Assembly: GCA_022750155.1 (NCBI GenBank)
Contig: JAKIWG010000019.1
Coordinates: 1 to 41,703, forward strand
DNA length: 41,703 nucleotides
Reading direction: 5' to 3'
From: Thermoplasmata archaeon
GTDB taxonomy: Archaea > Thermoplasmatota > Thermoplasmata > Lutacidiplasmatales > UBA184
The notes beneath the pieces are model-generated. The model saw only the letters and a program-made list of their open reading frames with translations. It did no database searches and was not told where the DNA came from. Shown one piece after another: positions 1 through 41,703 of the stretch. A program made the position numbers and the translations under genes. How positions within the stretch are numbered: position 1 is the first letter of the stretch; the number at the start of each line of letters is the position of its first letter.

Positions 1-71
1 TGTTTTCAGGCAGGCGAGCAAGTTTTCGGGCTGGATGCGCTATTCGGGCAAAGCCTTGCGGGCGGGCGCCG

Positions 72-79
72 TTAAATAG
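72..79 (+). promoter_or_regulatory. TATA-like box for the L7Ae-S28e-L24e operon
   Basis: TTAAATAG lies in otherwise GC-rich DNA about 72 nt before the L7Ae start. Transcription would begin near position 100, leaving a leader of about 50 nt that includes a GAGGA ribosome binding site at 142-146. This gene therefore looks leadered, unlike many others in the window. Nothing gene-like is visible in bases 1-71. Confidence 0.5.
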
Positions 80-150
80 GGGCTACCCTAGCGCGGCTTC
101 ACCCGTGAGCCGAGGACCCCGTCACAGGGTTCCGCTGACGCGAGGAAACG

Positions 151-522
151 ATGGCGCGACCGATTTACGTGCGTTTTGAGACACCCACCGAGCTCGCCGA
201 CAAGGCCCTCCAGCTCGTGCAGATCGCGAGCGAGACCGGAAAGATCCGGGTCGGGACCAACGAGGTCACCAAGTCCAGCGAACGCTCCGAGGCGAAGCTC
301 GTTGTGATGGCCGAGGACGTCGACCCGGTCGAGATCCTGGTGCACATCCCGATGCTCTGCGAGGAGAAGCGCATCCCGTACGTCTACGTCCCGAAGAAGC
401 AGCGGCTCGGCCAGTCCGCCGGTCTATCGAAGTCCGCCGCGAGCGTGGCGATCGTCGAGGCCGGCGAGGCGAAGGCGCTGCTGGAAGAGATCGCCCAGAT
501 GTTTCCGACCCTGAAGGCGTAG
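151..522 (+). CDS. rpl7ae: Ribosomal protein L7Ae
   Basis: A 123-residue protein of normal archaeal L7Ae length. Archaeal L7Ae binds kink-turns in 23S rRNA, in box C/D and H/ACA guide RNAs and in RNase P RNA. The family pattern is visible: a region around residues 33-42 ([10 protein letters not shown]) that forms the RNA-binding G-x-NE-x-TK motif, then the [13 protein letters not shown] strand-turn at about 50-62 and the hydrophobic C-terminal VAIVEAG. The ATG is preceded at good spacing by GAGGA. It is first in a same-strand run with S28e (25 nt gap) and L24e, the usual archaeal order. Confidence 0.97.
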
Positions 523-547
523 GCCGCCCGGACGAACGGTTGGATCC

Positions 548-760
548 ATGGCAGACGAGAAGGGCTCCCCCGCCGAGGTCGTCGAGCTGATCGGCCGCAC
601 CGGGATGGCCGGCGAGGCGACCCAGGTCAAGGTCCGGGTGCTCTCCGGACGCGACCGCGGCAAGATCATCACGCGGAACGTCGCCGGACCGATCCGGCTC
701 GGGGACGTGCTGATCCTCCGCGAGACCGCGCGCGAGGCGCGCAAGCTCTCCGTCCGATAG
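548..760 (+). CDS. rps28e: Ribosomal protein S28e
   Basis: A 70-residue small-subunit protein with an OB-fold. The family signature is clear: [22 protein letters not shown] followed by [21 protein letters not shown] and the basic C-terminal [12 protein letters not shown]. The ATG at 548 gives the normal archaeal length. It sits between L7Ae and L24e, the conserved archaeal arrangement, with 18 nt to the next gene. Role (structural protein near the mRNA exit region of the 30S subunit) is family knowledge. Confidence 0.97.
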
Positions 761-778
761 GACGGAACGGGGTCGATC

Positions 779-1264
779 ATGGTCGTCAAGCGCCAGTGCT
801 CGTTCTGCGCCGACGAGATCGAGCCGGGGACCGGCACGATGTTCGTCAAGCGCGACGGGAGCATCTTCCACTTCTGTTCCTCCTCCTGCCGAAAGCAGCA
901 GCTCCACCTGGGACGCGTCGGCCACCGCCTGAAGTGGACGCGCGCCCACGCGCTCAAGGTCGCCGCCGAGCAGAGCCACGCGACCGCGGCGAAGAACGCC
1001 GCCGCCGCGGCGGCCTCGCGTCCGGAGGGCCCCCGTTCCTCCGCGGCCAAGACCCGAGCGGCCGCGGCGAAGGGCGGCGGAAAGGCGCCCGCCGCGCCGT
1101 CGGCCAGCGAGCCCGCGCCGGTCGTCGCCCCGGCGGTTCCCGCCGAGGCCCCCCCGGCCGAAGCCAAGCCGAAGGCCAAGCCCAAATCGACGAAGGCCAA
1201 GGCCGCCGAGGCTCCCGCCTCCGACGCGAAGTCCACGGACCGCAAGGCGTCCAAGTCGACGTAG
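779..1264 (+). CDS. rpl24e: Ribosomal protein L24e with long Ala/Lys/Pro-rich tail
   Basis: Residues 1-65 are a standard archaeal L24e: a treble-clef zinc site from C7, C10, C33 and C37, then the RVGHRLKWTRAH region. Archaeal L24e usually ends near 60-70 residues. Here translation continues for about 95 more residues of low-complexity sequence rich in Ala, Lys and Pro, with repeated KPKAKPK and AAA runs. The reading frame is uninterrupted to a TAG, and codon use in the tail matches the window. The tail is probably disordered and basic; its role is unknown. Eukaryotic L24e also has a long basic tail, but the similarity may only be compositional. NDK, which often follows L24e in archaea, is 1.7 kb further on. 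Confidence 0.93.
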   Translation: MVVKRQCSFCADEIEPGTGTMFVKRDGSIFHFCSSSCRKQQLHLGRVGHRLKWTRAHALKVAAEQSHATAAKNAAAAAASRPEGPRSSAAKTRAAAAKGGGKAPAAPSASEPAPVVAPAVPAEAPPAEAKPKAKPKSTKAKAAEAPASDAKSTDRKASKST

Positions 1265-1342
1265 GCGAGAGCTCCCCGCGGCGTCTCTCATCGTCCATTG
1301 GAAGGGCGACGCTTTAGGCCGCGTATCCCGCTCGAACGTAGC

Positions 1343-1624
1343 GTGGACCCGATCGACCGTGACCCGGCGGACGCGGGGTGGTGCACGGCGTCGGACCTTG
1401 CCGAGTACGCGTACTGTCCCCGCGCCCATTTCTACCGCCATCATCCCCCTCCCGGCGGGATCGACCCCGAGAGCGCGCGATCTCAGCACGTCGGAACGCG
1501 CTACCACGCGCGACGTTCGATGGCGATGGAGACGAGGGAGCAGCACGCGGGTCGTTGGATCGCCGCGCTCGCCTTGGCCATCGGGTTGCTGTGGCTGGCC
1601 GTCTACTGGGGGGTCGGGCTATGA
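1343..1624 (+). CDS. Cas4-like RecB nuclease, N-terminal half with C-terminal membrane helix
   Basis: Using the GTG at 1343 this is 93 residues. Residues 13-35 (WCTASDLAEYAYCPRAHFY) match the N-terminus of Cas4/RecB-type PD-(D/E)XK nucleases, where the Cys (C25) is the first ligand of an iron-sulfur cluster; H55 in GTRYHARR fits the conserved motif I histidine. Residues about 72-93 form a hydrophobic membrane helix and the gene then stops. The next gene supplies the rest of the nuclease, and its ATG overlaps this stop (ATGA, 1621-1624). GTG 1343 has a CTTTAGG TATA-like box about 28 nt upstream, fitting leaderless translation; a TTG at 1298 is an in-frame alternative. No CRISPR array or other cas gene is present, so a CRISPR role is not supported. 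Confidence 0.7.
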   Translation: MDPIDRDPADAGWCTASDLAEYAYCPRAHFYRHHPPPGGIDPESARSQHVGTRYHARRSMAMETREQHAGRWIAALALAIGLLWLAVYWGVGL

Positions 1625-2139
1625 ACGCCGCGGAGGTCGTCGTCCTGGTCCTCGGGCTCACGGGCGCGTCGATATTCCTGATCGCGTCGTGGGTCCTCTG
1701 GACGCTCCATTCCGAGCGCCGATACGGCGCCCTCGTCCAGGTCGACCGGGGCTCGGGCCGCTCGCCGCCGCTCCGTTCGACGCGCTGGCGCCTCAGTGGG
1801 ACGCCGGATGAGCTCCGCCAGCAGAGGGACGGAACGATCGTGCCGGTCGAGTGGAAACGGCGTTCGGCGCCCCGCTCCGGTCCGTTCCTTTCCCACCGGG
1901 TCCAGGTCTGGGCGTACTGCCTCCTCGTCGAGGAGACGTTCGGTCGGGCCCCCGCGTTCGGGGTGCTGCGATACGGGGACGGGGTGGAGTTTCGGGTCCC
2001 GTGGGACCGGGAATCCTACCGTGCCCTCGCCTCCCTGCGCCGGAGCATTTCGGCCCCGTATCGGGGCGAGGCCACCCCGAGCGTCGGACGGTGCCGGGGC
2101 TGCGCCTTCCGTCACGCGTGCGACGCGCGGACCCTCTGA
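1621..2139 (+). CDS. Cas4-like RecB nuclease, C-terminal half with N-terminal membrane helix
   Basis: A 172-residue protein starting at the ATG inside the ATGA overlap with the previous gene. Residues 4-28 are a membrane helix. The soluble part carries the remaining PD-(D/E)XK residues: D63 (GTPDE), E77 and K79 (PVEWK), and Q95-xxx-Y99. The C-terminal C158-x2-C161-x5-C167 would complete the Cas4-type iron-sulfur cluster with C25 of the upstream product. Neither half alone has a full active site or cluster, so the two must associate, or be joined by a -1 frameshift at the overlap. If joined, the two helices form a hairpin that inserts the enzyme in the membrane with all catalytic parts on one side. 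Family: DUF83/Cas4-like; substrate unknown. Confidence 0.75.
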   Translation: MNAAEVVVLVLGLTGASIFLIASWVLWTLHSERRYGALVQVDRGSGRSPPLRSTRWRLSGTPDELRQQRDGTIVPVEWKRRSAPRSGPFLSHRVQVWAYCLLVEETFGRAPAFGVLRYGDGVEFRVPWDRESYRALASLRRSISAPYRGEATPSVGRCRGCAFRHACDARTL

Positions 2140-2142
2140 GGC

Positions 2143-2943
2143 TCAGTCCGGTCGGGTCCGCGCCAGGTGAACCTGGGTCCGGTACGGCAGTTCGACCTGC
2201 GCTCGGCCGGCCGTCGCGGGGTCGCGCTCCAAGAGCCGCCGGACATCCCCCGCGACCCGGTCGCGGACCTCGACGGGAGCGGCGGCGACGTAGCTCACCG
2301 AGAGGACCCTCGCCACGATCCCCTCCGGGTCGGTCCGGTGGAGGTAGTCGAACGTCCGCTCATCGAGGATCTCGAATCGGGGGTGGGCGGCGAGCGCCGT
2401 CCGCCAGGCCCCGTCGCGGATGGACCGGCCGTCCTTGGGGCGGTGTGCGTGGACGATCCGGCTGAGCTCGGCCACCCAGGGCGTCCGCTCGTCCCGCAGG
2501 TTGAACACCACACCGAGCCCCCCGGTGGGACGCAACACCCGGTCGATCTCGTCGAGCGCGGCGGCGGGGCGGAACCAATGGAACGCCTGGGCCACGACCA
2601 CCGCTTCGAGCCCGTGATCGGGGAGGGGGATCGCCTCGGCGATCCCGTCCCGGACGAGGGCGCCGGGCACCCGACGCTCGAGTTCCTCGCGCATCGCGGC
2701 GGTGGGCTCCACCGCGGTAAGCTGGAAACCGAACGGCAGGAGCGCGCGGGTGAACTTTCCGGTACCGGCCGCAAGGTCGAGCACGGGCGCGCCCGGGGTC
2801 AGCCCGAGGGTCGTGACGAGGTGGCGGACGGCATCGACCGGATACTCCGGGCGACCGAGCTCGTAGAGCGGGGCGACGGTCCGGAACGCCCGGGCCCCCT
2901 CGTCGATCCGGGTATCCGGGCTCGAGGGAAACGGCTCGCTCAT
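2143..2943 (-). CDS. Class I SAM-dependent methyltransferase
   Basis: A 266-residue Rossmann-fold methyltransferase of the Methyltransf_11/UbiE-like type. SAM-binding motif I is VLDLAAGTGKFT at about residues 53-64, motif II acidic residue is in LTAVEPTAAM, and VVVAQAFHWF with LRPTGGLGVVFN follow in the normal order. The target is not predictable; similar small proteins methylate metabolites. It faces away from NDK, with 68 nt between the two starts, and ends 3 nt from the stop of the Cas4-like gene (convergent). The ATG at 2943 is the only reasonable start. Confidence 0.85.
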   Translation of the reverse strand: MSEPFPSSPDTRIDEGARAFRTVAPLYELGRPEYPVDAVRHLVTTLGLTPGAPVLDLAAGTGKFTRALLPFGFQLTAVEPTAAMREELERRVPGALVRDGIAEAIPLPDHGLEAVVVAQAFHWFRPAAALDEIDRVLRPTGGLGVVFNLRDERTPWVAELSRIVHAHRPKDGRSIRDGAWRTALAAHPRFEILDERTFDYLHRTDPEGIVARVLSVSYVAAAPVEVRDRVAGDVRRLLERDPATAGRAQVELPYRTQVHLARTRPD

Positions 2944-3011
2944 CCACCCCCGCCCCGGCCCCCAGCCTCCGCGCCGCCAAACCTTTTCCCACGGGCGGAT
3001 TCCCCCGGTCG

Positions 3012-3470
3012 ATGCCCGAGGGAACGATCGAGCGGACCTTGGTCCTGGTCAAGCCGGATGGGGTCCGACGGGGGTTGGCGGGCGACCTCCTCGGCCGGTT
3101 CGAGCGCAAGACCCTGAAGATCGTGGCGGCCCGCCTGTTGACGGTGACCCCTCAGATGGCGGCGAAGCACTACGAGGAGCACGCCAGCAAGCCGTTCTAC
3201 CCGGGGCTCGTCACGCACATCACCAGCGGACCGGTCCTCGCCCTCGCGCTGGAAGGTCGCTCGGCGATCGGCGTCGTCCGGCTGATGGTGGGTGCGACGA
3301 ACCCCCAGACGGCCGCCCCCGGAACGATCCGGGGGGATTTCGGGAGTGCGGTCACTCCGAACCTCATCCACGCCTCCGACTCCACCGCCTCCGCCGAGCG
3401 GGAGCTCGCGCTGTATTTCGGACCCTCGGACTACCAGACGTACCACCGCCTCGACGCCGAGTTCGCCTGA
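3012..3470 (+). CDS. ndk: Nucleoside diphosphate kinase
   Basis: A 152-residue NDK that transfers the gamma-phosphate of NTPs to NDPs through a phosphohistidine. The N-terminus TLVLVKPDGVRRGL is the family signature and the catalytic His is H120 in the NLIHASDS motif. Other conserved parts are MVGATNPQTAAPGTIRGDF (residues 92-110). Length is typical. The start has an AAACCTTTT TATA-like element about 30 nt upstream, compatible with leaderless translation. It leads a run NDK-YrdC-MetAP with gaps of 5 nt and -4 nt. Confidence 0.97.
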   Translation: MPEGTIERTLVLVKPDGVRRGLAGDLLGRFERKTLKIVAARLLTVTPQMAAKHYEEHASKPFYPGLVTHITSGPVLALALEGRSAIGVVRLMVGATNPQTAAPGTIRGDFGSAVTPNLIHASDSTASAERELALYFGPSDYQTYHRLDAEFA

Positions 3471-3475
3471 GGGTC

Positions 3476-4054
3476 ATGCGCGACGCCCTCGCCGACGCGG
3501 CCGGGGCGCTCTCCCGGGGGAAGCTCGTCGTCTACCCGACCGACACGTTGCTCGGCCTCGGAGCGTGCGCGACGAGCCGTGCCGGCGTCGAGCGTCTCGC
3601 CGCGGCGAAGGGCCGACCCGGTGGCATGCCGCTGTCGGTCGCCTTCTCCTCCCTCGAGGAGGTCGAACCGTACGTGACCCTCTCGGAAGAGGCCCGTTCG
3701 TTCTGCCGACGACGGCTGCCCGGGCCGATCACGGCCCTCGCCCCGGCCACCCCTCTCGCCCGGCGTCGCCTGGCCGGCCCGATCCTGGGGGCCGGCCGGT
3801 CGCTCGGCTTCCGCGTCCCCGACCATCCGGTCGCGCGAGAGCTGGCGCGCCGCGTCGGACCGATCGTCTGCACCTCCGCGAACCGGCACGGGGAGCCCCC
3901 GGTGGCCGACCTCGCATCGGCGCGTCGCGTGTTCGGACGTGAGGTCGCGGTCTACCTGCCGCTCTTCCCCCCTCCCTCGGGGACCCCCTCGCGCCTGGTG
4001 GACCTCTCCGGACCGGAGCCGAGGGAGATCCCACGAGGAGGCGGGTCGCGGTGA
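3476..4054 (+). CDS. Sua5/YciO/YrdC family protein, likely threonylcarbamoyl-AMP synthase
   Basis: A 192-residue single-domain YrdC protein, lacking the extra C-terminal Sua5 domain. It would make L-threonylcarbamoyl-AMP from threonine, bicarbonate and ATP for the t6A37 tRNA modification. Family motifs: GKLVVYPTDTLLGLGACA at residues 15-32, the KGRP loop at 45-48, PGPITAL at about 82-88, LGFRVPDHPVAREL, and the GPIVCTSANRHGEPP motif at about 127-141. YciO-type members share the fold but are less certain in function, so the enzyme call is likely rather than proved. It starts 5 nt after NDK and overlaps the next gene by 4 nt. Confidence 0.85.
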   Translation: MRDALADAAGALSRGKLVVYPTDTLLGLGACATSRAGVERLAAAKGRPGGMPLSVAFSSLEEVEPYVTLSEEARSFCRRRLPGPITALAPATPLARRRLAGPILGAGRSLGFRVPDHPVARELARRVGPIVCTSANRHGEPPVADLASARRVFGREVAVYLPLFPPPSGTPSRLVDLSGPEPREIPRGGGSR

Positions 4055-4932
4055 CCGGCTACCCGGCGGACCTCGACCGATGGCGTCGCGCCGCGCGGAT
4101 CTCGGCGGAGGCCCGCGACCTCGGAGCCTCCCTCGTCGTTCCCGGCGCGCGGCGCCGCGACGTCGCGGACCGGATCGAGGAGTACATGCGTTCGAAGGGC
4201 GCGCAGCCTGCCTTTCCCGCCAACCTCTCCCGGAACTTCGAGGCCGCGCACTACACGCCGGACCCGGACGATGCGGAGGAGTTCGTGAGCGGAGACCTGG
4301 TCAAGGTCGACGTCGGCGCGCACCTCGACGGCGCGATCGCCGACACGGCCACGACCGTCGAGGTCGGGGGCGGCCGACGCTACGAGAATCTGATCCGCGC
4401 GGTGCGAGAGGCCGTCGACGCCGGGGTCCGTGAGGTGAAGGCCGGCGTCGCGGTGGACACGATCTCCGTCGCGATCGAACGGGCGATCCATGCCCGGGGC
4501 CTCAAGCCGGTCCGCAACCTGACCGGCCACACGATCGAGCGCTACCTGCTCCACGCCGGTAAATCGATCCCCAATGCCTCGGGGATGAGCTCGGCGAGCC
4601 TCTCGGAGGGGGAGGTGGTGGCGATCGAGCCGTTCGCCACGAACGGGGTGGGGGAGATCGAGAACGGCGCATTCGGCCACATCCAGCGGTTCCGGGCCGA
4701 CCCCGGACCGAAGGATGAGGTCGTCCAGTCGCTCTACCAGCGGTTCCGCACGCTCCCGTTCACGACCCGGTGGGTCGACGCGGAGGGGAGGGAACACCTG
4801 CTCAGGGCCAAACGCCTCCTGCAGAGCTATCCCATCTTCGTCGAGCGAGGACGCGGCTACGTCGCCCAGGCCGAGCACACGGTCCTCGTGGGGCCCCATG
4901 GGGGCGAGCTCCTGACGGCCGCGGGCGGCTAG
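4051..4932 (+). CDS. map: Methionine aminopeptidase, type 2
   Basis: A 293-residue archaeal type-2 enzyme that removes the initiator methionine from nascent proteins. The five metal ligands are all present: D87 (VKVDVGAHLDG), D98 (IADTATTV), H160 (NLTGHTIERY), E193 (AIEPFATNG) and E275 (AQAEHTVLV). The HTIERY motif and the 73-residue gap between D87 and H160 suit the archaeal/eukaryal type-2 insert arrangement. The start is a GTG that shares GTGA with the stop of the upstream gene; a strong GAGGAGG at 4035-4041 supports it. Translationally coupled to the YrdC-like gene. Confidence 0.96.
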   Translation: MTGYPADLDRWRRAARISAEARDLGASLVVPGARRRDVADRIEEYMRSKGAQPAFPANLSRNFEAAHYTPDPDDAEEFVSGDLVKVDVGAHLDGAIADTATTVEVGGGRRYENLIRAVREAVDAGVREVKAGVAVDTISVAIERAIHARGLKPVRNLTGHTIERYLLHAGKSIPNASGMSSASLSEGEVVAIEPFATNGVGEIENGAFGHIQRFRADPGPKDEVVQSLYQRFRTLPFTTRWVDAEGREHLLRAKRLLQSYPIFVERGRGYVAQAEHTVLVGPHGGELLTAAGG

Positions 4933-4955
4933 CGGGACGCTCGCCCTCCCGAGAG

Positions 4956-4965
4956 CTTGTAAACC
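4956..4965 (+). promoter_or_regulatory. TATA-like box of the MFS transporter gene
   Basis: CTTGTAAACC just after the MetAP stop lies 26 nt (centre) before a GTG at 4986 that opens the MFS protein. Spacing matches the leaderless pattern seen across this window and argues for GTG 4986 rather than upstream in-frame codons. Confidence 0.5.
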
Positions 4966-4985
4966 CCTTTGAAACTGGGCCGGCC

Positions 4986-6599
4986 GTGTCGTCGCCGGGG
5001 GCCGGGCCGGGCGCCGCGAGGCTGGACCCGAAGCGGGCCAACACCGTCCTCCTGATCCTCTCGGCGATGGCCCTGATGGTCACCTACGTCGAGACGATGG
5101 TCATCCCCGCGATCATCCGCTTCGACACGTTCTTCGATTTCCCCCCGATCTCCACCGTCGCCTGGATCCTCTCGGCGTACCTGGTCGTCGGGGTCGCCGC
5201 CACGCCCGTCTTCGGCAAGCTCGGGGACATCTACGGCAAGAAGCGGATGCTGGTCATCGTCATCGCGGTCTACTCCGTCGCGGTGACGCTCGCCGGGTTC
5301 ACCCCGGAGATCGCGACCCTCCTCGGGATCTCCCGGGCCAACGCCATCTACCTGCTCATCGCCGTGCGCGGGGTCCAGGGCCTCGGGATGGCAATGTTCC
5401 CGCTCGCCTTCGCGATGATCGGGGAAGAGTTCCCGCCCGCGAAGATCGCCACCGCCCAGGGGATCGTCTCGGCGATGTTCGCCGCCGGTGCGGCGATCGG
5501 GCTGTTCGGCGGGGCGTATCTGACCGACCGCTTCGGCTGGCAGTTCACCTACCATACCGTCGTCCCGTTCTCCTTCCTGCTGCTCCTCCTGACGATCGTC
5601 GTCCTCCAGGAGTCGCGTAGCCGCCTCGAAGCCCGGATCGACATCCCGGGCGCGGCGCTGCTCGCCTCCTCGCTCGCCGTAGCCCTCGTCGCGATCTCCG
5701 AAGGGCCGTACTGGGGGTGGGGCACGCTCGACCATCCGGTCGGGTCGGGGCTCTCCCTGGGCGTCCCCGAGCTCCTCGGCCTCTCGGTGCTCCTCGCGGC
5801 GCTGTTCCTGTACTGGGAGCCGCGTTCCAAGAGCCCCATCGTCGACTTCGCCCGGCTCAAGGAGCGCAACATCTGGGTGGCGAACGCGGTCGCGGTGATC
5901 GCCGGGTCGGCGATGTTCCTCGTGTTCGTGTCGAACTCGATCTACGCCCAGCTGCCGTACGTCGGGCTCGACCTCAGCGTCCTGCAGTTCGGTTACCTCG
6001 CCCTGCCCGCCGCGCTCTCGATGATGGTCCTCGGCCCGATCATCGGGCGCAACGTCGGCCGGATCGGACCGAAGCCCGTGATGATCGTCGGCTCGCTGGT
6101 GGTCGCCGCCGGGGGGTGCCTCTTGGCCGCGTTCCACTCCACGAGCCTCGAGCTCTCCATCGGGACGATCCCCCCGATGGTCGGGGTGATCGCCCTGTTC
6201 ATCGCGATGACCAACATCATCGTCCTCTCCTCCCAGCGCAAGGAGACGGGGATCCAGACGGGGATGAATGCCACGTTCCGTACGCTCGGCCAGAGCCTGG
6301 GGCCGGTGCTCGCGGCGACGATCACCGCCTCCTTCTCGACCGTCGTGGCGATCCAGGTGGGCGTGACGCAGGGCGGGCAACCCGTCTACGTCGACAAGGC
6401 GTTCCCGGCGAACATCGGGTTCGAGTACGTCTACCTGGTCGTCGCCCTGCTGGGAATCCTCGCCGCGGCGTTGTCGATGCTGTTGCAGAACTTCCGGATC
6501 GACGCGAGCGGCGTGCGCGTGGACGACGTCGCCAAGGGGGCCCGTCCCACGGCCCCCGCGGTAGCGCCTTCGGGGGTACCGTCGGCCTCGACCCGCTAG
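4986..6599 (+). CDS. MFS transporter, EmrB/QacA (DHA2, 14-TM) type
   Basis: A 537-residue integral membrane exporter of the major facilitator superfamily. The length and about 14 hydrophobic segments fit the drug:H+ antiporter-2 group. Motif A is GKLGDIYGKKR at residues 77-87, and a motif C-like Gly-rich helix (VSAMFAAGAAIGLFGGAYL) follows near 170-188. Substrate is unknown; relatives export drugs, dyes or metabolites. The start GTG 4986 is chosen because a TATA-like box is 26 nt upstream and because the reading frame further upstream overlaps the MetAP gene with unlikely Arg/Gly-rich sequence. The gene ends in a 4-nt convergent overlap with the ABC permease. Confidence 0.9.
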   Translation: MSSPGAGPGAARLDPKRANTVLLILSAMALMVTYVETMVIPAIIRFDTFFDFPPISTVAWILSAYLVVGVAATPVFGKLGDIYGKKRMLVIVIAVYSVAVTLAGFTPEIATLLGISRANAIYLLIAVRGVQGLGMAMFPLAFAMIGEEFPPAKIATAQGIVSAMFAAGAAIGLFGGAYLTDRFGWQFTYHTVVPFSFLLLLLTIVVLQESRSRLEARIDIPGAALLASSLAVALVAISEGPYWGWGTLDHPVGSGLSLGVPELLGLSVLLAALFLYWEPRSKSPIVDFARLKERNIWVANAVAVIAGSAMFLVFVSNSIYAQLPYVGLDLSVLQFGYLALPAALSMMVLGPIIGRNVGRIGPKPVMIVGSLVVAAGGCLLAAFHSTSLELSIGTIPPMVGVIALFIAMTNIIVLSSQRKETGIQTGMNATFRTLGQSLGPVLAATITASFSTVVAIQVGVTQGGQPVYVDKAFPANIGFEYVYLVVALLGILAAALSMLLQNFRIDASGVRVDDVAKGARPTAPAVAPSGVPSASTR

Positions 6600-7636
6600 A
6601 TCCCCGAGTGGCGCGCCAGCATCTTCTGGACCCCGTCGCACGTCAGCGCGACCGCGAATCCGAACAGCACGATCACCACCGCCGGGAACGCGTACATCCA
6701 CCACGAGTTCGCCGACCATTGCACCGCCCATCCCGAGCACGCGCCGCGGGCGAGCAGGTACCCCCACTCCGGGAACGGGAGGCTCGGGAGCGGCGTCACG
6801 AGGCCGTAGGGCCCGGTGGAGTAGACCGAGACCCCCCTTTCCGTTGACGCACTCGCGCCGAAGCACGCGAGGAACGGGAACGCCGAGAGGAGGAAGAACA
6901 GGTTCCCCACGTCCACCGGGATCTGGGCGAGCGCCGGGGCGAGGGAGTTGCCGAGCACGTGGCGCCGGAGCAGGAGCCCCCTCGAGGCTCCCGCGGCGCG
7001 GGCGGCCTCGACGAACGCCGCCTCCCGGACGACGCGGGCCCGGGCCCGGACCGGCCTCGCATAGTACGGCCACAGGACGGCCACGTAGCCGATCACGAAG
7101 GCCGGGAGCCGATGGGCGGGGGCGAGGAACGGCTCCACCCCGAGGAAGAGGATCGTCACCAGCACGAACGGGGGGACCCCGGCGATCAGGTCCGACCAGC
7201 TCGTCACCAATAGGTCGACGATCCCCTCGTCCTCGAGACCGGCAACGCCCCCCAATAGGAAGCCGAGGGAGAGCCCCGCAGCGAGGACGCTGCCGACGAT
7301 CGCGAGGTCCCACGGCGTCGCCTGGAAGAGCGCCGAGAGCTCGTCCACGCCGGCGACCGTGATGACCCCGAAGGGATGGGCCCAGCTCGGGCCGAGGGAG
7401 ATGCGCGGGTCGATCCACTCCGGATGGACGTCGAGCGAACCGAGCCCGTCCTGGAACCGCACGAGCGCCGCGAACCCCACCGCGGCGTAGGCCAGGAGGA
7501 GCCCGAGGCCCACCCAGAGCTCGCCGGCCACCTCGCTGCGACGTAGGCGCTCCCGCCACGGAAGGTCCCGCGCCCACGCCTGCGCGTCCTCGTCCTCCGA
7601 CGCCTCCCGCGCGGGGGCCGGCGCCGGTCCGCTCAC
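6596..7636 (-). CDS. ABC transporter permease, DppC/OppC-like
   Basis: A 346-residue inner-membrane permease of the peptide/nickel (DppC, BPD_transp_1) family. It has an N-terminal helix at about residues 38-60, a large loop, and four or five further helices. The EAA loop that contacts the ATPase is recognisable in AAFVEAARAAGASRGLLLRRHVLGNSLAP. It starts at a GTG sharing GTGA with the stop of the upstream fused permease, with GGAGGAGA just before it, so the two are translationally coupled partners. No ATPase or separate binding protein is encoded nearby, so they must come from elsewhere in the genome. Substrate (peptide, sugar, nickel) cannot be assigned. Confidence 0.85.
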   Translation of the reverse strand: MSGPAPAPAREASEDEDAQAWARDLPWRERLRRSEVAGELWVGLGLLLAYAAVGFAALVRFQDGLGSLDVHPEWIDPRISLGPSWAHPFGVITVAGVDELSALFQATPWDLAIVGSVLAAGLSLGFLLGGVAGLEDEGIVDLLVTSWSDLIAGVPPFVLVTILFLGVEPFLAPAHRLPAFVIGYVAVLWPYYARPVRARARVVREAAFVEAARAAGASRGLLLRRHVLGNSLAPALAQIPVDVGNLFFLLSAFPFLACFGASASTERGVSVYSTGPYGLVTPLPSLPFPEWGYLLARGACSGWAVQWSANSWWMYAFPAVVIVLFGFAVALTCDGVQKMLARHSGI

Positions 7637-10600
7637 GTCTCCTCCGCCCGCAGCCTCGGGTCGAGGTAGCGTGCCACGATGTCGGCAAGGAGCGTGGTCA
7701 GGAGGATGAACAGGACGAGCAGGAAGACGATCACCTGGTAGATGTTCCCGGAGATCGGCCCGGAGAACCCCGGGGGGTTCGCCGAAAGGTTCGTGATCTC
7801 GAGCAGCAGGATCGAGCCGATCCCCTGGGCGCTGAACAGCGCCTCGACGAGGGCCTGCGTGCCGACGAAGGCGGGGAGGGTGAGGGCGAACGTCAGCACG
7901 TAGTAGGGCAGCACGCGACGCCCGGTATGGCGCCACAGGAGCGTGGACTCCGACACACCGCGGGCCCGTGCCGCCTGGACGTGGGGCTCGTGGGCGGCAT
8001 GGGAGACGACCGACCACGCGTGGCGAAGGAAGATCGTGACGTAGACGACGGAGATCGCCGCGGCCTGGATGAGGACCTTCGCCGCGACGACCTCCTCGAA
8101 CGCCCAGTCCCTGTGCAGGAGACCATCGATCAGCGGGAAATGGGTCGGATCGGTCTCGTCGCCCGTTCCCACCCAGGCGGGGAACCCCCCGTGGACCACG
8201 AACCAGTAGTCGGAAGGGAGGGTTCCGAACGGAAGGTCTCCGAGGGCGCCCTGGAACCGGACGCCGACGGCGAGGATCACGAGGAGCGCGAGCAGGAACG
8301 ACGGGACGAGGAGCCCGGCGAGCGAGGCGAGGCGCGAGGCCACGTCGAACGCCCCCTTGCGACGCCAGCCCGCGAGCAGCGCGAGGGGATACGCCACGGC
8401 CATCGAGAATCCGAGCGAGATCACGCCGAGCTGGATGGAATCCGGGAGCCACCACTGGAAGAACTGGGTCACCGGTTCCTGGAGGACCCCGAACCGCGCC
8501 CACCCCCATTGGCCGGTGAACAGGTTCTGAAGCATCGTGCCGAACCCGGAGGCGTACGCGGTCAGGTCGCACCCGAGGTGGCCGAGGTCGATCGTGCACG
8601 ATGGGCCGACGGCCGGGTCGATCACCGAGGCCGAGGCGTGGGTCGCCGCGACCGGCAATAACGTCCCGAACAGGTAGACGATGGCGAGGAGCGCCATGAC
8701 CTGGAACGGGAGGAGGAGGAGACGCATCGCGACGAATCGTGCGAACGGGGAGAGGACCCCCGGGGCGAGGCCCACGAGCGAGCGCCGGCGGTTGTGCTCC
8801 CGCACGCCCGCGACGACCCCGGCGAGCGTCAGCGCGGCGACGGGGAGCGCGAGGACGTACGGCCACCCCGGGTACTGGCTCGTCTCGCTCCCCGCCGGCA
8901 CGAGACCGATCCGCGCCCCGACGACCGGGGCCCCGCCCACCCCGACCTCCACCGCGGCGGCATCGTAACCCCCGAACGCCCCGACGCGAAGGGTCGTGGT
9001 GCCGTTCGGGAGCCCGAAGCGGAACGCACCCCCCGGGCCGGTCGTCGTGCTCACGTCGTAGCCCAGCGGGCCGGCCGCGTCGACGGTCACCCCGACGAGT
9101 CCCACCCCCGACCAGCCGTCGACCACGAGCCCGGAAACCTCGAAGAGCGTGAGGGGCCGCAGGACGAGGGTCAGGTCGGCGATCGGCCCCGTGACCTGGA
9201 TCGTCCCGGTCAGCGGGTCGAACCCCGGGGCGAAGACGCCTACGGGGTACGTTCCGTTCTTGAGCGGCAAGGAGAACGTCCCGTTCGCGTCGGTCGACGT
9301 CTGGGCGGTCCCGATCGTCACGAGCGCCCCGGCGATCGGCGTCCCGTTCGAGCTATCGACGACCCCGGAGACCGGCCATGGCCGAGCCGCGCCCTGCGCG
9401 CCGAGTTCTCCGACGCATCCGAACTCGGTCCCGATCAGGAGCTGGGCGTTGTCGATGGCCGGGGCCCCGTAGATCAGCACCGGGGAGGGGTCGACCCACG
9501 TCGCATTCCCCGTCTGGGGGGAGAGGTCGACGACCTCCTGGACCCCGTTGACCACCGCGAAGATCCCGCCGGGCGATGCGGCGGGCGAGAGGTCGTTCGG
9601 GACCCCCGTGAACTCCCCGGGGGTCTGCCAGAGGAGGGTCCCGTTCGAGCGGTCGTAGGCGCGGATGCTTCCGGAGTCCGCGGAGACGTAGACCCGCTGC
9701 GGGTCGACGGCGGGGGTGGCCTCGATCGGGTCGTCGACCCCGATCGACCGTCCGCTCCACTCCCAGCGCTGCGTCCCGTTCGAGGCCCAGAGGTCGGTCA
9801 GGTTCCCGGAGAGGTCCGCGACCAGCACGTCGGCGCCATCGACCGCCACGGCGGTGTCGATCGACGCCCCCACCTTCGCGCTCCAGAGGATCTGGCCGGC
9901 GCCGTCGAGGCGGTCGACCGTCCCGTTCACGGTAGGGACGAACAGCCCCGCCCCGTCGACGGCCACCCCGCCCCCGACTCCGGCGCCGAGGCCCGTGGTC
10001 CACACGACCGAGCCCGTCGTGGCGTTGAGCGAGACCACCGACCCTCCGGCGGTCCCGACGAGGACCCGGTCCCCCACGACGGAGACCGATTGGATCACCC
10101 GGCTACCGAGCGGGACGCGCCAGTCCACGGAGCCGTTGGAGCTCCACAGGGCCAGCAGCTCGCCGGCCGTCGTCCCCACATACACGTCCGACCCCGCGAC
10201 ATCCAACTGGGTCGGTCCGCCCCCCACCGATTGATTCCATCGCACCGAGCCGTTCGCCGACCGGTTCAGCGCGTAGATCCGGCCAAGGACATCGCCCACG
10301 TACACCGTGCTTCCGTCCGTCACCGGACCGGCGCGGATCGCGAAGATCGAGGGGCACGTGTACCATGCCCCGGCCGGAGAGGCCGGCCCGGGGAAGGGGG
10401 AGTACCCGCTGCGGTTCTCCGAACCGGCGAACGTGGTCCAATGCACGAACGCGCTGGACGATCCTCGGTGCGCCGCGACGGTCTCGAGCGGCGCGATCGC
10501 CGCTCCGGTGCCCAGGGGGGCGGCCGGGACGGCCAGGGACGGAGCGACCAGCGCCGCGAGCACCCCGAGCGTACCGAGTGCGGCGAGGATCGGACGGAGA

Positions 10601-10695
10601 GGCCCATGCTCCGGCCCGGTCCCCTTGCGGAGGCGGGGGTTCCGGAACACCGCCCGGTTCGTCGGCCTCGTACGGACCGCGCCCAACGCGCTCAT
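7633..10695 (-). CDS. Fusion: PQQ-type beta-propeller + two carboxypeptidase-regulatory-like domains + DppB-like ABC permease
   Basis: A 1020-residue protein in one frame. Residues 34-58 are a membrane helix. About 78-435 form a beta-propeller of PQQ-like repeats (recurring VYVGTxxGxLxAL...NGSVxW units). Two small beta-sandwich domains of the carboxypeptidase regulatory type follow at about 439-515 and 518-599 (GTPIAGALVTI...TDANGTF and related). A second helix is at 612-631, then a full DppB-like permease at 650-1020 with its EAA loop at about 903-930. The propeller and sandwiches lie between two helices and should be outside the cell. NxS/T sequons are frequent there and rare in the permease. 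The layout suggests a binding or sensing module tethered to the channel. It is coupled to the DppC-like gene by a 4-nt overlap. Confidence 0.88.
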   Translation of the reverse strand: MSALGAVRTRPTNRAVFRNPRLRKGTGPEHGPLRPILAALGTLGVLAALVAPSLAVPAAPLGTGAAIAPLETVAAHRGSSSAFVHWTTFAGSENRSGYSPFPGPASPAGAWYTCPSIFAIRAGPVTDGSTVYVGDVLGRIYALNRSANGSVRWNQSVGGGPTQLDVAGSDVYVGTTAGELLALWSSNGSVDWRVPLGSRVIQSVSVVGDRVLVGTAGGSVVSLNATTGSVVWTTGLGAGVGGGVAVDGAGLFVPTVNGTVDRLDGAGQILWSAKVGASIDTAVAVDGADVLVADLSGNLTDLWASNGTQRWEWSGRSIGVDDPIEATPAVDPQRVYVSADSGSIRAYDRSNGTLLWQTPGEFTGVPNDLSPAASPGGIFAVVNGVQEVVDLSPQTGNATWVDPSPVLIYGAPAIDNAQLLIGTEFGCVGELGAQGAARPWPVSGVVDSSNGTPIAGALVTIGTAQTSTDANGTFSLPLKNGTYPVGVFAPGFDPLTGTIQVTGPIADLTLVLRPLTLFEVSGLVVDGWSGVGLVGVTVDAAGPLGYDVSTTTGPGGAFRFGLPNGTTTLRVGAFGGYDAAAVEVGVGGAPVVGARIGLVPAGSETSQYPGWPYVLALPVAALTLAGVVAGVREHNRRRSLVGLAPGVLSPFARFVAMRLLLLPFQVMALLAIVYLFGTLLPVAATHASASVIDPAVGPSCTIDLGHLGCDLTAYASGFGTMLQNLFTGQWGWARFGVLQEPVTQFFQWWLPDSIQLGVISLGFSMAVAYPLALLAGWRRKGAFDVASRLASLAGLLVPSFLLALLVILAVGVRFQGALGDLPFGTLPSDYWFVVHGGFPAWVGTGDETDPTHFPLIDGLLHRDWAFEEVVAAKVLIQAAAISVVYVTIFLRHAWSVVSHAAHEPHVQAARARGVSESTLLWRHTGRRVLPYYVLTFALTLPAFVGTQALVEALFSAQGIGSILLLEITNLSANPPGFSGPISGNIYQVIVFLLVLFILLTTLLADIVARYLDPRLRAEET

Positions 10696-11002
10696 CCGAT
10701 CCCTGCGTGGCCCGCCAGGAGCTTCTGCCCACCGTCCGAACCCATCGACCCGGCACGCCCTAAGAGAAGGCTCGAGCTCCCCGGTGGGCTCGGCACCGGT
10801 CCCGGAGGGGAGAACCCGGGGGGGCCGGGGACCCCGGCCGAGCCGGCACCGAGGCCCCCGTACGACCGGCGGAGCAGCGCCAGGAGAACGGGACCCCGGC
10901 CGATTCCCCCGAACATTTCCGGCCCGTGCCGGGGCGCTCGGCCGGCCCCGCGCCGGCTACTCCGAGCGTCTATTTGGTGGGGCGGGACCGATTTCGGGCG
11001 GA
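10696..11002. other. Noncoding stretch between metE-like operon and the fused permease gene
   Basis: About 300 nt of extremely GC-rich sequence with no convincing gene. On the minus strand a weak TATA-like CTTCTCTTA occurs at 10761-10769, and a 17-codon ORF (10692-10745) starts with ATG and overlaps the permease ATG as ATGA; it may be a leader peptide or chance. No T-rich terminator and no known RNA motif was seen. Confidence 0.4.
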
Positions 11003-12145
11003 CTACCGGCGGGAGGAGCCCTCGTGCCGTTCGCGGGCGATCTTCGCGCCCGCGTCCATCGCCTCGAGCTTCCGGTAGGCGACGGACAGGCTGCGGGTGC
11101 GTAGACCGCAATCCGGGTTGACCCAGATCCGCCGCGGGTCGCCCAGGATCTTCGCCGATCGTTCGATCCGCTCGGCGACCTTCTCCGGGGTCTCGACCTC
11201 GTCACGGTGGACGTCGAGGACGCCGAGGCCGATCTCGCGCGTGTCGCCGTACTCTCGGAACATGTGGAGGACCTCGTACCCGTCGCGGTCCGAGGTGTCG
11301 CGGTTGGCAAACTCCCAGGCCCACTGGCTGCATCGCTTGGCCTCGAGGAGCGCGGGGAACAGGCTGCGGTACTCCGAGAAGCAGATGTGCATGGAGAACT
11401 CGGCGTCGAGCCCTTCCGTCGCCGCGTTGAACCCGTCGGCGACCAGGTCGGCCTCGTCCGGGTGGGTCCCCGCGGCGGGCTCGTCGATCTGGATGACCCG
11501 GCACCCCCGCTCGATCAGGGCGGCTAGGGTGGGGCGGATCGCCTGGCGGGCGATCTCCACGACGAACTCCCGTTGCGCCGCCCGCCGTTCGGTCCGCCCC
11601 TTCCAGCCCTTCTGCCGCCCGAGGTAGTGCTCGTTGTACGACCAGTCGGCCAGGGTGTACGGGCCGGTGATGGGGAGCTTCGGCTCGCCCTTCGCGTTCG
11701 ACCTGACGAAGTCGAACTCCTCGATATGGTACGGCCGCTCGAGCTTCACCTCGCCCGTGCCCGCGGCCTTGAGGTAGTACTTGTTGTCGAAGGAGCGGAC
11801 GTGTCCGAGGAACTGGAACCCGCGCATCTGGCGGATCGCATACTCGTACATCTCGATCCGACGTGCCTCTCCGTCGTAGACCCGGTCGAGATGCGCGGCC
11901 TCGAAGTACCGCAGGGCGAACAGCGCGCCCCAGTCGCGGACCTGGGCCGCTCCCACCTCGCGGGACTTGCCGGCGAGGAAGGCGGCGGTGGGGGTGTCCG
12001 GCGTGGCGAAGCCGAGCTTCTGGTTCCAGAGCTCGAACTCGGACCGGGCGGCGGCGTCGAGCGGCTCGCCCCGTTGGCCGAGCAGCTGCCAACGGGGTTT
12101 GGCGATGCTTCCGATCTCCTGCGTCGGGAACAGGCGTCGGCTCAT
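11003..12145 (-). CDS. MetE-like methionine synthase, zinc-binding catalytic subunit
   Basis: A 380-residue protein matching the C-terminal (catalytic) half of cobalamin-independent methionine synthase. Zinc-ligand motifs are present: HIC in EFSMHICFSEY and the later Cys in WVNPDCGLRTR, with VIQIDEPAAG giving the conserved acidic substrate-binding segment. The N-terminus FPTQEIGSIAKPR resembles the FPTTTIGSFPQT opening of catalytic halves. It would transfer a methyl group to homocysteine; in archaea with such short MetE proteins the methyl donor may be a methylcorrinoid protein rather than methyltetrahydrofolate. Coupled by ATGA overlap to the MetE-like gene upstream. Confidence 0.85.
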   Translation of the reverse strand: MSRRLFPTQEIGSIAKPRWQLLGQRGEPLDAAARSEFELWNQKLGFATPDTPTAAFLAGKSREVGAAQVRDWGALFALRYFEAAHLDRVYDGEARRIEMYEYAIRQMRGFQFLGHVRSFDNKYYLKAAGTGEVKLERPYHIEEFDFVRSNAKGEPKLPITGPYTLADWSYNEHYLGRQKGWKGRTERRAAQREFVVEIARQAIRPTLAALIERGCRVIQIDEPAAGTHPDEADLVADGFNAATEGLDAEFSMHICFSEYRSLFPALLEAKRCSQWAWEFANRDTSDRDGYEVLHMFREYGDTREIGLGVLDVHRDEVETPEKVAERIERSAKILGDPRRIWVNPDCGLRTRSLSVAYRKLEAMDAGAKIARERHEGSSRR

Positions 12146-13122
12146 GACCCGCCCCCGTGCGCGGCCGTCAGGGCCTGCTGGGCGGCCGGCAGCAGGTGGA
12201 GCTTGCGTTTGGCCGGTTCCCACGGCAGCAGGTCGAGCGGTCCGCCGGGACCCAACCACAGGGCGCTCGGCTTCCACTTCTCCCAGACCTTCCGGGCGAT
12301 CGCCGCCACCTCGGCGGGGTCCTCGACGAGGGTCGTCCGGGGGTCGATGCATCCGAGACCGACGCCCTTGTGCTCGGGGGCGGAGGGGAGGTCCTTCACG
12401 TCGGTCTCGGCCAGGTCAAAGCCGACGGCGGTGACCGGCAACCGGTGCAGGAGGGGGAACGCCGGCCGGGCGTCGCCGAAGTAGGTCCAGACGATCGACG
12501 TCGCCCCGTCCAGGCCCTCGGCGAGGGTCCGGTACGCGGCGAGAGTGGCCTCGGCCTTCGTTCCCTGGGCGGGGTGGACGACGAGCGCCGGTTCCTGGAA
12601 CTGGAAATTCTGGTATCCCAGGGAGCGCAGCTCGCCCACCTCCTCGGCCAGCAGCTTCCCCAGGCGGTGGACGAGCGACTCGGTGGTTTCCCCCGAGCGG
12701 TTCTCCAGGGCGTTCGCGAACGTGTAGGGGCCGGGGAAGATCACCTTCGCCTTCTTCGGGCCGCCCGCGCGGGCTCCGGGGGGCAGGCGGGCGGCGACCG
12801 CCCCGGGCACCCGCTCGGGTGGGGCGTGAAGGATCGGTTGCCGGTAGAACGTGTTCGTCTCGAACCAGCGGGTCACCGGACCGACTGTGAACCCGGTCCA
12901 CGTCTCGGCGAACGGTCGGAACAGGTCCTGCCAGGTCAGGTAGCCGCCCGTGACGACGTCGAGGCCGAGCCGCTCCTCGAGCTGCAGGACCTCGCGCTCC
13001 GTCGAGGAGAACAGCTCGTCGACGGCCTGGGGCGTGGTGCGGCCCCGGTCGAGGTCCCGGGTCGCCGCCACGAGCGCCTCCGAGCGGGGGAAAGGACCGG
13101 TCAGGCTCGTGCGCACGATCAT
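12142..13122 (-). CDS. MetE-like protein, N-terminal-half homologue
   Basis: A 326-residue TIM-barrel protein of the MetE family, first gene of a two-gene operon. It opens with VRTSLTGPFPRSEALV and contains KVIFPGPYTFANAL, FQEPALVV and FDLAETDVKDL, all at positions expected for MetE barrels. It lacks the HxC zinc motif seen in the partner, so it looks like the non-zinc barrel. Together the two genes reproduce the two halves of full-length MetE as separate chains, an arrangement known in several archaea. The ATG at 13122 follows a TATA-like element by 30 nt. Confidence 0.8.
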   Translation of the reverse strand: MIVRTSLTGPFPRSEALVAATRDLDRGRTTPQAVDELFSSTEREVLQLEERLGLDVVTGGYLTWQDLFRPFAETWTGFTVGPVTRWFETNTFYRQPILHAPPERVPGAVAARLPPGARAGGPKKAKVIFPGPYTFANALENRSGETTESLVHRLGKLLAEEVGELRSLGYQNFQFQEPALVVHPAQGTKAEATLAAYRTLAEGLDGATSIVWTYFGDARPAFPLLHRLPVTAVGFDLAETDVKDLPSAPEHKGVGLGCIDPRTTLVEDPAEVAAIARKVWEKWKPSALWLGPGGPLDLLPWEPAKRKLHLLPAAQQALTAAHGGGS

Positions 13123-13147
13123 GGAGGGCGGGCGAGCCGGCTCGGTG

Positions 13148-13156
13148 GCTTAACCG
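13148..13156 (-). promoter_or_regulatory. TATA-like box of the metE-like operon
   Basis: Read on the minus strand, GGTTAAGCC is centred 30 nt before the ATG at 13122, with no ribosome binding site between. Fits a leaderless promoter. Confidence 0.5.
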
Positions 13157-13226
13157 TGTCGATGCGGCGGCCCGCTACGGCATAGGAAAGCGCGTTGCGC
13201 CGAGGACAAACGACCTTCCGCGCCCT

Positions 13227-14312
13227 TCAGCGCTCGAGGTTCTCCCGCACGATCCGGTCGAACTCCGCGGGCTTCGGGGGCCACCCTTCGGTCATGTAGG
13301 TCCGGAACGCCTCCAGCGATCCCTGGAGCAGGGCCTCGTTCGTGACCCTCTCGAAACCGACGTTCGACGAGTAGCGTTCCGGAAGCGCGTGCCGCTTGCC
13401 GAAGTGGGCCGGAAGCACCTCGGTGTCGTCCGGGAGCCTCAGCAACTTCCCGGTCAGGCTTTCGTACAGCTGGTCGGGATTCCCGTCCCCCAGGTCGGTG
13501 CGCCCGCACGCCCCGATGAGGAGGGTGTCGCCGGTGAAGATCTTGTCCCGTAGCCGCAACGTGAGATGGTCCGCGGTATGCCCGGGCGTCTCCAGGACCG
13601 TGATCACTTCCCCGCCGAACTCGACGTGGTCGCCTTCGGTGAGCCGGTGGTGCGGGTAGCTCGCCGGGGAGCGATGGCTGACCTCGATCGGCGCGTCGGT
13701 CCGCTCGTGGAGGGCGGCGTGCCCGGCCAGATGGTCGGCGTGGGTGTGGGTCTCGAGGATGGCGCTCAATTCCCACCCTCCTGCCCGCAGGGCCTCGAGG
13801 TACGGATCGACGGCGCGACCCGGGTCGATGACCACCGCCTTCCGCTCGACCGGGTCCGCGACCAGGTAGGCGAGGCAGCCGGAGTCGTACCTCGGGATCT
13901 GCAGGAGCACGAGGTCCCCGTCCCGCGCGCCGGAACGGTATCGGGGGATCGACGGGTCGACGATCCGCGAGAACTCGTCGATCCCCCCCTCGAGCGCGGC
14001 GGTGAACGAAAGGCCCTTTCGTTGTAGGTACTCGACCGCGCGACGGGCGCCCGACCCGAACTGGTCGTAGACGACGATGGGCCGCCCGTGGGGCAGCGTC
14101 GCGTAGGAGCGGACCAGCTCCGGCAGCGGCAGGTGTCGGTCGTTCGGAAGTCGCGCCAGCGAGCGCTCGGCCGCCGGACGCACGTCGACCAGCAGGGGAG
14201 GCTCCGGTCCGGCGATCAGGCGTGCGAGGGCGGGCGGGTCGATGAGCGGGACCGCGCCCTCACGCTCCGGACGGGAGAACGGGTGCGGGAGGCCCAGGGG
14301 TTCGCCGTCCAT
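13227..14312 (-). CDS. Rhodanese-like domain fused to persulfide dioxygenase-type metallo-beta-lactamase domain
   Basis: A 361-residue two-domain protein. Residues about 23-118 are a rhodanese fold (LLVDVRPAAERSLARLP, then IVVYDQFGSGARRAVEYL). The active-site position that is normally Cys is D83, so the domain should not carry a persulfide. Residues about 133-345 are an ETHE1/glyoxalase II-like metallo-beta-lactamase with H189, H191, D193, H194 (THTHADH), H245 (PGHTADH) and D262 (FTGDTL). ETHE1-type enzymes oxidise glutathione persulfide or related persulfides to sulfite with one non-haem iron. It probably acts in sulfide or persulfide detoxification. The preceding DNA has a TTACTTCAT element about 33 nt before the ATG. 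Confidence 0.88.
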   Translation of the reverse strand: MDGEPLGLPHPFSRPEREGAVPLIDPPALARLIAGPEPPLLVDVRPAAERSLARLPNDRHLPLPELVRSYATLPHGRPIVVYDQFGSGARRAVEYLQRKGLSFTAALEGGIDEFSRIVDPSIPRYRSGARDGDLVLLQIPRYDSGCLAYLVADPVERKAVVIDPGRAVDPYLEALRAGGWELSAILETHTHADHLAGHAALHERTDAPIEVSHRSPASYPHHRLTEGDHVEFGGEVITVLETPGHTADHLTLRLRDKIFTGDTLLIGACGRTDLGDGNPDQLYESLTGKLLRLPDDTEVLPAHFGKRHALPERYSSNVGFERVTNEALLQGSLEAFRTYMTEGWPPKPAEFDRIVRENLER

Positions 14313-14435
14313 CTTCGCGCCAAAAAGGGCCGACGCGCTATGAAGTAATCGTCGGGGGCGGGGCGGGCCGGGTCCGCGCCGGTTCGAGGGTCCCTTCGGC
14401 GATTGACGAACGTACGCTTCGTCTGCTCCAAAGCG

Positions 14436-14442
14436 TTAAAAT
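14436..14442 (+). promoter_or_regulatory. TATA-like box of the malic enzyme gene
   Basis: TTAAAAT is about 28 nt before the ATG at 14466, with no ribosome binding site. It points to 14466 as the start instead of the in-frame codons further upstream, which would lie ahead of the promoter. Confidence 0.6.
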
Positions 14443-14465
14443 GCGGAAGCCGCTCGTCACGCCCC

Positions 14466-15893
14466 ATGGTCCAATCGTCCGACCGGCCGGGGGAGGCCCC
14501 TCCTGCTTCGGCGGACGAGCCCGGCTCGGAGTCCGCCCGGGAGGCCGAGCACACCCGGGCGCTGGGGGAGCGCGCGGTGCGACTCGCCCGGTTCTATCGC
14601 GGAAAGATCGAGACCGTCCCGAAGGTCCCGGTCCGATCGCTCGCCGACTTCGCGCTCTGGTACACCCCGGGCATCGCCGAGGTATCTCAGGCGATCGCCC
14701 GGAACCCGGAAGAGTCGTTCGAGCTCACCGGCCGGTGGAACACGATCGCCATCGTCACCGACGGGAGCCGGGTGCTCGGCCTCGGCGACATCGGGGCCGA
14801 GGCCGCGCTGCCCGTGATGGAGGGGAAGGCGCTCCTGTTCAAGTATCTCGGCGGGGTCGATGCGATCCCGATCCCCATCGACGTCCGCTCCGGTGAGGAG
14901 CTCGTCGAGACCGTCCTTCGGCTCGCCCCCGCATTCGGGGGGATCAACCTCGAGGACATCGCCTCGCCGAAGTGCTTCTACGTCCTCGAGGAGCTCCAGA
15001 AGAGGCTCCCGATCCCCGTCTGGCATGACGACCAGCTGGGGACCGCGGCCTCCACCGTGGCCGGCCTATTGAACGCCCTCACGCTGACGCACCGGGAGAT
15101 CACCGACTGCCGCACCGTGCTCCTCGGGGCGGGAGCGGCCAACACCGTCACCGCGCGGCTGTTGATCGCGCTCGGCCAGGACCCGCGCACGTTGACCGTC
15201 CTCGACCACCGCGGGGTCCTGCACGCCGAGCGCGTCGACGTCGACGAGCTCATGCTCCGCAACCCGTGGAAGTACCGCCTCGCGCTCCAGACCGACGGCG
15301 GGGGACGCCAGGGTGGGCTGAAAGAGGCGCTCGCGGGCGCCGACATCCTCATCGCCGCTTCCACCCCGGACCCGGACACGATCCCTCCGGCGGGGATCCG
15401 GTCGATGGCCCCTCACCCGATCGTCTTCGCGTTGGCGAACCCGACGCCCGAGATATGGCCGACGATCGCGCGAGAGGCGGGGGCCGCCATCGTGGCGACG
15501 GGACGGAGCGATTTCCCCAACCAGGTGAACAACTCGCTGATCTTCCCCGCGGTGTTCCGGGGGGTCCTCGACGCGCGGGCCCGCTCGATCCCGGACGGGA
15601 TCGTGCTCGCGGCGGCCCGGGAACTGGCCGCGCGGGCTTCCGACCGCGGCCTGACCGCCGAGCATCTCCTTCCGACGATGGAAGAGACCGGGGTGTTTCC
15701 CCACGTCGCGGCCGCGGTCGGGGAGGAAGCGGTCCGGCTCGGGATCGCCCGGCAGAAGTTCACGCGCGACGAATTCCTCGAGCGCGCCCGCCGGTCCATG
15801 AACCTCGGGATCCGGCTCGCGCTCGAGCTCCAGCGGAACCACCTCACGCTCCCCATGCCCGACGAACCGAACGAACAGGAGCCTCCACGATGA
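14466..15893 (+). CDS. NAD(P)-dependent malic enzyme
   Basis: A 475-residue oxidative decarboxylase that converts malate to pyruvate and CO2 with NAD(P) reduction. The malic N-domain shows the FALWYTPGIAEVSQAI segment, TDGSRVLGLGDIGAEAALPVMEGK and the metal-binding INLEDIASPKCF. HDDQLGTA is the conserved hinge, followed by a Rossmann domain with VLLGAGAANTVTARLL. The bacterial/archaeal short form is about this length. The first 40 residues are polar and probably unstructured. The gene is translationally coupled to the following GNAT gene by ATGA. Confidence 0.93.
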   Translation: MVQSSDRPGEAPPASADEPGSESAREAEHTRALGERAVRLARFYRGKIETVPKVPVRSLADFALWYTPGIAEVSQAIARNPEESFELTGRWNTIAIVTDGSRVLGLGDIGAEAALPVMEGKALLFKYLGGVDAIPIPIDVRSGEELVETVLRLAPAFGGINLEDIASPKCFYVLEELQKRLPIPVWHDDQLGTAASTVAGLLNALTLTHREITDCRTVLLGAGAANTVTARLLIALGQDPRTLTVLDHRGVLHAERVDVDELMLRNPWKYRLALQTDGGGRQGGLKEALAGADILIAASTPDPDTIPPAGIRSMAPHPIVFALANPTPEIWPTIAREAGAAIVATGRSDFPNQVNNSLIFPAVFRGVLDARARSIPDGIVLAAARELAARASDRGLTAEHLLPTMEETGVFPHVAAAVGEEAVRLGIARQKFTRDEFLERARRSMNLGIRLALELQRNHLTLPMPDEPNEQEPPR

Positions 15894-16423
15894 CCGGCGA
15901 CAGCGGCGCGAAAACGCCCCACGCCACCTCCGGCGAACCGACGGCCCCCATCCACCTTCGGCCGGCCCGGGAGAAGGACATACCGGCCCTGGTCCCGCTC
16001 CTGGTGCGCTTGAAGCGGCTCAACGAGGAGTTCGACCCCCTGCTGAAGGTCCGGGACGACGTCGCCGAGCAGGCGGCGGAGGTACTCGCTTCCGATCTCA
16101 AGAACCCGAAGGCGGTCGTGCTGGCCGCCGAGGGGGTCGGGGTCGACAAGGACAAGGTCGTGGGGCTCGTCCGGGCCCAGGTCCGGGAACGCCCGTTCTA
16201 CACCCCTTCCCAGGAGGGCGTGATCCTCGACATCTATCTCCTCCCGATCTACCGGCGGCGCGGGGTGGGCGAGTACCTCCTGAAGGAGGCGACCGAGCAC
16301 CTGAAGCTGAAGGGGGCGGGCGTCGTCACCGCCGAATTCCCCACCCAGAACGAGATCGCGGTCCGGTTCTACGCCAAGCGGGGCTTCCGCCCGATCACCG
16401 CGCTGCACGCACGTCAATTGTAG
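15890..16423 (+). CDS. GNAT family N-acetyltransferase
   Basis: A 177-residue acyltransferase with one GNAT domain at about residues 20-175. The acetyl-CoA binding motif is IYRRRGVGEYLLKEATEHL (R/Q-x-x-G-x-G/A type), preceded by the VILDIYLLP strand and followed by NEIAVRFYAKRGFRPI. The substrate is unknown; many relatives modify amino groups on small molecules or protein N-termini. Its ATG overlaps the stop of malic enzyme and AGGAGCC lies just upstream, so the two are co-expressed, though a functional link is not evident. Confidence 0.85.
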   Translation: MTGDSGAKTPHATSGEPTAPIHLRPAREKDIPALVPLLVRLKRLNEEFDPLLKVRDDVAEQAAEVLASDLKNPKAVVLAAEGVGVDKDKVVGLVRAQVRERPFYTPSQEGVILDIYLLPIYRRRGVGEYLLKEATEHLKLKGAGVVTAEFPTQNEIAVRFYAKRGFRPITALHARQL

Positions 16424-16538
16424 GCTTCGGACCTCGTGGGGCGCCGGATCGTCGGGCGATCGAAGCTCCGCCGGACTCCCCGGGGCGGGGAAACGACCCA
16501 CGTCTCGCGCCGAGGGCCCTGAGGGGCGCCCAGGGGGC

Positions 16539-18074
16539 TTAGACCCGGCGCGAGGCGAGCAGGAGCGGGCCGGAGGATGCAGAATGTCCCGCGGGCGGGC
16601 CTCCGCCGGACGAGGACCGGGGGGGCTGCGGGACCGGGATCCCGAAGGCGTAGAGGTGCCCGTTGCTCGACCCGGCGAGGATCATGCCGTGCGAGATCAG
16701 CGGCGCGTTGATGAACCGTCCGGAGGGCGTGGTGAGCGTCCTCAACAGCTTGCCGTCACTGGCCTCGACCACGTACAAGCGCGCGCCGGCTTCGACGACG
16801 ACGAGCCCGTTCGCGACGTAGGGGGCGGTCATGGCGGGCGACCCGAACCCGAACGTCCAGAGGACCTTCCCGGTCGAGGGGTCGATCGCCCAGAGCGAGC
16901 CGGTGTAGACCTGCCCGTGCGACCGCATGTTGCTCCCGACGCTCACGTAGAGTTGGGTGCCGTCGTACGCCGAAGGCGCGATGTCATGGGGGGAGGCGCC
17001 CACCCAGACCTTCCAGACCGGCCCGGTGGAGATGTTCGAGCGATTCCAGGCGTAGTAGAACCCGTCCTTGTTGAGCGCGGTCACCAGCGAGAGGTGGCCG
17101 GTGTCGACGATGGTGGGCGTCGAGCCAAAATCGCCGTCCGGGACCCGGATGTTCTGGGGGATCTGCCAGCTCCCGAGGAGGTGGAGGGTCTGGGGCGATA
17201 GCGCAAGGATCGATTCCGAGTAGGGCAACGAGTTCGAGTTCGCGCTCGGGTTCCCGGTCGTCGCGAAGATCTCGTCGAGGATCGGGTCGTACGCCGGCGA
17301 GCTCCAGACCGAGGCTCCGAGGGAACCGTTCAGCGTTGTGTTGAACCGACCGTCGATCGCGTGGGTCGTCGTGTTGATGGCGAGGACCGCGGCGGGCACT
17401 AGGGGGTGGTCGCAGGAACTGGCGAGCCCGACGTACTCCTCGTTCCCGACGAGCAGGGGGCTTGCCCAATTGTAGAATCCGCGCGCCGGGGACCCGGTGG
17501 TGACGTTCCAGAGCGGCGACCCGTTGCCGGCGTTTACCGCGAGCCACTGGCCGGAGGCCCCCCCCACGTAGAGGGTCGAGCCAACCACCGTAGGGGACGA
17601 CGCGATTCCCGCCGTCCCGCTCCCCGCGCAAGCGCTTTGGGTCCCGAGGAACGAGGAGTAGATCAGCGACCCACTGGTCGCGTTGAGGGCGACCAGGTAC
17701 CCTCCCCAGGTGGGGAGGTAGATGGTTCCGTTCACCAACGCCGGTTGAGCGTAGACGATCGCGCCGACGTTGGCCGCCCAGAGCTGCTTGATGTGGGCCG
17801 CGTTCGATGGGGTCAGCCGCGTCTCGGCGGGGTTGTACGCGGAACGGTTCGCCTCCGTCAGGTAGGTCGCGGAGTCGCCGCCGGCGGGCAGGGTCGCGTT
17901 GCCCGAGGGGGTCACCACCGTGAACGCGGAGGCGGCGCCCGAGGACCGCCCGGGAGCGAGGCAGGCGAGCTGCATGACGAGCAGGAACGCCACGACGGCG
18001 AGGCCGGAGCACGCGGCGGCCCTCGCTCCCGCTCGAACGCCACACGAACCGCGCCGGGTCGACCCGATGACCAT
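16539..18074 (-). CDS. Secreted or membrane-anchored PQQ-like beta-propeller protein
   Basis: A 511-residue protein with a basic N-terminus and a hydrophobic signal or anchor segment at about residues 22-45. The rest is a chain of PQQ-like propeller repeats (LYVGGASGQWLAVNAGNGSPLWN, YLVALNATSGSLIY, SLWAIDPSTGKVLW), rich in Asn-glycosylation sequons. The pattern resembles PQQ-dependent alcohol dehydrogenase or BamB propellers, but the residues that bind PQQ and calcium were not identified, so an enzyme call is not justified. The C-terminus (PPRSSSGGGPPAG then SGPLLLASRRV) is low-complexity. Related in fold to the propeller fused to the ABC permease at 7.6-10.7 kb. Confidence 0.8.
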   Translation of the reverse strand: MVIGSTRRGSCGVRAGARAAACSGLAVVAFLLVMQLACLAPGRSSGAASAFTVVTPSGNATLPAGGDSATYLTEANRSAYNPAETRLTPSNAAHIKQLWAANVGAIVYAQPALVNGTIYLPTWGGYLVALNATSGSLIYSSFLGTQSACAGSGTAGIASSPTVVGSTLYVGGASGQWLAVNAGNGSPLWNVTTGSPARGFYNWASPLLVGNEEYVGLASSCDHPLVPAAVLAINTTTHAIDGRFNTTLNGSLGASVWSSPAYDPILDEIFATTGNPSANSNSLPYSESILALSPQTLHLLGSWQIPQNIRVPDGDFGSTPTIVDTGHLSLVTALNKDGFYYAWNRSNISTGPVWKVWVGASPHDIAPSAYDGTQLYVSVGSNMRSHGQVYTGSLWAIDPSTGKVLWTFGFGSPAMTAPYVANGLVVVEAGARLYVVEASDGKLLRTLTTPSGRFINAPLISHGMILAGSSNGHLYAFGIPVPQPPRSSSGGGPPAGHSASSGPLLLASRRV

Positions 18075-18096
18075 CGGACCCGCCCTTCGGCTTCGG

Positions 18097-18107
18097 GTTA
18101 ATAAACC
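18097..18107 (-). promoter_or_regulatory. TATA box of the propeller protein gene
   Basis: On the minus strand GGTTTATTAAC is centred 28 nt ahead of the ATG at 18074. It is one of the clearest TATA boxes in the window and fixes the start as leaderless. Confidence 0.65.
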
Positions 18108-18231
18108 GCCGAGCGACCGTCTCACGCAGCCCCGCCGGCCGCCCACCGTCCGCGAGCGCGACCTCCCCGCGCGACTCAGGCACCCGGCGCTCGGGCAAGA
18201 ACCTAAGTAAGCCCCCGCGGCTCGGCGGCCC

Positions 18232-19200
18232 ATGACGGCGCGCGCACCGGCCCCGGCGCAATCCCCACCAAAGTACCTGCGGCGCGGGAAGGTCAAGGAG
18301 GTCTACGAGGTCTCCGACACCGAGCTCGAGTTCCGGTTCACCGACGACATCTCGGTCTTCGACAAGCACATCCCGAGCGAGATCCCCCACAAGGGCGAGA
18401 GCCTCGCGGCCACCGCCGCGCACTGGTTCCACCTCTGCACCCGCCTCGGGGTGCGCCACCACTTCCTTCGGCTCAGTTCCCCGACGGCGATGCGCGTGCG
18501 GCGGGTCCAGGTCGTCCCCGAGCCGAGGCGCCTCGGGCCCAAGCCGAAGAACTACCTGCTCCCGCTCGAGTTCATCGTCCGCTACTACGTCGCGGGATCG
18601 ATGTGGGACCGCGTCAAATCCGGCAAGGTCTCCGCCGAGGAGCTCGGACTGAGGGCCGGCACGACCGTCGCCTACGGCGCCAAGCTCCCCCAGCCGCATT
18701 TCGAGGTCACCACCAAGCTCGAACCGGTCGACCGGCTCCTGGGGTGGCCCGAGGCGCTCCAACTGAGCGCACTCGACGCCAAGCAGATGGACGGCGTGAA
18801 GGAGCTCATCCTGAAGATCGACGCGGCGATGGAGAAGGAGATCGCACCGCGCGGACTCATCCATGTCGACGGGAAGAAGGAGCTCGCCATCGACCCCGAG
18901 GGCCAGGTGATGGTCGTCGACACGTTCGGCACCGCCGACGAGGACCGGTTCTGGGACAAGGGCGCCTACGAACGCGGAAAGCAGGTCGAATTCTCCAAGG
19001 AGTTCGTCCGCCAGCACTATCGCACGAGCGGCTACTACGACTCCCTGATGAAGGCCCGGGACGCCCACCAGGCGGAGCCCCCGATCCCTCCCCTTCCCCC
19101 GCTCCTCGTCGATGAAGTGAGCCGGCTCTACACCACCGTCTTCCAGCGCCTGACCGGCGAACCGTTCGCTCCGGCCGACGCCCGGCCGAAGGTTCCCTGA
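18232..19200 (+). CDS. purC: Phosphoribosylaminoimidazole-succinocarboxamide synthase
   Basis: A 322-residue SAICAR synthetase of the longer type. It joins CAIR and aspartate with ATP in purine synthesis. Motifs: the N-terminal [11 protein letters not shown] (glycine-type ATP loop), [24 protein letters not shown], the [18 protein letters not shown] segment, [13 protein letters not shown] and [14 protein letters not shown] near the C-terminus. The ATG follows CCTAAGTAAG at 18202-18211 by about 27 nt, compatible with a leaderless start. It is divergent from the propeller gene and upstream of radA on the same strand. PurH is encoded separately at 31 kb. Confidence 0.95.
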
Positions 19201-19267
19201 GGGCGCATCGTTCAGCGTTTCGGTACCTCTCCCCTACCCTTATCCGCTCGAACGGGGTCGTACGCCC

Positions 19268-20263
19268 GTGGTCCAGAAATCGTCCTCCCGCCCCGCCGGT
19301 TCGGCGGAAACCGCCCCCGAGATCCAGCAGGTCGCCCTCGAGGATCTCGCCGGCGTGGGGGCGACGACCGCCGAGAAGCTCCGCGATGCGGGGTTCACCG
19401 ACCTGATGGAACTCGCCGTCGCCTCGCCCGGCGATGTCGCGGAGGCCGCGGAGATCGGCACCGCCGTCGCGCTCAAGATCATCCACGAGGCCCGCCGCCA
19501 CGCCGACGTCGGGAGCTTCGAGAACGGAACGGTGCTCCTGGAGCGGCGCAAGAACCTCGGCCGGATCACGACGAACGCGAAGTCCCTCGACGAGCTGCTG
19601 GGCGGCGGCGTGGAGACCGCGGCCATCACCGAGTTCTCCGGCGAGTTCGGGACGGGGAAGACCCAGATCGCCCACCAGGTGGCGGTGGATGTCCAGCTCC
19701 CGGTCGACCAGGGGGGCCTCAACGGGGAGGTCGTCTACATCGACACCGAGAGCACCTTCCGGCCCGAGCGGATCGTCGACATGGCGAAGGCCGCCGGGGT
19801 CGACCCGACGAAGACGCTCGAACGGATCCACATCGCGCGCGCGTTCAACTCCAACCACCAGATGCTCCTCGTCACGAAGGCCCAGGAGCTCGCGCGGGAG
19901 CGGCCCGTCCGCCTCATCGTGGTCGATTCGCTCACGGCGCACTTCCGCGCCGAGTACCCCGGACGTGGGGAGCTCGCCCCGCGCCAGCAACTGCTCAACA
20001 AGCACCTGCACGAACTGATGAAGTTCGGGACCACCTACAACGCGGCCGTCGTCGTGACGAACCAGGTGTCGTCCCGTCCGGACATCCTGTTCGGCGACCC
20101 CACCCGACCGATCGGGGGGAACATCGTCGCCCACGCGGCGACGTACCGGATCTTCCTGCGCAAGTCCAAGCCTCCGAAGCGGATCGCCCGACTGATCGAC
20201 TCGCCGAACCTCCCGGAAGGCGAGGCGGTCTTCTCGCTCAGTACGGACGGGATCCGCGAGTAG
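19268..20263 (+). CDS. radA: DNA repair and recombination protein RadA
   Basis: A 331-residue archaeal RecA/Rad51-family recombinase. Residues about 20-75 are the helix-hairpin-helix N-terminal domain ([27 protein letters not shown]). The polymerisation motif lies around [13 protein letters not shown]. Walker A is GEFGTGKT (about 125-132) and Walker B is [11 protein letters not shown]. The L2 loop and terminal [16 protein letters not shown] are conserved. Start GTG 19268 is preceded by a CCCTTATCC TATA-like box about 30 nt upstream. The last 26 nt overlap the 3' end of the ModE-like gene on the other strand. Confidence 0.97.
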
Positions 20264-20942
20264 GCGACCTCGGGGCGCGGCCGGGACGCCGCTGGAGCGC
20301 GGTCGCCTTGACGTAGAGGATCACGCGGCGGCCGGTCGCGAGCCGCAGCGCCTCGACCGAGCGGTCGGTCACCGCGGCCTCCACGAGGAATCCCCCGACC
20401 CCGACTGTGACGCGCGCCGAGACCGGCCCGGTCCCGGGCCCCCGGTGTCGGACCTCCCGGACCGTACCGGCGAGCACGTTGCGGGCGGAGGTCGGATAGC
20501 GCCGGGTCGCGAGGATGACGGACTCCGGGTCGAGCTCGACGGAGACCGTTTCCCCCTCGACCGCCCGGAACCCCACGAACAGCTGGACCCCGCCGACGAC
20601 GATGTTCGGTTGCGGGCTCTCGTGCCACGGGCCCTGAAGGAACGTCGGGCGCTCCCCCGGCCTCGCTCGGCTGGGCCGCGGGTCGACGGCCAGGGGCGCG
20701 CTGGCCCGCTCGAGGAGCCTCGCTCCGCGGGATGTCAGTTGCGTCGCCCCATGGCCGGAACCCCCCCTGCGCGCACGGACCACGGGGCCCCCGGCGAGAC
20801 GCGCGAGGCGGCGCAGCCGGTAGCCACCGCGGTCCCGGGTGATCTCGAGCTGGCGGCACGCCTCGACGAGGGAGGCCGCGCGTCCGAGCTGCCTCAGCAG
20901 GGACACATCGAGCGGCGTGAGGAATAGCGGCCGAGCGGTCAC
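20238..20942 (-). CDS. ModE-like transcription regulator with molybdate/tungstate-binding domain
   Basis: A 234-residue protein. Residues about 8-85 form a LysR/ModE-type winged helix ([27 protein letters not shown]...[16 protein letters not shown]). The C-terminal part (about 115-220) resembles a TOBE/Mop domain, including [19 protein letters not shown], and would bind molybdate or tungstate. It is the last gene of the wtpA-wtpB-wtpC operon, and the start used here is the GTG at 20942 whose GTGA overlaps the wtpC stop; a GTG two codons upstream is possible. It is the natural candidate to bind the palindrome at the wtpA promoter and repress the operon when oxyanion is plentiful. That regulatory link is inference. 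Confidence 0.82.
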
Positions 20943-21970
20943 GACCACCCCCCGAGCGGATGGAGCTCTTCCGCGTTCACCGTGATGCCCACGGGCGACC
21001 CCACCGGGCCGGGAAGCCCCCCGGTGCCGTGCGAGCCGAGCGGGACCATGGCGCTCAAGGCGAGCCCGCCCGCGACGGTGTCGACCCGTATCCCCGAGGG
21101 CGTCGGCTCCAACCTACGGACGACCCCCTTCCACGGCGTTCCCTCGGGGGAGGTCAGGGCGACCGCGCCCGCGACGAAGGCGAGGCCCTGCGGGCCGGAT
21201 CGGGAGAGCAGCCACTCCCCGAGCAGGCCTCCTCGGTGCTCGTGGAGCTCGTCGCGGGAGAACACGTTCTCATATCCGAGGAAGCGGGCGACGAACGGGT
21301 CACCGGGCCGTTCGACCAGCGGAGCCGGAGCACCGAGAAAACGCATCCGCCCCTCCTCCAGGAGGAGGAACCGGTCCGCGAGCGAGTAGGCGATCGACGG
21401 ATCGTGGGTCACGAGCACGAGCGGGATCCGGTCATCCTCCCGGACCGTGGCGAGGGTATCGAGCAGCTCCTTGCGGGTCGCGACGTCGAGGGCGCCGAGC
21501 GGCTCGTCCCAGAGAAGCAGCTCCGGCTCGCTCGCCAGGGCGCGAGCCACCGCGACCCGCTGCTGCTCCCCGGTGCTGAGCTCGGCCGGCCGACGTCCGG
21601 CGAACGGACGAAGTCGGAACCGCTCGAGCAGCTCCTCGGTGCGGCCCCCCGCCTCCCCCGGGTGGCGAAGGGCGGCGGCGAATCGGATGTTGCGCTGCAC
21701 GTTGAGGTGCGGGAACAGCGCGAGCCCCCGGGGGACGTACCCGAGCCGCCGGCGCTCCGGCGGCCAGCGGGTGCACGAGACCCCATCCCGTCGCACCTCC
21801 CCCGCGGCGAGGTCGACGAGGCCGGCGACCGACCGCAGCAGGGTGGTCTTTCCCGCCCCCGAGCGACCGATGACGGCGACGGTCTCGGCCTCCCCGATCT
21901 CGAGGTCGATGGGACCCAGTCGGAAGCCACCGAGCGTGGCGCAGAGCCCTTCCAGGGTCCAACGGGTCAC
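20939..21970 (-). CDS. wtpC: Tungstate/molybdate ABC transporter ATP-binding protein
   Basis: A 343-residue ABC ATPase. Walker A is GRSGAGKT at 35-42, signature LSTGE at 131-135, Walker B LLLWDEP at 151-157, D-loop LGALD and switch His in VLVTHDPS. A C-terminal TOBE-like region (about 250-343) matches ModC/WtpC length. One oddity: the Q-loop, normally VPQ followed by LFPH, reads GYVPRGLALFPH, so the glutamine is Arg (R81). The start GTG overlaps the stop of wtpB (GTGA). Function as molybdate or tungstate importer is inferred from family and from the adjacent ModE-like gene. Confidence 0.87.
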   Translation of the reverse strand: MTRWTLEGLCATLGGFRLGPIDLEIGEAETVAVIGRSGAGKTTLLRSVAGLVDLAAGEVRRDGVSCTRWPPERRRLGYVPRGLALFPHLNVQRNIRFAAALRHPGEAGGRTEELLERFRLRPFAGRRPAELSTGEQQRVAVARALASEPELLLWDEPLGALDVATRKELLDTLATVREDDRIPLVLVTHDPSIAYSLADRFLLLEEGRMRFLGAPAPLVERPGDPFVARFLGYENVFSRDELHEHRGGLLGEWLLSRSGPQGLAFVAGAVALTSPEGTPWKGVVRRLEPTPSGIRVDTVAGGLALSAMVPLGSHGTGGLPGPVGSPVGITVNAEELHPLGGWS

Positions 21971-22830
21971 GGGAGCCACTCCCCCCGGTTCCACGGGAGC
22001 CGACCGAACCGTTCGGCGAACCGGACCGCGACGAAGATCACGAACGACACGAGCACGAACAGCGAGGAGGCGGCCACCGCGGCGTTGAGGTTGCCTACCT
22101 GGTAGAACGAGTAGATGTAGATCGAGAGCGGCTGGGTGACCGGCCCCGAGTAGACGGTCGTCGGGTAGACCGTCGCCGCGAGGATCAGGAACCCCCCGAT
22201 CTCGCTGACCGAACGGGCCCAGGTCAGCAAGCCTCCGGCGGCGATCCCCCGTGCGGCGAGCGGGAGGCTGACGGACCAGAACACGCGCGACGCGGGGGCC
22301 CCCAGCGACCGCGCCGACTCCACGAGCGGGGGGTCCACGGCCCGGAACGCGAGCTGGCTCGCGAGCACCGTGTACGGCGCGCTCACATACACCATCACGA
22401 GGACCACGCCCCAGATCGTCTCGAGCACACTGAATCCGAGGCGGGCGGCGAGGTGCGAGGCGAAGGTGCCGGGTTCGAAGATGAGGAAGAGCGCGATCCC
22501 GGCGATGAGGTGGGGTACCACGACGGGCAGTGCGACGGCCGACTCCACGAGCGCATGCCCAGGGAACGAGCGACGGGCGAGGAGGTAGCCGAGCGGGATC
22601 CCGAGGAAGAGGGAGATGAGGAGGGCCAGACCCGACGCGTACAGGGTGAAGGCGATGGACGCCCGGGCCGCCGGGTCCGAGGCGACCTGCGCGATCGCCG
22701 ACGGAGGGACGAACGTGACCAGGGCGACCAGCGGTACCAGGAACAGGGCCAGCAGCGAGGCGGAGAGGAGCCCCGCGACGACGGTCCCCGGTCCCCAGCT
22801 GCGAGGACCGGTTCCCACGGTCCCGGACAT
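21967..22830 (-). CDS. wtpB: Tungstate/molybdate ABC transporter permease
   Basis: A 287-residue permease with about six membrane helices, first at residues 19-41. The EAA loop is LVESARSLGAPASRVFWSVSLPLAARGI. Other family stretches are LPVVVPHLIAGIALFLIF and the WARSVSEIGGFLILA region typical of ModB/WtpB permeases. The ATG lies 3 nt after wtpA's stop and the gene is joined to wtpC by a 4-nt overlap. It forms the channel through which the captured oxyanion passes. Confidence 0.9.
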   Translation of the reverse strand: MSGTVGTGPRSWGPGTVVAGLLSASLLALFLVPLVALVTFVPPSAIAQVASDPAARASIAFTLYASGLALLISLFLGIPLGYLLARRSFPGHALVESAVALPVVVPHLIAGIALFLIFEPGTFASHLAARLGFSVLETIWGVVLVMVYVSAPYTVLASQLAFRAVDPPLVESARSLGAPASRVFWSVSLPLAARGIAAGGLLTWARSVSEIGGFLILAATVYPTTVYSGPVTQPLSIYIYSFYQVGNLNAAVAASSLFVLVSFVIFVAVRFAERFGRLPWNRGEWLP

Positions 22831-22833
22831 CCC

Positions 22834-23913
22834 CTATCCCCCGGTCACGGGCAGCGACGCGGGGAACGGTTGGGTCGCGCCGATTATCTCGGGAGGAACC
22901 GTTCCGATCGATTGGAGCCACGCCGGCACGAGCGGAGTGAACCCGGCCGCCTGGAGGAGCTGGCCCCCCTCCGCGGAGATCAGGAGATCGACGAACTCGG
23001 TACCGAGCTGCGGGTTCGGGGCGTTCGTCGGAACGGTGGCGGAGAAGATCACCGGGGCGCCCCGGACGAGCTGGGTCGCGCCGGAGGCGGTCAGGATCTC
23101 GGTCGAAGCCTTCGCGTAGTTCGTCACGTCGGCCGGCGCGGTCGATCCGAGGCTCACCGAGTGGTCGAGCGGTACGTAGGAGAGGTGGTGGCTCACCGCG
23201 TAGGACTGGTAGATGATGAACACCTGGACCACGTGGGTCGAGAGCAGCAGGGCGGCCTGCGTCTCCGGCTCGATCTTCGCGGTCGCCGGGTTGGTCACGG
23301 CGTAGCTTCCGACGGGGGTGGTGAAGAAGTGGCCATAGACCGAGGCGAGCGAGCCGTTCTGCTCGAGGCCCTCGAGCTGCAGGGAGAAGATCTCGTTGTA
23401 GCCGTTCGGGTCGGTCGAGGCGTTCGCGACGCCCATCCGAACCCCCGGCTGCCCGATCTTCTGCGGCCAGTTCGTCGCGTTGATCCCGGAGAGCGCGGAA
23501 GCGGTCGGGTCGTAGGCGAGCGCCTCGGGGGTGGACGCGAACCCGACCTCCCATCCGGCGTTGGACGATTCCAGCAGCGACGGGATGAGGTGATAATCGG
23601 CCGCCGCGGCGACATCGTAGGACTGGTGGAGCTGGGCGATCGCGTTCAGGGCGAGGATGCTCCCCTCGTACTGCTGGGAGGCGGACGGAACCTGGACGCC
23701 GGGAGAGTTGTTGGCGAGCGCGTCGGCCACCTGAGGAAAGACGGTGCCGAGCGTCCCGGCCGCCGTCACGGAGAGGGTCTGCGACGCCTGGGCCTGCGGC
23801 GAGCTCGGGGCCGGGCCGCGGAGTTCGTATCCGACCGCGACCCCCACGAGCAGGAACGCGGCCGCGACGATGATCACCAGGAGAGGGCTCGCCGGGGATG
23901 TGGCCGATTTCAT
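22834..23913 (-). CDS. wtpA: Tungstate/molybdate-binding protein, membrane-anchored
   Basis: A 359-residue substrate-binding protein of the ModA/WtpA class. Residues 10-31 form a membrane anchor (LLVIIVAAAFLLVGVAVG) without a lipobox Cys. The binding fold starts LSVTAAGTLGTVFPQVADAL and includes the ASQQYEGSILALNAIAQ segment, where family members place oxyanion-binding serines. The start chosen is the second in-frame ATG (23913), because a TATA-like box is centred 27 nt upstream; the ATG at 23934 lies only about 6 nt from that box and would not be in the transcript. First gene of the operon wtpABC-modE. Confidence 0.87.
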   Translation of the reverse strand: MKSATSPASPLLVIIVAAAFLLVGVAVGYELRGPAPSSPQAQASQTLSVTAAGTLGTVFPQVADALANNSPGVQVPSASQQYEGSILALNAIAQLHQSYDVAAAADYHLIPSLLESSNAGWEVGFASTPEALAYDPTASALSGINATNWPQKIGQPGVRMGVANASTDPNGYNEIFSLQLEGLEQNGSLASVYGHFFTTPVGSYAVTNPATAKIEPETQAALLLSTHVVQVFIIYQSYAVSHHLSYVPLDHSVSLGSTAPADVTNYAKASTEILTASGATQLVRGAPVIFSATVPTNAPNPQLGTEFVDLLISAEGGQLLQAAGFTPLVPAWLQSIGTVPPEIIGATQPFPASLPVTGG

Positions 23914-23937
23914 CGATGTGGCATTTTGACACATCGA
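23913..23937 (-). promoter_or_regulatory. Palindromic operator between TATA box and start of wtpA
   Basis: TCGATGTG-N9-CACATCGA is a perfect 8-bp inverted repeat. The minus-strand TATA-like CTTATT is at 23937-23942 and the leaderless wtpA ATG begins at 23913, so the repeat fills exactly the space between TATA box and transcription start. A bound dimer would block polymerase. The ModE-like product of the same operon is the likely ligand-responsive binder. Confidence 0.65.
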
Positions 23938-23955
23938 ATAAGCGTTGTGGAGCGC

Positions 23956-24432
23956 CTACACGGGTCCGCGTCGTTCCTTCGGCGAGAACCGGAACCATGC
24001 CTGACCTTCGAGGGCCGACCGCTCGATCGCGCCGAAGAAGCGGCTGTCGGCTCCCGCTCGCCGGGCATCCGACAGCACGAGCAGCTGGGAGGGGGTGAGT
24101 TCGAGCTCTTCCAACGCCCCCGCGTCGACCGGACCCGTCCCCGGTACGGGGACCGGAACGACCCCCTCCCGGCCCAACTGGAACCGACCGGGTCCCGTCG
24201 CCGCGACCCGTTTGATCAGCCGACGCGATGGGTCCCGGGGGTCGGGGAAGACCACGAGATCCCCGACCGACGGAGGGCGGGCCCGGTACGCCTTCGGGTC
24301 GACGTACAGGCGGTCCCCCGGGGTGAGGGCCGGCAGCATGCTCCGGTCCACCACCTCCACCCGTAAGCTCGACCAGCGTCGACCGCGGCCACGCCCTCCG
24401 GGGGGCTCCGAAGGCGGAGGAGCCGCCGACAC
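23956..24432 (-). CDS. S26-type signal peptidase-like protein, probable NiSOD maturation peptidase
   Basis: A 158-residue S26 serine peptidase. The catalytic Ser is S31 in VVDRSMLPALTPGDRLYV, and the general-base Lys is K74 in RRLIKRVAATGP; the C-terminal box SDARRAGADSRFFGAI is also clear. There is no N-terminal membrane helix, unlike ordinary type I signal peptidases, but like SodX/CbiQ-type peptidases that remove the leader of nickel superoxide dismutase in bacteria. The adjacent divergent gene encodes NiSOD, only 30 nt from this GTG, which supports that role. The start GTG 24432 is a choice by context; later in-frame GTG codons exist. Confidence 0.82.
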   Translation of the reverse strand: MSAAPPPSEPPGGRGRGRRWSSLRVEVVDRSMLPALTPGDRLYVDPKAYRARPPSVGDLVVFPDPRDPSRRLIKRVAATGPGRFQLGREGVVPVPVPGTGPVDAGALEELELTPSQLLVLSDARRAGADSRFFGAIERSALEGQAWFRFSPKERRGPV

Positions 24433-24462
24433 CGTTATGGCACCGCCCGCGGATGGCCCGGT
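24433..24462. promoter_or_regulatory. 30-nt divergent promoter between NiSOD and its peptidase
   Basis: Only 30 nt separate the two start codons. On the plus strand CCGTTATGG (24433-24440) is 28 nt before the NiSOD ATG. On the minus strand a weaker CATACC element lies over the NiSOD ATG, about 30 nt before the peptidase GTG. If both genes are leaderless, each promoter overlaps the other gene's first codons, so the two would be tightly co-regulated or mutually exclusive. Confidence 0.4.
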
Positions 24463-24996
24463 ATGTCCGCCTCTCGATGGTGGTTCGGTCCCGCGAACCC
24501 GGTCCTCGCCCTGCTCCGAGCTCCCACCCTCGTTCACGCGCACTGCGACATACCGTGTGGGATTTATGACCCGCACGAGGCCCAGGTCGCCGCGCTCACC
24601 ACGGTGCGGATGATGCAGCTCATCGCGGAGCTCCCCAAGCCCACCCCCACCTCCAAACCCGAGGAGGTCGACGCATACTCGAGCAAACTTGCCCGATACA
24701 CGGCCGTCAAGGAATCCTCCTCCGAGCGCGTCAAGTCCGAGCTTCGGATCCTCTGGGGCGATTACTTCACCCCGGATCACGCCAAGTCCCACCCCACCCT
24801 GCACGAGAGCTTCTGGAAGGCGATGAAGCAGGCCTCGAAGGTTCGACAGGGAACCAGTCTCACCGACGCGAACGAGCTGTTGGGCGAGGTCCAGGGGATC
24901 GCCGAGATCTTCTGGAAGACGAAGGGAGCGACGACCCGCCGAATGGCCTCCATGCAGAAGGCCGGCGGCGAGATCGTCTACCCGGTCCCCGCGTAG
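24463..24996 (+). CDS. sodN: Nickel-containing superoxide dismutase precursor
   Basis: A 177-residue protein carrying the diagnostic nickel hook HCDIPCGIYDP at residues 27-37. In mature NiSOD the hook must be N-terminal, because the amino group of His1, the His1 side chain, Cys2 and Cys6 bind nickel. Here H27, C28 and C32 would take those roles after removal of a 26-residue leader ending VHA. The rest is helical as in the family (four-helix bundle), with a 151-residue mature chain that is longer than the roughly 117-residue Streptomyces enzyme by a C-terminal extension. It converts superoxide to O2 and H2O2. The leader has a hydrophobic stretch, but cleavage by the divergent S26 peptidase is the expected route. 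Confidence 0.93.
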   Translation: MSASRWWFGPANPVLALLRAPTLVHAHCDIPCGIYDPHEAQVAALTTVRMMQLIAELPKPTPTSKPEEVDAYSSKLARYTAVKESSSERVKSELRILWGDYFTPDHAKSHPTLHESFWKAMKQASKVRQGTSLTDANELLGEVQGIAEIFWKTKGATTRRMASMQKAGGEIVYPVPA

Positions 24997-25072
24997 GGCG
25001 ACTCGGGCCTCCCCGTCGGGTCGCCCCCGACGGGGAAGGTATTTCTCCGTCCGTGGTCACCCCGGCCCGACG

Positions 25073-26599
25073 ATGACCGAGAGCCTTCCGATCGATGGCC
25101 GGTCGCTTTCGGTCGAGCAGTTCCTCGCCGTCGTCCGGGGAAAGTGTGCCGTCGCCGTCGCTCCCGACTCGCTCCAGCGAGTCGCGGCGAGCCGACGGGT
25201 CGTCGAGCGGGCGGTCGCCCAGGGTCGGCCCGTCTACGGGGTCACTACCGGGTTTGGCAGCCTTTCGGACCGCACGATCCCCCCGGAACAGGCCCGCCAA
25301 CTGCAACTGAGCCTGGTCCGCAGCCACGCGAGCGGGACGGGTCCCGCGCTCCCCGTTGAGGTCGTCCGAGGGCTCCTGCTCCTGAGGGCGAACTCGCTCT
25401 CGCGCGGCCACTCCGGCGTCCGGCCGGAGCTGATCCAGGCGCTCGTGGACCTGCTCAACCACCATCTGACCCCGTACGTCCCCGAGCAGGGTTCCGTCGG
25501 CGCCTCCGGCGACCTCGCCCCCCTCGCCCATCTCGCCCTCGCGTTGATCGGGGAGGGGAGCTTTGTCGACCGGGACGGCCAGCGCGTGCCCGCATCGCAG
25601 GGGCTCCAACGACAGGGGCTCTCCCCCGTCGAGCTGCAGGAGAAGGAGGGCGTCTCGCTGATCAATGGCACCTCGTTGATGACCGCCTATCTCGCGCTGT
25701 CCGTGGCGGACGCGCGGATGCTGCTGGATGCCGCCCTCGTGGCTTCGGCGATCTCGTTCGACGCCCTGCTCGGGAGCCCGGAATCGCTCGACGACCGGCT
25801 CGGGGAGCTAAGGAATCTCCCGGAGCAGCGGAAGGTCGCCCGTTCCCTGCGGAGCCTGCTCCATGGGAGCCAGCTTTCCGCCCCCCGGAAGGAGTACCGA
25901 GGGCAGGACCCGTACACGCTCCGGTGCCTGCCCCAAGTGTTCGCCGCCACCGAGCTCGCCCTCGGTTTCGCCGAACGGATCGTCAGCCTCGAGCTGAACG
26001 CCGTGTCGGATAACCCGGTGATCTTCGAGGGGGACGAGTTCCTGAACGGAGGCAACTTCCACGGGGAGACCCTCGCCCTCGCGCTCGACACGCTCGCCCT
26101 CGCGGTCCAGCAACTGGCCGGATTCTCCGAACGGAGGATCGCGCGGCTGGTCAACCCGGCACTCAACCGGGGTCTGCCGGCGTTTCTGGCTCCCCAGGCC
26201 GGACTGAGCTCGGGTTTCATGATCAGCCAGTACCTCGCCGCGGCCCTCGTCAACGAGGGGCAGACCCTGGTTCATCCGGCGAGCGCGTCGAGCCTCCCGA
26301 CCTCGGCCGACCAGGAGGATTTCGTGAGCATGGGGGCCTGGGCCGGAGCGAAGCTCCGACGGATGCTCACCAACACCTCGCGGGTCGTCGCCGTCGAGTG
26401 GATTGTCGCGGGCCAGGCGCTCGAGCTGCGCCGCCCGGCCTCGGGTGGGTCGGGCACCGAATCGGGGTTGCGGGTGCTTCGGTCCGTAGTCGCCCCCTGG
26501 GGAGAGGATCGGCCGCCGGCCCCGGACATCGAGGCCGCCGCGCTCGGCATCGCCGACGGAAGCTGGGTCGCCAGGGTGCGGGCCGAGACCCCGTTCTAG
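25073..26599 (+). CDS. hutH: Histidine ammonia-lyase
   Basis: A 508-residue lyase that deaminates histidine to urocanate. The prosthetic MIO group forms from A144-S145-G146 in GSVGASGDLAPLAH, at the normal position, and the catalytic Tyr is Y55 in VYGVTTGFG. Later conserved parts include NGTSLMTAY, QDPYTLRCLPQV, NAVSDNPVIF and SADQEDFVSMG. These favour histidine over phenylalanine or tyrosine lyases. No other hut gene (urocanase, imidazolonepropionase) is present, so the downstream pathway is not visible. A weak TATTT element is about 33 nt before the ATG. Confidence 0.94.
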   Translation: MTESLPIDGRSLSVEQFLAVVRGKCAVAVAPDSLQRVAASRRVVERAVAQGRPVYGVTTGFGSLSDRTIPPEQARQLQLSLVRSHASGTGPALPVEVVRGLLLLRANSLSRGHSGVRPELIQALVDLLNHHLTPYVPEQGSVGASGDLAPLAHLALALIGEGSFVDRDGQRVPASQGLQRQGLSPVELQEKEGVSLINGTSLMTAYLALSVADARMLLDAALVASAISFDALLGSPESLDDRLGELRNLPEQRKVARSLRSLLHGSQLSAPRKEYRGQDPYTLRCLPQVFAATELALGFAERIVSLELNAVSDNPVIFEGDEFLNGGNFHGETLALALDTLALAVQQLAGFSERRIARLVNPALNRGLPAFLAPQAGLSSGFMISQYLAAALVNEGQTLVHPASASSLPTSADQEDFVSMGAWAGAKLRRMLTNTSRVVAVEWIVAGQALELRRPASGGSGTESGLRVLRSVVAPWGEDRPPAPDIEAAALGIADGSWVARVRAETPF

Positions 26600-26610
26600 G
26601 GCGAACGTCC

Positions 26611-27309
26611 CTACCGGGCGTTGCCCGGCGTCGGGGCGAGGGCGACCGGGGCGGCGGTGCGCGCGGGGGTCGCCAGCGGGGCCGGTACCGAGGAGCTGAC
26701 CGGGAAGGCCACCTTGTGACCACACGTCGGGCAGGCATACTGGCCCACCCCCCGATGCTGGAGGTTCGTCCGGCACTTCGGGCATGCGATCGGTTGGGAG
26801 GTGACCCAGGCGGCGAACAGCTCCTGGGTGCGACGGTCTCCCGCGCTCGGCACGCCGGAGGAGGCCGAGGGGTGGGGCGAGGGGGTGGTCGGCGCCGCGG
26901 CGGGAGGCGCCGATCGCGAGGTCGACAGTCGCCCGCACTGCGGGCAGTAGAGGGTGGAGTCCGTCCCGGCGGAGGTCATCCCCACGTGGCAGGAGGGGCA
27001 TTGGGCGGAGGCACCCCACGGACGTCCGATGTCCCCGGCGAGGTTGGACTGCGAGGTAGCGGGCGCTCCTGGTGCCGGGGCGGAAGGCGCTGCCCGGGGG
27101 GGGGCCGCGACCTGGACGATCCCCCGTACCGGGTCGTAGTGGAAGCCGGGAAACTCCTCGGCGTAGAGGGTGCGGACGACCTTCGAGGTCCTCCGCGGTG
27201 ACCAGCCGAGGGCGGCGCAGAGCTTGCCGAGCGTGGTCGGGCCGAGCGGGCGAAGCGTGTGAATGAGCTGGTCGCGGTCGCGTCGCGATGGGCCGAAGAG
27301 CGGCGTCAT
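26611..27309 (-). CDS. Winged-helix protein with two zinc ribbons
   Basis: A 232-residue protein. The first 65 residues look like a winged helix (DRDQLIHTLRPLGPTTLGKLCAALGWSPRRTSKVVRTLYAEEFPGFHYDPVRGIVQV). Two CxxC-x(15-16)-CxxC zinc ribbons follow: CPSC...CPQC and CPKC...CPTC. Between and after them are Pro/Ala/Ser-rich linkers. No family name was recognised; the architecture suggests a DNA-binding regulator or basal transcription-like factor. It is convergent with hutH, 11 nt apart, and divergent from the 27.4-kb small ORF region. Confidence 0.7.
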   Translation of the reverse strand: MTPLFGPSRRDRDQLIHTLRPLGPTTLGKLCAALGWSPRRTSKVVRTLYAEEFPGFHYDPVRGIVQVAAPPRAAPSAPAPGAPATSQSNLAGDIGRPWGASAQCPSCHVGMTSAGTDSTLYCPQCGRLSTSRSAPPAAAPTTPSPHPSASSGVPSAGDRRTQELFAAWVTSQPIACPKCRTNLQHRGVGQYACPTCGHKVAFPVSSSVPAPLATPARTAAPVALAPTPGNAR

Positions 27310-27454
27310 CCAAGGAGCGAGCGGATACCGAGGGGGAAGAACCTATGGTCGGAGGAGAAGGGAAGGCACCGGGGAGGACAGCGGGTCTCGTGGACCCTGC
27401 CACCCGCCGTCGTTCCGCCGGTGCCCGAGGCCAAGTTCCATAAGTCCACGCGGG

Positions 27455-27464
27455 ACTATATAGT
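27455..27464 (+). promoter_or_regulatory. Strong TATA box in the 27.3-27.7 kb intergenic region
   Basis: ACTATATAGT is the best TATA match in the window and stands out in GC-rich DNA. It is centred 31 nt before an ATG at 27490. The remaining intergenic DNA (27310-27454 and 27640-27726) shows no other gene or known RNA. Confidence 0.65.
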
Positions 27465-27489
27465 TTGGGGGAGCGGCGGAGGGTGGACG

Positions 27490-27639
27490 ATGCGGCACCC
27501 GACGGGGTTCTCTCCCCGTCTCTCAGGGTCCGGCGGTCAGAGACCTCCCATGTCGTACGAAGGGAAGGTTGATTATACGTCACCCCCACACGTCGTTTGG
27601 CAACCGAGGGCGTCCAAGACCTTCGGAGCGGACCTCTGA
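27490..27639 (+). CDS. Candidate small leaderless protein, 49 residues
   Basis: The ATG at 27490 opens a 49-codon frame ending in TGA, with a strong TATA box at the spacing used by leaderless genes here. The product (starts MRHPTGFSPRLSG, ends SKTFGADL) is polar and not recognised. It has no Cys pair, membrane helix or repeat. It may be a small protein, or the transcript may mainly be a leader for the response-regulator-like gene at 27727, whose start has its own GGAG site at 27717-27720. Support is positional only. Confidence 0.35.
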   Translation: MRHPTGFSPRLSGSGGQRPPMSYEGKVDYTSPPHVVWQPRASKTFGADL

Positions 27640-27726
27640 ACGGGTCGTCTCGCGACGATCCGGGCTCCTACCGGGTGGGGGCCAGCAGAGGCCTCCCGCG
27701 CCGGAGGGCAGACGCTGGAGCGCAGA

Positions 27727-28098
27727 GTGACGAACGTCATGGTCGTGGGCGGAAGCGAGGAGACCCGCATGCTCCTTCGGGGCTTGCTGAGATTGCATAG
27801 ACATCGGGTGCTCCTGGAGAGCCCGTCCCTCACCACCCTGTCCAAGATCCCCGAGGAGGGCTGCAATGGCGTGCTGATCCTCGACTGCGATATCGCCGAA
27901 GATGCATGGGCCTGGGCGATCGAATCGTCCCTGCGCGCGAACCCGGGGATGCGGGCCATTCTGCTTACGGCGAGCCGGGGGGGACGGATCGAGGAAGAGG
28001 CCAAGCGCATCGGGATCCAGACCCTACTGCGCCGACCGTTCGCGGTCCACGAGTTGGTGGAGGCGGTGGCCGGAGCCCCCCCCACTTCCCCGACCTGA
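27727..28098 (+). CDS. Stand-alone receiver-like domain, degenerate
   Basis: A 123-residue protein with the fold pattern of a response regulator receiver: VMVVGGSEETRMLLRGLL, VLILDCDI with candidate acceptor D53, AILLTAS with T81, and LLRRPF near the end. The usual paired acidic residues after strand 1 are replaced by GG (with EE nearby), and the conserved Lys before Pro is R103. Phosphorylation may thus be weak or lost. The GTG at 27727 has GGAG at 27717-27720; an ATG four codons later is possible. No histidine kinase is adjacent. Confidence 0.7.
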   Translation: MTNVMVVGGSEETRMLLRGLLRLHRHRVLLESPSLTTLSKIPEEGCNGVLILDCDIAEDAWAWAIESSLRANPGMRAILLTASRGGRIEEEAKRIGIQTLLRRPFAVHELVEAVAGAPPTSPT

Positions 28099-28109
28099 AG
28101 GACGGGTTC

Positions 28110-28118
28110 CGTTTATCG
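28110..28118 (+). promoter_or_regulatory. TATA-like box of the FAD-linked oxidase gene
   Basis: CGTTTATCG is centred 25-28 nt before the ATG at 28139 and lies just after the stop of the receiver gene. It places the oxidase start at 28139 in a leaderless transcript. Confidence 0.6.
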
Positions 28119-28138
28119 CTCGGGGCGTTCCCGCCTCG

Positions 28139-29566
28139 ATGGGCTGGGCGGAGCGGATCCCGAACCTCACGACGGCGGTCCGTGGGGAAGTGATCCACGG
28201 GGCGGATGCCCTCGAGGGTTATCGGCGGGACGCTTCGCATCTGTCGGGGAGGCCGATGGCATGCGTCCGCCCGAAGGACCCTGAGGATCTCCAAGCCCTG
28301 GTCCGATGGGCGCGATCGACCCGGACCCCCCTCGTTCCCCGGGGTGCGGGGAGCTCTCTGGACGGCGAGTCGGTCCCGCCGGATGGGGGCGTCGTCATCG
28401 ACCTCTCCAGATGGGACGGGATCCTGGAGGTGGATCCGGTGGAGCGGCTGGTGCGGGTGCAACCGGGGGTCGTCAACCTCGATCTTCATCGCGCCCTGCG
28501 ACGCCACGGGCTCTTCTTCCCCCCGAATCCGGGATCCTGGACCGTCTGCACCCTGGGGGGCAACGTGGCGACGAACGCCTCGGGCCCGCGGTCGTACCGG
28601 TACGGCGCTACTCGGGCATGGGTCCGAGGCTTGGAGCTCGTGCTGGGGACGGGCGAGCGAATCACCTGCGGGCGGTGGGTTCGAAAGCGGTCCCTCGGTC
28701 CGGAACTGTGCGGGTTATTCGTCGGGAGCGAAGGCACGCTCGGGGTCTTCACCGAACTCACGCTCGCCCTGGCGGAGGCGCCCGAACGACGGGTGGGACT
28801 TGCAGTCCGACTGGAGGAGGCGGGGGCCATCGAACGGGTCGCCCACGGTCTACGTTCATCCGCCCACTCTCCCCTTTCGTCGATGGAGTTCCTGGACGAG
28901 CGTTCCACCGACGAGCTCGCCCGGCTCTCCTCGGGGAGGATTCAAGGGGGGGCGGCGACGATGCTTTTGGAGGTCGAGTCGACCGATTCGGAGGAGACCG
29001 TCCGACTCGAGCGGATGCTCGCGCAACTTCGCGAGCTCGGCGTGGGCACGGACCCGACCGTCTTCCCCGACGCCGACGCGATGTGGACCCTCCGCGGGCG
29101 AAGCTCCGAGGCGCTCGACCGGTCGGTCGGGCCGAGGGTCCGCGAGGATGTCGCGGTCCCAGTGGCCCGACTCGGGGAGCTGTTCGCGCTCGTCGAGCGG
29201 CTGGCCCGCGAGTACCAAGCGCCGTCGTACGTCTTCGGACACCTCGGCGAGGGGAATCTCCACCCGAATTTCGCCATCGCCCCCGGCAGCCCGCGGGGCG
29301 AAGCTCTACGTCGCGAGCTCCTGGTGGGGGCCCTCGCGCTCGGAGGGACGATCAGCGCCGAGCACGGGGTCGGGGCCATGAAGCGCGGGCTGGTTCCCGC
29401 GGAGCTCGGAGCGGTCGAGGCCGGGCTGCTCTGGGCGTGGAAGGCGGCCTGCGATCCGGACGGGATCCTGAACCCGGGGAAGCTGTACCCGAACCGATCC
29501 GCAGACGGGTCGCCGCCTTCTCCGTCGCCTTCGGGAGCGGCAACCGGTCCAACTCCTCCCACGTGA
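28139..29566 (+). CDS. FAD-linked oxidase, GlcD/D-lactate dehydrogenase type
   Basis: A 475-residue flavoprotein. The PCMH-type FAD-binding domain spans about residues 35-215, with VPRGAGSSLDGESVP for the pyrophosphate loop and FPPNPGSWTVCTLGGNVATNASGPRSYRYG. The C-terminal FAD-oxidase domain has YVFGHLGEGNLHPNF and SAEHGVGAMKRGLVP, then DPDGILNPGKLYP, the usual family end. It would oxidise a 2-hydroxyacid such as D-lactate or glycolate. About 25 more residues of Pro/Ser-rich tail follow. The tail and last conserved part overlap MutY on the opposite strand by about 215 nt. Confidence 0.9.
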   Translation: MGWAERIPNLTTAVRGEVIHGADALEGYRRDASHLSGRPMACVRPKDPEDLQALVRWARSTRTPLVPRGAGSSLDGESVPPDGGVVIDLSRWDGILEVDPVERLVRVQPGVVNLDLHRALRRHGLFFPPNPGSWTVCTLGGNVATNASGPRSYRYGATRAWVRGLELVLGTGERITCGRWVRKRSLGPELCGLFVGSEGTLGVFTELTLALAEAPERRVGLAVRLEEAGAIERVAHGLRSSAHSPLSSMEFLDERSTDELARLSSGRIQGGAATMLLEVESTDSEETVRLERMLAQLRELGVGTDPTVFPDADAMWTLRGRSSEALDRSVGPRVREDVAVPVARLGELFALVERLAREYQAPSYVFGHLGEGNLHPNFAIAPGSPRGEALRRELLVGALALGGTISAEHGVGAMKRGLVPAELGAVEAGLLWAWKAACDPDGILNPGKLYPNRSADGSPPSPSPSGAATGPTPPT

Positions 29567-30587
29567 CCCAGCGCTGCCGGTCCGGCTCACGCACGGGAGG
29601 CGGGGGTTCCCCCCAGACTCCCTGGAACAGGTGGAGATCGACGGTGAAGTGGCTGTAGGCGTGGTGGAGCGTCCCGGCGCTCGACAGGCTGGGGGCCACG
29701 AATCCCGTCTCCTCGACGAATTCCCTGCGGGCGGCGCTCTCCGCGGTCTCTCCGCGGCCCCACTTCCCCCCCGGGAACTCCCAGAGCCCTCCGAGGAGGC
29801 CGAAGGGAGCCCGCCGTTGGACCAGCCAACGCTCCCCGCATCGGATCGCCACGACCGACGCCCGAACGTGGGGTCGTTTCGGGCGGCGGATCGGTCGGGG
29901 GATCGAGTCGGGGTGGGCGAGGGAGAGCCGGGCGCGACAACGGGTTCGTAGCGGACACTCGGCACAGCGTGGGTTCCGGGGGAGGCACACGGTCTCCCCC
30001 AGCTCCATCATCGCCTCGTTGAACGCTCCCGAGTCGGCTCGGGCCACGGCCAGGTCGAGGAACGTCGACAGCCGCCGTCGCGAAGCGGCGGTGCGAAGCC
30101 CATCCGGTTCGAGCACCAGTCGGGAGGTGACGCGTCCGACGTTCGCATCGATCGCCACGACCCGTTCGCCGAAGGCGAGGCTCGAGACCGCCGCGGCGAT
30201 GTATGGCCCGACGCCGGGGAGGGTTCGCCACTCCACGGAGCTTCGGGGCAGCTGTCCTCCCCGGGGCCCCTCGACCAGCTGGGCCGCCCTCCACAGGTTG
30301 CGCGCCCGCCCGTAGTACCCGGCGCCGGCCCAGGCGCCGAGCACCTCCTCCTCGGTCGCCGCGGCCAACCGTTGGACTGTCGGGAACCGCTCGATGAACC
30401 GTTCGAAGTAGGGGATGGCCTGGACGACCCGGGTCTGCTGGAGCAGCACCTCCGCCACCCAGATCCGGTACGGGTCGCGGTCCCGTCTCCAGGGCAGCGG
30501 CCGGCGGTGGTCGCGGAACCACCGCAGAAGCGGCCTCGCGAGACGGGGGGCGCCATCGGAGCGGTCCCCCCCGGAGAGGCCGACCAT
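29352..30587 (-). CDS. mutY: A/G-specific adenine glycosylase with NUDIX-type C-terminal domain
   Basis: A 411-residue MutY that excises adenine mispaired with 8-oxoguanine. The HhH-GPD domain covers about residues 20-220, with catalytic E46 (AEVLLQQTRV), LPGVGPYIAAAV as the hairpin, and D148 in AIDANVGRV. The [4Fe-4S] ligands are C201-x6-C208-x2-C211-x5-C217. A NUDIX-like domain follows (WEFPGGKWGRGETAESAARREFVEETG). The start at 30587 is favoured over the ATG at 30605 because a TATA box (CTTTAAT) ends only a few bases before 30605 and is 28 nt from 30587. Residues after about 365 run through the 3' end of the oxidase gene and are Arg/Pro-rich, probably a neutral tail. Confidence 0.92.
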   Translation of the reverse strand: MVGLSGGDRSDGAPRLARPLLRWFRDHRRPLPWRRDRDPYRIWVAEVLLQQTRVVQAIPYFERFIERFPTVQRLAAATEEEVLGAWAGAGYYGRARNLWRAAQLVEGPRGGQLPRSSVEWRTLPGVGPYIAAAVSSLAFGERVVAIDANVGRVTSRLVLEPDGLRTAASRRRLSTFLDLAVARADSGAFNEAMMELGETVCLPRNPRCAECPLRTRCRARLSLAHPDSIPRPIRRPKRPHVRASVVAIRCGERWLVQRRAPFGLLGGLWEFPGGKWGRGETAESAARREFVEETGFVAPSLSSAGTLHHAYSHFTVDLHLFQGVWGEPPPPVREPDRQRWVTWEELDRLPLPKATEKAATRLRIGSGTASPGSGSRPDRRPPSTPRAARPRPLRAPREPARASWPRPRARR

Positions 30588-30608
30588 CGATTCCCGATGG
30601 AACATAGG

Positions 30609-30615
30609 ATTAAAG
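30609..30615. promoter_or_regulatory. Shared TATA element between mutY and the thioredoxin gene
   Basis: ATTAAAG (CTTTAAT on the other strand) is the only AT-rich element between the divergent genes. It is 28 nt before the mutY ATG (30587) and about 38 nt before the thioredoxin ATG (30650), which also has a weak GGGAGC site. Confidence 0.5.
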
Positions 30616-30649
30616 GGACCGTGGAACTCGAACCGGTCGGGAGCAATCG

Positions 30650-30991
30650 ATGGGCGAAGTTCCGACCCTCATCACCGTCACGGACGAGACGTTCGAGCAG
30701 GAGGTCATCCGCTCGGCGCTTCCGGTCGTGGTGGACTTCTACGCCGACTGGTGCGCCCCCTGCCGGTCCGCCGAACCGATCCTTCAGGGCCTTTCGGAGA
30801 CCCTGGCCGGTAGGGTGAAGTTCGCCAAGCTCAACGTCGACGAGTCGGACGTCGTGACCCGCTCCTTCGGCATCCACTCGATCCCCACGTACCTGTTCCT
30901 GGAGAGCGGTCGGGAGCGAGGGCGGGAGATCGGCCCCGTCGGGACGACCGAGTTCCACACCATCCTCAAGCGCTACTTCGCCTTCGCGTAG
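30650..30991 (+). CDS. Thioredoxin
   Basis: A 113-residue thioredoxin-fold protein with the redox motif W-C35-A-P-C38 in DFYADWCAPCRS and the cis-proline in HSIPTYLF. Canonical thioredoxins have CGPC; CAPC is a common variant. The N-terminus TLITVTDETFEQEVIRS and the FAKLNVDES strand are standard. It reduces protein disulfides in the cytoplasm. Divergent from mutY over a shared promoter and convergent with purH (36 nt apart). Confidence 0.93.
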   Translation: MGEVPTLITVTDETFEQEVIRSALPVVVDFYADWCAPCRSAEPILQGLSETLAGRVKFAKLNVDESDVVTRSFGIHSIPTYLFLESGRERGREIGPVGTTEFHTILKRYFAFA

Positions 30992-31027
30992 CGGGACGCA
31001 CCGAGCGGCCCGCTCGGTCGCCCCCTC

Positions 31028-32593
31028 CTAATGGCGGAAGACCCGCCAGCCGGTGAAGTACATCGCGACGTTCGCCCGCTCCGCGGCCTGAATGACCTCG
31101 GTATCGCGTAGGCTGCCGCCGGGCTGGATGATGGCGGCGACGCCCGCGCGGCCGGCCGCCTCGACCCCGTCGGCGAACGGGAAGAACGCGTCCGAGGCGA
31201 GGACGGACCCCTTGGCCCGGTCTCCCGCGACCTCCACAGCCAGCTCGACCGCCTTGACACGGGTCGGTTGACCCGAACCGATCCCGACCGTGCGGGAGCC
31301 GTCCGCCAGCACGACGGCGTTCGATTTGGCATGCCGGACGACCCGCCAGGCGAAGTCGAGGGCGCACGCCTCCGTCGGCGTCGCCGTGCGGCTCGTCACG
31401 GGTCGGAAGTCGTTCGGGACCAGCTGGCGGCGGTCCGCCTCCTGCACGAGCAGCCGGCCGAGCGCGGTGCGGGCGTCCCACCTCGGGAGGTCGGGCGTCG
31501 GGGCTCCCGCCCGGACGAGCTTCAACTTCTCGCGGTGCTTCAGCTCCGTCCGGGTCCCGTCGGCGACCTCGGGCGCCGAGAGCAGGTCGACGAACACGCC
31601 GTGCAGCGCCGACGTGTCCCCGGCCTCGAGGGGCCGGTTCACCGCGATGGCGCATCCGTATCGCGCGACGGGGTCGGTCGCGATGGCGCGCTCGAGCGCC
31701 TCGCGGATCGTCGTCCCCGAGGCGACCCCGCACGGGGTGGCGTGCTTGACGATCGCGGCCGTCGGCGTGGGAAACTCCCCCACGATCCCCAGAGCCGTGT
31801 CGAGGTCGACCAGGTTCGTGTACGAGAGTCGGTCCCCTTTGAGCAGTTCGAAATCACCGGGGACCATCCGGCCCCCCACCGGGTCCGCGAGCCGATAGAC
31901 CTGGGCCGCCTGGTGGGGATTCTCCCCGTACCTCAGGGTGAGGGTCTCCCGCTGGAAGGTGATCGTATCGGGAAACGCGGCCGGGGCGGCCGTCCGGTCC
32001 AACCCCGAAGCGACGCGGCGGTCGTAGTCGGCGCACCGCGCGAACGTTCGGACGGCCAGCTCGCGTCGGGTGGTCGCCGAGAGAGAGCCTCCATGCTCGG
32101 AGAGCTCCTCGAGGAGGCGGGGGTACTCCGACGGGTCGGAGACGGACGCCACGGAGCCGTGGTTCTTCGCCGCCGAGCGGGCGAGGGTGAGACCGCCGAT
32201 GTCGATGAACTCCTCGCGGTCGTCGGCGGACGGGTGTTCCCGCAGGTGCCGGGCGAACGGGTAGAAGTTGACGACGACGAGGTCGATGGGCAACAGTCCG
32301 AGGCGAGCGAGCTCCTGATCGCCCTCCTTCGTCCGGGGGGCGAGGATCCCTCCGAGTAGACCCGGGTGCAGCGTCTTGATCCTCCCGCCGAACCAGCTGC
32401 CGATCCCGGTGAGGTCCTCGGCCGCCCGGACCGGGGTCCCCGACGCGAGGAGCGCCTGGCGGGTGCCCCCGGTGGCGACCAGTTCGATCTCGAGGCGGTG
32501 CAGACCGACGCCGAGGTCGGTGAGCCCGGCCTTGTCGTCGACGGAAATCAGCGCCCGCCGGACCCTCACGAGTCCGGCATCGTCCGGCGGCAC
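31028..32593 (-). CDS. purH: Bifunctional IMP cyclohydrolase/AICAR formyltransferase
   Basis: A 521-residue PurH catalysing the last two steps of IMP synthesis. The N-terminal IMP cyclohydrolase domain has ALISVDDKAGLTDLG, VATGGT, GRIKTLHPGLLGGIL and FIDIGGLTLARSAAKN. The transformylase domain has LRYGENPHQAAQVYR, IVKHATPCGVA, and the C-terminal SDAFFPFADGVEAAGRAGVAAIIQPGGSLRD. Many archaea use PurP and PurO, so the bacterial-type fusion is notable but known in several lineages. Start GTG 32593; a CCCTTATCC element lies about 33 nt upstream. Confidence 0.95.
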   Translation of the reverse strand: MPPDDAGLVRVRRALISVDDKAGLTDLGVGLHRLEIELVATGGTRQALLASGTPVRAAEDLTGIGSWFGGRIKTLHPGLLGGILAPRTKEGDQELARLGLLPIDLVVVNFYPFARHLREHPSADDREEFIDIGGLTLARSAAKNHGSVASVSDPSEYPRLLEELSEHGGSLSATTRRELAVRTFARCADYDRRVASGLDRTAAPAAFPDTITFQRETLTLRYGENPHQAAQVYRLADPVGGRMVPGDFELLKGDRLSYTNLVDLDTALGIVGEFPTPTAAIVKHATPCGVASGTTIREALERAIATDPVARYGCAIAVNRPLEAGDTSALHGVFVDLLSAPEVADGTRTELKHREKLKLVRAGAPTPDLPRWDARTALGRLLVQEADRRQLVPNDFRPVTSRTATPTEACALDFAWRVVRHAKSNAVVLADGSRTVGIGSGQPTRVKAVELAVEVAGDRAKGSVLASDAFFPFADGVEAAGRAGVAAIIQPGGSLRDTEVIQAAERANVAMYFTGWRVFRH

Positions 32594-32648
32594 GCCTGTA
32601 CCCCCAATGGGGAGGTGGGCCCAAGGATAAGGGTGTCGAGCAGCGAGT

Positions 32649-34184
32649 TCAGATGATCCCGATATTGACGGTGATCGTGGTGAACCGGAGCTGCTGGAGG
32701 ATCAACGGCGCGACCATCTTCACGGCGGTACCGGGCGGCGGGGAAAGGCAGGAGTACGGGGCGGGAATCGTCGTCAGCGGCACGCACGTGGACCCCAAGG
32801 GGAACGCCTGGGGGAATCCGGAGAAGTAACCGGACCACGCGGCCGGGTACAGGGTCGTGATGTTCAGGAAGAAGTCGCCTCCCACGAAGACCCCGCCGGC
32901 GCCCGTCGCGACGACGACGACGCCGACCTGCACGACCTGGCTCGTCACCGCCGCCGTGGTCACCCCTCCCTCCGCCGTCAGGTTGCCGAGCATGTTGACG
33001 AGGGTGATATTCGCCCCGACCCCCCCCGAGCTGGTCAGATAGGTGGTGATCCGGGGGGGCGAGACCATCACCGGCGTCCCGCCCTCCTGGGCCAGGATGA
33101 CGGCCCCCTGGTCGTAGACCACGTCGGTCGGCGGAGAGTAGCGGTTGGAGAGGTGCACGTCGACCCCGCCCTGGAACTGGTTGGTGTATAGGCTGCTGTG
33201 CGTCACCGAGAACGCACAAGGAATGAATCCGGAGCGATTTTGCCAGGTGATCTGCTCGGTCGGAATGCTGCCGCCGGGGTACGCCTGGACACTCGGTGAT
33301 GTCACGTACCCGATCCCGTTCCACCAGGTCACATTCACGTTGATGTTCGAACCCCCCGAGCTGAATGTCCCGATCGAGTCCGTCGAGGAAAGGTTCGCCC
33401 CGGGGCACACCGACCCGATGGTTCCGACGAACTGGACGTTCACGCTCTGCCCGCCCTTGCTCGAGTGAGAACCGGACGGGTTGTAACTGAAGGTGTCCCG
33501 CTCCCCGAAGAAGTCGAAGGTGGAGACGGACGCGACCGTGTCCGAGCCGCCCTTGTTGAAGGTGATGGCATCGTCGGAGCCGTTCACGAGGACGTTGATG
33601 AAGCCGGCGTCCTTCCCGTTCCAAGTGATGGTGATGGAATCGTTGTTCCCGTTCAGGACGTAGACGAGGCTGTTCGTGTTCCCGTCCACCTTGATGGCGA
33701 GCGAGGCGCTCGAGTTCCCCGAGAAGTTGTAGTAATTGACATGCCCAGCCCCGGCGCAGTGGCCGCCGCCTCCCGCCAGGCACGCCGACCCGACATTCCA
33801 GGGGGGGTACGCGTAGGTGACCTGTGTCAGGAGGAGGCCCGTGATCGTCGCGACGCCGGGCGGCTCGGAGGCGATGGAGCCGGTGGTCGGGGAGCCGAAC
33901 GGGGGGACGGATTGGGAACCGAGCGTGACGGGGCTCGACAGGGTCAACGGGATCCCCGGATTCGCCGCCTGGGCGAGGATCGTCGCCTGCAGCCGCGACA
34001 GCTGGTTCTCCACCTGGAGCGTGTGCTGGAACTCCAGCTCCTGCATCTCGCCGGGGAGCTGAAGGAGGACGAAATTGGCGATGAACGTCACGACCAGGAG
34101 CAACCCGAGGACGGTGACGAGCGCGCTGACCTGGCCTTTGTGGGCGCGGTGGCGCCGTCGGTGGATAGTGCGCGGTGCGATCAC
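32649..34184 (-). CDS. Pilin-like secreted or surface protein
   Basis: A 511-residue protein with an archaeal class III (type IV pilin) signal: a basic start (RRRHRAHKG) with possible cleavage between G17 and Q18, then a hydrophobic segment at 19-43 and a polar helical continuation (EMQELEFQHTLQVENQLSRLQATIL). The remainder is rich in Gly, Ser, Thr, Asn and Val with many N-glycosylation sequons, and looks beta-rich. Cys occurs at several sites. No enzyme motif was seen. It probably is a pilus, adhesin or cell-surface component; no secretion ATPase gene is nearby. The GTG start has GGAGGG upstream and follows a very strong TATA box. Confidence 0.7.
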   Translation of the reverse strand: MIAPRTIHRRRHRAHKGQVSALVTVLGLLLVVTFIANFVLLQLPGEMQELEFQHTLQVENQLSRLQATILAQAANPGIPLTLSSPVTLGSQSVPPFGSPTTGSIASEPPGVATITGLLLTQVTYAYPPWNVGSACLAGGGGHCAGAGHVNYYNFSGNSSASLAIKVDGNTNSLVYVLNGNNDSITITWNGKDAGFINVLVNGSDDAITFNKGGSDTVASVSTFDFFGERDTFSYNPSGSHSSKGGQSVNVQFVGTIGSVCPGANLSSTDSIGTFSSGGSNINVNVTWWNGIGYVTSPSVQAYPGGSIPTEQITWQNRSGFIPCAFSVTHSSLYTNQFQGGVDVHLSNRYSPPTDVVYDQGAVILAQEGGTPVMVSPPRITTYLTSSGGVGANITLVNMLGNLTAEGGVTTAAVTSQVVQVGVVVVATGAGGVFVGGDFFLNITTLYPAAWSGYFSGFPQAFPLGSTCVPLTTIPAPYSCLSPPPGTAVKMVAPLILQQLRFTTITVNIGII

Positions 34185-34224
34185 GGCGGGAACCCCCTCC
34201 GTGCCGAAATGTACGCGGGGGGGC

Positions 34225-34235
34225 GATATTTAAAC
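34225..34235 (-). promoter_or_regulatory. Strong TATA box of the pilin-like gene
   Basis: On the minus strand GTTTAAATATC, preceded by a run of G that could be a BRE-like context, lies about 45 nt ahead of the GTG at 34184. Expected transcription start is near 34204, leaving a short leader with a GGAGGG site. The strength of box and RBS suggests high expression. Confidence 0.65.
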
Positions 34236-34287
34236 CCCCCGAGAGGGGAGGAACGCCCCGGTTCCCCGAGACAGGCTCCGCCCGACG

Positions 34288-34641
34288 CTACCGGGTGGTT
34301 TCCTGAATCCATGCCTTGGCTCCGATGAGGGTGCCCCAGGTCCGAACGGTCACGGTCGAGACCGTCCGGCCCTCCACGGTCCATCGGTCGCTGAACCGCA
34401 CCCGCGCGAGCGGGGCCAGCAGATGCGGGACCTCGACGATCGCCCGGGTTCCCTCCCACCGGATGAGACGGAGCGGTCGTCCGCGGGCCCGGTCGTACGG
34501 ACCCAGTCGGTCGGCGAGCGCGCGCTCGAACCAGCGCGGCGAAAAAGTGGGATCCCCCGCCACCTCGAGTCCGAGGTAGCGGGGGCGGGGGGAACGATCA
34601 GCGGACGAGGTCGATGACTTCCTCGGACTCACCGGCAGCAT
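34288..34641 (-). CDS. rnp2: Ribonuclease P protein component 2, Pop5-like
   Basis: A 117-residue protein resembling archaeal Pop5/Rnp2, which binds RNase P RNA to help 5' maturation of tRNA. Supporting segments are PRYLGLEVAG at the start of the core, LRLIRWEGTRAIVEVPH, and the C-terminal VTVRTWGTLIGAKAWI, which matches the family's R(T)LG-x-S-GT-I-K-A ending in position and character. The first 20 residues are encoded inside the end of ftsZ: no start codon is available after the ftsZ stop, so the ATG at 34641 (after AGGGAGG) or GTG at 34632 must be used, giving a 35-44 nt overlap. Confidence 0.7.
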   Translation of the reverse strand: MLPVSPRKSSTSSADRSPRPRYLGLEVAGDPTFSPRWFERALADRLGPYDRARGRPLRLIRWEGTRAIVEVPHLLAPLARVRFSDRWTVEGRTVSTVTVRTWGTLIGAKAWIQETTR

Positions 34642-35731
34642 AGCCTCCCTTCTGGCCGAGGAGACTGGCCGCCTTGACTCCCGTGATGATCAGGAGCACC
34701 TTGATGGTGTTCTCCATCTCCGGAGAGTTCTCGACCGAGCAGCCCCAGATGATGCGGGCCCGCTTCGAGATCTTCCCGCCGACGAGCGCCGCGGCCTTCT
34801 CGGCCTCCGACACCGTCATCGTCGGACCGCCAATGACTCGGACGAGCGCTCCGGTGGCGTTGTTGAGCTCCACGCTCCCGAGGAGCGGAGAGGTCAGGGC
34901 CTCGCTGACGGCCTCCGTGACCCGGTCCGTCGCCGACTCGCTCTCGCCGAGCCCGATCAGGGCGACCCCGCCGTCCTTCATGACGGTCAGGATGTCGGCG
35001 TAGTCGAGGTTGACCAGTCCCGGGCGGGTGACGATCTCGATGATCCCCTTGATGCCCGTCATGAGGACCGCATCGGCGAGCTTGAACGCTGCGTCGAGCG
35101 GCATCCTCGGGACGAGCTCGAGGAGCTTGTCGTTCTGGATGACGATGGTCGTGTCGCAGACCCGGCGGAGGCGCTCCAGGCCGTCCCGGGCCTGCTCCAT
35201 CCGCGCCGCCCCCTCTCCGGAGAAGGGGAGGGTGACGACGCCCATGGTGAGCGCGCCGGCTTCCTTGGCGAGGCGGGCGACCAGGTGGGCGGACCCGGTA
35301 CCGGTTCCGCCGCCCATGCCGGCCGTGACGAACACTATGTGAGCGCCGTTGACGAACGCCCGCAGCTCCTCCTCGTTCTCTCGGGCGGCCTCTTCCCCGA
35401 TCTCGGGGCGAGCGCCCGCGCCGAGGCCCTTGGTGGCCCGGCGTCCGATGAGGATCTTGCGGGGGGAGTGGACGGTCAACAGGTGCTTCGCGTCGGTGTT
35501 GATGGCGCACATCTCCGCGCCCTGGATCCCTTCTTCCACGCACCGGTTGATGGTGTTCGAGCCGCCGCCGCCGCACCCGATGATTCGGATGTTGACGCGG
35601 AGCGTCTCCGCGAGCTTGGCCAGTTCGACGTCGTCGGCATTGACGTAGGCGGGCGACGTCGGCTTCTTCTCCTCGACCAGGGACTGGTTCTCCTGGTGCT
35701 TTGCGATCGCTTCCTGAATGATGGATTTCAT
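34598..35731 (-). CDS. ftsZ: Cell division protein FtsZ
   Basis: A 377-residue tubulin-like GTPase. The nucleotide motif GGGTGTGS is at 140-147, preceded by the IRIIGCGGGGSNTINRC loop (about 48-64). The T7-type catalytic region is NLDYADI. It polymerises into the division ring in the cytoplasm. The N-terminal 40 residues are polar and variable, as in other FtsZ proteins. The ATG at 35731 is supported by a GGAG about 12 nt upstream and by a TATA box at 35800-35808. The C-terminus (EEVIDLVR) overlaps the Pop5-like gene by 44 nt. Confidence 0.96.
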   Translation of the reverse strand: MKSIIQEAIAKHQENQSLVEEKKPTSPAYVNADDVELAKLAETLRVNIRIIGCGGGGSNTINRCVEEGIQGAEMCAINTDAKHLLTVHSPRKILIGRRATKGLGAGARPEIGEEAARENEEELRAFVNGAHIVFVTAGMGGGTGTGSAHLVARLAKEAGALTMGVVTLPFSGEGAARMEQARDGLERLRRVCDTTIVIQNDKLLELVPRMPLDAAFKLADAVLMTGIKGIIEIVTRPGLVNLDYADILTVMKDGGVALIGLGESESATDRVTEAVSEALTSPLLGSVELNNATGALVRVIGGPTMTVSEAEKAAALVGGKISKRARIIWGCSVENSPEMENTIKVLLIITGVKAASLLGQKGGYAAGESEEVIDLVR

Positions 35732-35760
35732 CGTTCCGTTCTCCGCCCTGTTTGTCAGAC

Positions 35761-35775
35761 GAGCGTCATACGCTC
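35761..35775 (-). promoter_or_regulatory. Palindrome at the predicted ftsZ transcription start
   Basis: GAGCGT-CAT-ACGCTC is a perfect 6-bp inverted repeat. From the TATA box the transcription start should be about 35776-35780, so the repeat covers the start site or the first leader bases. It could be an operator or a 5' hairpin. Confidence 0.4.
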
Positions 35776-35799
35776 TGCCTTCACGATTTTGGCGATTTG

Positions 35800-35808
35800 T
35801 ACATAAAC
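35800..35808 (-). promoter_or_regulatory. TATA box of ftsZ
   Basis: On the minus strand GTTTATGTA lies about 72 nt ahead of the ftsZ ATG, leaving a leader of roughly 45 nt with a GGAG element. This is an example of a leadered gene in the window. Confidence 0.6.
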
Positions 35809-36128
35809 ATTTGCTTCGATGGGGCCGGTCCGACGGCGGACATTGACGGTTCAGGGCCGTGAGCCGGGTCACGGCTTGTGGGATTAGACCCTCGAGCGGA
35901 GGAGCGGGGTCCGCTGGACGAGAAGCCCGCGAGGCGGGCGCCGGCCCGAGGGTGCCCACGGGAGAAACGACCGGTGGATGCCCGGAGAGCTTGACGGTAC
36001 GGGGAACGGCCCTCGAGCCGTGGCAGCCGGGGAACGCAACGTAAAAATCGACGATCCGCTGGGGGGACCGCCGGTGCATCGGGTCGTTTGACCCGACGCG
36101 ACCGGCGGATGGGGGAGGGGGGTTCGGA
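35809..36128. other. Noncoding stretch between ftsZ promoter and a small gene
   Basis: About 320 nt without a convincing gene. RNase P and SRP RNA signatures were looked for and not found. It contains one strong hairpin (listed separately) and an AT-rich GTAAAAATC at about 36041-36049, which reads as a T5 tract on the minus strand and may help end transcription of the small gene at 36129-36290. Confidence 0.4.
36068..36108. terminator. Long imperfect hairpin, possible terminator or structured RNA
   Basis: CCGCCGGT pairs with ACCGGCGG (8 bp) and, inside, TCGGGTC pairs with GACCCGA (7 bp) around a GTTT loop, with a small internal loop of 3 and 4 nt. It lies 20 nt after the stop of the small minus-strand gene, and about 20 nt later on that strand there is a T5 tract. 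A terminator role is a guess; archaeal termination mainly uses T-tracts. Confidence 0.45.
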
Positions 36129-36290
36129 TCAGGCTTGGACGGCTTCGACGCTCCGGCAATAGAGGCGGGAGAGCGGGTTGGTGAAGTTGGTCGACTCATG
36201 CGCGGGCGCCTGCTCGTTCGAGGGGTCGGTCTCGGAAAGCCAGACGACCTGGTCGTTCTCGTTGCACGATCGTTCGAATCTCGCGGTCAT
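36129..36290 (-). CDS. Small protein of 53 residues, palindrome-controlled
   Basis: An ATG at 36290 with GAAGGA about 6 nt upstream opens a 53-codon frame to a TGA. The product is acidic and polar (starts MTARFERSCNENDQVV, ends SRLYCRSVEAVQA) with two Cys; no family was recognised. On the minus strand TTTATTAT (36342-36349) is a good TATA box, and the perfect palindrome at 36324-36343 sits just inside it. The clean promoter, RBS and operator make this a likely real gene. A CTCCC-GT-GGGAG hairpin lies in its leader. Confidence 0.55.
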   Translation of the reverse strand: MTARFERSCNENDQVVWLSETDPSNEQAPAHESTNFTNPLSRLYCRSVEAVQA

Positions 36291-36323
36291 TGTTTCCTTC
36301 TTGTCTCCCGTGGGAGCAGTGTA

Positions 36324-36343
36324 TATGCGCATTAATGCGCATA
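36324..36343. promoter_or_regulatory. 20-bp perfect palindrome in a divergent promoter
   Basis: TATGCGCATTAATGCGCATA equals its own reverse complement over 20 bp. A minus-strand TATA box (TTTATTAT, 36342-36349) abuts one end and a plus-strand TATA-like GTATATGC (36321-36328) overlaps the other. The site is ideally placed for one dimeric regulator to control both small genes. Confidence 0.7.
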
Positions 36344-36356
36344 ATAAACCTTCGCG

Positions 36357-36581
36357 ATGTCCGCGGGACTCGCCCGTCGCGAGAATTCCCCCGAGTACCG
36401 GTGCTATCTCCCGGAAAGTTCCGTGGGTTTGCTGCTCTTCTTCGGCCTTTCGTGGGACCACGGTGCGATCGTGAGCGGCCACCACTACGTGTGCTACAAC
36501 ACCGAATGCCGCGACGTGACTACCGAGGTCGCGGAGCGCAGTCCGCGACCGCGTGGGTGGGCGGGGATGAGTCGACGGTAG
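36357..36581 (+). CDS. Candidate small protein of 74 residues
   Basis: The ATG at 36357 is 32 nt after GTATATGC, so the frame fits a leaderless gene reading away from the palindrome. The product has a short hydrophobic part (SVGLLLFFGLSW, residues 22-33) and three Cys, two of them in YVCYNTECRD. It was not recognised. The end (RSPRPRGWAG) looks like generic GC-rich translation, so the gene is uncertain. The 149 nt between its stop and the next gene hold only a promoter. Confidence 0.35.
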   Translation: MSAGLARRENSPEYRCYLPESSVGLLLFFGLSWDHGAIVSGHHYVCYNTECRDVTTEVAERSPRPRGWAGMSRR

Positions 36582-36698
36582 GTACGGCGGTCCGATCACC
36601 TCTGTATGGGTCCTCTGATCGCGAGGACCGTCGGGTCGGTCGTCCCGGGCCTTCGGCCAACGTGCTCCGACGCCTGGGGCGTGGAGTCCGGGGACGCG

Positions 36699-36707
36699 AA
36701 CTTATGG
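36699..36707 (+). promoter_or_regulatory. TATA-like box of the GNAT gene at 36.7 kb
   Basis: AACTTATGG is centred about 28-30 nt before the ATG at 36731, choosing that ATG over an in-frame one inside the box itself. Confidence 0.5.
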
Positions 36708-36730
36708 GGCGGGAAACGAGTCGATCGATC

Positions 36731-37510
36731 ATGGACCTGCCCGGGGTACTCGCCCTCTTCGACCGGGAGATGCGGGAAGACCCTCCACCAGAGCCCGATG
36801 TACTGCTGGAGAGAGGCCCGGACCTGGTCCGGGGGGTGGGCCTGCAGAACTTCATTCTCTACTCCGCGATCCCCGCGGACCGGATTGTGGACCGCGTCCG
36901 TGCCGAGGTGGAGAACGCCCAAATGCTCGGGAAGGAGCTCTCCTGGAACGTCTACGGCCACGACCGACCGGGCGACCTCGCCGAGGTCCTGCGCTCCGCA
37001 GGCTTCGTCGGCGATGAGACGGAGTCACTCATGCTGTTCGACCTGAGCGGCGGCCCTCCATCCGTGGAACCCGTGTCAGGGCTGGCGATTCGCCGGCTCA
37101 CGGAAACCTCCGAGGTGGACGTGGCGATGGCGGTGAGCTCCGGGGCGTTCGGACGGGACGAGAGAGAACGGGGCGAGCGATTCAAGAAGCGCATCGCCGA
37201 CCCTAGCCTCGCCCTCTTTCTCGCTTCCATCGAGGGGACACCGGTCGCATTCGGACGGGTCGATCTCCCCTCCGGGCGCTCGTTCGCCGGTCTGTGGGGC
37301 GGCGGGACCCTCCCGCCGTACCGATCGAGGGGGATCTATCGAAACCTCGTCGCCGCGCGGGGCGCCCTCGCCCACGAGCGCGGCTTCCGGTATCTCCTGG
37401 TCGAGGCACGAGAGAGCAGCCGGCCGATCCTGGAGCGCCTGGGGTTCGAGCTCGCGACCTCGGTCCGGGAGTGGGTCTACACTCCCGTCGGAGTGCACCG
37501 GGCTTCCTAG
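36731..37510 (+). CDS. GNAT family N-acetyltransferase
   Basis: A 259-residue protein with an N-terminal degenerate domain (about 1-110; includes LSWNVYGHDRPGDLAEVLRSAGF, frequent in bacterial two-part GNATs) and a C-terminal GNAT domain (about 115-255). The acetyl-CoA loop is LPPYRSRGIYRNLVAARGALAHERG, preceded by FAGLWGGGT and followed by RPILERLGFE. The substrate is unknown. The start is fixed by a TATA-like box 28-30 nt upstream. The gene may have been acquired from bacteria, but that is only an impression from the domain layout. Confidence 0.85.
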   Translation: MDLPGVLALFDREMREDPPPEPDVLLERGPDLVRGVGLQNFILYSAIPADRIVDRVRAEVENAQMLGKELSWNVYGHDRPGDLAEVLRSAGFVGDETESLMLFDLSGGPPSVEPVSGLAIRRLTETSEVDVAMAVSSGAFGRDERERGERFKKRIADPSLALFLASIEGTPVAFGRVDLPSGRSFAGLWGGGTLPPYRSRGIYRNLVAARGALAHERGFRYLLVEARESSRPILERLGFELATSVREWVYTPVGVHRAS

Positions 37511-37593
37511 CCCGTTTTCGGCCCACCACGTCGGCCCTCCCAGGTCGCTCGACCCGCGAGGGTTTAAGGAACGGGAGGCGAGTGGGCGACACC

Positions 37594-40500
37594 GTGGAGG
37601 AGTACTTTCGGTCGCTCGAAGACGACGTCGGCCGGGCGTACGACGCCGCCGAACGGGCGCATCAGCAGGGGCTCGACCCGCAGCTTCACGTGGAGATCCC
37701 CCGGGCCCAGGACATGGCCATGCGGGTGGAGAAGCTCCTCCAGCACCTCCACATCGACGGCATCTCCACAACGATCCGGGATCTGTGCCGGACGATGCCT
37801 CGCGAGGAGGTCGCGCTCACGATCGCCCGGCAGCTCGCGCTGGACACGACGCGGGGCGGGACGCTGGAGGAGCGGCTCGACGCCGCTCTCCGCGTGGGCC
37901 TCGCCATCCTCACCGAGGGGATCCTCGTGGCCCCGCTGGAAGGGCTCGCGGAGGTCCACCTTCGTGAGGGCCGGCGCGGGGCCTACGTGGAACTGTACTA
38001 TGCCGGCCCGATCCGCGCGGCCGGAGGCACGGCCCAGGCCCTCTCGGTGCTGCTGGCGGACCTCGTGCGCCGGGACCTGGGGGTGGGCGCGTACCACCCC
38101 GACCCGGACGAGGTCGGGCGGTACCAGGAGGAGATCCCGCTCTACAAGCACCTGCAACACCTCCAGTATGTCCCTACCGCCGAGGAGATCGCGACCGTCA
38201 CGCGCCACGTTCCCGTCTGCATCTCCGGGGAGTCGACGGAAGGGGACGCCGAGGTCAGCGCATTCCGAAATCTATCGCGCGTCTCGACCAACGGGATCCG
38301 CGGGGGCGCGTGCCTCGTCATCGCCGAGGGGTTGTGCCAGAAGGCGGCGAAGCTTCGGAAGATCGTCGAGAAGCTCGGAGTCCCGGGCTGGGAGTTCCTC
38401 TCGACACTGGGTCGCCAGAAATCCCCGGATTCCGAAGGAGGGCACGGTCCGAAGTACCTCGATGAGGCACTGGGTGGCCGGCCGATCCTCGGCTACCCCC
38501 ACCGCGCCGGCGGGTTCCGGCTGACCTACGGCCGCGCCCGGACCGCCGGCCTTGCGGCGTGCGCGGTCAATCCGGCGACGATGGTCCTCCTGCGCCGGTT
38601 CGTCGCCGTCGGCACCCAGGTCAAGCTCGAGTTCCCCGGCAAGGCCACCGCGATGGGATTGTGCGATACCGTCGAAGGGCCGATCGTCGAGCTCTCCGAC
38701 GGCACGCTCGTCGCGGTCCATGACCCGCAGACCGCGGAAGCCCTCCTGCCGGAGGTCCAGCGCATCATCGACCTCGGGGCCCTGCTCGTGCCGTTCGGGG
38801 AGTTCCTCGAGAACAACCGAGCGCTCTCCCCCGGCGCGTACACCTTCGAGCGGCACATCGAGGAGCTGCGCGCCGCCGGGGTCCCGCCCGAGCTCTGGAG
38901 GACCTCGCCGAGCTACGAGGAGGCGATCGATACCAGTCGCCGGTGGGGAGTGCCGATGCATCCGAGGTTCCTCCTCTTCTGGCACGACCTCACGATCGAG
39001 GAGCTCTGCGAGCTCTCGGAATGGGTCCTCCGCGAGGGCCAGATGGGGGAGGGGAGTCTGGAACTACCCTGGTCGGTCGAACGCCGGGAGCTCCTGGTCC
39101 GCCTCGGGTTCCTCCACCGGCGCGGACCGCAGGGTCAGATCCGTAGCGACCCGCAGCTCGCGGCGCCGCTGCTCGGGGGGCTCGGCCTCCAGATCACGGA
39201 GGGCAGGATCGGCCGACGCGCTCCCCTCGACCCGACCGACGCTCCGGTGCTCGCGTTCGTCAGCCGGCTCGCGGGCGTTCCAGTGCCGGCCCGGGCGCCC
39301 ACCCGCGTCGGCGCCCGCGTGGGCCGCCCGGAGAAGGCGAGACAGCGGAAGATGAGCCCGAACGTGCACGTGCTCCTTCCCCTCGCGGAGGCGGGAGGCA
39401 GCCATCGGTCGATCGCCGAGGCCGTGCGCCGCGCCCCGCCCGAGGGGGTCCGCGTCCAGCTCGGCCATCGTCTGTGCCCGTCGTGCGGGAAAGGGTCGGC
39501 CTGGCTGCGGTGCTCGTGCGGAAGCCACACTCTCCCGACCGGGGAGGTGGTGACGGAGCCCCTGCCGATCGCCCAACTGTGGACCGATGCGCTGCGGCGG
39601 CTCCATCTGCGGACCGTCCCCGAGGTCAAGGGCGTCAAGGGGCTCACTTCCCCGGGGAAGGTCCCCGAGATGATCGAGAAGGGGATCCTCCGGGCCTCCC
39701 ACGGGATCTCGGTCTACCAGGACGGGACGGCACGGTTCGACCTGACCGACCTGCCCTTGACGCACTTCCGGCCCCGCGAGGTACAGCTCCCCCTCGACCG
39801 GGCCCGGGCCCTCGGGTACGACACGGACTGGACGGGGGCCGCGTTGACCGACCCGGAGCAGCTCGTGGAGCTCCGACCCCAGGACCTCGTGGTCTCGCGG
39901 TCGTGCGGCAAGTACCTATTGCACCTCGCCCAGTTCGTCGACGACGAACTGGTCCGCCTCTACAATCTCGAGCCGTTCTACCGCGCCGGCAAGATCGACG
40001 ACTTGCTGGGCGCGATCGTCGTAGCTTTGGCCCCGCACACCTCGGGGGGCGTCGCGGGACGGATCGTCGGCTTCACCGACGCCGAGGCGTGCTTCGCGCA
40101 TCCGGTGTTCCACGCGGCGAAGCGGCGCAACTGCGACGGGGATGAGGACTCGGTCACGCTCCTGATGGACGCGCTCGTCAACTTCTCGCGCTCGTACCTG
40201 CCGGAGAGCCGGGGCGCCCTCATGGACAAGCCGCTCGTGCTCACCACCCGGCTCAACGGGACCGAGGTCGACAAGGAGGCGCACAACCTCGATGTCGCCG
40301 CTCGATACCCCCTCGCCCTGTACCGGGCGGCCGATGAGGGACGCGCGGCGAAGGACGTGGAACCGCTGATCGAGACGCTCGGACGCCGGCTCGAGGGGCC
40401 CCACGCCCTTTCGGGCCTCGGCTTCACCCACGACACGACCGACATCGCCGGCGGCCCGGTCTACTCCGCGTACCGGGAGGCCGGGTCGATGGCGAGGATC

Positions 40501-40950
40501 GTCGAGCAGTCCCTGACGCTGACCGTTCAGATCCGGGCCGTCGATGTCGCCGACGCCGTGAGCCTGGTGCTCAACTCCCACTTCCTCCCGGACCTGATGG
40601 GGAACCTGAAGAGCTACGCCACGCAGAAGTTCCGGTGCAAGGTCTGCGGAGAATCGTTCCGACGACCGCCGCTCGTCGGCCGGTGCACCGTGGTGAAGGG
40701 CAAGGGCCAGTGCGACGGGGACCTCCTCCCGACGGTCTACGAGGGGGCCGTGCGAAAGTACCTGGGGCTCTCCCACCGGCTCGCCGAGACCGTGGGGGTC
40801 ACCCCGTACATCCGCCAGCGGATCTCGCTCCTCGAATCGTCGCTGGCCACGCTCTTCCCGGGCAGCCTCGCTCAGACGACGCTCGAAGCGTACGGGCGGG
40901 GGGCTCCGGTCCCGAGCGTGGCGGTGGCCCCGCGTCCCCCGACCGCCTGA
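37594..40950 (+). CDS. polC: DNA polymerase D large (catalytic) subunit DP2
   Basis: A 1118-residue DP2, the replicative polymerase subunit of Euryarchaeota and related lineages. The N-terminus [24 protein letters not shown] and [15 protein letters not shown] match the family start. Other marks: the [26 protein letters not shown] motif, a zinc ribbon CPSC...CSC, the catalytic core [26 protein letters not shown] with its invariant Asp pair, and a C-terminal zinc element CKVCGES...C...C. There is no intein although DP2 is a common intein host. GTG 37594 is chosen because the TATA-like GTTTAAG (37562-37568) is about 29 nt upstream; GTG 37582 with GGGAGG is an alternative. Confidence 0.97.
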   Translation: [1118 protein letters not shown]

Positions 40951-40989
40951 GGAACCCCCAAATAGGCCGTGCGGGGTGGAGCCCGTTGC

Positions 40990-41090
40990 GGGCTTGTAGG
41001 GTAGTCTGGACTATCCTTTTGGCCTTCGAAGCCAAAGACCGGGGTTCGAATCGTCCGGCGACGCCGGCCGCGAAATTCCCCGCAAGCCCG
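40990..41090 (+). tRNA. tRNA-Arg(UCG) with a T-loop intron
   Basis: A full cloverleaf appears once bases 41051-41076 are removed. The acceptor stem is GGGCTTG/CAAGCCC (40990-40996 with 41083-41089), discriminator G73. T8 and A9 follow; the D-arm has G18-G19 and A20 (an ArgRS identity base) with a T13-T22 mismatch common in archaeal tRNAs. The anticodon stem is TTGGC/GCCAA with loop CTTCGAA, anticodon TCG, reading CGA. T-stem CGGGG/CCCCG closes a spliced loop TTCGAAT. Mature length is 75 nt and CCA is not encoded. CCAAATAGG about 24 nt upstream is a likely TATA box. Gene finders that assume an uninterrupted T-loop could miss it. Confidence 0.88.
41051..41076 (+). other. 26-nt archaeal tRNA intron at position 59/60
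   Basis: The intron forms a textbook bulge-helix-bulge: exon helix CGGGG/CCCCG, central 4-bp helix TTCG (41045-41048) with CGAA (41071-41074), 3-nt bulges AAT (41049-41051) and ATT (41075-41077), and an inner helix with a 5-bp CCGGC/GCCGG stem and GAC loop. Cleavage after the second base of each bulge excises 41051-41076 and leaves a normal 7-nt T-loop. Confidence 0.85.
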
Positions 41091-41123
41091 TCCCGCGGAC
41101 GGGGGGCGGACGCGCCCCCCCGG

Positions 41124-41435
41124 CTACCGGAAGTACCCCGCGGAGGCGGAAGTGCTGTCGGCGCGCTTCTCCTCTTCGGGCTTCGCTGCCTCGATCACGT
41201 CGAGCGACAGCAGGGCGTTGAGCGGGATGAGACGGATCCGTCCCTTCTCCTCCTTGACCGAATCGTCGAGCTCGAGCGCGAGCGAGTTGTCGCCGCCCAC
41301 CGAGACGAGGCCCCGGAAGACCCCGTTCGACAGAAGCGCCTCCTCGTCGCTCGAGGCGGAACGGACCCGTACCTTCGAGCCGACCGTCAGGACGATAGAG
41401 GGTTTCTTGGCAGTGGGGGGCGAATCCGGCGTCAT
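41124..41435 (-). CDS. Small beta-rich conserved protein, possibly Lsm/SH3-like
   Basis: A 103-residue protein. Residues about 15-75 alternate hydrophobic strands and turns (VLTVGSKVRVRSASSDEEALLSNGVFRGLVSVGGDNSLALELDD...IRLIPLNALLSLDVIEA), suggesting a small beta-barrel of SH3 or Sm type; GVFRGLVSVGGDNSLALEL resembles a strand pair seen in nucleic-acid-binding barrels. No named family is certain. The last 20 residues are charged. Its ATG is inside the stop of the winged-helix gene upstream (ATGA), so the two are one operon and probably function together. Confidence 0.6.
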   Translation of the reverse strand: MTPDSPPTAKKPSIVLTVGSKVRVRSASSDEEALLSNGVFRGLVSVGGDNSLALELDDSVKEEKGRIRLIPLNALLSLDVIEAAKPEEEKRADSTSASAGYFR

Positions 41436-41703
41436 CGGGCCGCCGCCTTCTCGCGCGCGGGGGCCTTCGTCCCGGGCCCCTTCTGGACCAATTCGGACTG
41501 CGCGTTCTCGATCAGGCCCTGCAAGTGATTCACGGTCTCCCGGTAGCGTCGGAGGGCGTTCTGGGCGTTGGCCTCCGTGAAATCCCACGCGCGGGCCAGG
41601 TTGCCGTAACGCAACCGGTATCCCTTGCGTCCCTTTCCGTTGGCCGACCCACCGACCTCCTCCAGAAGGTCGAGGGACTTCAGCTTGTTGATGTGCCGGT
41701 AGA
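41432..41703 (-). CDS. Winged-helix transcription regulator, start beyond the window
   Basis: The frame is open to the window edge, so the N-terminus is missing. The visible 89 residues begin YRHINKLKSLDLLEEV and continue through a G-K-G-R-K-G-YRL wing, typical of ArsR/MarR-like winged helices, then a helical part (ALRRYRETVNHLQGLIENAQSELVQ) that could dimerise, and a basic tail. A TTG inside the window (41614) is not the start because the conserved helix lies upstream of it. Coupled by ATGA to the small barrel protein. Confidence 0.7.
   Translation of the reverse strand, partial: YRHINKLKSLDLLEEVGGSANGKGRKGYRLRYGNLARAWDFTEANAQNALRRYRETVNHLQGLIENAQSELVQKGPGTKAPAREKAAAR

Follow-up and report, generated by a model that had tools for sequence, protein, structure and literature searches.

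A probable bulge-helix-bulge intron in the T-loop of tRNA-Arg(UCG) of a Thermoplasmata archaeon, and introns at the same site in about a third of its detected tRNA genes

The window, by which we mean the whole 41,703-nt stretch of DNA analysed here, carries a tRNA-Arg(UCG) gene that is interrupted within the T-loop. Its acceptor stem forms 7 of 7 pairs (40990-40996 with 41083-41089) and is followed by a discriminator G at 41090; the T-stem pairs CGGGG (41040-41044) with CCCCG (41078-41082), and the anticodon is TCG. Removal of 41051-41076 leaves the T-loop TTCGAAT and restores a standard tRNA. Given that 41051 and 41077 are both T, the borders can be shifted by one base, and excision of 41052-41077 yields the identical mature RNA; we place the border at 41051-41076 on the strength of congeners with introns that start with A and end with C. 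An earlier note, made from the letters of this DNA, had proposed a 26-nt T-loop intron whose excision gives a complete tRNA. Sequence, fold and relatives bear this out, and the predicted spliced product agrees with intronless orthologues at the same locus.

The interruption has the arrangement that defines an archaeal bulge-helix-bulge (BHB) motif, with two 3-nt bulges at the exon-intron borders and a 4-bp helix between them. The minimum free energy (MFE) fold of the precursor runs from the T-stem on the outside through a 3-nt 3' bulge, the TTCG/CGAA helix and a 3-nt 5' bulge to an inner hairpin (z -3.4; 0 of 200 shuffles folded equally well), in agreement with the motif at positions 59/60 that the earlier note had drawn. 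Cleavage of a BHB falls after the second base of each bulge; the cut sites expected from the geometry are listed in Table 1.

Table 1. Positions of the features discussed; rows with a strand lie in the window, the remaining rows in other contigs (C) or genomes (G).
Feature	Position	Strand	Basis
DNA polymerase D large subunit (DP2, presumed), upstream neighbour	37582..40950	+	syntenic with tRNA in relatives
Promoter-like element, GAAC 40952-40955 and CAAATA 40959-40964, -38 to -26 from the tRNA	40952..40964	+	26 genus loci
tRNA-Arg(UCG) gene, interrupted	40990..41090	+	sequence, fold, ARAGORN, relatives
5' exon, to position 59	40990..41050	+	sequence, fold, ARAGORN, relatives
5' strand of BHB central helix, TTCG (T54-G57), paired to 41071-41074	41045..41048	+	fold, congeners
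5' bulge AAT, putative cut 41050/41051	41049..41051	+	fold geometry
Intron, 26 nt, T-loop positions 59/60	41051..41076	+	sequence, fold, relatives
Inner intron hairpin, CG/CG then CCGGC/GCCGG, 3-nt loop	41052..41070	+	fold
BHB central helix, 3' strand CGAA, intronic	41071..41074	+	fold, congeners
3' bulge ATT, putative cut 41076/41077	41075..41077	+	fold geometry
3' exon: T60, 3' strands of T-stem and acceptor stem, discriminator G; CCA not encoded	41077..41090	+	sequence, fold
tRNA-Lys(UUU) with D-loop intron	L083, C21:36741-36883		reading, fold
tRNA-Leu(UAG) with D-loop intron	L082, C26:127-271		reading, fold
tRNA-Arg(GCG) with D-loop intron	L081, C26:70532-70640		reading, fold
tRNA-Pro(UGG) with D-loop intron, irregular motif	L085, C26:95189-95296		reading, fold
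Integrase genes adjoining tRNA-Gly(CCC), Met(CAU), Thr(CGU)	L321 (C43:27986), L327 and L328 (G029)		

Standard tools handle this gene poorly. ARAGORN calls a tRNA-Arg(UCG) but puts its 3' end at 41069, 21 bases early, and the Rfam tRNA model scores it at 21.9 bits against a cut-off of 29. Because such genes are misplaced or under-scored, the tRNA sets of genomes that carry them can appear incomplete. Our scanner, which demands 7 acceptor pairs, 5 T-stem pairs, an anticodon arm with at least 4 of 5 pairs and an intron of at most 60 nt, made a single T-loop-intron call on both strands of the window, the tRNA-Arg(UCG) gene. On 3 Mb of random sequence with the dinucleotide composition of the window it made two calls, and in one of these the central helix reached 3 pairs or more.

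Just upstream lies a gene that we take to encode DP2, the name that the earlier note had also given it. Homologues occur in 58 of 61 genomes; the protein is 71% identical to that of Candidatus Lutacidiplasma silvani and 67% identical to that of UBA184 among Thermoplasmata MAGs, and the nearest, from a Euryarchaeota archaeon, is 86% identical. The organism accordingly falls within or close to the Lutacidiplasmatales. Between this gene and the tRNA stands a promoter-like element, in which we take GAAC to be BRE-like and CAAATA to be TATA-like. An AT box is found near -30 to -26 at all 26 genus loci (AAATA in 25, ATATA in one) and is preceded by GAAC in 18 of them; the leader is otherwise GC-rich and variable.

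Thirty DP2 loci were retrieved, counting that of the window, and the tRNA carries the intron at 26 of them. Among these orthologues the mean identity is 0.957 for exons and 0.542 for introns, and intron length ranges from 23 to 34 nt. In 99.4% of 702 cells the bases expected to pair do so, compared with 33-55% in slid controls, for rows that the scanner had preselected on their acceptor and T-stem pairs and on four or more of the five anticodon pairs. Six of the 27 pairs have changed on both sides, two each in the anticodon stem, the T-stem and the first pairs of the inner helix.

When the window and 80 named DP2 loci are taken together, 53 have the intron, four have an intact tRNA at the corresponding position and no call was obtained for 24, the latter comprising 19 distant lineages and five loci that were cut or not found. 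The four empty sites (L162, L163, L167, L177) read TTCGAATCCCGG without interruption across the insertion point. A midpoint-rooted FastTree phylogeny of DP2 requires two changes of intron state over 57 labelled rows (the state of L165 was entered by hand and equals the scanner value). L162 looks like a loss; L163, L167 and L177 branch outside, where the intron may never have been present.

We then have to ask how the gene stands within its own genome, a 2.13-Mb draft in 51 contigs that is 93.7% complete. The tRNA census combined 37 Rfam matches with seven more genes from a covariance model, R1, each with the stretches they indicate, giving 44 genes in total. R1 describes T-loop-intron pre-tRNAs with the inner-helix pairs omitted; it was built from a MAFFT alignment of different isoacceptors in which some anticodon arms are misplaced, and the pair counts of that alignment are excluded from the evidence since its rows were chosen for that pairing. 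Because R1 also matches intact tRNAs, loci were re-read with the scanner before an intron was called. The organism uses CGA codons (eight in the DP2 gene). The earlier note had suggested looking for another tRNA-Arg(UCG), and there is none among the 44 genes found in this draft; a second copy could lie within an assembly gap. Also unseen in this census are tRNAs for Trp, Ile(GAU) and Ile2.

An intron at 59/60 is present in 14 of the 44 tRNA genes, about a third: Ala GGC, Arg TCG, Arg TCT, Asn GTT, Asp GTC, Gln CTG, Glu CTC, Gly TCC, His GTG, Leu TAG, Lys TTT, Ser CGA, Ser GCT and Ser GGA. Contig edges cut off the 5' ends of Gln CTG, Ser GCT and Ser CGA, and the contig bearing tRNA-Ala(UGC) stops exactly at A59, so that this gene stands outside the count. 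As a separate observation, four of the 102 contig ends fall inside tRNA genes, above their share of the genome (the starts of C17, C25 and C26 and the end of C44; L032, L087, L035 and L086).

Throughout the set, T54-T55-C56-R57 is opposed by intron bases near the 3' border, namely CGAA, CGAG, CGGA, GGAA, GGAG or TGAA, and CGGC in Lys. Scored in the 3-4-3 register that our script imposed, the one register considered, four standard central pairs are formed in 6 of the 14 (Arg UCG, Glu, Asn, Gly, Asp and Gln). Each of the six tRNAs with G57 has G-C as its fourth pair; of the eight with A57, seven show an A.G mismatch there and Glu shows A-U. The first pair in Lys(UUU) is a U-C mismatch. The strict motif described in the earlier note thus holds for the window gene but not everywhere in the genome, where half of the T-loop introns carry the A.G pair. 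Among five other pre-tRNAs that we folded, the central helix appears in the MFE structure for Glu and is absent for Asp, Asn, Arg(UCU) and the orthologue L160.

We found no near-identical introns between tRNAs: the longest stretch that any two of the 14 T-loop introns have in common is 9 nt, a length reached in 173 of 300 shuffles. The mean shared stretch over intron pairs is slightly high (6.12 vs 5.38, attained in 0 of 300 shuffles), as a common intron 3' end would give. A copy-and-paste origin, as near-identical introns would suggest it, is not visible in these sequences.

Introns also occur at other positions. Reading and folding revealed D-loop introns in four tRNAs (Arg GCG, Pro TGG, Lys TTT and Leu TAG), so that Lys(UUU) and Leu(UAG) have two introns each, one in the D-loop and one in the T-loop. 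In tRNA-Lys, G000 and G029 have different bases in the D-loop helix, which seems paired in both. Three anticodon-loop introns were found by reading, in Tyr, Met and L026, the last of which is Ser according to ARAGORN and Leu UAA by reading. We also noted tRNA-Arg(CCU) twice on contig C3, 23 kb apart (L005 at C3:36923 and L015 at C3:59978); L015 has an acceptor-stem mismatch.

The T-loop introns recur among relatives. R1 matches all 37 genus genomes at E 1e-9 or better, with 3 to 12 matches each. Three congeners were read closely, and the isoacceptors interrupted in the T-loop are the same there, with 13 such introns in G029, 14 in G018 and 11 in the fetched part of the places in G001. A scanner call for Ala TGC in G018 was dropped, as it lies inside tRNA-Leu(UAG), and Gly(UCC) of G029, which is interrupted by eye and has no scanner call, was left out of the count. 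Across the 349 Thermoplasmata genomes at least 80% complete, 81 have a strong match (1e-11): 71 in the family of the window organism, including 47 in its genus, and ten elsewhere, one each; among these ten, loci were read in two, G038 and G040. Family labels were at hand for the listed genomes, a list that excludes 248 genomes with no match.

At 1e-8, R1 finds matches in 19 of 21 genomes selected from beyond the family. The scanner read 30 loci fetched from these as 17 T-loop introns, seven intact T-loops and six without a call, the 17 coming from 12 genomes in 10 families. T-loop introns thus appear to be spread thinly over the class Thermoplasmata and densely in the window organism's family. 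In the ten other families (L199-L225) the 59/60 introns lie in Arg (TCG, TCT, CCG), Lys (CTT, TTT), Pro GGG, Gly CCC and Ala CGC; several of these isoacceptors differ from those of the window organism's family, which hints at separate gains.

Splicing would depend on the endonuclease, whose type the earlier note had also proposed checking. EndA is the sole splicing endonuclease noted in the genome. Its single frame of 353 aa holds both the N- and the C-domain in two copies, and residues 71-335 align with the EndA of A. fulgidus. Its two tRNA_int_endo repeats lie in one protein; by eye, the active site is in the C-terminal repeat and absent from the N-terminal one. The catalytic unit aligns without gaps through the YGSxxG loop with the M. 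jannaschii and A. fulgidus enzymes, and 29 EndA sequences obtained from 30 loci in the class have a loop of this length with identical Y, H and K residues. We take YGSxxG to be the site of the specificity loop and the structure 3p1y to be a loop chimera; the match of EndA to 3p1y starts just behind YGSxxG, consistent with a loop placed there. None of the 29 sequences has a crenarchaeal- or ARMAN-specific loop at YGSxxG. PF01974 matches are present in 55 of 61 genomes surveyed, exactly two of them in 49 of the 55, and the genome also encodes the RtcB ligase. By sequence, then, EndA belongs to the fused homodimer (alpha-prime-2) class and lacks the loop tied to relaxed specificity, and the narrow-specificity endonuclease envisaged in the earlier note fits this class. 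Ferroplasma, presumably a relative within the Thermoplasmata, offers a comparison. Its homodimeric EndA is reported to cut minimal BHB substrates at 30 C, and homodimeric EndAs are reported to cut BHL-like motifs as well (PMC8707768); two further papers assign narrow specificity to alpha-prime-2 EndA (PMC12397907, PMC6379350).

Taken together, these data make it very probable that the window holds a genuine BHB intron at 59/60 in a working tRNA-Arg(UCG) gene, to be removed by EndA and joined by RtcB. Once transcribed, the precursor would use its T-stem as the outer helix, and T54-T55-C56-R57 would pair with four bases near the intron 3' end, CGAA here, to form the central helix. The two 3-nt bulges would then expose both cut sites to the homodimer-type EndA, and RtcB would join A59 to U60. 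The invariant T-loop sequence TTCRA would serve as a ready-made half of a BHB, to which the intron brings the other half. Given that the T-loop is near-identical in all tRNAs, an intron with the right 3' end would fit any of them, and one such intron type would account for 14 tRNAs interrupted at a single site.

The seven A.G fourth pairs and the U-C first pair of Lys are awkward for a strict enzyme. They raise the alternative that the introns are spliced but that EndA of this clade has been broadened by means other than the known loops, a reading that we consider unlikely although it retains some weight. The A.G pair in seven of eight A57 tRNAs favours it, as do D-loop introns that are in part less regular, such as that of Pro(UGG). 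Against it, the EndA sequence is that of an ordinary alpha-prime-2 enzyme with no insertion, and if homodimers cut BHL-like motifs, as stated in PMC8707768, broadening may be unnecessary.

The introns might instead be spliced and kept by selection because they break integrase attachment sites in the T-arm. Randau and Soll reportedly viewed tRNA introns as a shield against the integration of mobile elements. The shared isoacceptor set of four congeners would fit this, and we sought integrases in four genomes and scanned six of their nine places for tRNAs, leaving out L324-L326: three of the six neighbourhoods, in two genomes, hold a tRNA, and all three T-loops are intact. Yet three of three would be expected about once in three trials if two thirds of tRNAs are intact, and no repeat of a tRNA 3' end longer than 19 nt was found in stretches of 4 to 20 kb. 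The T stem-loop and 3' end are listed among attachment regions in PMC8371274, but thaumarchaeal elements are said there to use intron-bearing tRNA genes too. With two state changes over the DP2 tree, retention may be inertia, for now the simpler account, and we regard protection by the introns as rather improbable.

It is very improbable that the gene is a decayed or inactive copy with a 26-base insertion, CGA being read by another tRNA. Standard tools fail to call it properly and an incomplete genome leaves room for another copy, but the exons keep 95.7% identity across 26 loci and show paired changes, the upstream box is conserved, the 44 genes detected include no further tRNA-Arg(UCG) and 13 other tRNAs have a like insert.

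The preferred reading, a spliced BHB intron cut by a plain homodimer-type EndA, can be set beside known systems. Thermoproteales and other Crenarchaeota likewise have BHB introns off the anticodon loop, several per gene and in many tRNAs (Sugahara 2008 and Fujishima 2010, as cited in PMC8450103 and PMC4033280); the same two sources give them a heterotetrameric, broad EndA and similar introns common to several tRNAs. In contrast, site 59/60 dominates in our genome, EndA appears to be a fused, homodimer-type enzyme and different tRNAs have no near-identical introns in common. Asgard archaea also have many tRNA genes with non-canonical introns outside Crenarchaeota, but 92-95% of their tRNA genes are interrupted, over half with several introns, in the account of PMC11291895. 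Caldiarchaeum subterraneum, with introns in 13 of 45 tRNA genes, D-, V- and T-arm included, differs in its scattered positions and non-euryarchaeal lineage (PMC3293823). Korarchaeum cryptofilum combines a homodimeric (alpha2) EndA with non-canonical tRNA introns, but its EndA is described as having the crenarchaeal-type loop (PMC4033280), an insertion that is lacking at that site in the EndA studied here. The canonical 37/38 introns of Euryarchaeota share the motif, a homodimer or homotetramer EndA and RtcB. Intron-bearing euryarchaeal tRNA genes (<10%) are said to have one intron at the canonical position (PMC4090602), unlike the T-loop set found here.

Many non-canonical introns outside Crenarchaeota were thus known before, from Asgard archaea and Caldiarchaeum, and T-arm introns from other archaea. 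Two reviews associate introns that lie outside the anticodon loop with endonucleases of broad specificity (PMC4033280, PMC4090602), and one names Korarchaeum as the only archaeon with an alpha2 EndA and non-canonical introns (PMC4033280). A large conserved set of T-loop introns beside what appears to be an alpha-prime-2 EndA contradicts these statements. Our literature searches found no paper on T-loop introns in Thermoplasmatota, and a database or a table may have noted them before. The source habitats given for the Lutacidiplasmatales are pine forest, grassland and peaty soils; the study called tRNAs with tRNAscan-SE, and a search of its text gives no occurrence of the word "intron" (PMC9287336).

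A wider reading, which we offer as a tentative and rather doubtful one, is that Thermoplasmata have undergone a further radiation of non-canonical introns with no change of endonuclease class, TTCRA acting as a half-BHB that would let introns with a suitable 3' end colonise any tRNA at 59/60 under a narrow enzyme. The set of about 14 isoacceptors would then have been held since the genus ancestor for its usefulness, either in shielding attachment sites or in serving as a checkpoint of T-arm maturation.

For the annotation of Thermoplasmata genomes, the tool errors seen here affect tRNAs with T-loop introns. With T-loop introns in roughly one third of the detected tRNA genes beside a plain homodimer-type EndA, the rule that ties introns outside the anticodon loop to broad enzymes becomes testable in vitro with few substrates, and the presence/absence pairs at the DP2 locus are a natural system for the gain and loss of introns.
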